A stretch of 64,000 nt of DNA from assembly GCF_000177215.2 (NCBI RefSeq), contig NZ_CM001368.1:2679001-2743000 (forward strand), written 5' to 3'. The notes beneath the pieces are model-generated. The model searched no databases, was not told the origin of the DNA, and worked only from the letters and a program-made list of their open reading frames with translations. Both the position numbers and the translations under genes were made by a program. Origin of the DNA: Solidesulfovibrio carbinoliphilus subsp. oakridgensis. GTDB lineage: Bacteria > Desulfobacterota > Desulfovibrionia > Desulfovibrionales > Desulfovibrionaceae. How positions within the stretch are numbered: the first letter of the stretch is position 1; each line of letters begins with the position of its first letter. Of this stretch, positions 1 to 64,000 are shown piece by piece.

Positions 1-551
1 TCGATATGGAGCATGGGCTCCTGGCCGTCCTCCCAGGAATCGACCCGGACCTTGCCGCAAAGGACGCCCGTGTCCACGCCGACATAGGGCAACGGCTCGG
101 TCAGGCCGAAGGCGCCGCGCCAGGGGGCCTTGCCCGGAGCCGGGGCGCACAGGCTCATGTAGTGGTCGCGCTGCTCGGTGGTGCCGCGCTCGTGGATGGG
201 GGAAAGGGCCAGGTTGCTGGCCAGCGAACAGGTGGCCGCGCCGGCGTCCACCCAGGAAAGTTCGAAGGCGACCAGGGCCAGGGCCATGTTCTTCGGGCCT
301 TCGATGTAGCCGCCCTGGTGCGGATCGAGGAACACCGACGTGATGCCGGCATCGTCAAAGGCTTGAAGAAGCTGGTCTTTTTCCGGGGTCCATTCATGGG
401 AATGGCGCACCCCGTCGGCCACGAGCCGGGCGACAAGGCCACGGGCCACGGAGCGGGCGGACTGGACGGCCATCTGGAGGTCGAAGCGGTCGGCGAAGCG
501 CCACATGATCTGCCGGACGTCGTCGCCCGGGAGGGTACGTAAAATTTCCAT
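1..551 (-). CDS. Acyl-CoA dehydrogenase, N-terminal part (3' end outside window)
   Basis: The open frame on the minus strand starts at an ATG at 551 and runs off the window edge at base 1, giving about 183 residues without a stop. The protein has the N-terminal helical and middle domain layout of flavin acyl-CoA dehydrogenases: a run ending in CSLASNLALSPIHERGT, then RGAFGLTEPLPYVGVD, which corresponds to the (A)LTEP flavin/substrate-binding motif. Members oxidise acyl-CoA thioesters and pass electrons to ETF. The C-terminal domain with the catalytic glutamate lies outside the window, so activity and substrate cannot be judged. It is divergent from the FapA-like gene at 801; the spacer near 600-635 is AT-rich and could hold its promoter. 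Confidence 0.85.
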   Translation of the reverse strand, partial: MEILRTLPGDDVRQIMWRFADRFDLQMAVQSARSVARGLVARLVADGVRHSHEWTPEKDQLLQAFDDAGITSVFLDPHQGGYIEGPKNMALALVAFELSWVDAGAATCSLASNLALSPIHERGTTEQRDHYMSLCAPAPGKAPWRGAFGLTEPLPYVGVDTGVLCGKVRVDSWEDGQEPMLHI

Positions 552-800
552 AGTTTCGCCTAGTTCGTGGTTTGGACGCGCAGGGGCGCAAGGGTGACAT
601 AAAAAAGTATGGAAAACTAAAATATTCAGGTCCGGGCGTCAATCGGCCTGCACCCTGTCCTGGCCTCCTCGCGGCCGGCCGGACCTGGACTCCAAAAACA
701 ACCAGGATGCACGGGGGTTGTGCAAATGCAGTCCGTTCGTTACGAAAACAATACCTGGGGCAGTCATCCCGAACGCATGCTCGCAACCCGGCGGATCGCC

Positions 801-1913
801 ATGCCGTATCTCCTGAAGTTCCACTTCGACCCGGATTACGAACGGCGTCGCCTGCGTCCCAAAAACCGCGACGACGGCTCCGTGGACCAGTACGACCTGG
901 GCTACGCCCAGAACGTGGTGGCCGGACAGGTCCTGGCCGAATGGGAAGAACTGCCGCCGGAAGCCCCCCAGGAACACGACGGCAGGCTTTCCGACGACAT
1001 CGCCTTCGCCCACGGCGAAGGCTGCCGCGTCGACCCCTCGAGCCCGCTGCGCCTGCTCGCCTCGGTCAACGGCCACGTCTCCTGTGTGGACGGCGCCATC
1101 ACCGTGCGCGAAACCCTGTCCGTCGGCCGCGACGTGGACTTCCACACCGGCAACATCGTGGCCATCGGCGACGTGCTCATCGGCGGCAACGTCCGGTCCG
1201 GCTTCCTGGTCATGGGCCGCAACGCCACCATCCGGGGCGCCGTGGAAGCGGCCCGGGTCCAGGCCATGGGCAACATCACCTGCCAGGCCGGCATCCAGGG
1301 CGGCAGCCGGGCCACGCTTCGGGCCGGCAAAAGCCTGCGCGCCAAATTTGCGGAAAACGCCGTGCTCCACGCCGGCCAGAATATCCTCATCGACGGCTCC
1401 AGCATGCACTGCCGCCTGTTCGCGGGCGAAAAACTGGCCGTCAAAGGCCGCCTTGTCGGCGGCGAAGCCTACTGCGGCGAAGCGGTCTACGTCGGCGAAC
1501 AGCTCGGCGGCGGCGACCAGAGCCAGACCCGCATCCTGCTCGGCTACGACGCCGAACGCATCCACAAGGACCAGCACCTCAAAGCCCTGGTCCGCGAAAC
1601 CCTCGTCGAAATCGAAGCCTGCCAGGCCGAGGCCGGCAAAGGCAGCGAACGGGCCGAAGCCTGCGACCTGGAATTGGATCAACTCCACAAGCGCCTCGCT
1701 GCCTACAAGGCCCAACTCCTGCGCCTCTGGGCCAGCCCTGCCGCCATGCGGCGCTTCTCCACCTGCCGCGTCATCGTGCCCGGCCACGTCGGCGCCAATG
1801 TCGAAATCGGCATCGGCGAGGCCGTCCTCGCCGTGCCCGAAGGCACCCGCGACGCCGTCTTCCGCTACCACGACGGCGAAATCGTCACCGAGCACCCGGC
1901 GTTGCACAAGTAA
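801..1913 (+). CDS. FapA / DUF342-type beta-solenoid protein
   Basis: The product is about 370 residues. A short N-terminal region (MPYLLKFHFDPDYERRRLRP) precedes a long stretch of glycine/valine repeats (VSVDGAITV-like turns, GNIVAIGDVLIGGNV, RGAVEAARVQAMGNI) typical of the DUF342/FapA beta-solenoid. It ends in a helical coiled-coil segment (about residues 245-310) and a short C-terminal beta region. Relatives include polymer-forming and flagellar-assembly-associated proteins, but the exact role is unknown. The frame is open back to a GTG at 720; I prefer the ATG at 801 because the homologous-looking N-terminus begins there, although the Shine-Dalgarno is weak. The gene is followed by a copy of the dispersed hairpin repeat. 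Confidence 0.75.
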   Translation: MPYLLKFHFDPDYERRRLRPKNRDDGSVDQYDLGYAQNVVAGQVLAEWEELPPEAPQEHDGRLSDDIAFAHGEGCRVDPSSPLRLLASVNGHVSCVDGAITVRETLSVGRDVDFHTGNIVAIGDVLIGGNVRSGFLVMGRNATIRGAVEAARVQAMGNITCQAGIQGGSRATLRAGKSLRAKFAENAVLHAGQNILIDGSSMHCRLFAGEKLAVKGRLVGGEAYCGEAVYVGEQLGGGDQSQTRILLGYDAERIHKDQHLKALVRETLVEIEACQAEAGKGSERAEACDLELDQLHKRLAAYKAQLLRLWASPAAMRRFSTCRVIVPGHVGANVEIGIGEAVLAVPEGTRDAVFRYHDGEIVTEHPALHK

Positions 1914-1950
1914 GGCGGAATGGGGTGGAAGGTGGAGGCAGGAGAGAGAA

Positions 1951-1993
1951 GATGCCTCCGGCGGCCGGGGGGGATCATCCCCCCCGGACCCCC
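1951..1993 (+). repeat. Dispersed 3'-end hairpin repeat, copy 1 (forward)
   Basis: This is the full core of the family: GATGCCTCCGGCGGCC, then the hairpin GGGGGGGATCATCCCCCCC, then GGACCCCC. It follows a purine-rich leader (ggagagagaa) 37 bp after the stop of the FapA-like gene. It forms the left half of a composite element with the inverted repeat at 2049-2119 and the reverse copy at 2211-2249. Confidence 0.85.
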
Positions 1994-2048
1994 TGAGCGG
2001 GGATTTGGGGAAGCGGGTGGAGGTGTGGTCTTGGGCGGGTGTGCGTCG

Positions 2049-2119
2049 GTGTGGGCGGAATCGGGTTGGCGACACTGGCTGCAAAGCCAGCCAGCACGCC
2101 AACCCGATTCCGCCCACAC
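2049..2119. repeat. Perfect 22-bp inverted repeat with nested hairpin
   Basis: The arms 2049-2070 and 2098-2119 are exact reverse complements. The loop holds a second small hairpin, CTGGCT-GCAA-AGCCAG (2075-2090), with a GNRA-type tetraloop. It sits midway between two convergent genes and between two facing repeat copies. It could be a bidirectional transcription terminator (no long T-run) or a stable RNA end. The remainder of the 1914-2253 gap holds only these repeat parts and a small GC hairpin near 2128-2145. Confidence 0.8.
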
Positions 2120-2210
2120 AGGCCCGTCGCCCCGGGGACGGGGCGAGTTTAGAAGAAAATAACTTTGTACGTTCTTCGCCGTCCCGCCGGCCCGTCCATC
2201 CCGTTCGGGA

Positions 2211-2249
2211 GGGTCCGGGAGGGTGACCCCCTCCCGGCCGCCGGAGGCC
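2211..2249 (-). repeat. Dispersed 3'-end hairpin repeat, copy 2 (reverse)
   Basis: Read on the minus strand this is GCCTCCGGCGGCC followed by a GGGAGGG/CCCTCCC hairpin and GGACCC. It lies directly after the stop of the minus-strand gene at 2254-2520. The stem differs from copy 1, but paired positions change together and so keep the hairpin. Confidence 0.8.
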
Positions 2250-2253
2250 TCTT

Positions 2254-2520
2254 TTAAACGGGGCAATCGCCTTTGCCGAGGCAGTAGGCTTCGATGAACC
2301 GTCCGATCTGGATGCCAAGCGTGGCGCACTGGATGCCTTCGAGGCACTCCTCGGCGTGTTTTTTGGCCAGGTGGGTGGAGAGGGAATTTCCTTCGCGGCG
2401 CATGGTGACAAGCCAGTCCCCGGTGGCCGGGTCGTCGGCCACGATGATGTCGACGCCGTGCCGGCTGACTTCGGGGTACAGGGTGGTGATGGCCTGGGCG
2501 ATGGCTTTGGGGTCGGTCAT
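2254..2520 (-). CDS. Small conserved-looking protein of unknown function
   Basis: An 88-residue soluble protein with no signal peptide or membrane segment. It starts MTDPKAIAQAITTLYPEV and has an acidic middle (GVDIIVADDPATGDWLVT). Three cysteines lie in the C-terminal half (about residues 59, 65 and 80-86), with the pattern ECLEGIQC near the middle. A Shine-Dalgarno is visible before the ATG (reverse complement of gctgctcctttt gives aaaaggagcagc). Codon use matches its neighbours. I do not recognise the family; the pattern of a short acidic protein with cysteines gives no safe function. Confidence 0.7.
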   Translation of the reverse strand: MTDPKAIAQAITTLYPEVSRHGVDIIVADDPATGDWLVTMRREGNSLSTHLAKKHAEECLEGIQCATLGIQIGRFIEAYCLGKGDCPV

Positions 2521-2635
2521 ATGCTGCTCCTTTTCCCACGGTGGAAGGGAGCCTGCCGGGGTGGCAGGCGACGAGTGGAGATCTTGCTTTAGTTTCTGAC
2601 CGATTCCGGCCGGGGGGTCAACGGGGGGGCGGTTG

Positions 2636-2998
2636 TCAGGCGTCGCGGGCCAGGAGCAGTTCCTCGGGATCCATGTCGGGGTGGATGTCCCGGGAGACCT
2701 GGAAGAAACCGTAGAGGTCGCGCAGCCGCAGTTCGTTGGCCACGGCCGGCACGGGGTTGGCGAGGATGAGCCGGCGGCCCTTGGTGGCCAGCGCGGTCTG
2801 GAGCCGCACCAGGGCCCCGACGCCCGAGCTGTCCATGCCCGGCACCTGGGCCAGGTCGAGGACGGTCACGGCGTAGCGGCCGATGTTCGCGGCTTCGAGA
2901 ATGGCGGCTTCGAGTTCCAGGGCCAGCGGTCCGCCGAGGACGGCGGCCACGTGGGCCCAGAGGACGCCTTGTCGGTTGGTGATGGCTATGCGGCTCAT
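2636..2998 (-). CDS. STAS-domain protein (anti-sigma-factor antagonist type)
   Basis: A 120-residue protein that is essentially one STAS domain. It has an N-terminal beta hairpin (MSRIAITNRQGVLWAHV), then VTVLDLAQVPGMDSSGVGALVRL, where the DSSG loop (Ser57/Ser58) is the usual phosphorylation site of SpoIIAA/RsbV-like antagonists. Such proteins release a sigma factor or other partner from a kinase-type anti-sigma factor when dephosphorylated by a PP2C phosphatase. The frame extends upstream to 3112, but the ATG at 2998 begins the domain. No kinase or sigma factor is adjacent; an RsbU-like phosphatase lies 25 kb away at 28024-30168, so any link is inference. Confidence 0.8.
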   Translation of the reverse strand: MSRIAITNRQGVLWAHVAAVLGGPLALELEAAILEAANIGRYAVTVLDLAQVPGMDSSGVGALVRLQTALATKGRRLILANPVPAVANELRLRDLYGFFQVSRDIHPDMDPEELLLARDA

Positions 2999-3178
2999 GG
3001 CTGGCGATAATCCGTGGTGGCTGGCCTGGGCTGGACGGTCGGGAAATACCCGGCCTCCCGGCGAGCCTGCGTGGCCTAGATAGCGAAAAGCCGGCGGGGC
3101 AGGCAAGGGCAAAAGCGCCTTTAATCGGAAGAATTCTCGGGAACTGGCCGTTACTGTTTGGAAATACGGCCGGATGGC

Positions 3179-3208
3179 AAAAAAAACGCCGGCCTGGGGC
3201 CGGCGTTT
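3179..3208 (-). terminator. Rho-independent terminator of the zinc-ribbon gene
   Basis: On the minus strand the sequence reads CGCCGGCC-CCA-GGCCGGCG followed by eight T residues (complement of 3179-3186). The 8-bp GC stem, extended by AAA/TTT pairs, begins 25 bp after the stop of the gene at 3233-3466. This is a textbook intrinsic terminator and one of the few in the window with a strong T-run. Confidence 0.85.
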
Positions 3209-3232
3209 GGCGCGATGGAATCCTTGATCGGA

Positions 3233-3466
3233 TTACTTGTACCAGGACAGCAGATTGAAGGCGGTGTAGCCGTTGTCCGGGTCCAGGGCGTAGCGGCAGC
3301 CGAGGTTGCTGTCTTCGTCCTTGTGGCGGATGTCGTGTTGGGAACCGCGGTAAAAGACGCATTCGTTGTTGTTGCAAACGAGTATCTCACCCCAGCCGGA
3401 CTCGGGTGGGCCTATCCAGGATTCCATTTTGACCCCGCAGTGGGGGCAAACGTGTTCTTCAAGCAT
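3233..3466 (-). CDS. Small zinc-ribbon protein
   Basis: A 77-residue protein with cysteine pairs Cys7-x2-Cys10 (CPHC) and Cys31-x4-Cys36 (CNNNEC), the pattern of a four-cysteine zinc ribbon. The C-terminal half is tyrosine- and asparagine-rich (CRYALDPDNGYTAFNLLSWYK) and has no recognisable domain. The start ATG at 3466 is preceded by AAAGGAGC at good spacing. It is transcribed alone and has its own terminator. Proteins of this shape are common in deltaproteobacteria and lack a known role; nucleic acid or protein binding would be a guess. Confidence 0.75.
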   Translation of the reverse strand: MLEEHVCPHCGVKMESWIGPPESGWGEILVCNNNECVFYRGSQHDIRHKDEDSNLGCRYALDPDNGYTAFNLLSWYK

Positions 3467-3651
3467 CCTTTGCTCCTTTGCGCCTCCGGGTCCGGGAGAA
3501 CGACCGGCGGCATGCCCCTAGATAGGCATGAATCGGCCGGCGTCAACAGCCGCCGGACGCGGCGCGGCCCGGACGGAACTGTCGGCCGGCGCCTGGAAAT
3601 ATCCCGGGCCGTCGGGCGCTTTCCCCGTGCGGCCCGGGCGGACGGCGTTTT

Positions 3652-4314
3652 CTAGAAGTTGTCCTTGGCCCAGTAGAGCAGGTCGTGGTTGGCCTTCAGC
3701 CGGTCGATGACCGACTGGCACTGGGCGTCGTCGATGGGATGGACGCGGATGTAGACCGTACGCCGGTCCGGCCTGGCCTCGTCGTAGGAGGTCAGGATGC
3801 TGATGATGCGCACTTCGTGGGCCTTCAGATCGTCGAGCACGCTTTTGAGGCTGCCGGATTCGTTGGGCAGGCTGAGCGCGAACTGCAGGCCGCCATTGAG
3901 GACGCCGGTGATGTTGACCAGGACCTTGAAGATGTCGCTGTCGGTGATGACGCCGACCACCTTGCTGTCGCCGTCGACCACGGGCAGGCCGCTGACGTTG
4001 TTGCGCAGCATGAGCACGGCGGCCTTTTCCACGGTGTCGTCCGGACCGATGAAGATGACCTTTTTGGTCATGATGTCGGCCACCTTGATCTCGGAGAGCA
4101 GATAGTAGAGCTCGTGCATGTCAAGGGTGGTGGCCTTGGACGGCGAGGCTTCCTTGATGTCCCGGTCGGACACGATGCCGGCCAGTCGGCCGTTGTCGTC
4201 GATCACGGGCAGGCGGTGGAAGCCGTTTTCCTTCATGAGCTTGGCGGCCTTCATGATGGAGGTGCCCGGCTTGGCCGTGACGGGGGACTTGCTCATCCAA
4301 TCCTTTATCAGCAT
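3652..4314 (-). CDS. CBS-pair and ACT domain protein
   Basis: A 220-residue cytosolic protein. Two CBS motifs (about residues 1-65 and 75-133; WMSKSPVTAKPGTSIMKAA and DIMTKKVIFIGPDDTVEKAA) are followed by an ACT-like domain (about 140-220; LQFALSLPNESGSLKSVLDDL). CBS pairs bind adenosyl ligands such as AMP, ATP or SAM, and ACT domains bind amino acids, so this is a ligand sensor without an output domain. It is divergent from the alcohol dehydrogenase at 4469, with a 154-bp shared spacer. The stop is at 3652; no partner gene is visible. Confidence 0.85.
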   Translation of the reverse strand: MLIKDWMSKSPVTAKPGTSIMKAAKLMKENGFHRLPVIDDNGRLAGIVSDRDIKEASPSKATTLDMHELYYLLSEIKVADIMTKKVIFIGPDDTVEKAAVLMLRNNVSGLPVVDGDSKVVGVITDSDIFKVLVNITGVLNGGLQFALSLPNESGSLKSVLDDLKAHEVRIISILTSYDEARPDRRTVYIRVHPIDDAQCQSVIDRLKANHDLLYWAKDNF

Positions 4315-4468
4315 TGTGCGTCTCCTTGACGGTCCCTTGAGGACGGGCCGCTTGTGGTATAAGGCCCTGATGTTGCACGGCGGAATGCGCCGGAAACGGT
4401 CGCATCCTTATACGTGATTGGGCCATCATTTCAAGCCATTCCCGCGAGGGGCAAACGAGGAAGAATCC

Positions 4469-5680
4469 ATGAAGGCGCTTGTCTACCACCGCAGCATCCC
4501 GAGGTACCTGGCTTGCGCCCTGGCCTCGCGCCTGGCGCCCAGGCGTTTTTTTCCGTCCCTCGCCCCGCTGGGCTTGAAGGACGTGCCCTTTGAGTCGCCG
4601 CGCGGCTGGCTGCCGCTCGTGCCGCGCCTGTGCGGCCTCTGCGGCTCGGATCTGGGGCTCTTGAAAGGGCTGGAGTCGCCGCTGCTCGAACCCTACGCCA
4701 GCCTGCCCTTCATCCTCGGCCACGAGATGGTGGCCACCCTGGCCGGCGACGCGCCGGACCTCGGCCTTGCGGCCGGGGCCCGGGTGGTGGTCGAACCCGG
4801 GCTTCCCTGCGAGGTCCGGGGCCTGCCCCCCTGCCGGCCCTGTCGGGAGGGGCGGTACAACCGGTGCGAGCGGTTTCTGGACGGCGACCTGCCGCCGGGC
4901 TCGTTTCTCGGCTTCACCCGGGGGGCCGGCGGAGCCATGGCCGAGCGGACGGCCGCCCACCCCTCGCGCATTCTGGCCGTGCCGGACGGGCTGGCCGACG
5001 AGGACGCGGTCCTGACCGACTCCCTGGCCTCGGCCCTGCAGCCCGTGCTCGAACACTTCCCGAGCCCGGACGACACGGTCCTGGTCCTCGGGGCCGGCAT
5101 CCTCGGCCAGCATGTGGTGCGCTGCCTGCGGGCCCTCGGCAGCCCGGCCCGCATCCTGGTCACGGCCCGGCACCGGGGACAGGCCGCCCTGGCCACGGCC
5201 GGCGGGGCCGACGGCATCGTGGCGGCCGGAAACCGCCGGGAGCTGGCCGCGGCCGTGGGCGGGCGGTTCGTGCCCACGAGCCTTGGCGGCGGCAACATCG
5301 AGGGCGGTGTGGACCTGGTCTTCGACTGCGTGGGCTCGTCCCGGACCTTCGAGGACGGCCTGCTCGCCCTTTGCGCCGGCGGCGCCTACGTCATGGTCGG
5401 GGCCGGCGCGCGCCTGGCGAACGTCGACATTTCGAGCCTGTGGTTCCGGGAGCTGACCGTATCCGGCTCGTCCGGCTGCGCCACGGCCCCCGATCCGCGC
5501 CGGCCCGGACGGCGGGTGCGGACCTACGCCCTGGCCCTCGATCTCCTCGCCTCGGGCTGCTACCCTACCCATGGCCTCCTCACCCACCTCTTTCCCCTGG
5601 CCGACTGGCAAAAGGCCTTTGCCGCCGCCTTCGACAAACGGGCCACCGCCAGCGTCAAGGTCGCCTTCGACATGCGGTAG
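4469..5680 (+). CDS. Zinc-type medium-chain alcohol dehydrogenase
   Basis: The product is 403 residues. The N-terminal GroES-like catalytic domain has a metal-ligand region (LCGLCGSDLG, then GHEMV), and a structural-zinc-like cluster of cysteines follows (CRPCREGRYNRCERF). A Rossmann domain contains VLVLGAGILGQHVV, the GxGxxG NAD(P) site. The catalytic-zinc cysteine and GHE pair look intact. The ATG at 4469 has a GAGGAAG Shine-Dalgarno; an upstream in-frame start at 4418 is less likely. Substrate is unknown; the family covers alcohols, polyols and threonine. The protein is somewhat longer than the usual 340-360 residues because of an extended N-terminus and insertions. Confidence 0.85.
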   Translation: MKALVYHRSIPRYLACALASRLAPRRFFPSLAPLGLKDVPFESPRGWLPLVPRLCGLCGSDLGLLKGLESPLLEPYASLPFILGHEMVATLAGDAPDLGLAAGARVVVEPGLPCEVRGLPPCRPCREGRYNRCERFLDGDLPPGSFLGFTRGAGGAMAERTAAHPSRILAVPDGLADEDAVLTDSLASALQPVLEHFPSPDDTVLVLGAGILGQHVVRCLRALGSPARILVTARHRGQAALATAGGADGIVAAGNRRELAAAVGGRFVPTSLGGGNIEGGVDLVFDCVGSSRTFEDGLLALCAGGAYVMVGAGARLANVDISSLWFRELTVSGSSGCATAPDPRRPGRRVRTYALALDLLASGCYPTHGLLTHLFPLADWQKAFAAAFDKRATASVKVAFDMR

Positions 5681-5749
5681 CCAAGGGAGAGGGCGGAGGA
5701 ATTGGAAACCACCCTCAATAACAATTCCAATTCAGAACGGGAGCGCCCT

Positions 5750-7396
5750 ATGTCTCGGCTCGTGCCAGGGCAAATACCTTGGATGTCGGAGGAGCTTTCA
5801 AAACTATTGCAGACTTCCGAAGGAACCAACGTCGAGTTCAAGGAAGCCAAGAACTCCTTCGATAAGAAAGAATTATTTAGGTATTGTGTCGCATTGGCGA
5901 ACGAAGGTGGGGGAGAGTTGGTGCTTGGCGTAACGGACGCCATACCCCGACAGGTCGTTGGGACCAGGGCCTTCGGCGACCTCGACGATACCCGCAATGC
6001 CATATACCAAGCCACACGCCTGAACGTCGAGATTTCCGAAAACACAAGTACAGGCGGACGTACCCTCCTCTTTTCGATTCCTGGCCGTCCATTAGGCACT
6101 CCCGTGGAGTACGGCGGGCAATACCTCATGCGCCGGGGCAGCAGTCTTGTTTCCATGACCATTGACCGGCTCCAGGCCATTCTGGAGGAAACGGTTCCCG
6201 ATTTTTCCGCCGGAATTTGTCCGGGTGCAACCCTGGCCGACTTGTCGACGGAAGCAATCGAGAAGTTCCGTCATCTCTGGGTGCGGCAAGCGAACAGGCC
6301 GCATCTTCTGGATTTGCCCGCCCATCAACTCCTGGAAGATGCCGAGCTTTTAGTGGACGGCGGCGTGACCAGGGCGGCCCTCATCCTTTTGGGGACGGCC
6401 GAAAGCCTTGGCCGCTATGTGGCGGATGCCGAAATCATCTTCGAGTACCGACACGCGGAGGGAGGTATCGACCCTACGGTCCGGGAATCCTTCCGGGAAG
6501 GGCTCTTCCTGTACATTGACCGCCTGTGGGAGTTGGTGAACCTGCGCAATGAAGTGTATCCTTACCAGATGGGATTGGTCCGGCGGGACATTCCCTCCTT
6601 TCGGGAGGAGGTCATCAGGGAAGCCCTGCTCAACGGCGTTTGCCACCGGGATTACCGCTACCGGGAATCCATTTTCATCCGCCAATTTCCCGGATTGATT
6701 GAAGTTGAAAGCCCAGGCGGCCTGCTGCCGGGTGTTACCATCGAAAACATGCTCTTCAAAAGGGCCTGGCGGAACCGTCGCATCGCTGAGGCCCTGGAAA
6801 AGGCGGACTTGATTGAACGCTCCGGCCAGGGCGTGGACCGTATGTGGCGGATGGCCCTCCTGGACGGCAAGATGCCACCCGACTACTCCCGGACCGACGA
6901 CCACCATGTGTACGTCCGCCTTCATGGGACCATCCATGATCCGGTTCTTCTTCGTTTCTTAGAGGAGATTGGAGAGGAGCGTTATCGGACATTTGGCGCC
7001 TCGGATTTGGCCGTGCTTCATTTCGTGAGCCAGGACAAGGAAGTTCCCAGGGATTTTCGAGGACGGGTAAAACATCTTGTCGAGCAGGGAATATTGGAAA
7101 GGATTGGGCGCAAGCTGATTTTTGCCAGACGGTACTATGAAATGAAAGGTCAGGCCGGCGTCCACACGCGCAAGCGCGGCCTGAGCAAGGAGGCCAATTT
7201 GCAGTTCGTGCTCAATCATCTCCGATCCTGCGGAGCGAAGGGGTGTGTCCTGTCTGACTTGCAACCCGTGCTCCCCCACGTCACCCCACGGATGCTCTCC
7301 GGTTATCTGGAGGAATTGAAACGACGCGGCCAAGTCCGGGTGATAGGCAGGACCAAGGGTGCCCGATGGTTCTTCCCCGCGGCCGATGAGCGGTGA
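5750..7396 (+). CDS. AlbA_2/Schlafen-domain ATP-binding regulator-like protein
   Basis: The product is 548 residues. The N-terminal AlbA_2 (Schlafen-like) domain is recognisable from VEFKEAKNSFDKKELFRY and ALANEGGGELVLGVTD. The middle carries the HATPase_c_4-type segment (REALLNGVCHRDY, IEVESPGGLLPG, then RNRRIAEAL), and the C-terminus carries winged-helix-like segments. Relatives are annotated as ATP-dependent transcriptional regulators and some occur in defence loci; neither role is proven here. The frame opens at a TTG at 5702, but GGGAG sits at good distance before the ATG at 5750. Its base composition and codon choice are clearly less GC-rich than both neighbours, suggesting horizontal gain. 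Confidence 0.8.
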   Translation: MSRLVPGQIPWMSEELSKLLQTSEGTNVEFKEAKNSFDKKELFRYCVALANEGGGELVLGVTDAIPRQVVGTRAFGDLDDTRNAIYQATRLNVEISENTSTGGRTLLFSIPGRPLGTPVEYGGQYLMRRGSSLVSMTIDRLQAILEETVPDFSAGICPGATLADLSTEAIEKFRHLWVRQANRPHLLDLPAHQLLEDAELLVDGGVTRAALILLGTAESLGRYVADAEIIFEYRHAEGGIDPTVRESFREGLFLYIDRLWELVNLRNEVYPYQMGLVRRDIPSFREEVIREALLNGVCHRDYRYRESIFIRQFPGLIEVESPGGLLPGVTIENMLFKRAWRNRRIAEALEKADLIERSGQGVDRMWRMALLDGKMPPDYSRTDDHHVYVRLHGTIHDPVLLRFLEEIGEERYRTFGASDLAVLHFVSQDKEVPRDFRGRVKHLVEQGILERIGRKLIFARRYYEMKGQAGVHTRKRGLSKEANLQFVLNHLRSCGAKGCVLSDLQPVLPHVTPRMLSGYLEELKRRGQVRVIGRTKGARWFFPAADER

Positions 7397-7664
7397 GTCC
7401 GGTTAATTCGGGGTAAATATTTACCGGAAATGTCTATAACATTATAAAATAATTACAACTATTCGATAAAAACAATTGACGCCGCGTTAATCCCGGGGAA
7501 CCCCCAGCGAAGAAGGCCCGGACAGTTGAGGAACCAATTCGTGGTCTGATTCCGGGAGAAGCCCTGGAGAGGGGACGGGGCCAAGCCCCAGTCCCGTGCG
7601 ATTTCAACAAAAATATGGCGATCTGTTCCTTGACCGGCCGGGCGGCCAAAGCTACGTCCGGGAA

Positions 7665-8618
7665 ATGCTGAGCCGCATCGCCCGCCTGATCGAAGGGGCC
7701 TTTCTGCCCATCGCCTTGGCGTTTTCCGGCCTGGCCCTGGCCGTGCCCGGGCTTTTCACCTGGATCGCGCCCTACATCTCCCCGGCCCTGGGGATCATCA
7801 TGTTCGGCATGGGGCTGTCCCTCACTTTCGAAGACTTTGCGGCCCTTTTCCCCAAATGGCGGCTGGTCGGCCTCGGCGTACTCCTGCAATTCACCATCAT
7901 GCCGGGCGTGGCCTGGCTCCTGACCGTGGCCCTCGGCCTGCCGCCGGAAACGGCCCTTGGCGTCATCCTGGTCGGAGCCTGCCCGGGCGGCACGGCCTCC
8001 AACGTCATCACCTACCTGGCCGGCGGCAACCTGGCTCTGTCCGTCACCCTGACCTTGGCGACGACGCTTCTCGCCCCCCTGGCCACGCCGGCCCTGGTCG
8101 CGCTCCTCGGCGGCCGGACGCTGGCCGTCGATTTCGGGGCCATGGTCGGGTCGGTTTTCTGGATCGTGGCCTTTCCGGTGGTGGACGGGCTGCTCCTGCG
8201 CCGGCTGCTGCGCCGACGATTGGAACCGCTGCTGGCCGTTTTCCCGTCGGTGTCCATTCTCGTCATCGCCCTGGTCATCGCCTGCGTGGTCGGGCTTAAC
8301 CGCGACACGGTGCTGGCCTTTCCGGGGCTGGTCATGCTGGCGGTCGTGCTCCACAACGGCTGCGGCTTCGCCCTGGGCTACGCCGGGGCCCGCCTGTTCG
8401 CCGCCAGCCGGGCCGACTGCATCGCCATTGCCGTGGAAGTCGGCATGCAGAATTCCGGCCTGGGCGTGGCCCTGGCCAAGACCTATTTCACGCCGATGGT
8501 CGCCCTGCCCTCGGCCCTTTTCAGCCTGGAGCAGAATCTGGCCGGCGTGACGCTGGCCAAATGGTGGCGACGCGGGGGAAAACAGGCACGCCCTCCGGCC
8601 TCCTGTCCGGGGGACTGA
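7665..8618 (+). CDS. Bile acid:sodium symporter (BASS) family transporter
   Basis: A hydrophobic protein of 317 residues with about nine or ten membrane segments. It shows the BASS hallmarks: a long first helix followed by PALGIIMFGMGLSL, then GVILVGACPGGTASNVITYLAGG, which carries the conserved GxxPGG crossover motif, and near the end GMQNSGLGVALA. Members move bile acids, pantoate, pyruvate or other organic anions with sodium; the substrate is not evident. The reading frame begins at a GTG at 7596; I chose the ATG at 7665, where the membrane-protein start MLSRIARLIEGAFLPI begins. The roughly 270-bp spacer 7397-7664 after the AlbA_2 gene is AT-rich at first (7430-7475) and holds no recognisable gene. 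Confidence 0.8.
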   Translation: MLSRIARLIEGAFLPIALAFSGLALAVPGLFTWIAPYISPALGIIMFGMGLSLTFEDFAALFPKWRLVGLGVLLQFTIMPGVAWLLTVALGLPPETALGVILVGACPGGTASNVITYLAGGNLALSVTLTLATTLLAPLATPALVALLGGRTLAVDFGAMVGSVFWIVAFPVVDGLLLRRLLRRRLEPLLAVFPSVSILVIALVIACVVGLNRDTVLAFPGLVMLAVVLHNGCGFALGYAGARLFAASRADCIAIAVEVGMQNSGLGVALAKTYFTPMVALPSALFSLEQNLAGVTLAKWWRRGGKQARPPASCPGD

Positions 8619-8720
8619 TTCCCCCTGCCCCGCCGCCCCCGTTTTACCGTCCGCCCGGGCGCGAACGGACGCAAACGTGTCCCAACCGTCGCGGCGGCGC
8701 CGCGTTTTCCCGCGCTGTCT

Positions 8721-8751
8721 GCGGCAGGATGCGTCCGGTCGCCGTTTTTTT
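8721..8751 (+). terminator. Possible intrinsic terminator after the BASS gene
   Basis: An imperfect stem (CGGC-AGGA-TGCG-TCCG-GTC-GCCG) is followed by seven T residues at 8745-8751. It lies 100 bp beyond the transporter stop and 64 bp before the aldolase start. The stem is interrupted, so the call rests mainly on the T-run. Confidence 0.4.
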
Positions 8752-8814
8752 GTTGTGAATAGCCGCCGCTCCGCACTATGATCCGTATCGAGTCCGCCAA
8801 AGGAGGCCGTCACC

Positions 8815-9867
8815 ATGATCGACAGGATTACCGAATACCTCGGCAACGAGGCCGAGTCGCTGCTCTCCCATGTCTGCAAAACCATTCCCAAGGAGCAGCT
8901 CCACCTGCCGGGGCCGAGCTACATCGACGAGATTTTCGTGCACACCGACCGGCCCGTGCCGGTGGTGCGCTCCCTTGCCGACATGCTCGGCCACGGCCGG
9001 CTCGGCGGCACCGGCTTCATGTCGATCCTGCCCGTGGACCAGGGCATCGAACATTCGGCCGGCGCGTCCTTCGCGCCCAATCCCGTCTATTTCGACCCGG
9101 AAAACATCGTGAAGCTGGCCATCGAGGCCGGCTGCAACGCCGTGGCCTCGACCCTTGGTGTCCTCGGGTCCGTGGCCCGCAAATATGCCCACAAGATCCC
9201 CTTCCTGCTGAAAATCAACCACAACGAGCTTCTCTCCCTGCCGGCCATCCACGACCAGACCATGTTCGCCTCCGTGGACCAGGCCTTCGACATGGGCGCC
9301 GTGGCCGTCGGGGCGACGGTCTATTTCGGCGCGCCCGAGTCCCGCCGCCAGATCCAGGAGGTTTCCGAGGCCTTCGCCCGGGCCCACGAGCTCGGCATGG
9401 CCTGCGTCCTGTGGGCCTATCTGCGCAATCCCGGCTTCGTCAAAGACAAGGTCGACTACCACACCGCCGCGGACCTGACCGGCCAGGCCAACCATCTGGC
9501 CGCCACCATCGGCGCCGACGTGGTCAAGCAGAAGCAGGCAACCAACAACGGCGGCTACACGGCCATCGGCTTCGGCAAGACCGACAAGCGGGTCTATTCG
9601 GAACTGACCACCGACCACCCCATCGATCTGGCCCGCTACCAGGTGGCCAACTGCTACATGGGCCGCATAGGCCTCATCAATTCCGGCGGCGCCTCCGGCC
9701 AGGCCGACTTTCCCGAGGCCGTCAAGACGGCGGTCATCAACAAGCGGGCCGGCGGCATGGGCCTCATCTCCGGCCGCAAGGCCTTCCAGCGGCCCATGGA
9801 CGAAGGCGTCAAGCTCTTAAACGCCATCCAGGACGTCTACCTGTGCCAGGACGTGACCGTGGCCTGA
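8815..9867 (+). CDS. fbaB: Class I fructose-bisphosphate aldolase (archaeal/DhnA type)
   Basis: The product is 350 residues. It catalyses reversible cleavage of fructose 1,6-bisphosphate to dihydroxyacetone phosphate and glyceraldehyde 3-phosphate, with a Schiff-base lysine and no metal. Family marks include [30 protein letters not shown], and [15 protein letters not shown], the probable active-site lysine strand. [11 protein letters not shown] is the phosphate-binding loop. Length and order match the DhnA/FbaB family with an N-terminal extension. The ATG has an excellent Shine-Dalgarno (AAAGGAGG). It is likely monocistronic; after it, an inverted repeat (9881-9889/9910-9918) without a T-run may end the transcript. 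Confidence 0.92.
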
Positions 9868-10001
9868 GGCGGCCTTTCGTCCGGGGCGGGCCGAGCCGGA
9901 AGGACCGGGCCGCCCCGGCCTTGTAACCTGCCGCCCACCCGCCCCGACCAACCGCGTAACGGACGGCCAAGGCCGTTTAGTTCACGCGGGAGGTCATCCC
10001 A

Positions 10002-10496
10002 ATGAAAAAGTTGCTCTATGGTTTGTTGACGCTGGTGATCCTCATCGGCTCGGCCTATGCCGTGGCCGCCGGCCCGGGTCCTGGCGGCCCCGGCGGCCCG
10101 GGCGGGCCGTTGATCGGCAGGCTGCTGTCGCTTAAGCTGACCGAGGCCCAGAAACACGACGTGGCCGTGCTTCTCAAGAACAATCGCCAAGCCTTCCAGT
10201 CGGCCATGGAGGCCACGCGCGAGGCCTTCGGCTCCATGCGCGACGTCATGCGGAACGATCCGGGCAACGAGCAGCTCGTGCGCCAGGCCAGCCGCAAGGT
10301 CGCGGCCGCCGGCGAAGAGCTGGCCGTGCTCCGGGGCAAGGTGGAAGCGCAGGCCCTGGCCATGCTCACCTCCGAGCAGCGCAAGCAGTGGCAGGAAGCC
10401 GAAGCCGGCATGGGCCCCAGAGCCAAGGAGCGTTTCGATGCAGGCCGCGAGTTGGTCGATACGTGGATTGACACCCACGCCGGCCAGGACAGCTAG
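10002..10496 (+). CDS. Periplasmic Spy/CpxP/ZraP-like LTxxQ protein
   Basis: The product is 164 residues. A signal peptide (MKKLLYGLLTLVILIGSAYAVAA) leads into a glycine/proline-rich linker (GPGGPGGPGGP) and an all-helical domain. That domain has two LTxxQ motifs (LTEAQ near residue 45, LTSEQ near 126), the signature of the CpxP/Spy/ZraP periplasmic superfamily. These proteins act as chaperones or metal-responsive accessory factors in envelope stress. It is the first gene of a tight run with an ECF sigma factor (14-nt gap), an anti-sigma candidate and a second LTxxQ protein. The Shine-Dalgarno is GGGAGGT. There is no cysteine or histidine cluster, so metal binding is not obvious. Confidence 0.8.
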   Translation: MKKLLYGLLTLVILIGSAYAVAAGPGPGGPGGPGGPLIGRLLSLKLTEAQKHDVAVLLKNNRQAFQSAMEATREAFGSMRDVMRNDPGNEQLVRQASRKVAAAGEELAVLRGKVEAQALAMLTSEQRKQWQEAEAGMGPRAKERFDAGRELVDTWIDTHAGQDS

Positions 10497-10509
10497 ACGC
10501 CGGGACGTT

Positions 10510-11100
10510 ATGGCCGAAGCCGTGGTGGACATGGAGGACGCCCTGGTCCTTGCCAAGGTCCGGGAGGGCGACGTGGACGCCTATGCGAGGCTCATGACCA
10601 AGTACCAGGGGCGGGTGTCCGGCATCGTGTCCGGGCACGCGCCCCGGGACCGGGTGGCCGAGCTGACCCACGAGGCCTTTGTCCGGGCCTACCGGTCCCT
10701 GCCCGGCTACCGGGGGGACAGCCCCTTCGGCCACTGGCTGGCCAAGGTGGCGGTCAGGACCTGCCACGACTTCTGGCGGGCCGAGTACCGCCGGCGCGAG
10801 CGGCCCGAAAGCGAACTTTCAGACGAGTGCCGGGCCTTCGCCGAGGAGGCCGCGGCCCTCGAGACCAGCGAAGCGGCCGAAGAAACGGCCTCGCGGCGGG
10901 AGGCCAGGGAACTTTTGGCCTGGGCCATGGACCGGCTCTCGCCCACGGACCGGATGGTGGTGACGCTCACCCACCTCGAGGAGCGCTCCGTGGCCGAAGC
11001 CGCGGAAATGCTCGGCATAAGCGTCCCCAACGTCAAGGTGCGGGCCTTTCGGGCCAGAAAGAAACTTCGGGAAATCTTGGGCGGCGTCTTTGGCGCGTAA
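10510..11100 (+). CDS. ECF-family RNA polymerase sigma factor
   Basis: The product is 196 residues. Region 2 is visible as DAYARLMTKYQGRVSGIV followed by ELTHEAFVRAYRSLPGYRGDSPFGHWLAKVAVR. Region 4 is LSPTDRMVVTLTHLEERSVAEAAEMLGISVPNVKVRAFRARKKLREIL, containing the helix-turn-helix. This is the two-domain layout of group 4 sigma factors, which direct polymerase to stress promoters when their anti-sigma factor releases them. The frame is open upstream to 10438 inside the previous gene; I chose the ATG at 10510, just after that gene's stop. It lies upstream of a one-TM protein that probably holds it at the membrane. Confidence 0.93.
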   Translation: MAEAVVDMEDALVLAKVREGDVDAYARLMTKYQGRVSGIVSGHAPRDRVAELTHEAFVRAYRSLPGYRGDSPFGHWLAKVAVRTCHDFWRAEYRRRERPESELSDECRAFAEEAAALETSEAAEETASRREARELLAWAMDRLSPTDRMVVTLTHLEERSVAEAAEMLGISVPNVKVRAFRARKKLREILGGVFGA

Positions 11101-11110
11101 GGAGGAATCC

Positions 11111-11416
11111 ATGGACGGAGAAAACACACGGCGCATGGACCGCCTGGAAGCGGTGCTGCGAGCGGCCCACGCCGGACGGGACATCCCGGCCCCGGACCAG
11201 GCGATGGTGGCCTCGGTGTTGGCCGCGATCAAGGCCGCGCCCCCGGCCGAGCCCGCCAACGGCATCCTGTGGCGCATGGCCGCTGGCGCGGGCTTTCTGG
11301 CCGCGGCCATGGTCCTTTTCGCCCTGGTCTTCGGCTCGGGCTTCGAAGAGGAGATCGGGCGCGCCCTCTTTTACGATCCGAACGGCCAGGTCCTGGTCTC
11401 CATGCTCGGGGTGTAG
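11111..11416 (+). CDS. One-TM protein, probable anti-sigma factor (CnrY-like arrangement)
   Basis: The product is 101 residues: a charged N-terminal cytosolic part (about 1-52), one membrane helix (about 54-77, GILWRMAAGAGFLAAAMVLFALVF) and a very short periplasmic tail. It starts 10 nt after the ECF sigma stop with an ideal GGAGGAATCC leader, so the two are co-translated or nearly so. Size, topology and position match short anti-sigma factors such as CnrY, whose cytosolic segment sequesters the sigma factor. I see no zinc-binding HxxxCxxC motif, so it is not of the ZAS type. Function is inferred from context. Confidence 0.65.
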   Translation: MDGENTRRMDRLEAVLRAAHAGRDIPAPDQAMVASVLAAIKAAPPAEPANGILWRMAAGAGFLAAAMVLFALVFGSGFEEEIGRALFYDPNGQVLVSMLGV

Positions 11417-11425
11417 GGTGCGGCA

Positions 11426-12034
11426 ATGAACCCCACGGTAACCAAGATCATGGCCGGACTGGTCCTTTTCGCCTCGGGCACGGTGATGGGCTTTTTCGGG
11501 GCCCGGTTTCTGGCCGAACGGGGCCGGCTGGCCCTGCTCCACGGCGACCCCCGGCAATTCTCGGAGATGGTCGTGCGCCGCCTGTCCGACGACCTGGACC
11601 TGACCAAGGCCCAGCGGGAAAAGCTGCGGCCCATCATCCGCAAGACCTCCGAACGGATGATCGAGATCCGCCGGGAGCAGGAACCCAAGGTCCGCGAGGC
11701 CATCGAAAACAGCATCACCGAGACCAAGGCCATCCTGACCCCCGAGCAGCGGGAGAAGTTCACGGCCCTCATGGAACGGCTCCAGGAGCGGCGCAGGGCC
11801 CTGGAACGCTTCGGCCCGCCGCCCCCGCCGCCCGGGTTCGGCGGCTTTCCGCCGCCCCCGCCCGGCATGGCGGGCGGGCCGCCCCCGCCCGGATTCGAGG
11901 GATATCCGCCCCTGCCGCCGGAATACGGCCGGATGCCGCCGCCGGCCCCCGGGTCCCGGCCGCCCCAGGCCTCCCCGGCCCCCGACGCCGAGGCTCCCGA
12001 CGCGGCGAAAACGCCCGGAGAAACCCGGCAATAA
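11426..12034 (+). CDS. Membrane-anchored periplasmic LTxxQ protein with proline-rich tail (CnrX/Metal_resist-like)
   Basis: The product is 202 residues. An N-terminal anchor (about 7-28, KIMAGLVLFASGTVMGFFGA) is followed by a four-helix-type region with two LTxxQ motifs (LTKAQ near 59, LTPEQ near 108). A long proline/glycine-rich tail (about 130-200, repeated PPPPPGFGGFPP) is compositionally unlike the rest. The fold class is that of CnrX, ZraP and CpxP. In CnrYXH systems the anchored sensor pulls on the anti-sigma factor; the same layout here suggests this is the sensor. Metal ligands typical of CnrX (several His) are not evident, so the stimulus may differ. It starts 9 nt after the anti-sigma stop. 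Confidence 0.7.
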   Translation: MNPTVTKIMAGLVLFASGTVMGFFGARFLAERGRLALLHGDPRQFSEMVVRRLSDDLDLTKAQREKLRPIIRKTSERMIEIRREQEPKVREAIENSITETKAILTPEQREKFTALMERLQERRRALERFGPPPPPPGFGGFPPPPPGMAGGPPPPGFEGYPPLPPEYGRMPPPAPGSRPPQASPAPDAEAPDAAKTPGETRQ

Positions 12035-12168
12035 TCGGTTCCTCGTTCCCTTTTGTCCCGCGATCTGGCAATACTGACGCTGACCCCGGGCGGGCCGGAA
12101 ACCTCCGGCCCGCCCCAATCCCAACCACGCCGCCCCGCCCGGGGCGCACCGTGCCAAGGAGGAGCGTC

Positions 12169-12876
12169 ATGCCAGCGCCACGCGCCACAGCTTTTTCCCG
12201 CCGCGATATGCTTCGCCTGACCGCCACCGCCGGACTCGTGTTCCTGGCCGGCGGCATGATCCTGCCTGGAAACGCCCAGGCCGAAACCTTTGCCATGCCC
12301 CCCCTGCCCTACCCGGAAAACGCCCTCGAACCGGTCATCTCGGCCCGCACCGTGAGCTTCCACTACGGCAAGCACGAGAAGGCCTATTTCGACAACGCCA
12401 ACAAGCTGGTGGCCGACACGCCGCTGGCCGGGCAGCCCCTGGAAAAGGTCTTCCTGGAAGCGGGCAAGGACCCGAAGATGGTCGGGCTTTTCAACAACAC
12501 CGCCCAGGCCTGGAACCACGTCTTCTACTGGAACGGCCTCAAAGCCGGCGGCCCCGCCCCCTCGGGCAAGCTGGCCAAGGCCATCGACGCCTCCTTCGGA
12601 AGCCTCGACGGCTGCAAAAAAGCCCTGAGCGAAGCCGCCGCCACCCAGTTCGGCAGCGGCTGGGCCTGGCTCGTGGCCGGTCCGGACGGCAAGCTCAAGG
12701 TCGTCAAGACCGGCAACGCCGGCAATCCCCTGCAGGAAGGCCTCAAACCCCTGTGGACCCTCGACGTCTGGGAACACGCCTACTATCTGGACTACCAGAA
12801 CCGGCGCCCGGAATATATCCAGGCCGTGCTCGACAAGCTCGTGAACTGGGATTTCGTGGCCAAGAACTTGGGGTAG
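12169..12876 (+). CDS. sodB: Tat-exported iron superoxide dismutase
   Basis: The product is 235 residues. It converts superoxide to oxygen and hydrogen peroxide. Metal ligands are in place: His65 (SFHYGKH), His117 (AWNHVFYW), Asp199 and His203 (DVWEHAYYLDYQ). Gln113 and FGSGWAWL fit the iron type. The N-terminus has SRRDMLRL followed by a hydrophobic stretch and NAQA, a twin-arginine signal, so the enzyme should act in the periplasm. The start at 12169 has AAGGAGG; the reading frame itself continues far upstream without meaning. It follows the ECF/LTxxQ genes by 134 bp and may belong to their stress response. A dispersed repeat follows the stop. Confidence 0.93.
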   Translation: MPAPRATAFSRRDMLRLTATAGLVFLAGGMILPGNAQAETFAMPPLPYPENALEPVISARTVSFHYGKHEKAYFDNANKLVADTPLAGQPLEKVFLEAGKDPKMVGLFNNTAQAWNHVFYWNGLKAGGPAPSGKLAKAIDASFGSLDGCKKALSEAAATQFGSGWAWLVAGPDGKLKVVKTGNAGNPLQEGLKPLWTLDVWEHAYYLDYQNRRPEYIQAVLDKLVNWDFVAKNLG

Positions 12877-12903
12877 AGCGAAAGCGAAGAGAAGAGAAGA
12901 AAA

Positions 12904-12947
12904 GATGCCTCCGGCGGCCGGGGGGGATCATCCCCCCCGGACCCCCC
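12904..12947 (+). repeat. Dispersed 3'-end hairpin repeat, copy 3 (forward)
   Basis: Full core GATGCCTCCGGCGGCC plus GGGGGGGATCATCCCCCCC and GGACCCCCC, preceded by a purine leader (gaagagaagagaagaaaa) right after the sodB stop. The convergent gene at 12963 ends only 15 bp away and has no reverse copy, so this is a single-sided element. Confidence 0.85.
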
Positions 12948-12962
12948 GGAAAGGAGGCGGGG

Positions 12963-13790
12963 CTAGCTTCCGGCGGCGGCCTGCACCTTGCCGGTTTCGG
13001 TGGCCGAAGGCCGGCTGACGATGTTGCCAAGCGCGACCTTCCCGTCGCCCACCACCAATGCGGCGGCGTCCGCGCCCGAACACCGGACCACCGAGGCCAC
13101 GGCCACGGGCAGCCCGGATTCGTCGTGCACGGCCACGGCCGCGCCCGTGGCCAGCCCGTGCTCCGTGCCGAGTCCAAAGGAAATCAGCAGCCCGTCCGGA
13201 GTCTTCTTGGTCATGTAGACCACGGCCTTGCCTTCCCGCTTCCAGATCGCCTCCACCCGCCGCGACGTCAGGAAAACACAGAAGCCGACCAACATGGCCG
13301 CCACCAGGCCGCCGGCCGCCACGGCCAGAGGGGGGAGGCCGAACGCCCGTCTGATGCGCGAGTGGGAAGCGGCATTGAGGGCCGCTTGGTCCGGGAACAC
13401 CAGGAGGGTGAAGATCTGGGCCGGCGCGGCGGTATCGCCCGACGGGCCGCGAAGGGTGATTGTGGCCGTGCCCGGGGAGACGTCCGGAGCGGCCTTGACC
13501 AGGGCCAGCCACATGCGGTTGCCCAACCAGAATCCCTGGGCCTGGGTGGAGAGCTCCAGGGACAGGCCGGGATGGTCGGTGGTCGCCCGCATGGCCGAGG
13601 CGTCGGAGGCGTCGGGCGGCATGGGACCGGAAAGATTTTCCGTGCCGCCGGCCAGGATGGAGAAGGTGTTGGGCCCTGTATGCATACTGTTGACAAAGCT
13701 GTCGGCCAGGGCCAGGCCGGCGCACAGGCAGCACAGGGTGGCCAGCCACCCGAGGAGGCTGCGCGTGCGCAATAGGCGCTGTTCCGTCAT
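12963..13790 (-). CDS. Membrane protein of unknown function, periplasmic domain plus one TM
   Basis: The product is 275 residues. A signal-like N-terminus (LLGWLATLCCLCAGLALA) precedes an extracytoplasmic region rich in beta-type segments (ALADSFVNSMHTGPNTFSIL onward). One membrane helix follows (about 152-172, PLAVAAGGLVAAMLVGFCVFL), then a cytosolic tail with repeated glycine/valine turns that may be a small beta-barrel. I do not recognise the family. Its start overlaps the preceding small membrane gene by 4 nt (ATGA), so the two are translationally coupled and probably work together as the last genes of the UspA-led run. Confidence 0.7.
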   Translation of the reverse strand: MTEQRLLRTRSLLGWLATLCCLCAGLALADSFVNSMHTGPNTFSILAGGTENLSGPMPPDASDASAMRATTDHPGLSLELSTQAQGFWLGNRMWLALVKAAPDVSPGTATITLRGPSGDTAAPAQIFTLLVFPDQAALNAASHSRIRRAFGLPPLAVAAGGLVAAMLVGFCVFLTSRRVEAIWKREGKAVVYMTKKTPDGLLISFGLGTEHGLATGAAVAVHDESGLPVAVASVVRCSGADAAALVVGDGKVALGNIVSRPSATETGKVQAAAGS

Positions 13791-14050
13791 GCGGTCGCCT
13801 TCTCCGATGTCTCGGTCGGACGTTCGCGGAATCGGCGGATGGCCACGAGGCCGGCGATCACGGTGGGAAGAAGCATGGTGAAAAACGCCTTCATGAAAAC
13901 GATTGTGTAATTGTCCGGATCCCGTGAGGCCATATAGATGGAAACGGTCACCTCGGCAAGCACGGCCACGTCCATGACGATGACGGTCAGACGCTGGCGG
14001 GTGTTCAATTCCGAGGCCGGGTGGGCGGAGCGGTCGAAAATAAGCGACAT
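13787..14050 (-). CDS. Small two-TM membrane protein
   Basis: The product is 87 residues with two predicted membrane helices (about 22-42, LTVIVMDVAVLAEVTVSIYMA, and 52-70, FMKAFFTMLLPTVIAGLVA) and a charged C-terminus. The Shine-Dalgarno AAAAGGAGCC precedes the ATG at 14050. It overlaps the 275-residue membrane protein gene by 4 nt and follows the DUF4881 lipoprotein by 73 bp on the same strand. No family is recognised; context places it in the membrane complex encoded by this run. Confidence 0.7.
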   Translation of the reverse strand: MSLIFDRSAHPASELNTRQRLTVIVMDVAVLAEVTVSIYMASRDPDNYTIVFMKAFFTMLLPTVIAGLVAIRRFRERPTETSEKATA

Positions 14051-14123
14051 GGCGGGCTCCTTTTGCAGAGGGCCGCCCCGGCCCGCATTTCGCGGAACCG
14101 GGACGGCTTGGCGGGGTGTGGGG

Positions 14124-14729
14124 TTATTTCTTGAAGATGTTGGTCGAGGTCACGTTCATCACGCGAAGCGCCGTGCCTTCGGTCTTGAAGTAGATGCGCA
14201 CGATGTCGCCGGCGTCCCAGGCCGAGGCCGGAAGCGCCAGGTATTCTTCGGGCGGGATGAAGGACACGAGCATCTTCTGGGAACCGGAGTAGATGGTGAC
14301 AAGCTTCTTGTCCTTGTCCACCACCGGAAACTTCTTGGCCTTTTCCGTGGTCGCGTCAAAGACGAGCGGGTGCTTGGAATCGATGCCCTGCTGCTTGTCC
14401 ACGATCTGGATGGGGATGGTCTCGAAGTTCTGCTTCTTGGGATCGTAGAGCACGATCTCGCCCTTGTCGGTATCAAGCTTCATACGCAGGCCGGCCTTGG
14501 GCTCCTGGCCCATGTCCTGCGGGTCGGTCGGATAGGTGAATGTGATGGCCGGCAACTTGAAGTCGCCCTTGGCCGGGTCCGTCGACATGTTGGGGATCAT
14601 GGTAATGAGCTTTTTTTCCTTGTCGATGGCCACTGTGCGGCCCTGATCGACCTTGCCGTAATCCACGCAGCCGGCCAGGAAGACGACGGCCAGGGCGGCC
14701 AGCAGCAACTTTGTGAACATTGTACGCAT
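14124..14729 (-). CDS. DUF4881-type lipoprotein (DVU0148-like)
   Basis: The product is 201 residues. The signal peptide ends in a lipobox, VFLAGC, with Cys21 as the lipid site. The mature part is beta-rich with many lysine/aspartate turns (TVAIDKEKKLITMIPNM, YPTDPQDMGQEP, KFPVVDKDKKLVTIYSG). I recognise it as the lipoprotein that stands beside the TauE-like permease in desulfovibrios. AAAGGAG precedes the ATG. Four or more genes on this strand are spaced 17-73 bp apart, so it is read from the UspA end. Its role is unknown; a periplasmic partner of the permease is a reasonable inference. Confidence 0.85.
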   Translation of the reverse strand: MRTMFTKLLLAALAVVFLAGCVDYGKVDQGRTVAIDKEKKLITMIPNMSTDPAKGDFKLPAITFTYPTDPQDMGQEPKAGLRMKLDTDKGEIVLYDPKKQNFETIPIQIVDKQQGIDSKHPLVFDATTEKAKKFPVVDKDKKLVTIYSGSQKMLVSFIPPEEYLALPASAWDAGDIVRIYFKTEGTALRVMNVTSTNIFKK

Positions 14730-14757
14730 GGTATTCTCCTTTGCGTGGGCTGTTGTC

Positions 14758-15819
14758 CTAAGCCGTGTTCTTGGCAGCCTTGCGCCGCAACTCTTCCTTG
14801 GCGCCTTGGACCATCTTGACGGTGATGTAGATGGCCATGGCGGAGACCAACCCCAGGATGAGGTACGTGGCGATTTCGTTGCAGATGTAGGAAACCGACG
14901 GAATGTAGACCGGGATGAGCTTCAAAAGGATGGAGACGGCGCAGCCGATGACGGCCAGGCCGAAGGCGATGCGGATGCCGTAGCCCTTGATGTACTTGGT
15001 GGCCACGGCCCCGACCTGGGCGCCCATGGCTGCGCCGATCAGCATGACGATGGCGGCTACGAGTTCGGTGCGGCCCTTGTAGGTGTAGGAGGCCGCGCCG
15101 TAGAGGCCGGAGATGGCGACTTCGAACAGGTCGGTGCCGACGGCCACGTGGGTCGGGCAGCCGACGAGGTAGATCAGGGCGGGCATGCGGATAAGACCGC
15201 CGCCGATGCCGAGGATGCCGGCCATCCAGCCAGTGAAGAAGCTGACGGCGATGGGCAGCCAGGCGGAACAGTAGATGCCGGCCACTTCGAGGTGGATCAT
15301 GGGCGGAATCTTGATCTTGTGCAGGGTCTTGTGCCACTCAAGGCCCGTGGACAGCTTGTCCACTTCCAGGCCGGCGGCCAGGGCGGCCCGATCCTTGGCC
15401 CGGCGCTTGGCCACGTCGGCGAAGACCATCCAGGTGATAAAGGCCAGAAGCGCCAGATAAATCCAGCGCACGACCATGTCGACCTTGCCGATCCGCTCCA
15501 GCCACATGATCATCTGGGCCCCGACCTCAAAGCCCGCGATGGTGCCAAAGAGCATGATGAAGCCGAGTTTGTAGTCCACGTTGCCGAATTTGCCGTGGCG
15601 CATGGTGGAAATGAGCGATTTCCCGGCCATATGGGCGATATCGGTGCCGATGGCGAAGGCCATGGGGAAGCCGAGGATGTTAAGCCCCGGTGTGACCATC
15701 CAGGCGCCGCCCATGCCGAAGAAGCCGCCGATGACACCGACGCCGATGCCAAGGATGATAAGGCCGGGCCAGAAGATATTGACGCCCGCAATGGGCATGA
15801 GGATATAAAGCCAGTCCAT
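14758..15819 (-). CDS. TauE/SafE-family anion permease (DVU0149-like)
   Basis: The product is 353 residues with about eight membrane helices. Family features include the first-half GVGVIGGFFGMGGAWMVTP and the second-half repeat GILGIGGGLIRMPALIYLVG, the paired G-rich motifs of TauE/SafE proteins, which export sulfite, sulfonates or related anions. A long hydrophilic loop (about 140-180) separates the halves. In a sulfate reducer a sulfur-anion substrate is plausible but unproven. It is flanked by the DUF4881 lipoprotein (28-nt gap) and the DVU0150-like protein (30-nt gap), with good Shine-Dalgarno sequences, as one transcript. Confidence 0.88.
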   Translation of the reverse strand: MDWLYILMPIAGVNIFWPGLIILGIGVGVIGGFFGMGGAWMVTPGLNILGFPMAFAIGTDIAHMAGKSLISTMRHGKFGNVDYKLGFIMLFGTIAGFEVGAQMIMWLERIGKVDMVVRWIYLALLAFITWMVFADVAKRRAKDRAALAAGLEVDKLSTGLEWHKTLHKIKIPPMIHLEVAGIYCSAWLPIAVSFFTGWMAGILGIGGGLIRMPALIYLVGCPTHVAVGTDLFEVAISGLYGAASYTYKGRTELVAAIVMLIGAAMGAQVGAVATKYIKGYGIRIAFGLAVIGCAVSILLKLIPVYIPSVSYICNEIATYLILGLVSAMAIYITVKMVQGAKEELRRKAAKNTA

Positions 15820-15849
15820 GTCGTGCTCCTTTATGCTTGGGCGTCCGGT

Positions 15850-16146
15850 TTAATGTTCGGCCAGTTCGCGCGACTTGAGGTCGATGCCGATGAAATGCAT
15901 GATGATGTCCGCCAACACGCCGAAGATGACACCGATAAGCGGAATGAGGATGACGGTCAGGATGGTGAAGTAGAGGTGGGACTCGTTGTAGAGGCTGGCC
16001 CACCAGGCCATGATGCCGGTCAGCTTGCGGGTGTCGGCCACGATGACGATGGGAGCCCCGCCGCCGCCGGCGGCAAAAGCCATGGCCGGCGCCAGCAACA
16101 GAAAGGTGGTCAGTCCTGCGAGAAGAGCCTTCATTTTCGTGCGCAT
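15850..16146 (-). CDS. DVU0150-family small membrane protein
   Basis: The product is 98 residues. A signal peptide or first TM (MKALLAGLTTFLLLAPAMAFA) is followed by a short glycine-rich extracytoplasmic part, then a second helix (about 60-82, HLYFTILTVILIPLIGVIFGVL) and a short charged tail. This matches the small protein that accompanies the TauE-like permease in desulfovibrios. It may be an accessory subunit of the permease; no catalytic residues are visible. It lies between the UspA and permease genes with gaps of 17 and 30 nt. Confidence 0.8.
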   Translation of the reverse strand: MRTKMKALLAGLTTFLLLAPAMAFAAGGGGAPIVIVADTRKLTGIMAWWASLYNESHLYFTILTVILIPLIGVIFGVLADIIMHFIGIDLKSRELAEH

Positions 16147-16163
16147 GATGTTTCCCCTTTACA

Positions 16164-16580
16164 TTAACGGATCACAAGCACCGAACAGGGCGCGTGGGAG
16201 ACGACGCGACTGGCCACGCTGCCGATGAGGAAGCGGGACAGGCCTGATTTCCCCTGATGCCCCATGACGATCAGATCGAATTTTCCGGACTCGGCCTGGC
16301 TGATGATCAGGTTGGCCGGAGACACCCCCTGCTCGACTACGACGCTGGCCTCGACTTCCGCGGCCTTGGCCTTGGCCGCATAGCCCTCGGCGGCTTTCTT
16401 GGCGGCTTGGAAAAGTTTGTCGGTCACGGCCGTCGTGTCCATATAGTCGCCGATATCCATGAAATCTTCGGCCACGGTCATGATGGTCAGGGCTGCTGTC
16501 TGGTGTTTGGCCAAAAGCAGGGCCTTTTCCAGTACCTTCGTTGCGAATGGGGATTGATCCAGAGCAACCAGAATCCGCAT
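16164..16580 (-). CDS. Universal stress protein (UspA family)
   Basis: The product is 138 residues, one complete Usp domain. It begins MRILVALDQSPFATKVLEKAL and has an ATP-binding-type G-rich loop, GHQGKSGLSRFLIGSVASRVVSHAPCSVLVIR, corresponding to Gx2Gx9GS. It is therefore probably of the nucleotide-binding class. It is the first gene of the minus-strand run, 48 bp downstream of the predicted transcription start of a sigma-54 promoter at 16639-16654. The Shine-Dalgarno is AAAGGAGGTGAG. It could tune or report on the energy state for the permease complex; that is inference. Confidence 0.9.
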   Translation of the reverse strand: MRILVALDQSPFATKVLEKALLLAKHQTAALTIMTVAEDFMDIGDYMDTTAVTDKLFQAAKKAAEGYAAKAKAAEVEASVVVEQGVSPANLIISQAESGKFDLIVMGHQGKSGLSRFLIGSVASRVVSHAPCSVLVIR

Positions 16581-16638
16581 TATCTCACCTCCTTTAAGCG
16601 TTGTGCCGCCATGCCGGGCACGGCAACGCGCCTCTTAA

Positions 16639-16654
16639 AGCAAGGCCTGTGCCT
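16639..16654 (-). promoter_or_regulatory. Sigma-54 (-24/-12) promoter for the UspA-permease operon
   Basis: On the minus strand the sequence is AGGCAC-AGGCC-TTGCT. It matches the consensus TGGCAC-N5-TTGCW at all positions but the first, with the invariant GG and GC dinucleotides at correct spacing. Transcription would start near 16628, about 48 nt before the UspA ATG. The gene for a sigma-54 activator is divergently placed just upstream. Confidence 0.8.
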
Positions 16655-16708
16655 GCGTGATTATCCAATTGAAATTATGATATTTTTGTTTTTAGTGAAA
16701 AAAAGCGC

Positions 16709-16739
16709 TTGACAGCCTCGCGGTTTTCTTGCGCATAAA
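16709..16739 (+). promoter_or_regulatory. Probable sigma-70-type promoter of the sigma-54 activator gene
   Basis: A perfect TTGACA (16709-16714) is followed after 18-19 nt by GCATAAA (16733-16739), a moderate -10. The start would lie near 16746, about 56 nt before the activator ATG. The whole intergenic region here is markedly AT-rich against its surroundings. Confidence 0.5.
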
Positions 16740-16758
16740 GAGCGCCAGATCGGGGGAA

Positions 16759-16775
16759 TTGCGCCAATCGCGCAA
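16759..16775. promoter_or_regulatory. Inverted repeat, candidate activator site
   Basis: TTGCGC-CAATC-GCGCAA is a perfect 6-bp inverted repeat with a 5-bp spacer. A related sequence, TTGCGC then GCGCCA, lies at about 16729-16746. The sites stand 75-135 bp upstream of the sigma-54 promoter, the usual place for an enhancer-binding protein, and also fall in the leader of the activator gene, which would permit autoregulation. Confidence 0.4.
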
Positions 16776-16801
16776 GGAAAGTCCCCGAAGGAGAAGCCGC
16801 G

Positions 16802-19273
16802 ATGCTCAGCCTTTTCCGCCGGGCCACTGGCCTCGGCACCAACGAGGCCTACTTCGAACAGCTGGCCGAGTGGAGCATCCGCAAAAAGCTTCTGGTGTTC
16901 CTCATTCCGGCCGTCATCGCCATCCTCACGGCCACCGGCCTCATTCTGAACGTCTTTTCAAACTATTACATCGACCTGGCCATCAGCCGCAGTTCCATCA
17001 CCCTGACCCTGGCCCAGGCCCACGCCCTGGAGGACCTGCTCGACAGCGCCCGCGAGGACATTGTCTCCCTAGCCCATAAGCCCCTGACGCCGGACCGGTT
17101 GCGCGATTTCATGGAGGCCTCGGCCGTGGCCCGCGGGCATCTCTACGCCGAGGCGGCCTACATCGGGGACGGCATGGAAAACCAGTACGTCTTCCTCAGG
17201 AACGACGACAGCGTCGAAGAAGTTCCCCTCGAAGTGGCCCGGCAGGCCCGCAACGGTCCGCTCCTGGTGGCGCGAAAGGCCGTGTCCCTGGTGCCGGGCC
17301 AGGTCAGCCTGTCGGAACTGGCCGAGGTCTATTACCCGCCCACCGGCTTCGGCGGCGGACCGCGCCCCCGCGAGCTGACGCTGTTGCGGCTGACGACGCC
17401 GGTAGCCGATGCGGCCGGAGGCATCGCCGGTTATCTGGTCCTGTCCCTGGATGCCCGAAAGCCTCGCAACGTGCTGTCCCTGTACAACTCCCCCCGTTCC
17501 CCGCTTCTCGGATTCAACCGCACCACCGAAAACCGGCAGAGTATTTTCGTCGACGACCGTGGCTGGATGCTTCTCCAGTCGGAAAACGTGGAGGATCCCC
17601 AGCGCCCGCTGTCCGTGGAAGCGGTGAAAAATGGCCTGTCCGGCGACCACGGCAAACCAGGCTACGACAACGCCTTCCGTCCGGGGCCCCGGCACGAGAC
17701 CTTCTGGCGCATGGTCACGGCCATCCAGCAGGGCCAATCCGGCATGGAGCGGGGCGAACCGGACTTCGGCCCGCCGAAGATCGCCACGAGCGAGGACTTC
17801 ATCGGCTACGCCCCGGTCCGGTTCAAAACCGCGCGCGACAGCGAACCGGAAGTGGTGGGCGGCGTCATCTACATCGATCGGAGCCTTCTCCCCCGGGCGG
17901 CGGAGTTCGGCCAGATCAACATCCTTTTCATGACCACCCTCGGCGCCATCCTGTCCCTGGCCCTGCTGATCGTCTTCATGGGCCGGGTGATCACCCGGCC
18001 GCTGCACCGCCTGACCCTGGCAGTCCGGGAGATGCGCCAGGAAGGCCGGTTGCGCGAGCTCGACCTACCGGACAGCGACCTCGAATCTTCCACCCTCAAA
18101 CGAGCCATAAACAGCCTCATTGCCGCGCTTTTATCCAAGGAAATGGAAATAAAGGCCCGGGACGAACGCCTCCGCTCGGTTCGCGCCAAAGAAAAAGTGC
18201 CGGCAATCGTGCCAAAATCACGCCAGGGACTGGAAGGGGAGTGTCTCGAAGACCTGGTGGGCGAAAGTCCGGCCATGGCCCGGTTGATCGAGCGCATCCG
18301 CAAGACCGCGGCCACGGACGCGGATGTGCTCATCGTCGGCGAGACCGGGACCGGCAAGGAGCTGACGGCCGAGGCCATTCACCGCCTGTCCCGCCGGGCG
18401 GCCATGCCCTTTATTTCCATCAACTGCGGGGCCCTGGACGAGAACCTGCTCATGGATGCCCTGTTCGGCCACGTGAAGGGGGCCTTTTCCGAGGCCAAAA
18501 GCGACCGCAAGGGGGCCTTCGTGGCCGCCGACGGCGGCACGCTGCTTTTGGACGAGATCGGCAACGCCTCGTCCCGGGTGCAGCAGGCGCTTTTGCGCGC
18601 CCTGTCCGTCCGGCGCATAAGCCCCCTTGGCAGCGACGAGGAGACGGGCTTCGACGTCCGGGTCATTGCCGCCACCAACGTCAACCTGAAGGAGCTTGTG
18701 GCCTCGGGGGAATTCCGGGAAGACCTCTACTACCGCCTGCAGGTCCTGGCCGTGTCCACGCCGGCGCTGCGGGAGCGGCGGGAGGACATCGGCATCCTGG
18801 CCGGCTATTTCCTGCGTCTGGCCTCCCGGCGCATGGGCAAGGGCGAACTGTTCCTGTCCAGGGGGGCCCTCGACAAGCTCATGGCCCACGGCTGGCCCGG
18901 CAACGTGCGGGAGCTCAAGAACTGCCTCATCCGGGCCGTGGCCCTGGCCGAACGCGAGGTGATCCTGGCCGAGGACATCCGCTTCGAGGAGGAGGGGCTC
19001 GACGGGCAGGCCGGCCAGATGCCGCCGGCCCTGGAACCGGCTCCGGAGCCGGCCGTGTTCGAAGCCCCGTTGTCCCAACGCCAGCGCAAAGCCCTGCGCG
19101 CCCTGCTCGACCGGGAATCCTTCTCCCGCCAGGACTACCAGGAGACGGGCGTCGGCGGCGTTCCCCAGCGCACGGCCCAGCACGACCTGCAAGACCTGGT
19201 CAACCGGGGCATCCTCCAGAAAAGCGGGCGCGGCCCGTCCACCCGCTACCGGCTGTCCCGGGACTCGGAATAA
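16802..19273 (+). CDS. Membrane-bound sensor with sigma-54 AAA+ activator domain (DVU0151-like)
   Basis: The product is 823 residues. TM1 (about 30-52) is followed by a large periplasmic sensor region, TM2 (about 372-396) and a HAMP linker. The AAA+ sigma-54 activation domain has Walker A GETGTGKE (about 513) and Walker B GGTLLLDE. The sigma-54-contact loop is GAFSEA instead of GAFTGA (about 559-564), an unusual change. The C-terminus (about 758-821) is not a Fis helix-turn-helix but looks like a winged helix (SFSRQDYQET, LVNRGILQKSGRGPSTRYRLS). It thus combines sensor and activator in one chain without a histidine kinase. It is divergent from the operon with the sigma-54 promoter, its most likely target. 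Confidence 0.88.
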   Translation: MLSLFRRATGLGTNEAYFEQLAEWSIRKKLLVFLIPAVIAILTATGLILNVFSNYYIDLAISRSSITLTLAQAHALEDLLDSAREDIVSLAHKPLTPDRLRDFMEASAVARGHLYAEAAYIGDGMENQYVFLRNDDSVEEVPLEVARQARNGPLLVARKAVSLVPGQVSLSELAEVYYPPTGFGGGPRPRELTLLRLTTPVADAAGGIAGYLVLSLDARKPRNVLSLYNSPRSPLLGFNRTTENRQSIFVDDRGWMLLQSENVEDPQRPLSVEAVKNGLSGDHGKPGYDNAFRPGPRHETFWRMVTAIQQGQSGMERGEPDFGPPKIATSEDFIGYAPVRFKTARDSEPEVVGGVIYIDRSLLPRAAEFGQINILFMTTLGAILSLALLIVFMGRVITRPLHRLTLAVREMRQEGRLRELDLPDSDLESSTLKRAINSLIAALLSKEMEIKARDERLRSVRAKEKVPAIVPKSRQGLEGECLEDLVGESPAMARLIERIRKTAATDADVLIVGETGTGKELTAEAIHRLSRRAAMPFISINCGALDENLLMDALFGHVKGAFSEAKSDRKGAFVAADGGTLLLDEIGNASSRVQQALLRALSVRRISPLGSDEETGFDVRVIAATNVNLKELVASGEFREDLYYRLQVLAVSTPALRERREDIGILAGYFLRLASRRMGKGELFLSRGALDKLMAHGWPGNVRELKNCLIRAVALAEREVILAEDIRFEEEGLDGQAGQMPPALEPAPEPAVFEAPLSQRQRKALRALLDRESFSRQDYQETGVGGVPQRTAQHDLQDLVNRGILQKSGRGPSTRYRLSRDSE

Positions 19274-19355
19274 ATCGTGCGGCCGGACCGCGTCCGGGTT
19301 GTGCCATTGCGGAAAAAGCTGCTAGGATGGGCGAGGCTGAACCCAGGAGGCGCTT

Positions 19356-20090
19356 ATGTTTGTGGAATGCATCGTGGGCCTCGCCGCCGTCATGCTCGGT
19401 TGGGCCGGGCAGGCCCAGGCCGCCGCTCCGGCCTCGGACGAGGTGTTCACTGCTGAAGGCAATCTCCGCATCACCTTCATCGGTCACGGATCGCTGCGCT
19501 TCGATTACGACGGCAAGGTCGTCTACGTCGATCCCTACGGCAAAGTGGGGGACTACGGCTCCATGCCCCCGGCCGATCTGGTGCTTTTGACCCACGAGCA
19601 CCAGGACCACCTCGATCCGGAGGCCCTCGGCAAGATCACCGGTCCGGACACGCCCATTATCCTGCCCGGAGCCGCCCTGGCCACGCTTGGCCGGGGCACG
19701 GTCCTCGAAAACGGCCAGCGCACCACCGTGGCCGACATCGCCATCGAGGCCGTGCCGGCCTACAACCTCAAGCACATGCGCTCGCCGGGCGTGCCCTACC
19801 ACCCCAAGGGCCGGGGCAACGGCTATGTCCTTTTATTCGGGGACAAGCGGGTCTACGTGGCCGGGGACACGGAGAACATCCCGGAGATGGAACTCCTTCG
19901 CAACATCGACATCGCCTTTGTGCCCATGAACCTGCCCTACACCATGACCCCGGAGATGGCGGCCGACGCGGCCAAAATGTTCAAGCCCAAGATCCTCTAC
20001 CCCTACCACTACGGGGACACCGATCCGTCCAGACTGGTGGAGCTTTTGAAGGGCGAGCCCATCGAGGTCCGCATCCGGGAACTGCGCTAG
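19356..20090 (+). CDS. Exported MBL-fold metal-dependent hydrolase (UlaG-like)
   Basis: The product is 244 residues. A signal peptide (CIVGLAAVMLGWAGQAQAAA) precedes a compact metallo-beta-lactamase domain. The metal motif THEHQDHLD gives His80, His82, Asp84 and His85. Further ligands include VAGDTEN and the late histidine in YPYHYGDTD. The domain resembles the UlaG/YycJ-like group acting on small phosphoesters or lactones. Export to the periplasm is unusual for that group, but such copies are seen in deltaproteobacteria. The Shine-Dalgarno CAGGAGG is strong. Substrate unknown. Confidence 0.82.
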   Translation: MFVECIVGLAAVMLGWAGQAQAAAPASDEVFTAEGNLRITFIGHGSLRFDYDGKVVYVDPYGKVGDYGSMPPADLVLLTHEHQDHLDPEALGKITGPDTPIILPGAALATLGRGTVLENGQRTTVADIAIEAVPAYNLKHMRSPGVPYHPKGRGNGYVLLFGDKRVYVAGDTENIPEMELLRNIDIAFVPMNLPYTMTPEMAADAAKMFKPKILYPYHYGDTDPSRLVELLKGEPIEVRIRELR

Positions 20091-20129
20091 CGTCCCGCCA
20101 GAGAAGAGAATTCCCCACCCCTTTCCCGC

Positions 20130-20167
20130 AAAAAAGGGCCGCCCGCGCCTGACGCGGACGGCCCTTT
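20130..20167 (-). terminator. Intrinsic terminator between convergent genes
   Basis: The stem GGGCCGCCCGCG / CGCGGACGGCCC (20136-20147 and 20153-20164, one mismatch) is flanked by AAAAAA on its left. On the minus strand it therefore ends in TTTTTT and serves the argD-like gene; the right side has only CTTTC for the plus strand. It lies beyond the repeat that follows argD. Confidence 0.7.
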
Positions 20168-20238
20168 CGCTGAGTTTTTCATTGCCCGAAGCCCGGCCCG
20201 TTTTCAGTAACAGTGGCAACCTGGAAAAACCCCATCCA

Positions 20239-20303
20239 GGGGGTCCGGGGGGGATGATCCCCCCCGGTGGGTCCAGGGCAGAGCCCTGGCCGCCGGAGGC
20301 ATC
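20239..20303 (-). repeat. Dispersed 3'-end hairpin repeat, copy 4 (reverse, two hairpins)
   Basis: Read on the minus strand after the argD-like stop: GATGCCTCCGGCGGCC, hairpin CAGGGCTCTGCCCTG, linker GACCCACC, hairpin GGGGGGGATCATCCCCCCC, then GGACCCCC. This copy shows the modular build clearly: an extra hairpin unit is inserted between the conserved head and the G7/C7 hairpin. Confidence 0.85.
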
Positions 20304-20323
20304 TCCCCTCTTCCTCTCCCCCG

Positions 20324-21523
20324 CTACAGTTTCCCGAGCACATCGGCCAGGGCGGCGGCGAAGCGCTTCAAGTCTTCCTGCTCGATGACAAGCGGCGGCA
20401 GGAGGCGCAGCACCTTGTCCTGGGTCAGGTTGAGGACGAAGCCCCGATTGAGGAGCTCCTTCCAGACGTCGCCGCCCGGGAAGGTCAGGCCGATGCCGAG
20501 CATGAGCCCCAGGCCGCGTACGGCCTCGATCTTGTCCGGGAACTGGCTTTTCACGTCCTCGAAAAGGGCCATGGCGAAGTCGCCCATGCGCGCCGCCCGC
20601 TCGGCCAGCCGGTCGTCGTTCATGATGGCGATGGTCCTGGTCGCGGCCGCAGCCACGAGGGCCCCGCCGCCGAAGGTCGTGGCGTGGGAGCCGGGAACGA
20701 ACCCCTCGGCCACGGCGTCCGTGGCCAGCACCGCGCCCATGGGCAGGCCGTTGGCCAGGGCCTTGGAACAGGTGAAGACGTCCGGTTCCAGGCCGTAGTT
20801 CTGAAACGACCAGAACTTGCCCGTGCGGCACATGCCGGTCTGGACCTCGTCCACCATGAAGAGCACGTCGCGGTCGCGGCACAGCTTGGCCACCGCCTGG
20901 AGGTATTCTTTCGGAAAAGGCTTCACCCCGCCCTCGCCCTGGATGCACTCCAGGAGCACGGCGGCCGTCTTGTCGCCCATGGCCGCTTCCATGGCCGCGA
21001 TGTCGCCGGCCGGCACGGTCACGAACCCCTCGGGCAGGGGCGCGAAGCCGAACTTGATCTTGTCCTGACCGGTGGCGGTCAGGGTGGCCAGCGTCCGGCC
21101 GTGAAACGAGCCGGAAAGCGTTATGATCTCGTAGGCGTCGCGATTTTTGACCGTGCGCATGTAACGCCGGGCCAGCTTGATGGCGCCTTCGTTGGCCTCG
21201 GCCCCGGAGTTGCAAAAAAAGACCTTGCCGGCGTGGCAGGTGGCCTTCATGGCCTCGGCCAGCTCCACCTGCTCGCGCTGGTAGAAAAGATTGCTCACAT
21301 GGACCAGCTCGCGGGCCTTGGCGGCCACGGTCTCGGCGATCTCCTCGCGGCAGTGCCCGAGGTTGCAGACGGCGATGCCGGCCAGAAGGTCGATGTATTC
21401 GCGGCCGTCCAGATCGTACAGACGGCACCCCTTGGCCGAAGCCACGGCCAACGGATACCGGCCATAGGTGTTCATGACCGACGCCTGCTCCCGCGCTTTC
21501 AGCGCGTCAAACGCTTCGCTCAT
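20324..21523 (-). CDS. argD: Acetylornithine aminotransferase-type class III aminotransferase
   Basis: The product is 399 residues and PLP-dependent, probably converting N-acetylglutamate semialdehyde to N-acetylornithine in arginine synthesis. Motifs: FFCNSGAEANEGAIKLAR, SGSFHGRTLATLTATGQ, MVDEVQTGMCRTGKFW, and the PLP lysine in CSKALANGLPMGA. ATTFGGGALV completes the fold. Of three nearby starts (21583, 21526, 21523) I chose 21523, which has AGGAGG six nt upstream and gives MSEAFDALKARE. The family also includes ornithine and succinylornithine aminotransferases, so the symbol is by best match. It lies downstream of dut on the same strand. Confidence 0.85.
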   Translation of the reverse strand: MSEAFDALKAREQASVMNTYGRYPLAVASAKGCRLYDLDGREYIDLLAGIAVCNLGHCREEIAETVAAKARELVHVSNLFYQREQVELAEAMKATCHAGKVFFCNSGAEANEGAIKLARRYMRTVKNRDAYEIITLSGSFHGRTLATLTATGQDKIKFGFAPLPEGFVTVPAGDIAAMEAAMGDKTAAVLLECIQGEGGVKPFPKEYLQAVAKLCRDRDVLFMVDEVQTGMCRTGKFWSFQNYGLEPDVFTCSKALANGLPMGAVLATDAVAEGFVPGSHATTFGGGALVAAAATRTIAIMNDDRLAERAARMGDFAMALFEDVKSQFPDKIEAVRGLGLMLGIGLTFPGGDVWKELLNRGFVLNLTQDKVLRLLPPLVIEQEDLKRFAAALADVLGKL

Positions 21524-21560
21524 CATGATCCTCCTTTGGGGTGAGGGAAGGCAGGGAACC

Positions 21561-21602
21561 GGGGGAGGGAACCCCTTTTGCAAAAAGGGGTTCCCCTCCC
21601 CC
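21561..21602. repeat. Long near-perfect inverted repeat upstream of argD
   Basis: GGGGGAGGGAACCCCTTTT and AAAAGGGGTTCCCCTCCCCC form a hairpin of about 19-20 bp with a single bulged G. It stands 38 bp upstream of the argD-type start and downstream of dut. It may end the dut transcript, since the minus strand has an internal T-run, or act in the argD leader. Confidence 0.65.
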
Positions 21603-21692
21603 GGATCCCCACCCTCCCCAAAAACTCTTAAAGGGTGATGTGGTTCTATGCATGGCGTCCGGGGCGGCAGGCTTCCGGCCCCCTATTGGGGA

Positions 21693-21733
21693 GGGTCCGG
21701 GAGGGGATCATCCCCTCCCGGCCGCCGGAGGCA
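21693..21733 (-). repeat. Dispersed 3'-end hairpin repeat, copy 5 (reverse)
   Basis: On the minus strand, GCCTCCGGCGGCC is followed by GGGAGGGGATGATCCCCTCCC and GGACCCTCCCC, immediately after the dut stop and a purine leader (agagggaagaat). A second GC hairpin unit continues to about 21657. Stem positions differ from copies 1 and 3 in a paired way (A-T in place of G-C at the fourth pair). Confidence 0.82.
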
Positions 21734-21748
21734 TTCTTCCCTCTGTGC

Positions 21749-22213
21749 CTACACTTTGCCGGTATGGCCGAAGCCGCCGCAGCCGCGGTCGGTCTCGCCG
21801 AGCTCGTCGACCGGGGTGATGACGGGTGTGACGACCGGCGCGAGCACGAGCTGGGCGATACGCTCGTGGCGGGTGATGGTCTTGGGCTCCTTGGACGTGT
21901 TCAGCAGCCAGACCACGATCTCGCCCCGGTAGTCCGGGTCGATGACGCCGACCCCCTGGGCCACGGTCAGGCCGTGCTTGGCCCCGAGCCCGGAGCGGGA
22001 ATAGACGAATCCGGCCACGCCCGGAGCGGCGATCTCGATGGCGATGCCGGTCGGCACGGCGGCCCGCTCGCCCGGCGCGATGATCAGATCCGGCGTGTCG
22101 AGGTCGGCGCGCAGGTCGAGGCCGGCCGAGCCCGGCGTGGACACGGTGGGCGGATTCTGGCGGCTCGATTCCCGCAGGAACCTGAGGCGAAGGATGCTTG
22201 TCTGGCCGGGCAT
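21749..22213 (-). CDS. dut: dUTP diphosphatase (dUTPase)
   Basis: The product is 154 residues. It hydrolyses dUTP to dUMP and pyrophosphate, protecting DNA from uracil and feeding dTMP synthesis. All five trimeric-dUTPase motifs are visible: PGSAGLDLRA, YSRSGLGAKHG, GVIDPDYRGEI, RIAQLV and the C-terminal GCGGFGHTGKV arm. Length is normal. The ATG at 22213 is preceded by CGGAGGTTTCG. It is divergent from the glucan phosphorylase gene; the AT-rich part of the shared spacer (22255-22305) probably carries its promoter. Confidence 0.95.
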   Translation of the reverse strand: MPGQTSILRLRFLRESSRQNPPTVSTPGSAGLDLRADLDTPDLIIAPGERAAVPTGIAIEIAAPGVAGFVYSRSGLGAKHGLTVAQGVGVIDPDYRGEIVVWLLNTSKEPKTITRHERIAQLVLAPVVTPVITPVDELGETDRGCGGFGHTGKV

Positions 22214-22443
22214 GGACGAAACCTCCGGACGATGAATTCGGGGCGTAAACCTACCTCTTCTGCTGATTTTGTAAATGAAATTTAACTTATTGGAATAACG
22301 GTATTTTTCAAGGCCGTGCCAAGGCTGTGACGTTTTGGGACCGGCCTTGCTTTTTGAGCGGCCTTATTGCTAGATGCCGGCGAGGCGGAAACGGGGCGGC
22401 GAAGCGCGCCGCAACGGACTTTGCCCGAAGACAAGGGGAACGT

Positions 22444-25020
22444 ATGCAGCCGTTACGGGTTTATAGTGTGGTGCCGAAGTTGCCGGCCAAATTGAAGCCG
22501 CTGTGGGAACTGGCTTACAATCTGCTTTTCTCCTGGAACGACGATATCGCGTCGCTTTTCGCCCAGGTGGACCGGAAGTTGTGGCGCGAGTGCTCCGGCA
22601 ACCCCGTGGGGTTCCTCAACCGGCTGCCCCAGAAAACCTTGGAGAGCCTGGCCGAGGACGAATTTTTCGTGGAACGGGTGGGCGACCTGCGCCACACGCT
22701 GGAAGTCTATCTTTCCCGCAAGACCACTTCCATCCCGTTCCCGGACCGCGACGGCCAGCCGGTGGTGGCCTACTTCAGCCTGGAGTACGGCATCAGCGCC
22801 TGCCTGCCCATCTATTCGGGGGGGCTCGGCATCCTGGCCGGCGACCACCTCAAATCGGCCAGCGACCTGTGCGTGCCCCTGGTCGGCATCGGCATCGCCT
22901 ACCAACAGGGATTTTTCCGCCAATACCTGACGGCCGACGGCTGGCAGCAGGAACGCTATCCCATCTACGATTTCGAGCAGATGCCGCTGTCGCTTTGCAA
23001 GGACGAAGCCGGCGAGCGGATCATGGTCTACGTGGACCTGCGCGGCGAGCGGGTCTTTGCCCAGATCTGGAAGGCCCAGGTCGGCCGCGTGGCCCTCTAC
23101 CTGCTCGACACCAACGTGCCCGAGAACCAGCCCGCCTCCCGCCAGATCACCAACCGGCTCTACGGCGGCGACCTGGAAACCCGGGTGCGCCAGGAATACC
23201 TGCTCGGCATCGGCGGCATCCGGGCCCTGGAGGCCCTGGGGCTCAAACCCAAGGTCATCCACATGAACGAAGGCCACTCGGCCTTCGCCGGCCTCGAGCG
23301 CATCGCCAACTTCATGGACAAGCACAAGCTGTCCTTCGAGGCGGCCATGGAGCTCGTGGCCTCAAGCTCGATCTTTACCACCCACACGCCGGTGCCGGCC
23401 GGCAACGACCGGTTTCCGCCGGACCTGATCCAGCTCTATTTCGAGGACTACGCCAAGCGCCTGGGCCTGGCCTTCAAGGTGCTGCTCGCCCTTGGCCGCG
23501 AGGACCCGCGAAACGATTCGGAACACTTCTGCATGCCGGTCCTGGCGCTCAAGCTCTCGCGGTTCAATAACGGCGTCTCCAAGCTCCACGGCGTGGTCTC
23601 GCGCAAGATGTGGAACCGGGTCTGGAACCAGTACCCGGTGGAGGACGTGCCCATCGGGGCCATCACCAACGGCGTCCACGTGCCGACCTGGGTGTCCCAG
23701 GACATGGCCGCCCTCTACGACCGCTATTTCGGGGCCAACTGGCGGGAAGACCCGGACACCGGCCGGGTCTTCGCCCAGACCCACCTCATCTCCGACGCCG
23801 AACTGTGGCGCACCCACGAACGCCTGCGCGAACGCCTCGTCGGCTACGTGCGCGAACGGCTGCGCGAACAGCTGCTGGCCCGGGGCGCCAAGCGCATGGA
23901 ACTCCAGACCGCCGAGGAGGTCCTCGATCCCCAGGCCCTGACCATCGGCTTCGCCCGCCGTTTCGCCACCTACAAGCGGGCCAACCTGCTTTTGTCCGAC
24001 CGGGAACGGCTGCTCAAAATCATGTCCGAACCGCAGCGGCCCGTGCAGTTCGTCTTTGCCGGCAAGGCCCACCCCCACGACAACGAGGGCAAGAAAATCA
24101 TCCAGGAACTGGTGCAGCTGTGCAACAGCGCCCAGTGCCGGTTCAACATGGTCTTTCTCGAAGACTACGACATGGAAATCGCAAGCCTCCTGGTCCAGGG
24201 CGTGGACGTCTGGCTCAACACCCCGCGCCGGCCGCTCGAAGCCTGCGGCACCAGCGGCATGAAGGCCATGTGCAACGGCGTGCTCAACTACAGCACGCTG
24301 GACGGCTGGTGGGCCGAGGCCTGGCGGCCCGACAACACCGTGGGCTGGGCCGTGGGCATGGGCGAGGAATACGAGGACGGCGGCTACCAGGACTTCGTGG
24401 AAAGCCAGACGCTTTACAACATCCTCGAAAACGAGATCATCCCGACCTTCTACGACCGGGGCCACCACGGCAGCCTGCCGCGCAACTGGATCCGCAAGAT
24501 GAAGGACTCCATCAGCCAGCTCGCGCCGCTCTACAACTCCCACCGCATGGTCGAGGACTACGCCCGCATCGCCTACGTGCCGGCCCTCGAAAACTACAAC
24601 CGGCTGACCCGCGACGACTGCGCCGCGGCCAAGGACCTGGCCTCCTGGCGCATGGACATGATGACCAAATGGAGCAGCCTCGATATCCGCAACATCGTGG
24701 CCGACGACCCCGAACAGCTCCACGTCGGCGACCCCGTGCGCGTGACCGCCGAAGTCCACCTAAACGGCATCCGGCCCCAGGACGTGGAAGTCCAGATCTA
24801 CGCCGGCCACCTGGACTACGAAGGCAAGTTCGCCCAGCGCGACACCGTCATCATGCGGACCATGGACACCACCGCCGACGGCTGGAACCTCTACGTCGGG
24901 GAAATCAACCCCACCGAGGCCGGCCGCTTCGGCTTCACCGTCCGCATCCTGCCCCACCACCCCCTGCTCCTCGACTCCCACAGCCTGGGACTTATCCGCT
25001 GGGCCGCCGCGCCGGCATAG
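22444..25020 (+). CDS. glgP: Alpha-glucan phosphorylase (DUF3417-containing type)
   Basis: The product is 858 residues. It releases glucose 1-phosphate from glycogen or maltodextrin with phosphate, using PLP. The N-terminal DUF3417-type region starts MQPLRVYSVVPKLPAKLKPL. The catalytic body has FSLEYGISACLPIYSGGLGILAGDHLKSASDL and the PLP-lysine region EACGTSGMKAMCNGVLNYS. This is the compact bacterial/archaeal phosphorylase form rather than the GlgP of enterobacteria. The frame is open from 22327, but the ATG at 22444 with AAGGGGAA fits the family start. The leader (about 22309-22355) holds an 8-bp inverted repeat, CAAGGCCG/CGGCCTTG, followed by T5, a possible attenuator. Confidence 0.92.
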   Translation: MQPLRVYSVVPKLPAKLKPLWELAYNLLFSWNDDIASLFAQVDRKLWRECSGNPVGFLNRLPQKTLESLAEDEFFVERVGDLRHTLEVYLSRKTTSIPFPDRDGQPVVAYFSLEYGISACLPIYSGGLGILAGDHLKSASDLCVPLVGIGIAYQQGFFRQYLTADGWQQERYPIYDFEQMPLSLCKDEAGERIMVYVDLRGERVFAQIWKAQVGRVALYLLDTNVPENQPASRQITNRLYGGDLETRVRQEYLLGIGGIRALEALGLKPKVIHMNEGHSAFAGLERIANFMDKHKLSFEAAMELVASSSIFTTHTPVPAGNDRFPPDLIQLYFEDYAKRLGLAFKVLLALGREDPRNDSEHFCMPVLALKLSRFNNGVSKLHGVVSRKMWNRVWNQYPVEDVPIGAITNGVHVPTWVSQDMAALYDRYFGANWREDPDTGRVFAQTHLISDAELWRTHERLRERLVGYVRERLREQLLARGAKRMELQTAEEVLDPQALTIGFARRFATYKRANLLLSDRERLLKIMSEPQRPVQFVFAGKAHPHDNEGKKIIQELVQLCNSAQCRFNMVFLEDYDMEIASLLVQGVDVWLNTPRRPLEACGTSGMKAMCNGVLNYSTLDGWWAEAWRPDNTVGWAVGMGEEYEDGGYQDFVESQTLYNILENEIIPTFYDRGHHGSLPRNWIRKMKDSISQLAPLYNSHRMVEDYARIAYVPALENYNRLTRDDCAAAKDLASWRMDMMTKWSSLDIRNIVADDPEQLHVGDPVRVTAEVHLNGIRPQDVEVQIYAGHLDYEGKFAQRDTVIMRTMDTTADGWNLYVGEINPTEAGRFGFTVRILPHHPLLLDSHSLGLIRWAAAPA

Positions 25021-25038
25021 GCGAGAGAGAAGAGAGAA

Positions 25039-25082
25039 GAAGCCTCCGGCGGCCGGGGGGGATCATCCCCCCCGGACCCCCC
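25039..25082 (+). repeat. Dispersed 3'-end hairpin repeat, copy 6 (forward)
   Basis: GAAGCCTCCGGCGGCC, a G7/C7 hairpin around ATCAT, and GGACCCCCC, after a purine leader (gagagagaagagagaa) directly behind the glgP stop. It is the left half of a second composite element. Confidence 0.85.
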
Positions 25083-25089
25083 GAAAGGG

Positions 25090-25140
25090 GCAAGACGACA
25101 AAGGGCGGTCCCGTCGAGGGACCGCCCTTTGTCGTCTTGC
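25090..25140. terminator. Perfect 23-bp inverted repeat, bidirectional terminator-like
   Basis: The arms 25090-25112 and 25118-25140 are exact reverse complements around a GTCGA loop. The stem contains GACAAAGGGCGGTCCC; each side ends in a TTTGTCGTCTTGC-type strand rather than a pure T-run. It lies between the convergent glgP and hemL genes and between two facing repeat copies. The core AAGGGCGGTC recurs in the inverted repeat at 63005-63056. Confidence 0.75.
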
Positions 25141-25149
25141 AGGTCGGGT

Positions 25150-25192
25150 GGGTCCGGGAGGGGGTGACCCCCTCCCGGCCGCCGGAGGCATC
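25150..25192 (-). repeat. Dispersed 3'-end hairpin repeat, copy 7 (reverse)
   Basis: On the minus strand: GATGCCTCCGGCGGCC, GGGAGGGGGTCACCCCCTCCC, GGACCC, 13 bp after the hemL stop. The stem is longer and has a different sequence from the facing copy 6 but keeps full pairing. Confidence 0.85.
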
Positions 25193-25205
25193 TTAACGTA
25201 ACGCT

Positions 25206-26471
25206 CTAGAACTTCACGCGCTTCGCCGCGTCCAGGGTCCGGGCGAAGTCGTCGTCGGTGTGGGCGAAGGAAGTGAAGGCGCATTCGTAGGCCGAGGGGG
25301 CCAGGAGGACGCCGGCGTCGCGCATCTGGTTGTAAAATGCGGCATAGAGGGCGGCGTCGCCTTTTTTGGCCTCGTCGAAGTTGGTGACCGGGCCGTCGCA
25401 GAAAAAGAGCGTGAAGAGCGAGGCGGCGCGGGCGAGGTGCACGGGCACGCCCTTGGCCCGCAGGATGGCGGCCAGTTCCTCGGACAGGGCCGTGGTCCGG
25501 GCTTCGAGGCCGGCGTAGTCGGCTTTCTTGAGCTGGGTCAGGGTGGCCAGGCCGGCGGCCATGGCCAACGGATTCCCGGACAGGGTGCCGGCCTGGTAGA
25601 CGTCGCCGCAGGGGGCAATGCGCTCCATGATGCGGCGCTTGCCGCCGTAGGCGCCGACGGGCAGGCCGCCGCCGATGATCTTGCCGAGACAGGTCAGGTC
25701 GGGATCGATGCCGTAGACGGCCTGGGCCCCGCCGTAAGCCAGGCGAAAGCCGGTGATGACCTCGTCGAAAATGAGCAACGCGTCGTATCGGGCCGTCAGT
25801 TCGCGCAGGCCTTCGAGGAAGCCGGGGGCCGGGGGCACGAGTCCCATGTTGCCGGCCACGGGCTCGACAATGACGCAGGCGATGTCCGGCCGGGTCTCGA
25901 AGAGGGTCCGGACGGCTTCGAGGTCGTTGTAGGGGGCAAGGAGCGTGTGGCGCACGGTGTCGGCCGGCACGCCCGGGGTGCCGGGGATGCAGAAGGTGGC
26001 CAGTCCCGAGCCGGCGGCGGCCAGGAAGGCGTCGGAATGGCCGTGGTAGCAGCCCTCGAACTTCACGATCATGGACTTGCCGGTGTAGCCCCGGGCGAGC
26101 CGCACGGCGCTCATGGTGGCCTCGGTGCCGGAATTGACCATGCGGACCATCTCGATGCCGGGCACGGCGTCGACCACGGCCTCGGCCAGGGCCACTTCGC
26201 CCGGGCTCGGGGCGCCGAAGCTGGCGCCCCAGTCCACGGCGGCGTGGATGGCGGCCGTGACCGACGGATGGCCGTGGCCGAGCAGCATGGGACCCCAGGA
26301 CATGACGTAGTCGATCATCTCCCGGCCTTCGACCGTGGTCATCTTGGAACCGGCGGCCGAGGCGATGAAAAGCGGATCGCAGCCGACGCTGCGGCAGGCC
26401 CGAACGGGGCTGTTGACGCCGCCGGGAATGAGCTTCTGGGCCTTTTCGAAAAGGGACGCGGACGCGGTCAT
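25206..26471 (-). CDS. hemL: Glutamate-1-semialdehyde 2,1-aminomutase
   Basis: The product is 421 residues. It is a PLP enzyme that turns glutamate 1-semialdehyde into 5-aminolevulinate in the C5 tetrapyrrole pathway. Characteristic stretches: [53 protein letters not shown] and the PLP lysine in [17 protein letters not shown]. The reading frame extends to 26549, but the ATG at 26471 with CCAGGAGACCC is the family start. It lies 23 nt behind the VOC-family gene on the same strand, so both are probably one transcript. Confidence 0.95.
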
Positions 26472-26494
26472 GCTTGGGTCTCCTGGATTTCCTG

Positions 26495-26914
26495 TCAGGC
26501 GCTGGCGGCAAAGGTCAGGACATAGCCGTTTATGTCCTCGAAACTGCATTCGCGAGCGCCGTAGAACGTGAGGTGTGGGGCTTTTATGAACGGCACTCTT
26601 TCGCTGACGCGGGCATAGAGGTCATCGAGGTCGTCGCAGTCCAGGGCAAGGACGACGGTGCCGCCGATGCGGGCCTCGGCCAGCCGGGGTAGTTCGGCGG
26701 CCAGCGACGCCCGGGACTGGAACATAAGCCGGGCCTGGCCGCTTGCGACCAGGGCGAAGGCCAGACGGCCGGCGGCGGGCCAGGCCGTGACCTCGTCGCG
26801 CAGGCCCTGGACCACGCCGCGCACAAACGTAAAGCCGAGGGCTTCCACGTAAAAGGCCACGCTGCGATTGACGTCCTCGACCATGAGTTTGGGGGTGGCG
26901 TGCGTGACGGACAT
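26495..26914 (-). CDS. VOC (glyoxalase/bleomycin-resistance) family protein
   Basis: The product is 139 residues made of two beta-alpha-beta-beta-beta repeats of the vicinal oxygen chelate fold. It starts [28 protein letters not shown] and ends in [15 protein letters not shown]. The last motif, with an acidic residue before INGY, is typical of the metal-ligand end of the fold. Substrate is not predictable. The ATG at 26914 has AAGGAG; the longer frame to 27193 is GC-rich noise. It precedes hemL in a likely two-gene operon. Confidence 0.82.
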
Positions 26915-27475
26915 AAGCACTCCTTCCCGGCAGGCAGACGGACGGCTGCCGGGCCGCAACACCCATCGTAGCCGGGAGCCGCCCCTGGCGCAAGTCCGGC
27001 TCGGCCACGGGCCCGGCGCGGCCCGCACGGCCCCCGCCGTGCGGGGCTGGCCCTCCCCCCATCCCCCGGACGGACACGTGGCCCCGGCCCTTCGCGGGCC
27101 GCACCCGGACCGGGCGCGGGCCTCCTCGGACCGGCCCGAGCCGGCCGGGAGTCGGAAAAGCATGTGCTTTTTTGCACGATTTCCAGGCAACATGCTTGAA
27201 TTAAATACTATTTATTTTTAGCCCTCCCCCGGAATGCGGGCTTTTACGACTTGACATCCGTCTCTCCCTCCTCTAGGAAGCGAAACTGGGGCACACGCCG
27301 AGAATGACTCCGTATCATCCTCGCGGCTCGAATTCATCTCCGAGAGTATTCTGCGTAGCGTCAATCACCTTCCGATCCATGGTCGCCGCTCCCTGGGTCC
27401 CCGCACCAACAGCTTTGATTTCCGTCGCATTTGCGCGGGGTCATTGCATTATCACTGCATGGAGGTCCGTGCATT
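26915..27475. other. 561-bp divergent spacer with structured GC segment and AT-rich promoter zone
   Basis: No credible gene is seen here. 26940-27150 is extremely GC-rich and full of hairpins: GCACGGC-CCCC-GCCGTGC (27025-27042) and GGCCC-TTCGC-GGGCC (27086-27100). At 27156-27173 AAAAGCATGTGCTTTTTT resembles a short terminator. Beyond it, 27175-27220 is AT-rich. A plus-strand structured RNA ending near 27173 is possible; alternatively the segment is the leader of the VOC gene on the minus strand. Confidence 0.4.
27251..27279 (+). promoter_or_regulatory. Possible sigma-70-type promoter of the 3D-domain gene
   Basis: TTGACA (27251-27256), 17-nt spacer, TAGGAA (27274-27279). The -35 is perfect and the -10 weak. 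It would give a leader of about 190 nt before the ATG at 27476, within which TGCATTATCACTGCA is a small inverted repeat. Confidence 0.35.
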
Positions 27476-27901
27476 ATGAAAGTCATAACAGTCTTGTTTG
27501 CGGTACTGCTTTTCGCAGCCGCGTCCACATCTTCCGCAAACACCAGTATTTCCACAAAAAATATACCCTCCAAAAAAAGCATCTCCGCCACGATCACGGC
27601 CTACACGCCGGACCCGAGGGAGAACGGCGGCCCGGGCACCAAATCCGGCACCGCCATCGGCACGCCCATCCGGTCGGGCATCGTGGCGGTCTCCCGCGAC
27701 CTGCTCCGGTCGGGCTGGGACTACGGCAACAAGGTCCATATCAAGGGGCTTGGGGTCTTCATTATCGAGGACACGATGCACCAGCGGTACCGGCGCACCA
27801 TCGACGTGGCCGTGCCGGACATGGCCTCGGCCCAGAAGATCGGCAAGATGACCGATATCGAGGTGACGCTTCTGGAAGACGGCCACGGGGCGGACGGCTA
27901 G
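27476..27901 (+). CDS. Secreted 3D-domain protein
   Basis: The product is 141 residues. A signal peptide (MKVITVLFAVLLFAAASTSSA) and a lysine/serine linker precede a 3D (three-aspartate) double-psi beta-barrel domain (about 37-135). Features: ATITAYTPDPRENGGPGTKSG, GIVAVSRDLLRSGWDYGNKV, and EDTMHQRYRRTIDVAVPD, which contains the defining acidic residues. The domain is shared with MltA and YabE/Rpf-like cell-wall enzymes, so peptidoglycan cleavage outside the inner membrane is likely. TGGAGG precedes the ATG. The N-terminal part has lower GC and more lysine than neighbours. Confidence 0.82.
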   Translation: MKVITVLFAVLLFAAASTSSANTSISTKNIPSKKSISATITAYTPDPRENGGPGTKSGTAIGTPIRSGIVAVSRDLLRSGWDYGNKVHIKGLGVFIIEDTMHQRYRRTIDVAVPDMASAQKIGKMTDIEVTLLEDGHGADG

Positions 27902-28023
27902 TATTGCTTCCCTTAAAAAAATCAATGGGTTTACCTGGTTACCCATGGACAGGAAGGGACTTGCTTCAGGGACGCGACACGCGCGTCGCGATGCCGGCGT
28001 TGCGGGCCGAAGGGAGGATTCGC

Positions 28024-30168
28024 CTAGACCTTTTTGACCACCACCAGGGTGACGTCGTCCTTCTGGCGGCCGCCGGCCCGGAACGCGGCCAGGTCGCGCA
28101 GCACCGTGGCCACGATGGCCGCCGCCGACTCGCGGGCCGCGCGCCGGATGCTCTCCCGGAACCGCTCCTTGCCGTACATCTCCCCGCCGGGGTTGCGCGT
28201 CTCCCAGATGCCGTCCGTGCCAAGGACCAGGACCAGTCCCGGCCGGGCAAAGGGCCTGACGTTTTCCTCGTAGCGGTAGTCCGGCTGGATGCCGAGCGGC
28301 AGGCCGCGCCCGGTCCAGGCCGTGAAGGCGTCGGCTTCGGGATCGTAGAGCAGGGCCGGATCGTGGCCGGCCCGCACGTAGCGGGCCTGCCCGGCCAGGG
28401 GCCGGATCTCCATGGCCACGAGCGTCATGAACCGGCCCGAATCCCCGACATCGCGGGCCAGCAGCCGGTTGGCCCGGCTGACGCGCTCGGCCGGGGTTTC
28501 GCTGTCCTCGGTGGCCAGCAGCAGGGCCCGGCCCGTGGCCATGAGGAGCGCCGAGGGCAGGCCGTGGCCGGTCACGTCCCCGACCACGGTGTCGAGGCAG
28601 ACCTCCCCGTCCCGGACCACGGCCCGGTAGTCGAAGTAGTCGCCCCCGGTCTCGTCGCAGGAAAGCCCCACCCCGGCCACGTCCAGGCCCGGAATCTCCG
28701 GCGGCGCGGCCGGCAGCAGGTTGCGCTGCACCTCCTGGGCCACTTCCATGGACCGTTGCAGCCGCAGGTGGTCGGCCAGGACCGGCACGGTTTCGTTGAA
28801 GGCGTCGATGAGCGTCTGGCGTTCGTCGCCCACCCGCATCGTCAGGCGCACGGAGAAATCGCCCCCGCCGAGCCGCTTCCAGGCTTCGACCATGTGCAGC
28901 AGCGGACGGACAAAGGCCCGGGTGCTCAGAAAGGCGGCCACGGTCACGGCCACCAGGACCGCGGCCACGGCCAGCCCGGTCAGGCGCACGATGCCCCCCG
29001 TCGCGGACAGGATCTCCTGCCCGGCCTGCTCGGCCAGGGGGGCCAGCATGGATTTGGGCACGATGCACAGAAACGAGGCCCCGCCCATGAGGCTCGAATA
29101 GGCCCAGAAGGCCTCCTGGCCGCCAAAGGGCAGCTCGGCCACGCCGGCCTTTTCGCGCTGCATGGTGGCGATCAGGGCGGCCAGCCCGGCCGCGTCGGCG
29201 GAGGTCAGGCGTTCGAAATTGACGGTGCTTTTCCAGTCCGGCGCCTGGCCCTCGGGCGTGCGCTCGGCCCAGACCGTGAGTTCCGGCCGGCCGGCCTGGT
29301 CGGCCGCGGGCGGGGCCACCACAAAGGTGCGCATGGCCTCGGACCACTGGGAGGCGATTTCCTGCTGCTGGAGAAACCGGGCCAGCGGCACGTCCAGGCT
29401 GGCCACGCCGGCAAACCGGCCGTCCGGGCCGGCAAAGGCCTTGGACAAGGTGAGCGTCACTTGGCCCGTGGCCGCGTCCACGGCCGGATGGTTCCAGACG
29501 ACCCCGCCGCCGACCGGCGCCTGGGGGACGAAGGCCGCCCGGGCCGCCTGATACCAGGGCCGGTCCCTCGGGTCGTAGTCGGCCGGGTAGCCGACGTGGC
29601 CGGGGAAGGAGACGTGGCTGCCGTCGGCCAGGGTGACGCCGGCGAAAAGGAGCAGGTCGCCGAGCTCGCTGCGAAGCAGGGCGAAGGCCGGCCCCAGGGC
29701 GGCCAGCCGGGCGTCCGCGCTGCCGGTCGCCCGGGCCCCGGGCGGCCGGTAGACCACCGGGTTGTCGCGGCTGACCGGCAGGGGCTCGGCCCCGCCGTCG
29801 GCCCGGCGCCGGGTGTAGTCTTGGGCGACCTCCATATCCGGCGGCGCTTTCCGGTCCCGGTCCCCGTCGGAAGCCCGATAGACCGCCGTATTGGCGGGCG
29901 CGGGCCCGGCCAGGGCCCGGGCGGCCTCGGTGGCGAGTACGGTCAGGCTGAAATCCATGGCGCTTTTCGACCGGCGCAGGATCAGCGCGTAGTCCTCGGC
30001 CGTCTGGCGCAGTTCGTTTTTGACGATGTCCGTCATCATCGCCCGGCCCTCGCCGGCGATGGTCCGGCCGAGCCTGACGACGTGGCCCCGGGTGAAGGAC
30101 GTGACCACGACCAGGGGCACCAGGCTGAATCCCAGCAGAATAAGGAAGAATTTCCAACGAAGCCGCAT
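28024..30168 (-). CDS. Membrane sensor with HAMP and PP2C (RsbU/SpoIIE-type) phosphatase domain
   Basis: The product is 714 residues. TM1 (about 5-27) is followed by a large extracytoplasmic Cache-like sensor region, TM2 near 395-418 and a HAMP segment. The C-terminal PP2C/SpoIIE domain (about 480-714) has GVGLSCDETGGDYFDY, VVGDVTGHGLPSALLMATGRALL and LVLGTDGIWETRNPGGEMYG, with the metal-binding aspartates present. Such proteins dephosphorylate STAS antagonists and so switch partner signalling. The nearest STAS protein in view is at 2636-2998; no kinase is adjacent. The start at 30168 with GTGGAGGAGC is clear; an upstream frame to 30282 is not needed. Confidence 0.88.
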   Translation of the reverse strand: MRLRWKFFLILLGFSLVPLVVVTSFTRGHVVRLGRTIAGEGRAMMTDIVKNELRQTAEDYALILRRSKSAMDFSLTVLATEAARALAGPAPANTAVYRASDGDRDRKAPPDMEVAQDYTRRRADGGAEPLPVSRDNPVVYRPPGARATGSADARLAALGPAFALLRSELGDLLLFAGVTLADGSHVSFPGHVGYPADYDPRDRPWYQAARAAFVPQAPVGGGVVWNHPAVDAATGQVTLTLSKAFAGPDGRFAGVASLDVPLARFLQQQEIASQWSEAMRTFVVAPPAADQAGRPELTVWAERTPEGQAPDWKSTVNFERLTSADAAGLAALIATMQREKAGVAELPFGGQEAFWAYSSLMGGASFLCIVPKSMLAPLAEQAGQEILSATGGIVRLTGLAVAAVLVAVTVAAFLSTRAFVRPLLHMVEAWKRLGGGDFSVRLTMRVGDERQTLIDAFNETVPVLADHLRLQRSMEVAQEVQRNLLPAAPPEIPGLDVAGVGLSCDETGGDYFDYRAVVRDGEVCLDTVVGDVTGHGLPSALLMATGRALLLATEDSETPAERVSRANRLLARDVGDSGRFMTLVAMEIRPLAGQARYVRAGHDPALLYDPEADAFTAWTGRGLPLGIQPDYRYEENVRPFARPGLVLVLGTDGIWETRNPGGEMYGKERFRESIRRAARESAAAIVATVLRDLAAFRAGGRQKDDVTLVVVKKV

Positions 30169-30323
30169 GCGCTCCTCCACCTGCACCCTACGAGACAGGC
30201 AGGGACGGCGCAACGCAAAATCCGGCGGCCCGGGGAGGCCTTCTTGACTTGGCCCGGCGATTCGGCAAGGATTCGCCGACACGTGGCGCTCTCGCCGCAG
30301 TCGCCCTTTTCCGGAGAAACGCC

Positions 30324-30713
30324 ATGCTCGTTGCCGACCTCATGACCAGCCAGTTGCGGTGCCTGCGCGAAACCGACAGTCTGGCCGACGCCGTGGCCGC
30401 CATGCAGGAACTTTTCATCCGCCATATCCCGGTGGTGGACGAGGCCGGACGGCTGGCCGGGCTGGTCACCCAGCGGGATCTGCTGTCCCTGGAACACAAA
30501 AAGGATCCCACCACCCCGCTTCGGGACATCATGCGGTCGGACGTGGCCACCGTCAGCCCGGACACGCCGCTGCGGGCCGCGGCCGAAACCATGATCTACA
30601 ACAAATACGGCTGCCTGCCCGTGGTCGAGGCCGGCGGGCTCGTGGGCATCATCACGGAAACCGATTTTCTCAAGCTGGCCATCTTTCCCATCGCCCCCAA
30701 ACGCGGGGACTAG
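30324..30713 (+). CDS. CBS-pair protein
   Basis: The product is 129 residues, one CBS pair and nothing else. CBS1 starts MLVADLMTSQLRCLRETDSLADAVAAM with IPVVDEAGRLAGLVTQRDLL. CBS2 is DIMRSDVATVSPDTPLRAAAETM with LPVVEAGGLVGIITETDFLKLA. Stand-alone CBS pairs bind adenosine nucleotides and often regulate a partner. The ATG at 30324 is preceded by CCGGAGAAAC. It is divergent from the PP2C sensor gene, sharing a 155-bp spacer, so a functional link is possible. Confidence 0.85.
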   Translation: MLVADLMTSQLRCLRETDSLADAVAAMQELFIRHIPVVDEAGRLAGLVTQRDLLSLEHKKDPTTPLRDIMRSDVATVSPDTPLRAAAETMIYNKYGCLPVVEAGGLVGIITETDFLKLAIFPIAPKRGD

Positions 30714-30830
30714 CCCCGGCCCGGCCGGCGGATCGCAGGGCCCCGGACGTTTGCCCGGGCCGGCCGGGCCGCCGCCGGGCGGACGGCCACCGGGGCCACA
30801 AGGCCCTCGGGGCCCCGAAGGAGTGACGCC

Positions 30831-31331
30831 ATGACGCTGTTTCGCCTCCTGCCCCTGACCCTGGCGATGGCGCTTTGCCTGTCGGCCCTGCCGGCCGGCC
30901 GGGCGGCCGCCGCCTCCGACCTCACCCGCTACAAGGACCTGCGCAACGACTACGTCAAGGTGACGGACATCAAGGAACGGGACCGGACCGAGGAACAGTA
31001 CGTGGAGTCCGGCGGCAAGGTGACCCTGCAAAAGATCCCTTACAAGGAAGTGATGGTCACGGCCGAACTGATCCAGAAGCCGCCCACCTCCATGGACACC
31101 ATGTTCAGCGGCGCCGAACCCCTCTTCAAGGTCTGCATGTCCCGTTTCGATGCCGCGGACAAGCCCCTGGAGGACGACTGCCAGTCCCTGCGCTTCCAGA
31201 GCATGGTCAAAGGCAACGTGGGCACCGCCTCCTTCCGGCTCCCCCAGGACACGGCCCGCTACGAATTCCGGGTGGCCCAGAAGCAGGGCGACAAGGGCTC
31301 GACCATCAAGCTCTGGACGCCGGTCAACTAG
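30831..31331 (+). CDS. Secreted protein of unknown function
   Basis: The product is 166 residues. A signal peptide (LLPLTLAMALCLSALPAGRAAA) leads to a mature domain of about 138 residues with two cysteines (KVCMSRF and DDCQSLRF) that may form a periplasmic disulfide. The rest looks beta-rich (GKVTLQKIPYKEVMVTAELI, TARYEFRVAQKQGDKGSTIKLWTPVN). A good Shine-Dalgarno (GAAGGAG) precedes the ATG. It follows the CBS gene by 117 bp. I do not recognise a family. Confidence 0.7.
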   Translation: MTLFRLLPLTLAMALCLSALPAGRAAAASDLTRYKDLRNDYVKVTDIKERDRTEEQYVESGGKVTLQKIPYKEVMVTAELIQKPPTSMDTMFSGAEPLFKVCMSRFDAADKPLEDDCQSLRFQSMVKGNVGTASFRLPQDTARYEFRVAQKQGDKGSTIKLWTPVN

Positions 31332-31474
31332 CCCCGCCCCGGTTCCATCCCCTTCTTTATAGTTGCGCGGCGAAAGTGCCTTGCGCTATCCTTGATTTTC
31401 CTGGGAATGCGTGGGCATCGGGCCTGGCCCATGCCGCTTCCCCGGCCATTTCGACACCGTGGCAGGGGGTTCCG

Positions 31475-33919
31475 ATGACGTCTCCCCGCATCCTGATCGT
31501 TGGCGAGGACAAAACGTCCGCCGCCGCCCTGGCCGGACTGCTTGGCGCCCACGGCTACCGGACCACGGGGCCGGCCGGATCCTGCCGCGAGGCCCTGGAA
31601 GCCGCCGAATCGGACCGCCCGGACCTGGCCGTCATGGATCTGGTCCTCGAAGGGGCCTGCGACGGCCTGGACGCGGCCGCGCTCCTGCGCGACGGGCTCG
31701 ACATCCCGGTCATCCTCCTTGGCGTCAACGGCGATGCCCGCGTCCGGGAACGGGCCAGGCAGGCCGGGGCCTGTTCGCTCCTGCCCAGATGCCCGGACAT
31801 CCAGGCCCTTCTCGTGGCCATCGAAACCGCGCTCGCCCGCAAGCGGGCCGAGGCCGCCCTGCGCCAGGGCGAGATCCGGGGCCGGGCCCTGTTCGCGGCC
31901 GCGCCCGCGGCCCTGGTCCTTTTGGACGCCGCCGGGCGCATCCGGGACGCCAACCCGGCGGCCGAGCGGCTCTTCGGGTCCCCGCCGGACGGCCTGGCCG
32001 GGCTGCCCCTCAGCCGGCTCCTGGCCCCGGGCGACGCCGCGGCCGGAGAAGCCCTTCTCGCCGCCGGCCTTGGCGGCGCATCCGGCCACGCCCGGGCCCG
32101 GGGCCGGCGGCCGGACAACGGGGGGCGCGGCGGGGAATTCCCCCTGGCCCTGTCCATGGCCCCGCTGCGCCTTTCCGGCGCGGCCCACGCCCTGCTCGAA
32201 GCCCGCCCGGCCAGCCTTGCCGGCTGCCGGCCCGACCACCCCGAAACCGACCTGTCCCTCTCGGCCGAGGGCTTTTTCGTCATCGACGCCGACGGCCGGC
32301 TCCGGCTGGTCAACGCCGCCTGCACCCGGGTCTTTGGCCTGTGTTCCGTGCCCGAGCCCGGCCTGCCGCTGGAGGCGGCCCTCCCGTCGGAACTGGCCAC
32401 GTCGCTGGCCCGCGACGCCTCCCGGGTCATCGCCTGGAACGAGCCGGTCAAAAAAGAGATGACGACCACGATCTGCGGTACGGACAAGACCCTGCTCCTC
32501 TCCCTTTTCCCCATGGGGATCGACGAGGCCTCGCGCCTGGCCGGGGGGCTGGTCAGCGACATCACGGACCGGAAGCATCTCGAAAACCAGTTGGCCCACA
32601 TGGCCTTTCACGATCCCCTGACCGGCCTCCCCAACCGCAGCCTGTGCCTGGACCGCATAAGGCAGGCCATCGAGCGGAGCAAACGGCGCGAGAACTACCA
32701 GTATGCCGTCATCTTCCTCGACCTCGACCGGTTCAAGGTCATAAACGACAGCCTGGGCCACCACATGGGCGACCGGCTCCTGGAGGGGGTGTCGCGGCGG
32801 CTTCGGGACTGCGTGCGGGGCCTGGACACCGTGGCCCGGCTCGGCGGCGACGAGTTTGTGGTCCTTTTGGAAGAGACCGGATCCAACCGGGAGATCATCA
32901 GGATCGTCAAGCGGATACGCACGGCCATAAGCGACATCTTCGTCCTTTGCGACCACGACATCCACGTCACCTGCTCCATGGGCATCGTCATAAGCCCGGC
33001 CCTGTACGACAAGCCCGAGGAGCTCCTGCGAAACGCCAACATCGCGCTCCACCGGGCCAAGGGCGAGGGGCGAAACCGGTTCAAGGTCTTCAACACCAGG
33101 ATGCTCGAGGACGCCATCCGGCTCATGGACCTGGAAAACGACCTGCGCCTGGCCCTTAAGCGCGGGGAGTTCTTCCTCGACTACCAGCCCATCCTGGCTC
33201 TGCGCGACCGGCGGCTGACCGGGTTCGAGGCGCTGGTTCGCTGGCGGCGTCCGGGCAAGGGCGTGGCCTCGCCCATGGAGTTCATTCCCGTGGCCGAGGA
33301 CACCGGCCTCATCGTGCCGCTCGGGCTTTGGGTCCTTGGCGAGGCCTGCCAAACCATGGCCGCCTGGCAAAAGCGTTTCCCCGGGGCCGAGCACCTGTCC
33401 ATGAGTGTCAACCTCTCGGCCAAGCAGCTGGCCCAGCCGACCATGGTCGAGGAGGTGGAGCGGATCCTGCGCGCGACCGGCCTCGACCCGCGCACGCTCA
33501 AGCTCGAAATCACCGAATCGGTCATCATGGACAACCCGGAAGTGTCGATCCTGCGCTTAAAGCGCTTGAAGGAACTCGGCGTGCGCCTGTCGGTCGACGA
33601 CTTCGGCACCGGCTATTCCTCGCTCTCCTACCTGCAGCGCTTCCCCATCGACACCCTCAAGGTGGACCGGGCCTTTGTCAGCGACATCGAAGCTTCCGAG
33701 AACCGCAAGATCGTCGGCGCCGTGGTGGCCCTCGCCCACAGCCTCGGCCTCGACGTGGTGGCCGAAGGCGTGGAACTGGAAACCCAGTCCGACGTCCTCG
33801 AAGGATTTAACTGCGAGGCCGGGCAAGGGTTTCTCTTCTCCAGGCCGGTCTGCGGGGAAGATGTGGAGCGGATGCTGGGAACGACGCGCGAAGGGAAAAC
33901 GGGGGAAACGGAAGGTTGA
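31475..33919 (+). CDS. REC(degenerate)-PAS-GGDEF-EAL c-di-GMP protein
   Basis: The product is 814 residues: a receiver-like domain (1-120), PAS-type regions (about 130-245 and 265-370), GGDEF (about 375-540) and EAL (about 555-800). The receiver has a phospho-aspartate (VMDLVL), but the acidic pair is VGEDK and the conserved lysine strand reads LLPRCPD, so it looks degenerate. The GGDEF motif is intact, with an RGLD inhibitory site five residues before it. EAL residues look active (FEALVRW, NLSAKQ, EITES, DDFGTGYSS, EGVE). It probably makes and/or cleaves c-di-GMP. The start at 31475 is the first ATG that yields the receiver. Confidence 0.92.
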   Translation: MTSPRILIVGEDKTSAAALAGLLGAHGYRTTGPAGSCREALEAAESDRPDLAVMDLVLEGACDGLDAAALLRDGLDIPVILLGVNGDARVRERARQAGACSLLPRCPDIQALLVAIETALARKRAEAALRQGEIRGRALFAAAPAALVLLDAAGRIRDANPAAERLFGSPPDGLAGLPLSRLLAPGDAAAGEALLAAGLGGASGHARARGRRPDNGGRGGEFPLALSMAPLRLSGAAHALLEARPASLAGCRPDHPETDLSLSAEGFFVIDADGRLRLVNAACTRVFGLCSVPEPGLPLEAALPSELATSLARDASRVIAWNEPVKKEMTTTICGTDKTLLLSLFPMGIDEASRLAGGLVSDITDRKHLENQLAHMAFHDPLTGLPNRSLCLDRIRQAIERSKRRENYQYAVIFLDLDRFKVINDSLGHHMGDRLLEGVSRRLRDCVRGLDTVARLGGDEFVVLLEETGSNREIIRIVKRIRTAISDIFVLCDHDIHVTCSMGIVISPALYDKPEELLRNANIALHRAKGEGRNRFKVFNTRMLEDAIRLMDLENDLRLALKRGEFFLDYQPILALRDRRLTGFEALVRWRRPGKGVASPMEFIPVAEDTGLIVPLGLWVLGEACQTMAAWQKRFPGAEHLSMSVNLSAKQLAQPTMVEEVERILRATGLDPRTLKLEITESVIMDNPEVSILRLKRLKELGVRLSVDDFGTGYSSLSYLQRFPIDTLKVDRAFVSDIEASENRKIVGAVVALAHSLGLDVVAEGVELETQSDVLEGFNCEAGQGFLFSRPVCGEDVERMLGTTREGKTGETEG

Positions 33920-33953
33920 CATTCCGGCCATTTGATATATATCTTTGATATAT
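33916..33953 (+). promoter_or_regulatory. vapBC promoter with overlapping palindromic operator
   Basis: TTGACA (33916-33921, overlapping the stop of the previous gene), 16-nt spacer, TATATC (33938-33943). The inverted repeat ATATATC-TTT-GATATAT (33937-33953) covers the -10 and start region, as expected for autorepression by a VapB/VapBC complex. The site is strikingly AT-rich for this genome. Confidence 0.75.
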
Positions 33954-33966
33954 ACTGGAGGACGCC

Positions 33967-34200
33967 ATGCAGGAAGCCAAGCTTTTCATCAACGGACGGA
34001 GCCAGGCTGTGCGACTCCCCAAGGAATTCCGGTTCGAGGGCGAAACCGTGTGCATCAAGCGGGTGGGCAAGGCTGTGGTGCTTTTGCCCAAGCTCCGGCC
34101 GTTTGACGGCCTCTTTGAGGCGCTTTCGCGCTTCAGCCCGGATTTCATGGAAGAACGGAACCAGCCCCCGGTGCAGGAACGGGAAGCTTCCTTTTCATGA
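33967..34200 (+). CDS. vapB: Type II antitoxin, VapB (AbrB-like DNA-binding)
   Basis: The product is 77 residues. An N-terminal swapped-hairpin AbrB/MazE-like DNA-binding domain (MQEAKLFINGRSQAVRLPKEFRFEG, about 1-45) is followed by an acidic/hydrophobic tail that would wrap the toxin (FEALSRFSPDFMEE). It neutralises the VapC ribonuclease and represses its own promoter. TGGAGG precedes the ATG. The stop overlaps the toxin start by 4 nt, securing co-translation. Confidence 0.9.
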   Translation: MQEAKLFINGRSQAVRLPKEFRFEGETVCIKRVGKAVVLLPKLRPFDGLFEALSRFSPDFMEERNQPPVQEREASFS

Positions 34201-34598
34201 CCTACCTGCTTGATACCAATATCTGCATCTACTGCATGCGACACAATCCACCGGCCGTGCGGCAACGGTTCGAGAACCTGTCCGCCGGCGACGTGGCCAT
34301 TTCGTCCATAACCGTGGCGGAACTCGAATACGGCGTCGCCAAGTCCAGGTCACGGGAACAAAACGCCGAGGCCCTGGAAGCTTTTCTCCTGCCCCTCGAT
34401 ATCCTCCCTTTCGATGCAGCGGCCGCCGCGGCCTATGGCCTGATCCGGGCCGGTCTGGAAAGACGCGGCGAGGTCATCGGCTCCATGGACATGCTGATCG
34501 CCGCCCAGGCGCTTGCGGCCGGCTTGGTGGTTGTCACCAATAATCTGCGCGAGTTCCCCCGCGTTCCGGGACTTGCCTGTGAGAATTGGGTGCAATAG
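34197..34598 (+). CDS. vapC: Type II toxin, VapC PIN-domain ribonuclease
   Basis: The product is 133 residues, a complete PIN domain. Catalytic acids: Asp6 (LLDTN), Glu42 (VAELEYG), Asp98 (GSMDMLIAAQA), and the closing TNNLREF motif. VapC enzymes cleave tRNA or rRNA when the antitoxin is degraded. It overlaps vapB by 4 nt (ATGA). No other transferred genes flank it; the pair sits between a c-di-GMP gene and valS, like a small insert. Confidence 0.92.
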   Translation: MTYLLDTNICIYCMRHNPPAVRQRFENLSAGDVAISSITVAELEYGVAKSRSREQNAEALEAFLLPLDILPFDAAAAAAYGLIRAGLERRGEVIGSMDMLIAAQALAAGLVVVTNNLREFPRVPGLACENWVQ

Positions 34599-34612
34599 CC
34601 ACGGCGTTCGTT

Positions 34613-34642
34613 AAAAAAGGGCGGCCCCTTCCGGGACCGCCC
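34613..34642 (-). terminator. Intrinsic terminator downstream of valS
   Basis: On the minus strand: GGGCGGTCCC-GGAA-GGGGCCGCCC (one G-U type pair) followed by TTTTTT (complement of 34613-34618). It ends the valS transcript about 100 bp after its stop; on the plus strand it lacks a T-run but may also stop vapBC. Confidence 0.75.
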
Positions 34643-34672
34643 TCTATCGCACCGATATTTTTCGCCCCGTCG

Positions 34673-34726
34673 AGGGGGACCGGGGGAAATCATTTCCCCG
34701 GCGGGGTTCGGGGCGGAGCCCCGATT
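34673..34726 (-). repeat. Dispersed 3'-end hairpin repeat, divergent copy 8 (reverse)
   Basis: After the valS stop on the minus strand: CGGGGCTCCGCCCCG, linker AACCCCGCC, hairpin GGGGAAATGATTTCCCC, then GGTCCCCC. The GCCTCCGGCGGCC head is missing and the second stem has three A-T pairs, but the hairpin-linker-hairpin grammar is the same. Confidence 0.65.
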
Positions 34727-34739
34727 CCTCTTCTTCTCC

Positions 34740-37409
<2,670 letters not shown>

Positions 37410-37506
37410 GGTGCGCTCCTTGAAATGATGCGGCCAATGCGCCGCCCAAGCGGCCCTGGATACAAAAGTTCGCCGCTGTTGTCACTGTCCAGGCTCGAAG
37501 GAGGAA

Positions 37507-37617
37507 GATGCCTCCGGCGGCCAGGACGGTATGTCATTGAAATGCCTCCGGCGGCCAGGAGAGGCGCCGCCTCTCCTGGACCTCTCCGCCGGGGGGGATC
37601 ATCCCCCCCGGACCCCC
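37507..37617 (+). repeat. Dispersed hairpin repeat, copy 9 (forward, partly duplicated head)
   Basis: The head GATGCCTCCGGCGGCC occurs twice, at 37507-37522 and 37542-37556. The second is followed by AGGAGAGGC-GCC-GCCTCTCCT, linker GGACCTCTCCGCC, hairpin GGGGGGGATCATCCCCCCC and GGACCCCCC. Unlike all other copies it does not follow a stop codon but lies in the 303-bp gap between the starts of valS and the BPL_N-like gene; nothing else is recognisable in that gap. Confidence 0.8.
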
Positions 37618-37712
37618 CGGACGGGAGAACGGGAGAGGGGTAAAAGGAGTGGACCCGCTCCTTTTACCTCCGCCCGTCTTGCCGTCGCGCGGCAGTGGCG
37701 GTAGGGGTGGCC

Positions 37713-38975
37713 ATGGCCGCGCCGTTCCTGGTCCTGTGGGACCATTCGCACCTGTGGGGACTCTTGTTGTGCCGGGGGCTCGCCGCCCTTGGCGCGCCCT
37801 TCGCCCCTGTCTCCTGCGCCGAGGTGGCCGCCGGGGCCCTCGACCGCCAGCCGCCCCGGGCCCTGCTCGTGCCCGGCGGCTTCGCCCGGCGCAAATTCGC
37901 GGCCCTGGGCCCGGCCGGGGTGGCGGCCATCCGCGGCTATGTCGCCCGGGGCGGCGCCTACTGCGGCATCTGCGGCGGGGCCGGCCTGGCCCTCACCCAC
38001 GACGAGGGCCTGGCCCTTTCCCCATGGACCCGCCGGACCTTCGCCGACCGGCTCGACCATCTGGTCAGCGGCCATGTCCGGCTGGCCGTGGACCCGGATT
38101 CCGGGCTCTTTCCGGCCTCCCTGGCCCCGAACCTGACCGCGCCGGTCTGGTGGCCGGGCGGCTTCGCCCCGCCGCCGGCGCCGGCCGAGGCCGAGGTCAT
38201 GGTGGTCGCGGCCTATGCCGGGGCCGGGCCGGACCTGCACCTGGCCGACCTGCACCTCGGGGCCATGCCCGAGGCCCAGCTCGCCGCCTGCCGGGAACGG
38301 TTCGGCTTGCCGCTCACGCCGGCCTTCCTCGACGGCGGAGCCTGCGTCATCGCCGGCTCCTTCGGCCAGGGCCGCTACGTCCTGTCCCATGCCCACCTGG
38401 AGACCCCGGATTCCCCCGAGGCCAACGCCTGGCTGGCCCACCTGCTGGCCGTCCTCGGCTCGGGCGACGGGTCCGGCAACGGATTTTCCCGCCATGTCCC
38501 GGCCTGGGACCCGGCCGCCGAGCCGGTCCGCTTCGAGGACCCCCATCTGCTCGCCGCCCGCCGCGACCTGGGCGCAGCCATCGAGGCCGGCCAGGCCGCC
38601 CGGCTCCTTTTCCAGCGCACGCCCTGGCTGCTCGGCTGGCGGCCCGGCATGCCCGGCTTTTCCCTGTCCAACCTGGCGGGACTGCTGGCCGGGGTGGCCG
38701 CCCTGCCCCCGACCGAAGCGGCGCTCGCCTACTGGCGCGGGCACGGCCCGGCCTTTGCCACGGACATGGCCGCCTTCACCCGCCGCCTGGCCACCTTCTT
38801 CCCGGCCCAGCGCCTGGAAATCACCCTGTCCCTGGTCGAGCACCGGCCCACGGCCGCCGAGCCGGGCCTGGCCGCCGAACGCCGGGAACTCTTCGGCCCG
38901 GCCCCGGGCGGCGGGGGCCTGTGCGCCCGCCTCGCCGACCGCCTCGACGGCCTGCTGCTGCGGTTATTACAATAA
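37713..38975 (+). CDS. BPL_N-domain protein (glutamine-amidotransferase-like)
   Basis: The product is 420 residues. The first 240 residues resemble the N-terminal domain found in eukaryotic biotin-protein ligases (BPL_N), a class I amidotransferase-like fold. WDHSHLWGLLLCRGL opens it, and AYCGICGGAGLAL carries a cysteine in a nucleophile-elbow-like loop. GSFGQGRYVLSHAHLE resembles the end of the domain, with a histidine pair. The last 170 residues (from about 250) are helical and unassigned. No biotin ligase catalytic domain is present, so it should not be called BirA. Starts at GTG 37695 or ATG 37713 are possible. Confidence 0.72.
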   Translation: MAAPFLVLWDHSHLWGLLLCRGLAALGAPFAPVSCAEVAAGALDRQPPRALLVPGGFARRKFAALGPAGVAAIRGYVARGGAYCGICGGAGLALTHDEGLALSPWTRRTFADRLDHLVSGHVRLAVDPDSGLFPASLAPNLTAPVWWPGGFAPPPAPAEAEVMVVAAYAGAGPDLHLADLHLGAMPEAQLAACRERFGLPLTPAFLDGGACVIAGSFGQGRYVLSHAHLETPDSPEANAWLAHLLAVLGSGDGSGNGFSRHVPAWDPAAEPVRFEDPHLLAARRDLGAAIEAGQAARLLFQRTPWLLGWRPGMPGFSLSNLAGLLAGVAALPPTEAALAYWRGHGPAFATDMAAFTRRLATFFPAQRLEITLSLVEHRPTAAEPGLAAERRELFGPAPGGGGLCARLADRLDGLLLRLLQ

Positions 38976-38985
38976 AAGATAAAAG

Positions 38986-39028
38986 ATGCCTCCGGCGGCC
39001 GGGGGGGATCATCCCCCCGGACCCCCTG
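38986..39028 (+). repeat. Dispersed 3'-end hairpin repeat, copy 10 (forward)
   Basis: GATGCCTCCGGCGGCC, a hairpin of G6-7/C6 around ATCAT, and GGACCCCC, 11 bp behind the stop of the BPL_N-like gene after a purine-rich AAAAGATAAAA leader. Confidence 0.85.
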
Positions 39029-39130
39029 AAAGGGAAATGGGGGTTGCGGGGCGGGCTGAAAGGGCGCCGGGTCGCGGGAATACGTCGCAGCAAAGACAGC
39101 GGAGGATGAAAAAAAGATTTGGAACGGCAG

Positions 39131-39538
39131 TCAGTTGCCGAAGTACTTGAGCACCGCGTCGTAGGTCGGCTTGGAAATGAGCTTCATGCGCAGGTAGACG
39201 TCCGGGTGGAACCGGAACACCCCGGCCAGGAAGAGAAAGCGCGGATCGTCGAGCTTGTTGCTGCCCTTTTCCCCGAACTGGAGCGCGTTTAGGACCGTGG
39301 CCTCGAAATCGTAACCCGACTGCTTGAGCGCGTTGGCATAGCTGTGGGCTTGGCGCTCCTGCAACTCCTGGAGCGAAATCTTCTCCGGCAGGTTGCGTTT
39401 CTCCTCTTCGACTTTCCGGAAATAATTGTACACGTTCTGCTTGTTGAACGGCAGGCTGCGCGGCGCCTCGGCCGCCGCGGCCAGGGCCGTAAGGGCCAGC
39501 ACGGCCAGGCCGGACAGGAAGGCGGCGGCCCGGCTCAT
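39131..39538 (-). CDS. Small secreted protein of unknown function
   Basis: The product is 135 residues. A signal peptide (FLSGLAVLALTALAAAAEA) precedes a helical, charged mature part (NVYNYFRKVEEEKRNLPEKISLQELQERQAHSY) and an aromatic C-terminus (FLFLAGVFRFHPDVYLRMKL). The start overlaps the previous gene's stop by 4 nt, so its product is made with the 193-residue secreted protein. No family is recognised. Confidence 0.7.
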   Translation of the reverse strand: MSRAAAFLSGLAVLALTALAAAAEAPRSLPFNKQNVYNYFRKVEEEKRNLPEKISLQELQERQAHSYANALKQSGYDFEATVLNALQFGEKGSNKLDDPRFLFLAGVFRFHPDVYLRMKLISKPTYDAVLKYFGN

Positions 39539-40116
39539 TGGGGCGCCTTGCCGTCAGGCCCCGAGCAGGGCGTGAAGAGCGGCTGGTAGAAATAGCTGAG
39601 GATGCCCGTGTCCTTGCTCGCGGAAAATTCCATGCGGATCAGGACGTTGCCGATGGGCCAGCCCAGCGCGTCGGGATTGCCGTCGGCCTCGACGGGCTTG
39701 GTGTATTTGGCCGCCAGGAAGTTGCGGATCGTCTCGTGGGCCTTTCTGCCCTTGTACTCGACCATGACGGCCGCGAACTTGTCCTGGCAGAATCCATAGA
39801 CCACATCCGACAAAAAGGCCTCGCCGATGCGGTAGACCACGCCCTGGACCGTGGCGTAGGCGGCCTGGCCGTCCTTTTCCACCATGGTCAGGTCCGGGAT
39901 GGCGGACATGGGCGTGCCCCATTTGGTGCCGTGGAAGGCATTGGGCTCTTTGATGACCTTGCCCGGGGCTTCCACGGTTTCATGGTCGCCGCCCTTGGGT
40001 TCGGCCGCCGGGGCCTTGTGGGCCGGAGCCTTGGCCGGGGCGTGTTTGGAGGCCAGGGCCGGGACGCAGGTCAGCAGGCAGCACAGGGCCGCTATGGGGA
40101 GGCAACGGATTTTCAT
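39535..40116 (-). CDS. Secreted protein with Ala/Lys/Pro-rich linker
   Basis: The product is 193 residues. A signal peptide (CLPIAALCCLLTCVPALA) is followed by a low-complexity linker (about 22-60; HAPAKAPAHKAPAAEP). A globular domain (about 60-180) comes next: FHGTKWGTPMSAIPDLTMVEKDGQ, then VVYGFCQDKFAAVMVEYKGRKAHETIRNFL. The opening F.G..WG... pattern resembles periplasmic domains found in many Desulfovibrio secreted proteins, but I cannot name the family. It is the third gene of an HDOD-led minus-strand run. Confidence 0.7.
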   Translation of the reverse strand: MKIRCLPIAALCCLLTCVPALASKHAPAKAPAHKAPAAEPKGGDHETVEAPGKVIKEPNAFHGTKWGTPMSAIPDLTMVEKDGQAAYATVQGVVYRIGEAFLSDVVYGFCQDKFAAVMVEYKGRKAHETIRNFLAAKYTKPVEADGNPDALGWPIGNVLIRMEFSASKDTGILSYFYQPLFTPCSGPDGKAPQ

Positions 40117-40136
40117 ACGTGTGGGGAGGGGTTCGC

Positions 40137-40343
40137 TCAGGCCGAGGCGCGCAGGATCATGCCCCGCAGGGTGGTGGCCATGATCTCGCTTTGGACGGAC
40201 CGGCTGCTTTCCAGGAAATGGGCCATTTCCGCCCGGCGGCGCTCGCCGCCAAGGGCCATGTAGTCCAGGATCATTTCATTGAGGATGCTTCCGGTGAGGG
40301 GAGCCAGGGTCACGCTCGGCCCGCGCATGGTTGATTGCTCCAT
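40137..40343 (-). CDS. Small cytosolic protein of unknown function
   Basis: The product is 68 residues starting MEQSTMRGPSVTLAPLTGS, then two amphipathic helices (ILNEMILDYMALGGERRRAEMAHFLESSRS and EIMATTLRGMILRAS). The same frame reaches a GTG at 40403 that overlaps the HDOD stop as GTGA; translation from there would add 20 residues and couple it to the HDOD gene. I keep the ATG because the extra residues look unstructured. Function unknown. Confidence 0.6.
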   Translation of the reverse strand: MEQSTMRGPSVTLAPLTGSILNEMILDYMALGGERRRAEMAHFLESSRSVQSEIMATTLRGMILRASA

Positions 40344-40399
40344 TTTCCGGTTCCATATCCCCGCCCCCGGGGATTGGCAAGCGTCGCCGAGCGGGGCGG

Positions 40400-41401
40400 T
40401 CACGGGGCCACCAGGGCGGTCATGGCCGCCAGCCCCTCGTCCAGGATGCCGAGGAACTCCTGCGGATCGGCGGCCGCCAGGTTGAAGGCCGGCAGGACCC
40501 GCTCATCCAGGCGGGGCATCCCCGTCCCGGGCGAAGGCCTGGCCCCCAGGGCGTTGGCCATGAAATCCGCGGCGTGCACGGCCGCGGCCATGAGGTTGTC
40601 CGGGCAAAGCCCGGGTTCGTGGTGCCCGGCCACGGCCATGGCCAGGGTGTCCGGCAGCCGCCACTTGGCCACGATCCGGCCGCCAAGGGCCGCGTGGTCG
40701 AACCCCAGCTCCAGGCGCTCGGCCGCGTCCAGGGGCAGGCGTCCCCCGGCCGTCCGGGCCAGGGCCGAGGCGGCCAGGCCGGGCTCGGCCACGGCCAGCA
40801 CCAGCCGGCCCATGTCGTGGAGCAGCCCGGCCACGAAAAACCGTTCCCCGCCCCGCTCCCCCACCCGGTCGGCCAGGGCCCGGGACAGGATGCCGACGGC
40901 CACGGCGTGCCTCCAGAAATCGTCCAGACGCAAAAGATCCGGCCGGGGCGGCTTTTCGAACAGCCGGCCGAGCATGGCCCCGGCGGCCATGGTCTCGATC
41001 TCGCCAAGTCCGATGGTGGCCACGGCCCGGGACACCGTTTCCACCCGGGATTTGGGACTGTAAAGGGCGCTGTTGGCCAGGCGCAGGACATAGGCGGCCA
41101 GGCTCGGGTCCATGGCGATGACCGTGGCCACGTCGGCCACGCGGCTCATGGGATTCTCGGCCGCCCGGCGCAGGGCCAGAAACGCCTGGGGCAGGGGCGG
41201 GGGATTGATTTCGGCCAGGGAGACGGACGCGGCCGCGCCGAGGTCGTCGGGGGCAGGCGGCGGCGGGACCGGTCCGGGGGACACGGCCCGGCGCGGTTGG
41301 CCGCATTGCAGGAACCGGGCGGCGAAATCCGAACCGGCCGTGGCGGCCGGATCCCTCGCCGCCGGGTCCGGGCCTGGCGTCAAAACGGGGTTGGCTGACA
41401 T
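40400..41401 (-). CDS. HDOD-domain protein
   Basis: The product is 333 residues. A low-complexity proline/alanine-rich N-terminus (about 1-55) precedes an HDOD domain (about 60-260). Characteristic runs are LPPLPQAFLALRRAA-like, VATVIAMDPSLAAYVLRLANSALYSP, TIGLGEIETMAAGAML, and the HD-like residues FVAGLLHDMGRLVLAVAEP and LGFDHAALGGRIVAKW. HDOD proteins are signalling adaptors related to HD phosphohydrolases but usually catalytically dead. It leads a run with the small gene at 40137 and two secreted-protein genes. The start at 41401 follows GGGAGC; the frame extends to 41467. Confidence 0.85.
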   Translation of the reverse strand: MSANPVLTPGPDPAARDPAATAGSDFAARFLQCGQPRRAVSPGPVPPPPAPDDLGAAASVSLAEINPPPLPQAFLALRRAAENPMSRVADVATVIAMDPSLAAYVLRLANSALYSPKSRVETVSRAVATIGLGEIETMAAGAMLGRLFEKPPRPDLLRLDDFWRHAVAVGILSRALADRVGERGGERFFVAGLLHDMGRLVLAVAEPGLAASALARTAGGRLPLDAAERLELGFDHAALGGRIVAKWRLPDTLAMAVAGHHEPGLCPDNLMAAAVHAADFMANALGARPSPGTGMPRLDERVLPAFNLAAADPQEFLGILDEGLAAMTALVAP

Positions 41402-41496
41402 GCTGCGGCCTGCTCCCTGATACGCATTCCTGTTCAATCTAGCCCAATTCGCCAGAGCGGGCAACAAAAAGGCCGCTTGTCATTCCCAGTGATTTC

Positions 41497-41524
41497 TTGA
41501 CATTCAAGGTACTCCGGATACTTT
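41497..41524 (+). promoter_or_regulatory. Sigma-70-type promoter of the CBS-domain gene
   Basis: A perfect TTGACA (41497-41502), 16-nt spacer and TACTTT (41519-41524). Transcription would start near 41531, 28 nt before the ATG at 41559. This placement argues against the alternative TTG start at 41523, which would lie inside the promoter. Confidence 0.6.
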
Positions 41525-41558
41525 GGCACAACGAACCCTCATAAACCGGGTACCCCAC

Positions 41559-42326
41559 ATGTTCCAGCGCAAGGTCGGCGAACTGGCCAAACGGCCCCAT
41601 CTGGTCGCCGCGGATGCGTCGGTGACCCAGGCGGCGGCCGTCATGGCCCGGGAAGGCGTGAGCTGCCTGGCCGCAGTCACCGGGGCCAAGGTCGTGGGCT
41701 TTCTGACCGAGCGCGATCTGGTCCGCCACCTGGACGTGGACCTGGAACCGCACACCCCCATCCGGGAGTTCCTCTCCCGCCCGACCGGGGCCATCGCCCG
41801 GGACCTGCCGGTCAGCGAGGCCGTCAAGCTGATGCTGGAACGGCGGGTGCGCCATCTGGCCGTGGTGGATTTCGGCGGCTCGCTCCTCGGGCTGGTCACG
41901 GACAAGGAACTCGTGGACGCCCTGGCCGTGGACTTCATGGTGGAGAGCGTCACCTGCCGCCAGCTCATGCGGCCAGACACCGCCGCCCTGCCCCCGGATC
42001 GGCCGGTGCGGGAAGCCCTGGCCCTCATGCGCCTTCGAAACGTGGGCTGCATCCTGGTCGTGGCCGATGGCAGGCCGGCCGGCATCTTCAGCGAACGCGA
42101 CGCCACGGCCCGGATCATGGGCCGCCCCGAACGCCTGGCCGAGCCCCTGTCCGGACACATGAGCGCGCCGGTGGTCGCAGTGCCCGCGGACGCCCTGGTC
42201 TACAAGGTCATCCTCTTCATGCGCCAGAAGGGCGTGCGCCGGGTGGCGGTCATCGAGGCCGACGGCACCCTGTCCGGCATCCTCACCCAGCAAGACATCC
42301 TGGCCTACGCCCGCCGCCTGGACTGA
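41559..42326 (+). CDS. Protein with two CBS pairs
   Basis: The product is 255 residues consisting of four CBS motifs (two pairs). Motif ends are visible as VVGFLTERDLVRHL, LLGLVTDKELVDAL, PAGIFSERDATARI and LSGILTQQDILAYARRLD. Such proteins bind adenosyl ligands and may couple energy state to a partner. No catalytic or DNA-binding domain is seen. It is divergent from the HDOD gene, with a recognisable promoter, and precedes an Rrf2 regulator by 156 bp. Confidence 0.85.
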   Translation: MFQRKVGELAKRPHLVAADASVTQAAAVMAREGVSCLAAVTGAKVVGFLTERDLVRHLDVDLEPHTPIREFLSRPTGAIARDLPVSEAVKLMLERRVRHLAVVDFGGSLLGLVTDKELVDALAVDFMVESVTCRQLMRPDTAALPPDRPVREALALMRLRNVGCILVVADGRPAGIFSERDATARIMGRPERLAEPLSGHMSAPVVAVPADALVYKVILFMRQKGVRRVAVIEADGTLSGILTQQDILAYARRLD

Positions 42327-42482
42327 TCGTCCCCCTCCGCCCCGGCGGCGGCTCCCTGGCGCGGGCGGTTCGGGGTTGCGGGGACAGGGTTCAGGCCGGG
42401 CTTCCCGGGCCCGGCGACATGGCGTATCCTGGCTCGGACAGGCCTTTGGCCCGGCGCGGCCATGGCCAAAGGAGTCAGAAGC

Positions 42483-42935
42483 ATGGCGGTCACCCAGAAG
42501 TGCCAATACGCCTTGCGCGCCCTGTTCGAGCTGGCCCGGCGCAAGGGCCAGGGGCCGGTGCCGGCCGGCGGCATCGCCGACAGCCAGGCCATCCCCAAGC
42601 GGTTCCTGGAAGTCATCCTGCACCAGCTGCGCCAGGGCGGCTTCGTGGATTCCCAGCGGGGCAAGGAAGGCGGGTTCTACCTCGCCCGGCCGGCCGCGTC
42701 CGTGACCGTCGGCGAGGTCATCCGCTTCATGGACGGGCCCATAAGCCCGGTGGACTGCCACCGGGAACGGCCGGGACACGACTGCCCGCTGCGCGGGCGC
42801 TGCGTGTTCCGGGGCCTGTGGGACGACGCCCGGGCGGCCCTGGTCCAGGTCTACGACACCCGGACCCTGGAGGACCTGGTGGAGGAGGAGCGGCGCCTGG
42901 AAGTCCACGCCCCGGCGCTCCACTACGAGATTTGA
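42483..42935 (+). CDS. Rrf2-family transcriptional regulator, possible Fe-S sensor
   Basis: The product is 150 residues. An N-terminal winged helix (MAVTQKCQYALRALFELARR, then SQAIPKRFLEVILHQLRQGGFVDSQRGKEGGFYLARP) is the Rrf2/IscR hallmark. Three cysteines follow at 92, 101 and 107 (DCHRERPGHDCPLRGRC), the number and region of the cluster ligands of IscR/NsrR, though the first spacing is longer (x8). It may sense Fe-S status, NO or redox. AAAGGAG precedes the ATG. Its target is unknown. Confidence 0.88.
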   Translation: MAVTQKCQYALRALFELARRKGQGPVPAGGIADSQAIPKRFLEVILHQLRQGGFVDSQRGKEGGFYLARPAASVTVGEVIRFMDGPISPVDCHRERPGHDCPLRGRCVFRGLWDDARAALVQVYDTRTLEDLVEEERRLEVHAPALHYEI

Positions 42936-42957
42936 AGCCGCCCCGGCTGCGGCCGGG

Positions 42958-44202
42958 TCAGCTTCGAAACATCGCCGCGGCCCAGGCCAGGGCTTGGAAA
43001 TAGGCCGCCGTGGCCGCCGCCGGCTGCAGGCCGGCCGTCCGCAGGGCGGCCTTGGCCCGCGCGTCCGACAGGCCTTCGAATCCCCGGCAAAGATCCAGGC
43101 AGGTCCCCTTGGGGCCCGGCCGGCCAAGCAGGGCCAGACGCATGTCCGCGTCGATGGTGAGGCCGGCCAAGGCCTTTTCCATGGGCACGCCGAGCATGGC
43201 GTCGAGGAGCGACAGGAGCCCGAGCAGGCAGATGGCCTGGTCTCGGTGGCAGGCGTGCCCGGTCCGGGACTGGTCGGCCAGGGCCAGAAACCGCCCCCTG
43301 ACGGCCGAGGCGAAGGCCAGTTCCCGGTCCTTGGGCGACGAGCCGAGGGAGCCCAGCAGGTTGACGGAAATCCAGCTGGCCAGGGCCGTCCGGCCAAGGA
43401 CCTTTATGGCGAAGTCCAGGGACGCCACGGGCTGGCCCCGGTAGAACCGGGCGGAATTGACGTGGCGCAGGAGCTTGTAGGTGAGCGACACGTCGGACCC
43501 GATGATTTCGCGGATCTTGCCCACGTCGATGTCCGGGCGGGTGACCTCGGCCAGGAGGTTCAGCTTGACCGCCTGGTTGGCCTCCAGGATCTTGGCCGTG
43601 ACCACCTGCGGCCGGCTGTAGAAAAAGCCCTGGGCCAGGGGCACCCCCCGCTTACGGCAAAAAACGATGTCCGCCTCGGTCTCCACCTTTTCGGCCAGCA
43701 CGGTCTTGCCCGAGGCCTGGCAGGCCTCGATGACGGCCTCGAGCCGGCCGGGGTCGCCGCGCAGGGCCAGGAAATCGATCTTGACGAAGGTCACGAAGGG
43801 CAGGATCGGATCAAAGGCGGGATCGCCCACGTAGTCGTCGAGGGCCAGGACAAAGCCGGCCCCCCGGATGGACCGCACCAGTTCCGTGAAGCCGGCGTCG
43901 CAGGCCACGTGTTCCAGCACCTCGATGACGAACCGGTCGGGATCGAGGAACCGGTGGTAGCCCTTCTCCAGGATTTCCCGGGAAAAATTGATGAAAAGGC
44001 GCTTGTCCGGGGCGATGTCCTGGGAGATGGCGTGGATGCCGTTGCCAAGGACGGCCACGGTCGCCTCCTCGTCGGACGGCAGGACGGCGGCGTTGGGGCC
44101 GCCCACGGTGCGGTAGAGCAATTCGTAGCCGAACACGTCTCCGTCCACCCGGTAGATGGGGTGGCGGGCCACGGCGTAGTTGGATTCCGGGGCAAGGGTC
44201 AT
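42958..44202 (-). CDS. EAL-HDOD (YuxH-type) signalling protein
   Basis: The product is 414 residues. The N-terminal EAL-like domain (about 5-200) has the YuxH form: GYELLYR in place of EAL.R, then LFINFSREILE, IEVLEHV, ALDDYVGD, FVKIDFLALRGD and AEKVET. The C-terminal HDOD domain follows (about 205-400; IREIIGSDVSLTYKLLRHVNSARF, KVLGRTALASWISVNLLGSL). Activity as a c-di-GMP phosphodiesterase is uncertain in this group; it may bind without cutting. The start at 44202 opens the domain; the frame continues to 44352. It is convergent with the Rrf2 gene, 22 bp apart. Confidence 0.87.
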   Translation of the reverse strand: MTLAPESNYAVARHPIYRVDGDVFGYELLYRTVGGPNAAVLPSDEEATVAVLGNGIHAISQDIAPDKRLFINFSREILEKGYHRFLDPDRFVIEVLEHVACDAGFTELVRSIRGAGFVLALDDYVGDPAFDPILPFVTFVKIDFLALRGDPGRLEAVIEACQASGKTVLAEKVETEADIVFCRKRGVPLAQGFFYSRPQVVTAKILEANQAVKLNLLAEVTRPDIDVGKIREIIGSDVSLTYKLLRHVNSARFYRGQPVASLDFAIKVLGRTALASWISVNLLGSLGSSPKDRELAFASAVRGRFLALADQSRTGHACHRDQAICLLGLLSLLDAMLGVPMEKALAGLTIDADMRLALLGRPGPKGTCLDLCRGFEGLSDARAKAALRTAGLQPAAATAAYFQALAWAAAMFRS

Positions 44203-44417
44203 GGGCACGTTTCCGGCTGCGGGTTGCGCTGGAAGGCGGCAACGATACGTCCCTGTGCCGGACTCCTGGCAGGTTCTCGGCGTGTTCCGGACGCTTGGAC
44301 GCAAGGGCCGGTTCCGTGCCCGTCGATGCGACCGGACCGTGGCCGATGCCATGTACGGATGACCTCCCCCCTAGACTGTTTGTCTTAAAAAAACAACAGG
44401 TTTGTCGCCGACACGGT

Positions 44418-45590
44418 TCAGGCCAGCCGGGCGGCCAGGTCCGGGGGGATGACGGCATAGCCGCCGACAGCTCCCGGAGCCAGGAGGCCCAGTTCCCGGT
44501 CGCGGCCGAGGAGCCGGGCCGGGGTCGTGGTCAGGGCGGGAAGCAGGGCCTGACCCGGGAAATCCGGGTGGTCGGCCAGCAGGGCCCGGACCTCGTTCCA
44601 GAGGTCCAGGTCGTCGTTGGAGGCCAGGCTGTCCGTGCCGAGGCACAAGGGCACGCCGGCGGCGAAGAGGGCCGGGGCGTCGGCCGTGCCCACGCCGATG
44701 TGGCGGTTGCTGCGCGGGCACAGGCAGACCGCGGTCCCGGTCTCGGCCAGGAGGCGCCTGTCCGCCCCGGACAGCCACACGGCGTGGACAGCCAGGGCAT
44801 CCGGCCCCAGAAGCCCGAGGGACAGGGCCTCGGCCACGGGCGTTCGGCCGGGCGGCCGGTAGCCCTTGGGCACAAGCCGCCCCCGGAAAAGCGCGGCCAG
44901 CTCGCCCGTGCCCGTGGCCAAAAGCGCCACCTCTCCGGCCGTCTCGGCCACATGCAGGCAAAAGGGGGCGCAAAGGCGCCGGCAGGCCTCCCTGGCCCGG
45001 CGCAGGCTGTCGGGGCTGGTGGAATAGAGGGCGTGGCCGCTTGGAGCGGCCCGGACGCCGGGCGCCTGGCGGACGGCGGCTTCCAGGGCCGGGGGCAGGA
45101 CAGGCGGCAGGTCGGCCGGCGGGCGTCGAAAGCCGATATATTCGTGGCACACGAGCCCCGAAAGCCCCTGGGCCGCCAGAGCCGCGACCACGGCCGGCCC
45201 GGCCCGGCTCCCCACGTCGATGACCCCGGCCGTGCCGGTGGCGGCCATCCGCCGCACGGCCGCCGCCAGGACCGCCGCCGGCGGCGGGGACAGGTCCCGG
45301 CCGGCCAGCCAGGCGGCCCAGGCCGGGAATCCGGCCCCGCGCGGGGACTGGCCGCCAAGGCCGGAGAGTTCCAGGTGGACGTGGGCGTTTATAAGCCCGG
45401 GCACGAGCACCGCGTCGCCGAGGTCCTCGACCGGGCCGCTGAAATCGCCAAGGACCTGCCGGCGCGGGCCGGCGGCCAGGATCCGGCGGCCGGCAAAAAG
45501 CACGGCCGCGTCGTCCACGCGGCCGGCTCCGGGGATCATGGGCAGCATGAGCCGGGCCGTCACGGCGCGCGGCCGGGCAGGATGGGGCAT
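44418..45590 (-). CDS. Amidohydrolase, candidate aminofutalosine deaminase
   Basis: The product is 390 residues. It is a TIM-barrel amidohydrolase of the deaminase/chlorohydrolase group. It has the metal motif NAHVHLEL (HxH) near residue 68, FCLHVAET, and the late LCLGTDSLASNDDLDLWNEV containing the catalytic aspartate. The GTDSLASN and NAHVHLE features fit the enzymes that deaminate 6-amino-6-deoxyfutalosine in the futalosine route to menaquinone, a route used by desulfovibrios. Cytosine or guanine deaminase relatives cannot be excluded. The ATG at 45590 starts MPHPARPRAVTARLML. Confidence 0.75.
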   Translation of the reverse strand: MPHPARPRAVTARLMLPMIPGAGRVDDAAVLFAGRRILAAGPRRQVLGDFSGPVEDLGDAVLVPGLINAHVHLELSGLGGQSPRGAGFPAWAAWLAGRDLSPPPAAVLAAAVRRMAATGTAGVIDVGSRAGPAVVAALAAQGLSGLVCHEYIGFRRPPADLPPVLPPALEAAVRQAPGVRAAPSGHALYSTSPDSLRRAREACRRLCAPFCLHVAETAGEVALLATGTGELAALFRGRLVPKGYRPPGRTPVAEALSLGLLGPDALAVHAVWLSGADRRLLAETGTAVCLCPRSNRHIGVGTADAPALFAAGVPLCLGTDSLASNDDLDLWNEVRALLADHPDFPGQALLPALTTTPARLLGRDRELGLLAPGAVGGYAVIPPDLAARLA

Positions 45591-45668
45591 GGGGACCTCT
45601 TGGCCCGGACGCCGGCCATGCCGGCCGTGTCGGGCGTCCCGGGCGGAGTCCGGCGGCGAGAGGGGGCC

Positions 45669-46178
45669 CTACCGCTGGAAGACCACCAGGGACGACTTGA
45701 TAAAGGCCCGCAGCTTGTCGATGCGGTCCCCGAACTCGGCCATATTCCGCCCTGTCGGGGATTTTTTGTCCTCGAGCAGGGAGGCGTCGACGTTGTACGG
45801 CGTCTCCTTGACCTTCTGCAAGGTGGCCAGGATGTTGTCGATACGGTCGAACAGGTAGTTCTTCTCGTCCTTGGTGAAGCAGTAGGTGGTCTTGTTGTAG
45901 ATATAGTAGAGGTCGCAGAGGTTGAGCGCCAGGCCGAGGGTTTTCTCGATCCGGGCGTTGAGATCGCTGTAGAAGACGTACTCCTGGGTGTAGGGCCGCT
46001 TCTGGTCGAGTTGGTCTTGTTCCTCGATTTCCCGGATGTGGATGGCCTGGACCACAGCCTCGTTGAAATAGTTCATGAAATAATTAATGCTTTGGCGCAT
46101 GTTGGGCGTATCCGCCCGGCTTTGGCCCGCCTGGGCGAGCACAAGGACGCAGGTCAGGGCCACAAGGCATCGTTTCAT
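45669..46178 (-). CDS. Secreted helical protein of unknown function
   Basis: The product is 169 residues. A signal peptide (CLVALTCVLVLAQAGQSRA) precedes a mostly helical mature region with many tyrosines and asparagines (NYFMNYFNEAVVQAIHIREIEEQDQ, LCDLYYIYNKTTYCFTKDEKNYLFDRI). Two cysteines (near 88 and 99) could form a disulfide. Composition and GC content are lower than neighbours, as often in secreted proteins. No family recognised; it may be co-transcribed with the radical SAM gene 83 bp upstream. Confidence 0.7.
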   Translation of the reverse strand: MKRCLVALTCVLVLAQAGQSRADTPNMRQSINYFMNYFNEAVVQAIHIREIEEQDQLDQKRPYTQEYVFYSDLNARIEKTLGLALNLCDLYYIYNKTTYCFTKDEKNYLFDRIDNILATLQKVKETPYNVDASLLEDKKSPTGRNMAEFGDRIDKLRAFIKSSLVVFQR

Positions 46179-46261
46179 GGTCGTTCACCGAACGGGTTGG
46201 AGGTTTCCCGGGACCGGCAATCAGGCCCCTGACCGGGTTTGGCACGAGAGAACGACGGAAG

Positions 46262-47356
46262 TCAAACGGCCCGCGCCGCCAGGAAGAAATCCTCCCGGTC
46301 CTCGAAGCGCACGGTCCCGGGCCCGAGCCCGAGGGCCTGGTAGCGCGGGACAAGCTCGCGGCCGTGGCCGAAAAACTGGCCCGCGAACCGGGCCGGCGCG
46401 GCCAGGCCCGCCGCCGGCCCGCCGAGGGCCCGGACCTCGGCGGCGACCAGGTCGCAAAGGGCCAGGGCCCGGACCCGGGCGCCCAGGGCCGGATGGACAG
46501 GCCCGGCCAGGATGGCGGCATCGAAATCCGGCTGCGGGGCCAGGCCAATCCGAGCCACCCGGGCCCCGGCCCGCCACAGGACCGGCAGGGCCCCGGCCAG
46601 GGCGGCAAGCGTCGTGCCGAGGTCCCAGGGGGCGTACCGGCCGGCCCGGTACAGGGCGGCAAGGGGCGTGCCCGCGACCACCAGGCAGGGGTAGAGGCGC
46701 ACGATCTCCGGGCCAAGGGCCGCGGTCTCGGCCGCGTCCCGGGCGAAGGCCGCCGGCGTGTGGCCCGGGAGCCCGGGCAAGAGCTGGAGCCCGAGGGACA
46801 GGCCGGCGGCCCGGACGGCCCGGGCCGCCCGGCGGGTGGCGGCGGCGTCGTGGCCCCGGCCCGAGGCGGCCAGGACGCCGTCGTCAAAGGTCTGGGCCCC
46901 GAGTTCGACGAGCGAGAGGCCGGCGGCGGCCAGCCGGGCCAGCCGGGCCGGGTCGCAGGCGTCCGGCCGGGTCGAGCACCGCACCCGGGTGACGAGGCCC
47001 CTTTCCCGCAGGCGGATGGCTTCGGCCAGGAACCGCTCGGGCCAGGGCTCGGGCAGGCCGGTGAAAACGCCGCCGTAAAAGGCCAGTTCGTAGGGGCCGC
47101 GCCCGGCCCGGCCGGCCGCTTCGAGACCGGCGCTCATGGCGTCCAGGGTCCGGGACAGGGGCCGGGGCGGCCGGCCGGTCTGGAGAGGCTGGGCGCAAAA
47201 GAGGCAGCGGCCCGGACAGCCCTTGAATGTCAGGAAAACCGGCCAGACCGGGCCGGCCGTTCCCCCGGGCTCGGGATGCCGGAAAAATCGGCCTGCCCGG
47301 CCGGCTTTGGGCCCGTTCCCGGCCGCCTGGCCGCGGCCTTGTGGCGTCACCTGCAA
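46262..47356 (-). CDS. Radical SAM protein (YhcC/Elp3-like)
   Basis: The product is 364 residues. The 4Fe-4S/SAM motif is CPGRCLFC (Cys47, Cys51, Cys54), followed by features of the Elp3-like radical SAM fold (YELAFYGGVFTGLP, VRCSTRPDACDP, LVELGAQTFDD, GLQLLPGLPGHT). It has no acetyltransferase domain. The likely start is TTG at 47356, preceded by TAGGAG at 7-nt spacing; no ATG lies near the beginning of the domain. Substrate unknown. It is divergent from the HIT-protein gene. Confidence 0.85.
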   Translation of the reverse strand: MQVTPQGRGQAAGNGPKAGRAGRFFRHPEPGGTAGPVWPVFLTFKGCPGRCLFCAQPLQTGRPPRPLSRTLDAMSAGLEAAGRAGRGPYELAFYGGVFTGLPEPWPERFLAEAIRLRERGLVTRVRCSTRPDACDPARLARLAAAGLSLVELGAQTFDDGVLAASGRGHDAAATRRAARAVRAAGLSLGLQLLPGLPGHTPAAFARDAAETAALGPEIVRLYPCLVVAGTPLAALYRAGRYAPWDLGTTLAALAGALPVLWRAGARVARIGLAPQPDFDAAILAGPVHPALGARVRALALCDLVAAEVRALGGPAAGLAAPARFAGQFFGHGRELVPRYQALGLGPGTVRFEDREDFFLAARAV

Positions 47357-47502
47357 TATTTTTCTCCTAAGCCTCTTGAAAAAATGCTTTTCCTTGACTA
47401 TCAGGAAGGCAATGCGTTTGCCCGGCCCAGGCTTCGCCCTGGCCGGCCGCTACGGACGCAACAGGCGCGCCAAACCGCGCGCCACGGGAGGGGCCACACG
47501 TC

Positions 47503-47931
47503 ATGGAACACGCGGACTGCCTTTTCTGCAAGATCGTCAAGGGCGCGATCCCTTGCGCCAAAGTTTACGAAACCGAGGCCGTGTTGGCCTTCCTGGACAT
47601 CAACCCCGTGACCCCGGGCCATACCCTGGTCATTCCCAAGGCGCACCACCCCACCCTGTTCGACCTGCCCGAGGAGGTCGGCTGCCGCCTGTTCGCGGCG
47701 CTGCCCCCCCTTGGCCGGGCCATCCTGGAAGCCACCGGAGCCACCGGGCTCAACGTCCAGATGAACAACCGCGAATCGGCCGGCCAGGTGATCTTCCACG
47801 CCCACCTGCACCTGATCCCGCGCCGCGCCGGCGACGGCCTGCACCTGTGGCCAAGCCGCCCCTATCCTGATGACGCGGCCAGGGAGGCCGTGGCCCGGGC
47901 CGTGCGCGAGGCCCTCACGGCCGCTTCCTAG
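47503..47931 (+). CDS. HIT-family nucleotide hydrolase/transferase
   Basis: The product is 142 residues. It begins MEHADCLFCKIVKGAIPCAKVYE, with the CxxC-like cysteines of HINT proteins. The histidine triad is HAHLHLI near residue 101. HINT enzymes hydrolyse adenosine phosphoramidates or related nucleotides. Length is slightly above the usual 110-115 owing to a helical C-terminal extension. The ATG is preceded by GGAGGGGCC. It stands 108 bp before the IHF-like gene. Confidence 0.9.
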   Translation: MEHADCLFCKIVKGAIPCAKVYETEAVLAFLDINPVTPGHTLVIPKAHHPTLFDLPEEVGCRLFAALPPLGRAILEATGATGLNVQMNNRESAGQVIFHAHLHLIPRRAGDGLHLWPSRPYPDDAAREAVARAVREALTAAS

Positions 47932-48039
47932 AAGCGTCCCGGCCGGGCTTCCCCGGGCATCCCCATGATCCGAGTGGTCCCAGGCAACGACCGCAACCGC
48001 ATCACGACTCCTCAAAACGCCACTGCGCCGGAGAACGCC

Positions 48040-48342
48040 ATGAACGGAAAAACCCTCACCAAGGCCGACATCGTCGATTACATCTATGAAAAGACCGAAC
48101 GCAACCGGGCCGAGGTCAAGGTCCTGGTGGACCACCTGCTCGAGCTCATGAAGCAGTCGATCAAAAAAGACCATTCGCTGCTGGTCAGCGGGTTCGGCAA
48201 GTTCGAATCCTACGACAAGAAGGCGCGCAAGGGCCGCAATCCCCAGACCAACGAATCCATCATGCTGCCGCCGCGCAAGGTGGTGGTGTTTCGGCTCTCG
48301 CGCAAGTTCCGGGCCGAGCTCAATCCCGACGAAGTGCTGTAG
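48040..48342 (+). CDS. ihfA: HU/IHF-family DNA-bending protein (IHF alpha-like)
   Basis: The product is 100 residues. Features include MNGKTLTKADIVDYIYEKTERNRAEVKVLVDHLLELMK, then GFGKFESYDKKARKGRNPQTNESIMLPPRKVVVFRLSRKFR, where the beta-arm with the conserved RNP (KGRNPQT) inserts into the minor groove. The tail suits the IHF alpha class, but HU-type assignment cannot be excluded from sequence alone. The ATG at 48040 follows CCGGAGAACG; the frame is open upstream to 47965. It bends DNA, and sigma-54 promoters such as the one at 16639 often need IHF. Confidence 0.9.
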   Translation: MNGKTLTKADIVDYIYEKTERNRAEVKVLVDHLLELMKQSIKKDHSLLVSGFGKFESYDKKARKGRNPQTNESIMLPPRKVVVFRLSRKFRAELNPDEVL

Positions 48343-48355
48343 CCGCCCCGCCGCC

Positions 48356-49102
48356 TCACTGGGCCAGGACGAACGCCCCGGCAAAGACCGAACCCAGCCG
48401 GATCCTGGCCTCCTCGGCGGCGGCCTCGGTCGGGAAGGTGCCGGCATGGACCCGGAAGAACCGGGTGCCGTCGATTTCCTTGTAGTGGACGCGCGAGCCG
48501 GCATAGCCGGCGGCCACCAGCCGGGAATAGAGCCTGTCCGCGTTTTCCCGCCGGGTGAACGCCCCCACCTGCACATAGAACGGGCCGGGCAGTTCCCCAT
48601 CCGGCAACAGTCCCGGCACATCCCCTTCCACTTCCACCCGCACCCGGGCCGTGCCCCGGCCGTGGACGCCCAGTTCCCTGGCTCCGGCCAGGGACAGGTC
48701 GATGATGCGGCCGGCCACGAAGGGTCCCCGGTCGTTGACCCGAAGCGTCATGGAGCGGCCGTTCTCCAGGTTGGTCACCCGGACCATGGTGTGCATGGGC
48801 AAGAGCTTGTGGGCGCAGGTCGCCTGGTACTGGTCGTAGATTTCGCCGTTCGAGGTCGAATGGCCGTGGAAGCCCGGGCCGTACCAGGAGGCGATGCCCT
48901 CCTCGCGGTAGCCCCTGGCCGAGCGTAGCGGCGTGTAGGTGACGCCCTTTATCGTATAGGGGCGCAGGGTGGCCGGCTCGCGACCCGTGGCCCGCGGGAT
49001 CGGAGCCTTGGCCGCGCAGCCCCACAGGGCGAGGACGGCCAGGACCGCCGCCAACGGCCGGAGCCAATCCCGAAGAAACGCGCGGCGCAGGCGGTACGTC
49101 AT
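48356..49102 (-). CDS. rlpA: RlpA-family septal lytic transglycosylase lipoprotein
   Basis: The product is 248 residues. The lipoprotein signal ends at LALWGC (Cys29). The RlpA double-psi barrel (about 68-150) has GIASWYGPGFHGHSTSNGEIYD and VNDRGPFVAGRIIDLS. A C-terminal SPOR domain (about 170-248; FYVQVGAFTRRENADRLYSRL) binds denuded septal glycan. It cleaves peptidoglycan at the outer membrane during cell separation. The start at 49102 lies shortly downstream of the c-di-GMP gene on the same strand; the stop is 13 bp from the convergent ihfA stop. Confidence 0.92.
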   Translation of the reverse strand: MTYRLRRAFLRDWLRPLAAVLAVLALWGCAAKAPIPRATGREPATLRPYTIKGVTYTPLRSARGYREEGIASWYGPGFHGHSTSNGEIYDQYQATCAHKLLPMHTMVRVTNLENGRSMTLRVNDRGPFVAGRIIDLSLAGARELGVHGRGTARVRVEVEGDVPGLLPDGELPGPFYVQVGAFTRRENADRLYSRLVAAGYAGSRVHYKEIDGTRFFRVHAGTFPTEAAAEEARIRLGSVFAGAFVLAQ

Positions 49103-49158
49103 GGCGGCGTGGTAGCCGTTTGCGCCGGCGCGGGCAACCCTTTCCTGAAAAAGACGCG

Positions 49159-51297
49159 CTACTCGGCGGCCTCGGCCCCGTGGCGGCCGAGAAGCTCCAG
49201 AAGCCGGTCCTCGACCAGGGGCCGGGCGTAGTAATAGCCCTGGCCCAGGTCGCAGCCAAGCGCCGCCAGGTCGTCGAGCTGGCCCATGGTCTCGATGCCC
49301 TCGGCCACCACCTCGTAGCCCAGGTTGTGGGCCAGGCTGACCACCGAACGGACGATGACCCGGTTGCCGTGCTCCTCCATGCCCGAGACGAATCCCCGGT
49401 CGATCTTGAGCGTGTCGATGGGGAAGCGCTGCAGATAGGAGAGCGAGGAATAACCGGTGCCGAAGTCGTCGATGCCGATGCCGACGCCCAGCTCGCGCAG
49501 GCCCCGAAGCTTCAGCATGGCCGACTCCGGGTGCTCCATGAGGATGCTTTCCGTGATCTCGAGCTTGAGGTCGGCGGCGGGCATGCTCTCGCGGCGAAGG
49601 GTCGTCACCACCTGCTTGACCAGCTCCGGCTGGGTGAACTGGCGGGCGGAGAGGTTGACGGACATGAAAAAGGGCTTCTGGCCAAGGACGGTTTGCCGCC
49701 AGCGGACAAAGGCCCGGCAGGCCTCGGCCAGGACCAGGGCACCAAGGGGAATGATGAGCCCGCTTTGCTCGGCGGCCGGAATGAATTCGCCCGGCGGCAC
49801 GAGCTCCCCGTCGCTGCGTTTCCAGCGGACCAGCGCCTCGACCCCGCGCGGGGCCAGGGTTTTGAGGCAGAAGATCGGCTGGTAGTGGACCACGAATTCG
49901 CCCCGGTCGAGGGCCAGGCGCAGGTTGGTTTCGAGGTCCATGACCCGCTCGGCCCGCTCCCGCATGGACCAGTCGAAGACCCGGACCCGGCCGCGGCCGG
50001 CGGTGCGGGCGCTGCCCATGGCGATGGCCGCGTTTTGCAGGAGCTCCTCGGGCCGGTCGTAGTCGGCGGGCCCGAGGACCACGCCCATGCTGGCCGTGAT
50101 GTAGAATTGCCGGCCCTCGACGGTAAAGGGCACCCGCAGATGCTCGCGGATGGCCTTGACGATGCGCAACGCGTCCGCCGGGGAGGCGATCTCCTCCAGA
50201 AGCACCACGAACTCGTCGCCGCCGACCCGGGCCACGGTGTCGAGCTGGCGGACCTCGCGGCGCAGCCTGTCGGCCACCCGCCGCAGGAGCGCGTCGCCAG
50301 CCAGATGGCCGAGGCTGTCGTTTATGAGCTTGAACCGGTCGAGATCGAGAAAGAGCAGGGCGTAGATATAGTTGGCCCGCCGCCTGGCCCGTTCGATGGC
50401 CCGGGTGATGCGGTCCAGGCACAGGGCCCGGTTGGGGAGCCCGGTCAGGGCGTCGTGGAAGGTCCGGTAGCGCAGCCGCTCCTCGCCGTGCTTGCGTTCG
50501 GTCACGTCCTCCAGGGCCACGGCCACCTGGCCGGGCTGGGGGCTGTAGGCCTGGGCCAGGAAATACAGGTTGCAGTCGGAGAGGAAGTTCTCGAACCGCA
50601 CCGACCGGCCGGAGCTGGCCGCCTCCTCCAGGGTTTCGAGCCAGAAGGCCTCGATGCCCGGGAAGATGCCGCGCATGGTGCGGCCGATGACCGCGGACGA
50701 GGCCAGTCCGGTCATCTTCTCGAAGGCCGGGTTGGCGTCGAGGATGCGGAAATCCCCGGGCCCGTCCTCGGCCGGCATGTGTTCGAGGAGGAGGAAGGCG
50801 TTTAGCATGCCGGCGAACAGTTCCCGGTAGCGCTGCTCGCTTTTCTTGAGCTCCTGCTCGGTGCGGTGCTTGAACAGGGCCACTTCCACGGCCGTGCGCA
50901 GCCAGTTCTCGTCCACGGGCTTGAGCACATAGCCGTAGGGCGCGGACCGCTTGGCCCGCTGGAGCGTGACCTGGTCGGTGTGGGAGGTGAGGAAGATGAC
51001 CGGGATATCGGACTCGGCCTGGATCCGGCAGGCGGCGTCCACCCCGTCCATGTCGCCCTTGAGGAAGATGTCCATGAGGACGAGGTCCGGACGCAGGCTC
51101 TCGCACAGCTCCAAGGCCTCGGCCCCGGAGCCCGCAACCCCGGCCAGGCAGTAGCCGAGGCGGCGCAGGATGGCCTTGAGGTCCAGGGCCACGATGCGCT
51201 CGTCCTCCACCACCAGGATGCGCGGCTCCCGGCCGCCGAGGCCGTTTGTGGCCAGCGCGTGGGCCGCGCACGGAGTTTCCAGAGTACGGGCGATCAC
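49159..51297 (-). CDS. REC-PAS-GGDEF-EAL c-di-GMP response regulator
   Basis: The product is 712 residues. The intact receiver (about 25-140) has ILVVEDERIV, LVLMDIFLKG with the phospho-aspartate, PVIFLTSHTD and YVLKPVDE. It is followed by PAS (about 150-270), GGDEF (about 280-440; RQLD inhibitory site, then TVARVGGDEF) and EAL (about 450-705; VEALVRW, NLSARQ, EITESI, DDFGTGYSS, EGIE). All catalytic residues of both output domains appear present. The start is GTG at 51297 with GGGAGAAG. No cognate kinase gene is adjacent, so it is an orphan regulator. It leads into rlpA, 56 bp downstream on the same strand. Confidence 0.93.
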   Translation of the reverse strand: MIARTLETPCAAHALATNGLGGREPRILVVEDERIVALDLKAILRRLGYCLAGVAGSGAEALELCESLRPDLVLMDIFLKGDMDGVDAACRIQAESDIPVIFLTSHTDQVTLQRAKRSAPYGYVLKPVDENWLRTAVEVALFKHRTEQELKKSEQRYRELFAGMLNAFLLLEHMPAEDGPGDFRILDANPAFEKMTGLASSAVIGRTMRGIFPGIEAFWLETLEEAASSGRSVRFENFLSDCNLYFLAQAYSPQPGQVAVALEDVTERKHGEERLRYRTFHDALTGLPNRALCLDRITRAIERARRRANYIYALLFLDLDRFKLINDSLGHLAGDALLRRVADRLRREVRQLDTVARVGGDEFVVLLEEIASPADALRIVKAIREHLRVPFTVEGRQFYITASMGVVLGPADYDRPEELLQNAAIAMGSARTAGRGRVRVFDWSMRERAERVMDLETNLRLALDRGEFVVHYQPIFCLKTLAPRGVEALVRWKRSDGELVPPGEFIPAAEQSGLIIPLGALVLAEACRAFVRWRQTVLGQKPFFMSVNLSARQFTQPELVKQVVTTLRRESMPAADLKLEITESILMEHPESAMLKLRGLRELGVGIGIDDFGTGYSSLSYLQRFPIDTLKIDRGFVSGMEEHGNRVIVRSVVSLAHNLGYEVVAEGIETMGQLDDLAALGCDLGQGYYYARPLVEDRLLELLGRHGAEAAE

Positions 51298-51548
51298 ATC
51301 TTCTCCCGAATTTCAAGCCCTATGGAACACGGTTTCCAGGTTTGACCCTTTTGCCGGGGGCTGTAAAGCCTCGCGGGCCGGACGGCGGCCCCCGGCGTTC
51401 TTTTTTTCACGAATTGTGCCAGAACGGCATCGAGGGCCCGGGCGGATTTTCCCGGGCAAAACCCCGCCGGGACCGGGGGAAATCGCCAAGGGAACGGACG
51501 GATCGTCAAGAAAGCTGACAGCCTGGCCCGGAACCCGGCCCCCCCGCC

Positions 51549-52076
51549 CTACTCCCGTGACGCGGCCCGGCGGCTTAAGACCAGGGCCAGGGCCGTGGTC
51601 AGCTTGACCAGTTCCACGTTGTTTTTGCGCACCACCCGGGCCAGCCGCCGGGCCAGGGCCGTGACCAGCCGGACGCCGATATCCGGCCGCTTGGCCAGGA
51701 AGGCGAAAAAACGGTCCCGGTCGATGCGCAAAAACCGGCAGTCGGTCAGGCAGGCCACCCTGGCCGAGCGGATGTCGCGGTCCAAAAGGGCCATTTCCCC
51801 GAAAAAGGGGCTTTGGGCGTCGGTCAGCTCGGCCAGGGTCTTGCCCGCCCGCTCGGCGTCGAGGACCGGCATGTCCAGGCCTTTGAGCACCATGGACTTG
51901 CTGACGCGCACCGTGCCGGCGACCAGGATGAACATGTCGTCCCCGGGCTCGCCCTCGACGATGACGTCGCGGCCGGCCGGCAGCGCCACCGTGTCGAACC
52001 AGGGGCGCACGGCCGCCAGTTCCTCGGCCGAAAGGCCGGCGAAAAGCTCGGCCCGGGTCCAGGAATCGTCGCTCAT
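51549..52076 (-). CDS. Cyclic-nucleotide-binding domain protein (no HTH)
   Basis: The product is 175 residues: a Crp-type cyclic-nucleotide-binding beta-barrel (about 12-130) with a C-terminal helical tail. The phosphate-binding cassette reads FFGEMALLDRDIRSARV, with the key glutamate and arginine. No DNA-binding domain follows. Its start overlaps the stop of the K+ channel gene by 4 nt (ATGA). The pair resembles a cyclic-nucleotide-gated channel split into two chains; whether the domain binds cAMP, cGMP or another ligand is open. Confidence 0.85.
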   Translation of the reverse strand: MSDDSWTRAELFAGLSAEELAAVRPWFDTVALPAGRDVIVEGEPGDDMFILVAGTVRVSKSMVLKGLDMPVLDAERAGKTLAELTDAQSPFFGEMALLDRDIRSARVACLTDCRFLRIDRDRFFAFLAKRPDIGVRLVTALARRLARVVRKNNVELVKLTTALALVLSRRAASRE

Positions 52077-53278
52077 AGCCCGCCTCCGGTTTCGGGTCCG
52101 GCCGCTTGCCGGGCCTCGGCCGGGTCGTCCGGCGCGCCGCTGGCCAGGACGATCAGGCCGTCGAAGCCGGCCAGGTCCAGCCCGTCGCCGGGATTGACCA
52201 CCACCTGGGGCCCCTGGCTGCCGATGCGCCCTTCCTGGCCGTAGGCGGCGAAGAGCTCCAGGATGAACTGGTCAAGGGCCGAGTCCGCGTCGAGGAGGTC
52301 CTTGATGGCGATGTCGCGCTTGACCCGAAAGACGGCCACCGGCAGCCCCCCGCCTCCGGCCATGGCCCGGGCCACCAGCTCGGACCAGGAAAGCCCCTTC
52401 TCCTCCCGGGTGAGGACCCGGGCGGCCATGCCCCGGCGGCCCGGCCGGCCGAGCAGGCTCTCCAGGAAGTGCCACAGGGCCGGATGCTCGCCCATGGCCC
52501 CCAGGGCCCGGCCGGCCAGCTCGCCCCGGATGAGGGTCACGTCGACGCCGGCGCGGTTCAGGTGCTTGCGGTTGGCTTCGAGCAGGGCCTCGGCGTAGAG
52601 CCGGACCTTGGGGGCGAGGCTGCGGACGGTCAGGGCGGCAAGCAGGCTCTGCTGGTCGGCCTCCTCCGGGGAGAGCCCTTCCTGGGACAGGATGTAGGCC
52701 ACCCGGGCCGTGGCCGGCGAGGCCCGGCCAAGGACGGCCTCCTGGGCGGGATTGCCCCGGCAAAAGGCCAGCCGGTCGCCAAGGCCCAGGTCCACGGCCA
52801 CGGCGTCGAAGGCCTCCGGGGTCAGGGGGGCCACCAGGACCACGGCCGGGCCGCGGCTCGGGGCGGCCGCGCCGGCCAGGGTGCGGATCAGTTCCGGGGC
52901 CTGGGCGTTAAATCCCAGGACAAGGGTGTGTCCGTTGGTTTTCACTGGCAAAAGCCCCTGGCGTTTGCGGTTTTTGCGTTCCATGAGGGCCGAGGCCAGG
53001 CTGCCGGTCAGGGCGGCCATGATGCCGATGCCCGTGGCCATGATGCACATGCCGATGAGCCGTCCGGGCACGGTCGTGGGCACGATGTCGCCGTAGCCGA
53101 CGGTGGTGACCGTGACCATGGCCCACCACAGGGCGTCGAAGAGGGTCCGGTCGGGATTGTCGCGCAGTTCGAAGAAGTAGAACCCGAGGGTGGCCACGAC
53201 CAGGATGGCCAGGACCAGGGCCAGGGAGGTGACCAGGGAGGAGGCGAGGAGCCTTCGCCAGAGGACTTTGGCCGGCAT
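52073..53278 (-). CDS. Two-TM potassium channel with RCK-like cytosolic domains
   Basis: The product is 401 residues. TM1 (about 14-36), a pore helix with the selectivity filter TVGYGD (59-64) and TM2 (about 74-96) form a KcsA/MthK-type pore. The cytosolic part resembles a TrkA-N/RCK domain (HTLVLGFNAQAPELIRTLAG), but the usual GxGxxG dinucleotide loop reads GFNAQA, so NAD binding is doubtful. A further C-terminal region ends in a proline/alanine-rich tail. It is translationally coupled to the separate cyclic-nucleotide-binding protein. Confidence 0.9.
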   Translation of the reverse strand: MPAKVLWRRLLASSLVTSLALVLAILVVATLGFYFFELRDNPDRTLFDALWWAMVTVTTVGYGDIVPTTVPGRLIGMCIMATGIGIMAALTGSLASALMERKNRKRQGLLPVKTNGHTLVLGFNAQAPELIRTLAGAAAPSRGPAVVLVAPLTPEAFDAVAVDLGLGDRLAFCRGNPAQEAVLGRASPATARVAYILSQEGLSPEEADQQSLLAALTVRSLAPKVRLYAEALLEANRKHLNRAGVDVTLIRGELAGRALGAMGEHPALWHFLESLLGRPGRRGMAARVLTREEKGLSWSELVARAMAGGGGLPVAVFRVKRDIAIKDLLDADSALDQFILELFAAYGQEGRIGSQGPQVVVNPGDGLDLAGFDGLIVLASGAPDDPAEARQAAGPETGGGL

Positions 53279-53415
53279 CAGCCGCGCCCGCCGTGCCCAA
53301 AAGAGGCCGCCAGGCCGGCCCGGCCGGTTTGCCGCGCTCGCATGGCTTTCGTGCTAGAGGATTTGCGCCCCGTCCGCCAGTGAAACGACCGAAAAAAACC
53401 CCGTCCCCCCTTTCC

Positions 53416-53502
53416 GGGGGTCCGGGGGGATGATCCCCCCGGCGGGTCCAGGGCAGAGCCCTGGTGGAGTCCGGGGCAACGCCCCGGCCGCCGGAGGCTT
53501 CT
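53416..53502 (-). repeat. Dispersed 3'-end hairpin repeat, copy 11 (reverse, three hairpins)
   Basis: After the stop at 53514 on the minus strand: GAAGCCTCCGGCGGCC with hairpin GGGGCGTTGCCCC, linker GGACTCCAC, hairpin CAGGGCTCTGCCCTG, linker GACCCGCC, hairpin GGGGGGATCATCCCCCC, then GGACCCCC. This is the longest copy and the clearest view of the repeating hairpin-linker unit of about 22-24 bp. Confidence 0.85.
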
Positions 53503-53513
53503 TCGTCTTTACC

Positions 53514-54284
53514 CTATGCCCGCAGGCGTGAGCGCCAGGTGTCGACGATCTCTTTTTCGCGGCGGGCCGGCTCGCTCTGGGGGCTCAGGCAGCAGGCCTG
53601 TTCGGCGGCCTCGGCCGCCTCCTTCATCCAGCCGCCCTCGCGCAGGCTCCGGGAGGCCATGACGAACATGAATTCCGGGGTGTTGCCGTAAACACCCCGG
53701 ATGAGCTCCCGGTAGCCCTGGCTGAAGACCTCGCGCACCAGCGGGTTGCGCTTGAAGAGAAACCGGGCCAGCCAATGGTTCTCCCGCTGGTCGGCCAGGA
53801 AGAGCGGGAAGAGCTTGCGGCATTCGCCGAAAAGGAAGCGGATGCGCCGGATCTCCCGCTGCATGCTCTCGGCGGTCTGCATGAGGAGCTGGAAAAGCTC
53901 CCGGCTGATCAGGAGGTCCGGCTCCGGCAGCTCGCGCTCCTGCATGGACCGGAACCAGGGGGCGTAGTTCTGCTGCTGGTAGGCGTCCTCCTTGAGCTTC
54001 ATGGACTCGTGGAAGATGTAGCCGATGCACCAGTCCAGGAACTGGCCGACCAGGCTCGACCCGCCGCTGTCGCGAAAGAGGTGGTGGGCCGTGTCCTTGA
54101 GGCGCCACAAAAGGCCCTTGTTCATCTCCTCGCCGAGCAGGTCTTTCAAGTCCTCGAAGGCCATGGCGCCGGTGCGGTCGAACTCCTGGAAGAGCTTCTC
54201 GAGGACCTGCACGGACAGGCAGTAGTCCCGCAGGAGGTCGCGCATGAATTCGCTGCGCTTCTCGTCAAACCAGCTGCTCGACAT
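53514..54284 (-). CDS. Conserved-looking helical protein, probable partner of the LonB-like protease
   Basis: The product is 256 residues, soluble, almost entirely helical, with many charged and aromatic residues (RDLLRDYCLSVQVLEKLFQEFDRTG, WRLKDTAHHLFRDSG, CRKLFPLFLADQRENHWLARFLF). The C-terminus (MKEAAEAAEQACCLSPQSEPARREKEI) resembles a TPR-type helix pair. It starts 4 nt after the stop of the LonB-like protease, so they form one transcript; an adaptor or substrate role is inference. I do not know the family. Confidence 0.72.
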   Translation of the reverse strand: MSSSWFDEKRSEFMRDLLRDYCLSVQVLEKLFQEFDRTGAMAFEDLKDLLGEEMNKGLLWRLKDTAHHLFRDSGGSSLVGQFLDWCIGYIFHESMKLKEDAYQQQNYAPWFRSMQERELPEPDLLISRELFQLLMQTAESMQREIRRIRFLFGECRKLFPLFLADQRENHWLARFLFKRNPLVREVFSQGYRELIRGVYGNTPEFMFVMASRSLREGGWMKEAAEAAEQACCLSPQSEPARREKEIVDTWRSRLRA

Positions 54285-54288
54285 GGCC

Positions 54289-56709
54289 TCACCCCTGTCC
54301 GGCCTGTTGGCCGGGAAACCCGAGGGGCGCGCACTTGGCCAGCCGGCCCAGCCGCTCGTCCACCAGGGCGTAGAGGGACCCTGCCGGGAATCTGCCGTCC
54401 TTCCCGCGCAGGCCGGCCGGGATGCCGGTCAGGATCTCCATGGCCTCCTCGATGGTGGTCACCGGGAAGATGCGGAAAAGCCCCTGGTCCACGGCGGCCA
54501 CGATGTCCTCGTCGAGCATGAGGTTGACCACGTTGTCGGCCGGCAGGAGCACGCCCTGCTCGCCGGTCAGGCCCCGGCGGCGGCAGACCGCGAAAAAGCC
54601 CCGGATCTTTTCGTTTAAGCCCCCCACGGCCAGGATGGCCCCGGACTGGGAGACCGCCCCGGTCATGGCGTAGCAGAGCTTGATCGGCCGCTCGGCCAGG
54701 GCGGAGAGCAGGGCCGCCAGTTCCGCGCCCGAGGCCGAATCGCCCTCCACCGCGGCGTAGCTCTGCTCGAAGCACAGCGACCCGGTCATGACCAGGGCCT
54801 TGTCCTGGGCGAACCGGCCGAGGAGATAGCTTTTTAAGATCATCATGCCCTTGGTGTGGATCGGTCCGCCAAGCTCGGCCTCGCGTTCGAGGTCCAGGAT
54901 GCCGCCGTGGCCGACGCCGACCGTGCAGGCGATCTGGTGGGGCAGGCCAAAGGCGTAGTCCCCGAACATGCGGACCGAAAGGCCGTTGGCCCGGCCCACG
55001 GCCTCGCCCGTGGTCGCCACCTTGATCATCTCCCGGTCGTATTCCTCCAGGTATTCCTCTTCGTAGAGGTTGACCCGGAAGTCGCGGGCCCGGCGGGCCA
55101 GGGCCAGGTGGGAGGCGCTGACAAACGCCGCGCCCTCGCCCCGGGCCAGGGCGGCGGCTTCGATCATGAGCTCGCGGGCCAGGGGGAATTTGAGCGACAG
55201 GCGGGTCTGGTCCTCGGCCACCAGCGAGGCGTACTCCACCAGCCCGGCCAGGGCCGAGCGGTCAAAGGGCGGGAGACCCGCGTCGCGGATGACCTTGGCG
55301 GCCAGCCGCAGGTAGACCTCGGTATTCTCCGGGGTGCGCGGCATGGTCTCCTGCATGTGGGCCTTGAGCTTAAAGAGCTTGCCGAACCGCTCGTCGTTGT
55401 AAAGAAGCAGCTCGTAGGCCTCGTCCGGGCCGACCAGCACCACCTTGAGGTCAAGGGGCACGGGTTCGGGCTCGATGGTCCGGGTGCGCACATGCTCCCC
55501 GCCCTCGGCCGGGTCCTCGATGCGGCCAAGGCCCGAGCGCAGGGCGCGCAGGAGCCCTTCCCAGGCCCCGGGATTGGCCGACAGGTCGTCCACCCGGATG
55601 ATGAGGAAGCCGCCGTTGGCCCGGTGAAGGGAGCCGGCCTTGATGAGGGTGAAGTCGGTGTAGAGCGCCCCCATCTCGGACTCGCGCTCGATGCAGCCCA
55701 TGAGGTTGAAATAGGTCGGATGGTCCTCGACCACCACGGGCGCGCCGGACAGCTGGCCGTTGTCCACGAACAGGTTGGCCTCGTAGCGGTAGAAGATGTC
55801 CTCGGGAAAGGCCGGCTCGCCGTGGGCCGGGGCCGGCGGGGCGGGCTGGCCGGCCTGGGGCAGGAAGGCGTCGATATTGTCCAGGATGTCGGCCCGCATG
55901 GCGGCCAGGAACTGGTCGATGGCCGGGTTTTCGGCCCGCAGCGCCGCGAACTCGGCCAGATGGACGTCGGCCACCTCGCCGGCCGTGGCCCGCTCCAGGT
56001 CCTTTTCCCGGTCCCGGTAGCCCCGCTCCTCCTTGGACAGGCGGCGAAGGACCGAGCCCATCTCCTCGAGCAACCGGTCGCCCTTGGCCTTGAGCGCCTT
56101 TTTGAGGTCCGGGTCGAGGCGCTCGAACTCCTCGTCCGACACGACCTTGCCCTCCAGCAGCGGATAGAGGGTGAATCCGCCCTGGTCGTCGACGAAAAGG
56201 CTGTAGCCCTCGTTTTTGGCCCGCTGCTCCATTTCCTCGAGCACGGTCTCGCGGTCGGCGTTGTAGCCGCGCATGAGGGTCTGCTTCTCGGTCTGGTAGG
56301 CCTCGCGCTCGAACCGGGCCGGAATCTCCTCGCGCAGGTCGGCCACGGCCTTGGCAAGCGCGGTCTTGAACCCCCGGCCCTGGCCGGCCGGCAGGGACAC
56401 GGCCCGGGGGCGGTCCGGGTCGTCGAAATTATGGACATAGAGCCAGTCCGGCGGGGTCTTGCCCTTGGCCGCGGCCGGATCGAGAAAGGTGCGGGCAAAA
56501 TGGGTCCGGCCGAGGTAGGGTTCGCCGGCCAGATAGACGTTGTATTCCCGGCCGCCGATGGACAGGGCCAGGGACAGGGCGGCATGGGCCCGGGGCTGGG
56601 TCTTTCCCAGGGCCGCGGGATCGTCGGGAATGTCCCGGCTGTCGCCGACAGGCAGGGAAGCGGGATTGCACGTGGCGCGAAGGTCGATGGCACGCAGGAT
56701 TTTCGTCAT
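54289..56709 (-). CDS. LonB-like ATP-dependent protease (AAA_32 / Lon C-terminal)
   Basis: The product is 806 residues. It has an N-terminal nucleotide-binding segment with a Walker A-like loop, AGEPYLGRTHFART, in which lysine is replaced by arginine, as is common in this group. A long coiled-coil insertion follows (about 130-280), then ATPase parts (IERESEMGALYTDFTLIKAGSLHRANGGFLIIRVDD). The S16 peptidase domain has the catalytic serine in EGDSASGAEL (about 658) and lysine in NEKIRGFF (about 701). It degrades proteins in the cytosol, separate from canonical Lon. The start at 56709 is the ATG opening MTKILRAIDLRATCNP. Confidence 0.88.
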   Translation of the reverse strand: MTKILRAIDLRATCNPASLPVGDSRDIPDDPAALGKTQPRAHAALSLALSIGGREYNVYLAGEPYLGRTHFARTFLDPAAAKGKTPPDWLYVHNFDDPDRPRAVSLPAGQGRGFKTALAKAVADLREEIPARFEREAYQTEKQTLMRGYNADRETVLEEMEQRAKNEGYSLFVDDQGGFTLYPLLEGKVVSDEEFERLDPDLKKALKAKGDRLLEEMGSVLRRLSKEERGYRDREKDLERATAGEVADVHLAEFAALRAENPAIDQFLAAMRADILDNIDAFLPQAGQPAPPAPAHGEPAFPEDIFYRYEANLFVDNGQLSGAPVVVEDHPTYFNLMGCIERESEMGALYTDFTLIKAGSLHRANGGFLIIRVDDLSANPGAWEGLLRALRSGLGRIEDPAEGGEHVRTRTIEPEPVPLDLKVVLVGPDEAYELLLYNDERFGKLFKLKAHMQETMPRTPENTEVYLRLAAKVIRDAGLPPFDRSALAGLVEYASLVAEDQTRLSLKFPLARELMIEAAALARGEGAAFVSASHLALARRARDFRVNLYEEEYLEEYDREMIKVATTGEAVGRANGLSVRMFGDYAFGLPHQIACTVGVGHGGILDLEREAELGGPIHTKGMMILKSYLLGRFAQDKALVMTGSLCFEQSYAAVEGDSASGAELAALLSALAERPIKLCYAMTGAVSQSGAILAVGGLNEKIRGFFAVCRRRGLTGEQGVLLPADNVVNLMLDEDIVAAVDQGLFRIFPVTTIEEAMEILTGIPAGLRGKDGRFPAGSLYALVDERLGRLAKCAPLGFPGQQAGQG

Positions 56710-56856
56710 GGATTCCGTCTGGGAAAGGGCTTGTGGGTGGGGTTTGAGCGCAACGGCGCGCCGCACCTGTCAAGGGAGATAAGGCCTTATGCCCGGTTTG
56801 TCATCAGTGTCGCCGGCCGCCTTTCCTGCCGCCCGGGCTTGTGGTAGCAGGCCGCC

Positions 56857-58074
56857 ATGTCTTCCGATCACGGCAAACCGCCGTTTTTGTCCGGCCTTGG
56901 CGGCCTGCGGGCCCTGGCCGCCCTGGCGGTCCTCACCGGCCATGCCGCGGCCTGGATCACGCCCCTGCCGGCCGATCCCGACCTCTACGCCCCCCTGGCC
57001 CGGCTGACCCACTGCGGCCTGTCCGCCTTTTTCGTGCTGTCCGGGTTCGTGCTCCAGTACACCCACGGGACGCGCCTTTCCGGCCGGGGGGCCCTGGCCC
57101 GGTTCGCCCTGGCCCGGCTGGCCCGGCTCTATCCGGTCTATTTGCTGCTGCTCCTGGTCGAGCTGGCTGTCCTCCTGGTCCGCCTGCCCGAGGCGGTCAC
57201 GGCCTGGCCGGGCAACGTGGCCGCCACCTTCACCCTGACCCAGAGCTGGTTTTTCCTGCCCGAAGCTCCGGCCCTCTTTCCCCTGGCCTGGGCGGTCAGC
57301 ACGGAAGTCTTTTTCTATGGCCTCTTTCCCCTGGCCGCCTGGGGTCTTGGCCGGCTGCAAAGGCCGGCCGGGGTCGCCGGGCTGGCTGGCGGCTGCGTCC
57401 TTGCGGCCGTGGCCGCGGACGCGGCCATCGCCAGCCACTGGCCGCAAATTTTCGCCTTTGCCGCCGGACGCCACCCGGGCTTCGCCGGCCGGCCGGAGGA
57501 ACTGGCCGGCCAGCTGTTCCAGTGGCTGACCTACGTCAATCCCGGCCTGCGGTTCTTCGAATTCCTGCTCGGCGCGGCCACGGCCCGGCTTTTCCTCCTG
57601 CGCCCGGCACCCCTGCCGGGGCTGGCTCCGGCCGCCGCCGCCTGTCTGGCCGGGCTGCTCCTGGTCCCCGTGCCCCGGGACGCCTTTTTCTGGAGCATCC
57701 TCGAGGACAACATCCTCTACGCCCCGTTCCTGGCCGCCCTGTGCCACGCCTGGGCCGCCCGGCCCCCGGCCTTTGCCGCCGGCAAGGCCCTGGCCCGCAT
57801 CGGCGCGGCCAGCCTGTCGGTCTACCTGGTCCAGCCGTTCGTGCTGCCGCATTTGAAGTTCGAGGCCGCCCTGGCCCGGCCGTGGACCGCGGCCGCCCTG
57901 GCCCTGGCCGGCATGGCCGCGGTCCTGGGGTGCGGCCTGCTCCTTTCCCGATACGTGGAAGGGCCGCTGGCCCGGCGCATCCTGTCGCTCGGGAGCCGGG
58001 ATCACTCCGGCCACGGCGCCAGGGGCAGGCGGCCGCCGAGCGCGATGCCGCCCGGCGACGCCCCGCCCCGGTAG
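56857..58074 (+). CDS. Acyltransferase 3 family membrane protein (OafA/YrhL-like)
   Basis: The product is 405 residues with about ten membrane helices. The N-terminal family motif is GLRALAALAVLTGHAAAW, with the conserved histidine, followed by CGLSAFFVLSGFVLQY and STEVFFYGLFPLAAW. Members acetylate or succinylate surface polysaccharides using acyl-CoA. The C-terminal tail (last 25-30 residues, GARGRRPPSAMPPGDAPPR) is unstructured and is encoded in the 73 bp that overlap the 3' end of sfsA on the other strand. It begins 147 bp after the divergent LonB-like gene start. Confidence 0.87.
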   Translation: MSSDHGKPPFLSGLGGLRALAALAVLTGHAAAWITPLPADPDLYAPLARLTHCGLSAFFVLSGFVLQYTHGTRLSGRGALARFALARLARLYPVYLLLLLVELAVLLVRLPEAVTAWPGNVAATFTLTQSWFFLPEAPALFPLAWAVSTEVFFYGLFPLAAWGLGRLQRPAGVAGLAGGCVLAAVAADAAIASHWPQIFAFAAGRHPGFAGRPEELAGQLFQWLTYVNPGLRFFEFLLGAATARLFLLRPAPLPGLAPAAAACLAGLLLVPVPRDAFFWSILEDNILYAPFLAALCHAWAARPPAFAAGKALARIGAASLSVYLVQPFVLPHLKFEAALARPWTAAALALAGMAAVLGCGLLLSRYVEGPLARRILSLGSRDHSGHGARGRRPPSAMPPGDAPPR

Positions 58075-58745
58075 GCAAGGACCAGGACGCCGGCGGCCAC
58101 GGCCTCGCGAAAAAGGGCGGCATAGGCCGGATCGACGACTGCGGCCGGGGCGAAGCAGCAGCCGTCCGGCCGCTGGACGCAGTAGAAGAGGGCCGCCCGG
58201 CAGGTCCCCTCCCGGGCCAGCCTTGTCAGTTCGACCAGATGCTTTTGGCCCCGCTCGGTGGCCGCGTCCGGGAACATGGCCGCGTCGTCCTCGACCATGG
58301 TGACGTTTTTGCACTCCACAAAGCAGGTCCCGGCCGGGCCCGTGAGGACGAAATCGAGCCGGCCGCCGGCAAAGGCCGGCTCCGGCCGGAGGGCCTCGTA
58401 GCCGGCAAGCTCCGGAAAGGCCCCGGCCAGGAAGGCCCGGCGGAAAAGCCTGTTTGGCGTCAGGGTGTTGACCCCGACCCAGAATCCGCCGCAGCTTTCG
58501 GGCAGGCGCACCAGCTCCAGGGTGTGGGCCAGCCGGCGCTTGGGGTTGGCCGACACGGACAGGGCGATCTCGCAGCCCGGACGCAGGAGCCCGAGCATGG
58601 AGCCGGTGTTGTTGGCGTGGGCCGTGAAGAGGCCGTCCGGGCCCTCGGCGTCGACGAGAAACCGCTTGTAACGACGCACGAACCGGGCCGGGACAAGGGG
58701 GCCGTCAAAGGGCAGGAGCACGGGGCTGGCCGGCGTGGGGACCAT
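58002..58745 (-). CDS. sfsA: SfsA-family protein (DNA/RNA nuclease-like)
   Basis: The product is 247 residues. Family runs: RYKRFLVDAEGPDGLFTAHANNTGSMLGLL, VGVNTLTPNRLFRRAF, then the PD-(D/E)xK-like core RLDFVLTGPAGTCFVECKNVTMVEDD, and AMFPDAATERGQKHLVELTRLA. SfsA was first described as a sugar-fermentation stimulation protein; the core suggests a nuclease. Length is normal. Its 3' end overlaps the convergent acyltransferase gene by 73 bp. The ATG at 58745 begins MVPTPASPVLLPFDGPLVPARF. Confidence 0.93.
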   Translation of the reverse strand: MVPTPASPVLLPFDGPLVPARFVRRYKRFLVDAEGPDGLFTAHANNTGSMLGLLRPGCEIALSVSANPKRRLAHTLELVRLPESCGGFWVGVNTLTPNRLFRRAFLAGAFPELAGYEALRPEPAFAGGRLDFVLTGPAGTCFVECKNVTMVEDDAAMFPDAATERGQKHLVELTRLAREGTCRAALFYCVQRPDGCCFAPAAVVDPAYAALFREAVAAGVLVLAYRGGASPGGIALGGRLPLAPWPE

Positions 58746-58834
58746 GATTTACCTTTTGCGCAATCTGCATTACTTGGAAAGACGGTCGCGCCTGCGGCCG
58801 TGCCGTCACAACCCCAACGCAAGGATTCCGGGCC

Positions 58835-60010
58835 ATGCGCACCGCGCTTCGTATGCGTCTCGTCGCCCCGTCCGCCACGCTTGGCATGGCTGCCAAGGCC
58901 GCCGACCTCCGCCGGCAGGGCAAGTCCATCCTCGACCTTTCGGCCGGGGAACCAGACTTCAACACCCCCCAGCATATCAAGGACGCGGCCAAAAAGGCCA
59001 TAGACGACAACTTCACCCGCTACACCCCGGTCCCCGGCACCCCGCTGTTGCGCGAAACCATTGCCGGGTACTTCAAGAAAACCTACGGCGTGCCCGCCCC
59101 CAAGGAGGCGATCATCGCCACCAACGGCGGCAAGCAGGCGCTTTTCAATTTGTTCCTGGCCGTTCTCAATCCCGGGGACGAGGTCCTGGTGCCGGCCCCC
59201 TATTGGGTCAGCTACCCGGACATGATCCGGCTGGCCGGGGCCACGCCCGTGCCCGTGCCGAGCTCCCCGGAACAGGGCTTCCTGGTCTCGGTCGAGGACC
59301 TGGACCGGGCCGCCACCCCGGCTACCCGGGCCCTGGTCATCAATTCGCCGTCCAACCCCACGGGCGCGCATTACACGTCCGAGGCCCTGGACGCCATCAT
59401 GGAATGGGCGGTCTCCCGCGACATCTTCGTGGTGTCCGACGAAATCTACGACCGGCTGGTCTACGAGCCGGCCAAGCCCGCCTCCATGGCCGGCTGCTTC
59501 ACCCTGTACCCGGAAAACGCGGCCGTGGTCGGCGGCCTGTCCAAAAGCTTCGCCATGACCGGCTGGCGCATGGGCTACGCCCTGGCCCATCCCGACATCA
59601 TCCGGGCCATGTCCACCCTGCAAAGCCAGTCCACATCCAACATCTGCGCCATCACCCAGCGGGCGGCCTACGCCGCCCTTTCCGGGCCCATGGACTGCGT
59701 CGAGGAAATGCGCCTGGCGTTTCGGCGCCGCCGCGACCTGGCCCTGTCCGTCATCAAGACCTGGGACCGGGCCGTGTGTCCGACGCCGGACGGCGCCTTC
59801 TACCTCTTCCCGTGCCTGTCCGCCTACTACAACGCGGCCGTGCCCAACTCCACGGCCCTGTCCGAGACCCTGCTCACCGAGGCCGGGGTGGCCACGGTGC
59901 CGGGCGTGGCCTTTGGCGAGGACCGGTGCGTGCGCCTGTCCTACGCCACGGACGACGCCACCCTGGAAAAAGCCCTGACCGTGATGGGCGACTTCCTGAA
60001 GAAACTGTAA
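58835..60010 (+). CDS. Class I/II PLP aminotransferase (aspartate aminotransferase type)
   Basis: The product is 391 residues. It transfers amino groups between aspartate and 2-oxoglutarate or similar pairs. Features of the I-gamma aspartate aminotransferases are SAGEPDFNTPQHIKDAAKKAI, NGGKQALFNLFLAVLNPGDEV, INSPSNPTGAHY, VSDEIYDRLVYE, and the PLP lysine in GGLSKSFAMTGWRMGY. Specificity is not certain. It is followed after 32 bp by a sensor kinase and an NtrC-like regulator on the same strand, suggesting co-expression with nitrogen-type control. Confidence 0.92.
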   Translation: MRTALRMRLVAPSATLGMAAKAADLRRQGKSILDLSAGEPDFNTPQHIKDAAKKAIDDNFTRYTPVPGTPLLRETIAGYFKKTYGVPAPKEAIIATNGGKQALFNLFLAVLNPGDEVLVPAPYWVSYPDMIRLAGATPVPVPSSPEQGFLVSVEDLDRAATPATRALVINSPSNPTGAHYTSEALDAIMEWAVSRDIFVVSDEIYDRLVYEPAKPASMAGCFTLYPENAAVVGGLSKSFAMTGWRMGYALAHPDIIRAMSTLQSQSTSNICAITQRAAYAALSGPMDCVEEMRLAFRRRRDLALSVIKTWDRAVCPTPDGAFYLFPCLSAYYNAAVPNSTALSETLLTEAGVATVPGVAFGEDRCVRLSYATDDATLEKALTVMGDFLKKL

Positions 60011-60042
60011 ATGGCTTATCCGCGCGGCCAGGGAACCCCGGC

Positions 60043-61491
60043 GTGAAGAAATCCGCCCGTTCCGAAGGGGACCAGTATCTCGGGCTGGTCAAGTTCCTGT
60101 CCTGGAGTTCCCTGGCGCTCATCCTGCTGGTCAACCTCTTCCTGTCGATCTTTCTCTCGAATTACGCCCGGCAGGACGTCCTCTCCAAGCAGAAGGAATT
60201 CGCCCTGCTTTTGGCCGAAAACCTCAACCACCAGATCTACCAGCGCTTCACCCTGCCGACGGTCATCGGTTTCGGCCGGGTGGAACTGTCCCAGCCGGCC
60301 CAGTACGACCGGTTGGAAAAGACCGTCCTCTCGACCATCCACAGCTTTCACGTCAGCGAAGTCCGCATCTACGACTTCGACAAGCGGGTGTCCTTTTCCA
60401 CGGACAAGGAGCTCGTGGGCCAGACCGGCTACGCCGGCACGGCCATCCTCGAATCCCTGGAACAGGGCACCTCGAGCTTCCAGCTCGTCAGCCGCACGGG
60501 CATGCTCGGCGGCATCCTGGACTTCAATCCCAAGCCGGATTCCGTGATCCTGCGCACCATCTATCCGCTGCGCACCGAGCGGTCGCTGGTGCCGGGCAAC
60601 CCGCAGGGATTCATCATGGGCGTCCTGGAATTCACCCAGGACATCACCACCGACTACCAGAAGGTCGTGGACTTCCAGCGGATCATCATCGGCACCTCGC
60701 TTGCCTCCTCGATCCTCCTTTTCATCATGCTGCGCATCATCATCAGCCGGGCCGGGCGCATCAACGCCCAGCGCATCCAGGAGCGCGAGCAGCTCGAACG
60801 GGAGCTCCAGCAGCAGGAAAAGCTGGCCGGCATGGGCCGGATGGTGGCCGGCATTGCCCACGAGATCCGAAATCCGCTCGGCATCATCCGATCCACGGCC
60901 GAACTCCTGCTCAAGCGCAACAAGGAGACCGACGGGGTCAACGCCCGGCTCCTGTCCGCCATTTTCGACGAATCCAAGCGCCTGTCCAAGACCGTGGGCG
61001 ACTTTCTGGACTACGCCCGGCCCAAGGCCCCCAAGCAGGAAGTGGTGGACCTGGCCGTCACCCTGGACCAGGCCCTGGTGTTTCTGGAGGCCAAGTGCGA
61101 AGAGCTTGGCGTCGCGGTCACCAAGGATTATAGCGCCGGGCTCAATGTGCGCGGCGACAAGGACCTCCTCTACCGGGCTGTCTACAACGTCCTGTCAAAC
61201 GCCCTGGACTCCCTGGCCGAGGACAGGGAAAAGGCCCGGCCGGCGGCCATCGCGGTCGCGGCCACGGCCGACGCGACCGCGGTCACCCTGGCCATCACCG
61301 ATTCCGGGCCGGGATTCTGCCCGGAAAACAAGGACCGGCTCCTCGATCCCTTTTTCACCACCAAGGACGCGGGCACGGGCCTTGGCCTCGCCATCGTGCG
61401 CAACATCGTCGAGAGCCACAACGCCGCCCTGTCCCTGGAAAACGCCCCGGACGCGGGCGCGCGCGTCACCATGACCTTCCCTCCCGCCTGA
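60043..61491 (+). CDS. Membrane sensor histidine kinase (NtrB-like)
   Basis: The product is 482 residues. TM1 (about 16-38) and TM2 (about 214-235) enclose a periplasmic sensor region. The dimerisation/phosphoacceptor domain has His273 in AHEIRNPLGIIRSTAELLL. The ATPase domain shows N-box NVLSNALDSL, G1 ITDSGPGFCPE and G2 TGLGLAIVRNIV. The start is GTG at 60043; the frame runs back through the aminotransferase gene in another reading frame and is not coding there. Its partner is the sigma-54 response regulator 76 bp downstream. Confidence 0.92.
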   Translation: MKKSARSEGDQYLGLVKFLSWSSLALILLVNLFLSIFLSNYARQDVLSKQKEFALLLAENLNHQIYQRFTLPTVIGFGRVELSQPAQYDRLEKTVLSTIHSFHVSEVRIYDFDKRVSFSTDKELVGQTGYAGTAILESLEQGTSSFQLVSRTGMLGGILDFNPKPDSVILRTIYPLRTERSLVPGNPQGFIMGVLEFTQDITTDYQKVVDFQRIIIGTSLASSILLFIMLRIIISRAGRINAQRIQEREQLERELQQQEKLAGMGRMVAGIAHEIRNPLGIIRSTAELLLKRNKETDGVNARLLSAIFDESKRLSKTVGDFLDYARPKAPKQEVVDLAVTLDQALVFLEAKCEELGVAVTKDYSAGLNVRGDKDLLYRAVYNVLSNALDSLAEDREKARPAAIAVAATADATAVTLAITDSGPGFCPENKDRLLDPFFTTKDAGTGLGLAIVRNIVESHNAALSLENAPDAGARVTMTFPPA

Positions 61492-61567
61492 CGGTGGGAT
61501 AGAGAATCTTCGAGCGCCCCGGCCCCGCGCCGGGACGCGCCTCCAATTTCTCCCCTGGAAAAACAGT

Positions 61568-62941
<1,374 letters not shown>

Positions 62942-62956
62942 GAAGCAAAGAAGGAA

Positions 62957-62999
62957 GATGCCTCCGGCGGCCGGGGGGGATCATCCCCCCGGACCCCCT
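62957..62999 (+). repeat. Dispersed 3'-end hairpin repeat, copy 12 (forward)
   Basis: GATGCCTCCGGCGGCC, G-run/C-run hairpin around ATCAT, GGACCCCC, after a purine leader (gcaaagaaggaa) behind the NtrC-like stop. Left half of the third composite element. Confidence 0.85.
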
Positions 63000-63004
63000 G
63001 GAAG

Positions 63005-63056
63005 GGGAAACGACGAAGGGCGGTCCCATCATGGCGACCGCCCTTCGTCGTTTCCC
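63005..63056. terminator. Perfect 21-bp inverted repeat, bidirectional terminator-like
   Basis: The arms 63005-63025 and 63036-63056 are exact reverse complements around a 10-nt loop. The stem contains CGACGAAGGGCGGTC, nearly the same as the core of the repeat at 25090-25140. It lies between convergent genes and between facing repeat copies, without a long T-run. Confidence 0.75.
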
Positions 63057-63065
63057 GGATCGGGA

Positions 63066-63108
63066 GGGTCCGGGAGGGGGTGACCCCCTCCCGGCCGCCG
63101 GAGGCATC
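63066..63108 (-). repeat. Dispersed 3'-end hairpin repeat, copy 13 (reverse)
   Basis: On the minus strand GATGCCTCCGGCGGCC, GGGAGGGGGTCACCCCCTCCC, GGACCC, behind the stop of the diguanylate cyclase gene. It is essentially identical to copy 7 at 25150-25192. Confidence 0.85.
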
Positions 63109-63128
63109 TTCACACCGTCTTCCCGCCG

Positions 63129-64000
63129 TCAGTCCGCCTCTTCCGCCGCCACCCGGTCGCGGCCGGCGGCCTTGGCCGCATACAGGGCCTTGTCCGCCCG
63201 GGCCAGCAGGTCGTCGAGGGCGCTTTCCCCGAACTGCACCCGCTCCCGGGTTTCGGCCACACCGATGCTGACCGTGACCGGCAAATAGGCGTCGCCCACC
63301 TGGCAGGGCGCATCGGCCAGAGCCTGCCGGATCCGCTCGGCCAGCTCCGCCCCGTGCTGCCGGTCGGAGCCGGTCAGGAGCACGGCGAACTCCTCGCCGC
63401 CGTACCGGGCCACCAGATCGGACCGACGCACCGCCCCGGCGATGCGCCCGGCCACATGGGCCAGGACCTGGTCGCCGGTGCGGTGGCCGTGGCTGTCGTT
63501 GATGGCCTTGAAATGGTCCAGGTCGAGCATGAGGCAGGTGCACGGCCGTCCGGCCCGGGCCGAGGCGTCGAGCAGCTTGGCCCCGCCGGAAAAAAGGAAC
63601 CGGCGGTTGTAGAGGCCGGTCAGGGCGTCGAGCACGCTCAGGCGCTCGGTTTCCTCGATATGGCCGCGCACTTCGCCGGCCATGGCGCAAAAGGCCTCGA
63701 AGAGTTCCGCGATCTCCCGGGGCATGGGGCCGCCCAGGTCCGGCGGGCAGGTGGTGTCGTACCCCTTGGCGCGAAGGCTCCTGGCATAGCCGGTCAGGAT
63801 CTCCAGGGGGCGCTCCAGGTTGCGGCAAAGGCGCAGCACCAGGGGCGTGGCCAGGACAATGGTGGCCAGCGTCCCCAAGACCACCCACAACGACTGCCGC
63901 CGGTACCCGGCCAGGACCTCGGACACGGGCTCGGCCTGGACCAGCCGCCACCCTTCGAGCCCCAGGGACACCACCGCGCCGATCATCTCCCGGCCGGCGG
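63129..64000 (-). CDS. Membrane diguanylate cyclase, 5' part outside window
   Basis: The frame is open to the window edge; at least 290 residues are visible. A membrane helix (SLWVVLGTLATIVLATPLVLRL) follows the end of an extracytoplasmic sensor, then a HAMP-like linker (ERPLEILTGYARSL). The GGDEF domain has LTGLYNRRFLF, LDLDHFKAINDSHGH and the active-site GGEEF, with RRSD five residues before it as a c-di-GMP feedback site. It should synthesise c-di-GMP. The inner ATG at 63986 is unlikely to be the true start because the sensor region continues upstream. Confidence 0.9.
   Translation of the reverse strand, partial: AGREMIGAVVSLGLEGWRLVQAEPVSEVLAGYRRQSLWVVLGTLATIVLATPLVLRLCRNLERPLEILTGYARSLRAKGYDTTCPPDLGGPMPREIAELFEAFCAMAGEVRGHIEETERLSVLDALTGLYNRRFLFSGGAKLLDASARAGRPCTCLMLDLDHFKAINDSHGHRTGDQVLAHVAGRIAGAVRRSDLVARYGGEEFAVLLTGSDRQHGAELAERIRQALADAPCQVGDAYLPVTVSIGVAETRERVQFGESALDDLLARADKALYAAKAAGRDRVAAEEAD

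Follow-up and report, generated by a model that had tools for sequence, protein, structure and literature searches.

In the Cnr system, the sensor CnrX has several conserved His ligands, the class II (CnrY-like) anti-sigma factor wraps two helices round sigma2 and sigma4, and the targets include an RND pump. CnrY-CnrX-CnrH of Cupriavidus metallidurans is described as an ECF sigma factor, an anti-sigma factor with two cytosolic helices and a separate periplasmic sensor (PMC4598750). SigAb-AabA-AabB of Acinetobacter is presented as a three-gene operon with a 107-aa one-TM anti-sigma factor predicted to bind like CnrY and a third periplasmic protein with anti-sigma activity; autoregulation, a small direct regulon, relA and a small RNA as targets, and a response to copper are reported for it (PMC12153292). 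RseA-type (class I) anti-sigma factors are described as having a four-helix domain, with helix 1 on sigma4 and helix 4 on sigma2 (PMC7406223). An Azospirillum operon, annotated as rpoE8, a hypothetical gene and a periplasmic heavy metal sensor, is reported to be raised when RpoE6 is overexpressed (PMC12826043), and the BaeSR regulon is described as including spy, mdtA and acrD (PMC3160322).

We analysed a window of 64,000 nt from Solidesulfovibrio carbinoliphilus subsp. oakridgensis, in which five genes (A, B, C, D and SOD) and their associated elements are present:

9922..9951, + strand: ECF-type promoter TGTAACC-N16-CGACCAA upstream of A, exact and at the same place in 14/14 genus genomes
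10002..10496, + strand: gene A, secreted LTxxQ/Metal_resist (Spy/CpxP-like) protein, 164 aa (Pfam PF13801; conserved in 14/14)
10510..11100, + strand: gene B, RpoE-like ECF sigma factor, 196 aa, ATG at 10510 (Pfam; PDB match 1or7)
11111..11416, + strand: gene C, one-TM protein, proposed miniature anti-sigma factor, 101 aa (AF2; relatives between sigma and D)
11132..11245, + strand: two-helix module of C, about residues 8-45, single in the window (profile and repeat analysis)
11426..12034, + strand: gene D, membrane-anchored LTxxQ (Spy-like) protein with a Pro/Gly-rich tail, proposed sensor, 202 aa (Pfam, AF2, PDB profile)
12046..12076, + strand: conserved element upstream of SOD, promoter-like and distinct from the sigma motif, TTCCC ... 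TCTGGCAATACTG in the window (TTCCC and TGGCA invariant in 14/14)
12088..12115, + strand: hairpin in the SOD leader
12169..12876, + strand: SOD, likely Fe-type superoxide dismutase with a twin-arginine-like signal, 235 aa (Pfam, NCBIfam)

The gaps between the first four genes are 13 nt (A-B), 10 nt (B-C) and 9 nt (C-D), whereas D and SOD are separated by 134 nt, which places SOD outside the tight run. The initial annotation had described four closely spaced genes followed by an SOD gene, and had staked its reading on a gene order shared by relatives. Both points hold: A-B-C-D-SOD is kept in 13/14 genus genomes, the window's own included. With the preceding aldolase gene, the order sits on a single stretch in all but one of the 13 other genomes of the genus; the exception, G007, has it divided between two contig ends. 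Gene order across the genus thus indicates that the arrangement is not due to chance. The sigma-C-D order also occurs in other phyla. In a phylum-wide search with D alone as query, it was found in 25 of the 29 best non-window loci; the exceptions are L202 and L203, in which the script's D frame overran C, L193, in which D is not downstream, and L212, with no sigma inside the cut locus. Among the matches listed (80 named loci), D lies downstream of sigma in 21 of the 22 best sigma matches. The gene run, together with the AF2 models of C and D, bears out the proposed CnrYXH-type layout, in which a sigma factor, a short one-TM protein and an anchored periplasmic protein of the Spy family are encoded in one run.

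B belongs to the ECF sigma factors. Sigma70_r2, Sigma70_r4 and Sigma70_r4_2 all score above the Pfam cut-off, and the sigma70-ECF superfamily model of NCBIfam reaches 100.7 bits (cut-off 42.9). By profile match, B is nearest to E. coli RpoE among solved structures (sigma-E, 1or7, 1.4e-24; CnrH, 1.6e-11), and a previously described ECF group may cover it.

C has no Pfam match. AF2 predicts two cytosolic helices (3-21 and 30-42) and a TM helix (50-74), and relatives of C from other genera and phyla are likewise encoded between sigma and D. Its module resembles residues 37-72 of RseA (P 1.7e-4), which we take to be helices 3-4; 0/200 shuffles and 0/28 other windows gave such a match, with an hhalign probability of 49% that marks it as weak. 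The four-helix domain of the RseA type is therefore not seen in C, which has two predicted cytosolic helices and resembles RseA at 37-72 only. For the cytosolic part of C, the comparison with CnrY (95 aa) gave no signal above shuffles (34/150 score equally); for full-length C no shuffle did (0/150), but that alignment includes the TM helix. The PDB profile search with C returned no anti-sigma factor and nothing relevant. Scanning 16 relatives of C against Pfam and NCBIfam yielded weak matches only: an 'anti-sigma factor' model matched three of them (best 0.00043), in two cases at 13-15 bits against a cut-off of 100. Fold searches with the models of C and D decide nothing, because Spy, CnrX and anti-sigma factors were all absent from their lists. 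Each genus genome contains one full-length C match, and weak partial matches over the TM part lie elsewhere in six genomes (best 2.1e-4). We infer that C may be an anti-sigma factor that binds B. Such a pair would be like RpoE-RseA of E. coli in its RpoE-like sigma factor and RseA-like module, and unlike it in that C lacks both the part before RseA residue 37 and a long periplasmic domain, the run holds no RseB-like gene, and D is a Spy-family protein.

The C module has been multiplied in one clade of the genus. One copy is present in the window and six relatives, two copies in three genomes and three in four, and the copy number agrees with the tree. In the six complete multi-unit C proteins, the unit domain E-values range from 6.6e-15 to 1.8e-25. 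The units have pN/pS of 0.20-0.56 (one-unit protein L034, which has an insertion, was left out), with looser selection on unit 2 of the two-unit proteins (0.56). A wider C profile, run on 72 proteins from many of which it was itself built, found two or three units only in those six. This set includes three duplicate records (L070, L075 and L191), and the truncated frame L198 gave no unit. A C profile was also built without the duplicates L070 and L075 and the long protein L061, and with each of the six multi-unit proteins trimmed of its additional units. We found no account of a tandem-repeat ECF anti-sigma factor, or of the C module in sulfate reducers, in a literature search in which subscription papers were thinly covered. 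It is tempting, if still rather doubtful, to speculate that an anti-sigma factor with a ~38-residue sigma-binding unit in tandem, in one, two or three copies within one genus, lets one membrane anchor hold several sigma molecules, so that unit number tunes the threshold and gain of the switch. This suggests a natural way to tune sigma switches with a copied brake module, and the natural one-, two- and three-unit variants would make it possible to test how anti-sigma stoichiometry affects switching.

D belongs to the LTXXQ/Spy family (29.9 bits against a Pfam cut-off of 24.3). AF2 predicts helices at 3-38, 42-57, 61-103 and 106-129, and the PDB profile search with D matched Spy, with CnrX absent from its list up to E 10. 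One His in the folded part is nearly conserved (13/14 genus sequences), unlike the several His of CnrX, and the genus alignment of D contains no conserved Cys. The tail of the window's D is 55% P+G over 74 residues. These observations agree with the earlier description of a sensor with a proline-rich tail and no evident His-rich site. Metal sensing by D was rejected as the main reading because conserved ligands are missing. We propose that D acts as a signal sensor. A, whose signal peptide was read by eye, matches Metal_resist (PF13801) with 42.4 bits (cut-off 29.2) and LTXXQ with 24.1 bits, just under the Pfam cut-off of 24.3 (25.1 in the genome search). No Cys is conserved in A within the genus, but conserved His residues are present, so a metal role for A may remain.

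The promoter motif TGTAACC-N16-CGACCAA occurs exactly once per genome, before A, in 14/14 genomes, and its spacer has diverged. Outside the genus, a relaxed motif lies upstream of 20 of 37 loci, with 0.33 expected from first-order resampling shuffles; the 37 comprise a number of related Nitrospira loci and two (L072 and L092) that yielded no D, and the count left out L073 and L075 (duplicates) and L081 (too little upstream sequence). In 13/14 genus genomes, the relaxed motif also lies upstream of an mdtA orthologue, at 84-124 nt from its extrapolated start, and the fourteenth (G006) has neither a close mdtA orthologue nor a pump-type motif site. The pump operon encodes MdtA, MdtB/MuxB-like and MdtC-like proteins. 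The adaptor scores 400.5 with MdtA (cut-off 391) and 96.1 with CzcB (319.3), and the permease 1514.3 with MdtB (cut-off 1584) and 391.4 with CusA/CzcA (701.45). In the own-genome locus L256, and in L264 and L265, the mechanically listed adaptor frame extends upstream across the motif, so the gene may start upstream of the motif there. Six genomes of other genera were checked for the pump site: four gave any match, in one of these (G043) an RND adaptor follows the motif at 80 nt, and in G372 the site upstream of A was recovered again. Across the 14 genomes the relaxed motif is barely enriched (83 sites against 67 for the reversed control), and support for the pump site comes only from its conserved placement, not from motif enrichment. 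Judged by this placement, the mdtABC-type pump, a drug-type exporter, is probably a target of the switch. The initial annotation, confined to the window, did not cover the conservation of the promoter, the link to mdtABC or the multiplied C module of relatives.

Allowing up to two mismatches, a motif search of the own genome gave 10 sites, one of them the true site, and its control gave 8; it was dropped as useless. Of three further relaxed sites, those at 267336 and 3077493 fall within open frames from the mechanical listing, which is also the case for the mdtA site, and the one at 3750054 looks coding by eye.

Together, our results make it likely that A-B-C-D is a self-contained sigma switch for envelope stress, with a miniature anti-sigma module that can be repeated, and that its targets are its own operon and mdtABC. 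We then propose a mechanistic model for this switch. C would keep B at the inner membrane via its two-helix cytosolic module, while the anchored D would watch the short periplasmic end of C. When a signal engages D, C would release B; the most likely signals are unfolded or damaged proteins of the envelope or a toxicant acting on it, rather than a CnrX-type bound metal. The freed B would read TGTAACC-N16-CGAC promoters, those of its own operon and, in the genus, of the mdtABC-type RND efflux operon. A, a soluble relative of D, would be the output in the periplasm and might in addition dampen the signal, and C and D would restore the off state. Extra copies of the C module may raise the sigma-holding capacity or the avidity per membrane anchor.

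The closest systems share parts of this design. Like CnrYXH, the locus combines an ECF sigma factor, a short putative anti-sigma factor with two cytosolic helices and a separate proposed sensor; unlike it, the operon has an extra secreted LTxxQ gene and tandem modules in relatives. By description, the locus resembles SigAb-AabA-AabB in layout, in a small proposed regulon and in autoregulation, which here is read from the promoter motif; the copper response and the relA and small RNA targets reported there set that system apart. The Azospirillum rpoE8 operon, likened by the names in its paper, has the same gene make-up. If the model is true, the CnrYXH/SigAb layout is a widespread switch not tied to metals. 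As in the BaeSR regulon, a Spy-like protein and an MdtABC-type pump would be under one regulator, an unrelated kind in which an ECF sigma factor replaces the two-component system and the proposed sensor, too, belongs to the Spy family; the link consists of the shared motif only (14/14 and 13/14), and a second sigma factor could read the pump site.

The same topology of parts and a likely RND pump target would also be expected of a true CnrYXH relative that senses transition metals, with D binding metal like CnrX and the sigma factor driving metal resistance, and the Metal_resist match and conserved His of A fit such a system. We regard this as unlikely, since the folded part of D has a single conserved His and no conserved Cys, the sigma factor and C are nearer to RpoE/RseA than to CnrH/CnrY, and the pump is of the Mdt rather than the heavy-metal type, with its adaptor over the MdtA cut-off and far under CzcB and its permease far under CusA/CzcA. 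Of the match to CnrH-CnrY-CnrX drawn in the initial annotation, the layout stands and the sequence kinship does not, with B nearer RpoE, C weakly resembling RseA and D nearest Spy. The logic is Cnr-like, but descent from Cnr is unsupported at the sequence level.

A paralogous sigma factor in 13/14 genus genomes raises another possibility, that the C repeats hold two sigma factors, B and this paralogue, and so join two sensing branches. A D-like protein adjoins the paralogue in 11 of 13 loci, the 13 fetched stretches show no C-family match, full-length C is single in each genome, and a promoter-like stretch at the paralogue shares the -35 of the motif. However, unit number does not correlate with the paralogue, which all seven one-unit genomes carry as well; G006, a two-unit genome without the pump, lacks it at E 1e-15; and the D-like protein may itself be the inhibitor. 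A shared C is improbable on these grounds. Within the envelope-stress switch that we favour, the paralogue could be a reader of the mdtABC site.

SOD has Sod_Fe_N and Sod_Fe_C domains above the Pfam cut-off. Its best NCBIfam model is the Fe-SOD SodB at 223.6 bits, under the cut-off of 348, and the Tat model gives 14.8 bits against 16.7; with both below their cut-offs, neither the Fe type nor export is proven, though both are likely. The Tat-exported Fe-SOD annotated earlier therefore stands as a gene with SOD domains, its metal and export being likely. That an anaerobe here senses oxidants with this SOD as the main output is highly improbable: SOD does follow the module in 14/14 genus genomes, on the same contig as D in each, and BaeSR is reported to activate sodA in Salmonella (PMC3799227), but the TGTAAC/CGAC motif is absent from the gene's own conserved element upstream, the gene lies apart from the run, an SOD match is near the module in 1 of 20 loci outside the genus (fetched stretches of 3.8-12.8 kb), and the genus D and A have no conserved Cys. 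SOD was rejected as a sigma target on account of the missing motif and its own element; the earlier link to the module is thus not supported as a regulon, and SOD is probably a neighbour. In the SOD leader hairpin, 4/9 predicted pairs are changed on both sides in some of the 14 sequences.

The initial annotation had proposed five genes, all of which were found in the window, with revised coordinates:

10002-10496, A, secreted LTxxQ protein
10510-11100, B, ECF sigma factor
11111-11416, C, 101-residue protein with one transmembrane (TM) helix, proposed anti-sigma factor
11426-12034, D, anchored LTxxQ protein, proposed sensor
12169-12876, SOD, probable Fe-type superoxide dismutase

The intergenic gaps are 13 nt (A-B), 10 nt (B-C), 9 nt (C-D) and 134 nt (D-SOD). 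Our results suggest that A-B-C-D is probably an envelope-stress switch, in which C would hold B, D would sense, and B would read its own promoter and that of an mdtABC-type pump. In parts list and logic, the module is of the same known kind as CnrYXH and, judging from part of PMC12153292, SigAb-AabA-AabB. As far as our searches reach, the novelty lies in how widely the family occurs, in its promoter, in a Bae-like target pair and, above all, in the tandem units that C has in relatives.

The own genome comprises 4.22 Mb in 3 contigs. Among the other 13 genus genomes, the run aldolase-A-B-C-D-SOD is contiguous in 12 and interrupted by contig ends in one (G007). Outside the genus, D was matched (E 0.001) in 12 of 85 relatives, all 12 with a B match on the same contig at E ≤1e-15. 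When the named collection was searched with a B alignment, D lay downstream of sigma in 24 of the 80 best loci, including 21 of the best 22, with records titled Pseudodesulfovibrio, Nitrospira, Nitrospirae, Krumholzibacteriia, Verrucomicrobia and Lentisphaerae among the 24; the intermediate protein was C-type in 21, cysteine-containing and anti-sigma-like by eye in 2, and not obtained in 1. A phylum-wide search with D (395 genomes) gave matches in 56 at 1e-12, and 25 of the 29 best non-window loci have the order sigma-C-D. A-like frames upstream of sigma occur in the genus and in some loci elsewhere (e.g. L047, L048, L074, L078, L083 and L085). L096 and L109 keep sigma and D, with C replaced by a cysteine-containing, zinc-finger-like protein (by eye), which suggests that anti-sigma types were exchanged while the sensor was retained.

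The motif TGTAACC-N16-CGACCAA precedes A in all 14 genus genomes, and its exact form occurs once per genome. Its boxes are identical by design, being the search criterion, and the spacer has diverged to 45% pairwise identity. Allowing one mismatch added 9 sites over the 14 genomes; in G004, one such site precedes a paralogous sigma gene. Outside the genus, the relaxed motif TGTAAC-N15-19-CGNY lies ≤900 nt upstream of sigma in 20 of 37 loci, for which chance predicts 0.33 (maximum of 2 in 100 resamplings). In L078, L083 and L085, where an upstream A is present, the distance from site to sigma match is 860-870 nt, which fits A being the first gene of the operon.

Across the 14 genomes, 83 sites match TGTAAC-N17-CGAC and 67 match the reversed control, and thus the count alone carries little weight. 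One site recurs before the same gene in 13 genus genomes. In 12 of them, the matched protein's extrapolated start is 84-124 nt downstream of the site; the largest distance is that of the own genome, where the match begins only at residue 33. In G007 the site is 98 nt before a match beginning at residue 4. The start is uncertain for three loci, L256 (own genome), L264 and L265, since their open frame extends upstream across the site. The gene encodes an RND adaptor of the MdtA/MuxA family (400.5 bits; cut-off 391). Downstream of it, the own genome encodes an MdtB/MuxB-like permease (1514.3 bits, under the cut-off of 1584) and an MdtC-like permease (1360 bits; cut-off 1774, frame cut). No close adaptor orthologue was found in G006, where the best identity is 35%, compared with 77% in G000 and 69% in G007. 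In another genus (G043), the motif stands 80 nt before an RND adaptor scoring over the TIGR01730 cut-off. According to parts of two reports, the E. coli genes spy, mdtA and acrD are regulated by BaeSR (PMC3160322), and so is sodA of Salmonella (PMC3799227); the likeness to the proposed sigma targets is one of content, not descent. By eye, a tripartite-efflux-adaptor-like frame follows the sigma/D module after position 5859 of L065 (G039). Three genomes of genus g41 (L283, L284 and L288) carry a relaxed motif ~125 nt before a secreted protein, which had no Pfam or NCBIfam match in L284, the one scanned.

The model of C (mean pLDDT 80.2, pTM 0.31) has confident cytosolic helices at 3-21 and 30-42, a TM helix at 50-74 and a short periplasmic end. 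A profile of the cytosolic part (46 sequences) aligns to RseA 37-72 with P 1.7e-4 and an hhalign probability of only 49%; the score exceeds those of all 200 shuffles and of all 28 windows taken from neighbouring E. coli proteins. The cytosolic part gave no CnrY signal. Passages of a coevolution review (PMC7406223) describe RseA-type helix 4 as binding sigma2, and the two CnrY helices as taking the roles of helices 1 and 4. On our reading, C would be a miniature anti-sigma factor with a CnrY-like layout, perhaps a reduced RseA-like one. Against the PDB, B matches E. coli sigma-E (1.4e-24) and CnrH (1.6e-11), and in a profile search D matches E. coli Spy (1.6e-5); CnrX is absent from D's list up to E 10, and the two may still be related. 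The D model (mean pLDDT 76.2, pTM 0.43) comprises a long anchor helix, three more helices and a low-confidence tail. Near-invariant residues of D in the genus include one His (13/14) and no Cys, and A has two His positions at 14/14 and one at 13/14.

The two-helix cytosolic unit of C (~38 residues) occurs in tandem in part of the genus. A profile built from seven one-unit C proteins finds one unit in each of these, two in L037, L039 and L046 (G008, G013 and G006) and three in L041-L043 (G009, G012 and G005). In G007, L045, at a contig end, has the start of a unit, and L044, on a different contig, has two more units and the tail; this is consistent with three. Searching whole genomes with the broader C family recovered the extra units independently. 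With a wider unit profile, 65 of 72 C-type proteins have one unit, the same three have two, the same three have three, and one truncated frame gives none; outside the genus, 58 of 59 (two being duplicate records) have one and none has more. Unit number tracks the tree (support: one-unit clade 83, multi-unit 100, two-unit 80, three-unit 100). The pS between units of one protein (0.39-0.54) equals or exceeds that between species for a given unit (0.13-0.45), and thus the duplications are not recent. Within units, pN/pS is 0.20-0.56 compared with 0.29 for the single unit (few sites, uncorrected), and by eye the helix-2 core is retained in 15 of 15 units of the six complete multi-unit proteins. 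The tandem units are maintained; as to their role, they might hold several sigma molecules on one membrane anchor, a tentative reading to which we give less than even credence. The C-type protein of L184 has an extended N-terminus with short coil-like Ile-Asp-Arg-Val-type repeats, then a single unit.

In the D-SOD gap, TTCCC and TGGCA boxes are unchanged in 14 of 14 genomes, and by eye the sigma motif was not seen there. The gap contains one further feature:

12088-12115, conserved SOD-leader hairpin, 4 of 9 pairs changed on both sides over 14 genomes

The hairpin may stabilise the mRNA at its 5' end or act as a terminator that lacks a T run. Outside the genus, a nearby SOD match was found in 1 of 20 loci, and SOD is treated as a conserved neighbour of the module.

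Of the 14 genus genomes, 13 carry a second sigma that is more distant (E 1e-20 to 1e-23):

G000:C1:1888136-1888657, minus strand, paralogous ECF sigma factor (L063), with 12 further same-genus loci

A D-like anchored LTxxQ protein adjoins it in 11 of the 13 loci, and none of the 13 fetched stretches has a C-family match. Its upstream region keeps TGTAACC, with CGCC downstream of that box, in 13 of 13. The paralogous sigma may share promoters with B, and conceivably C as well.
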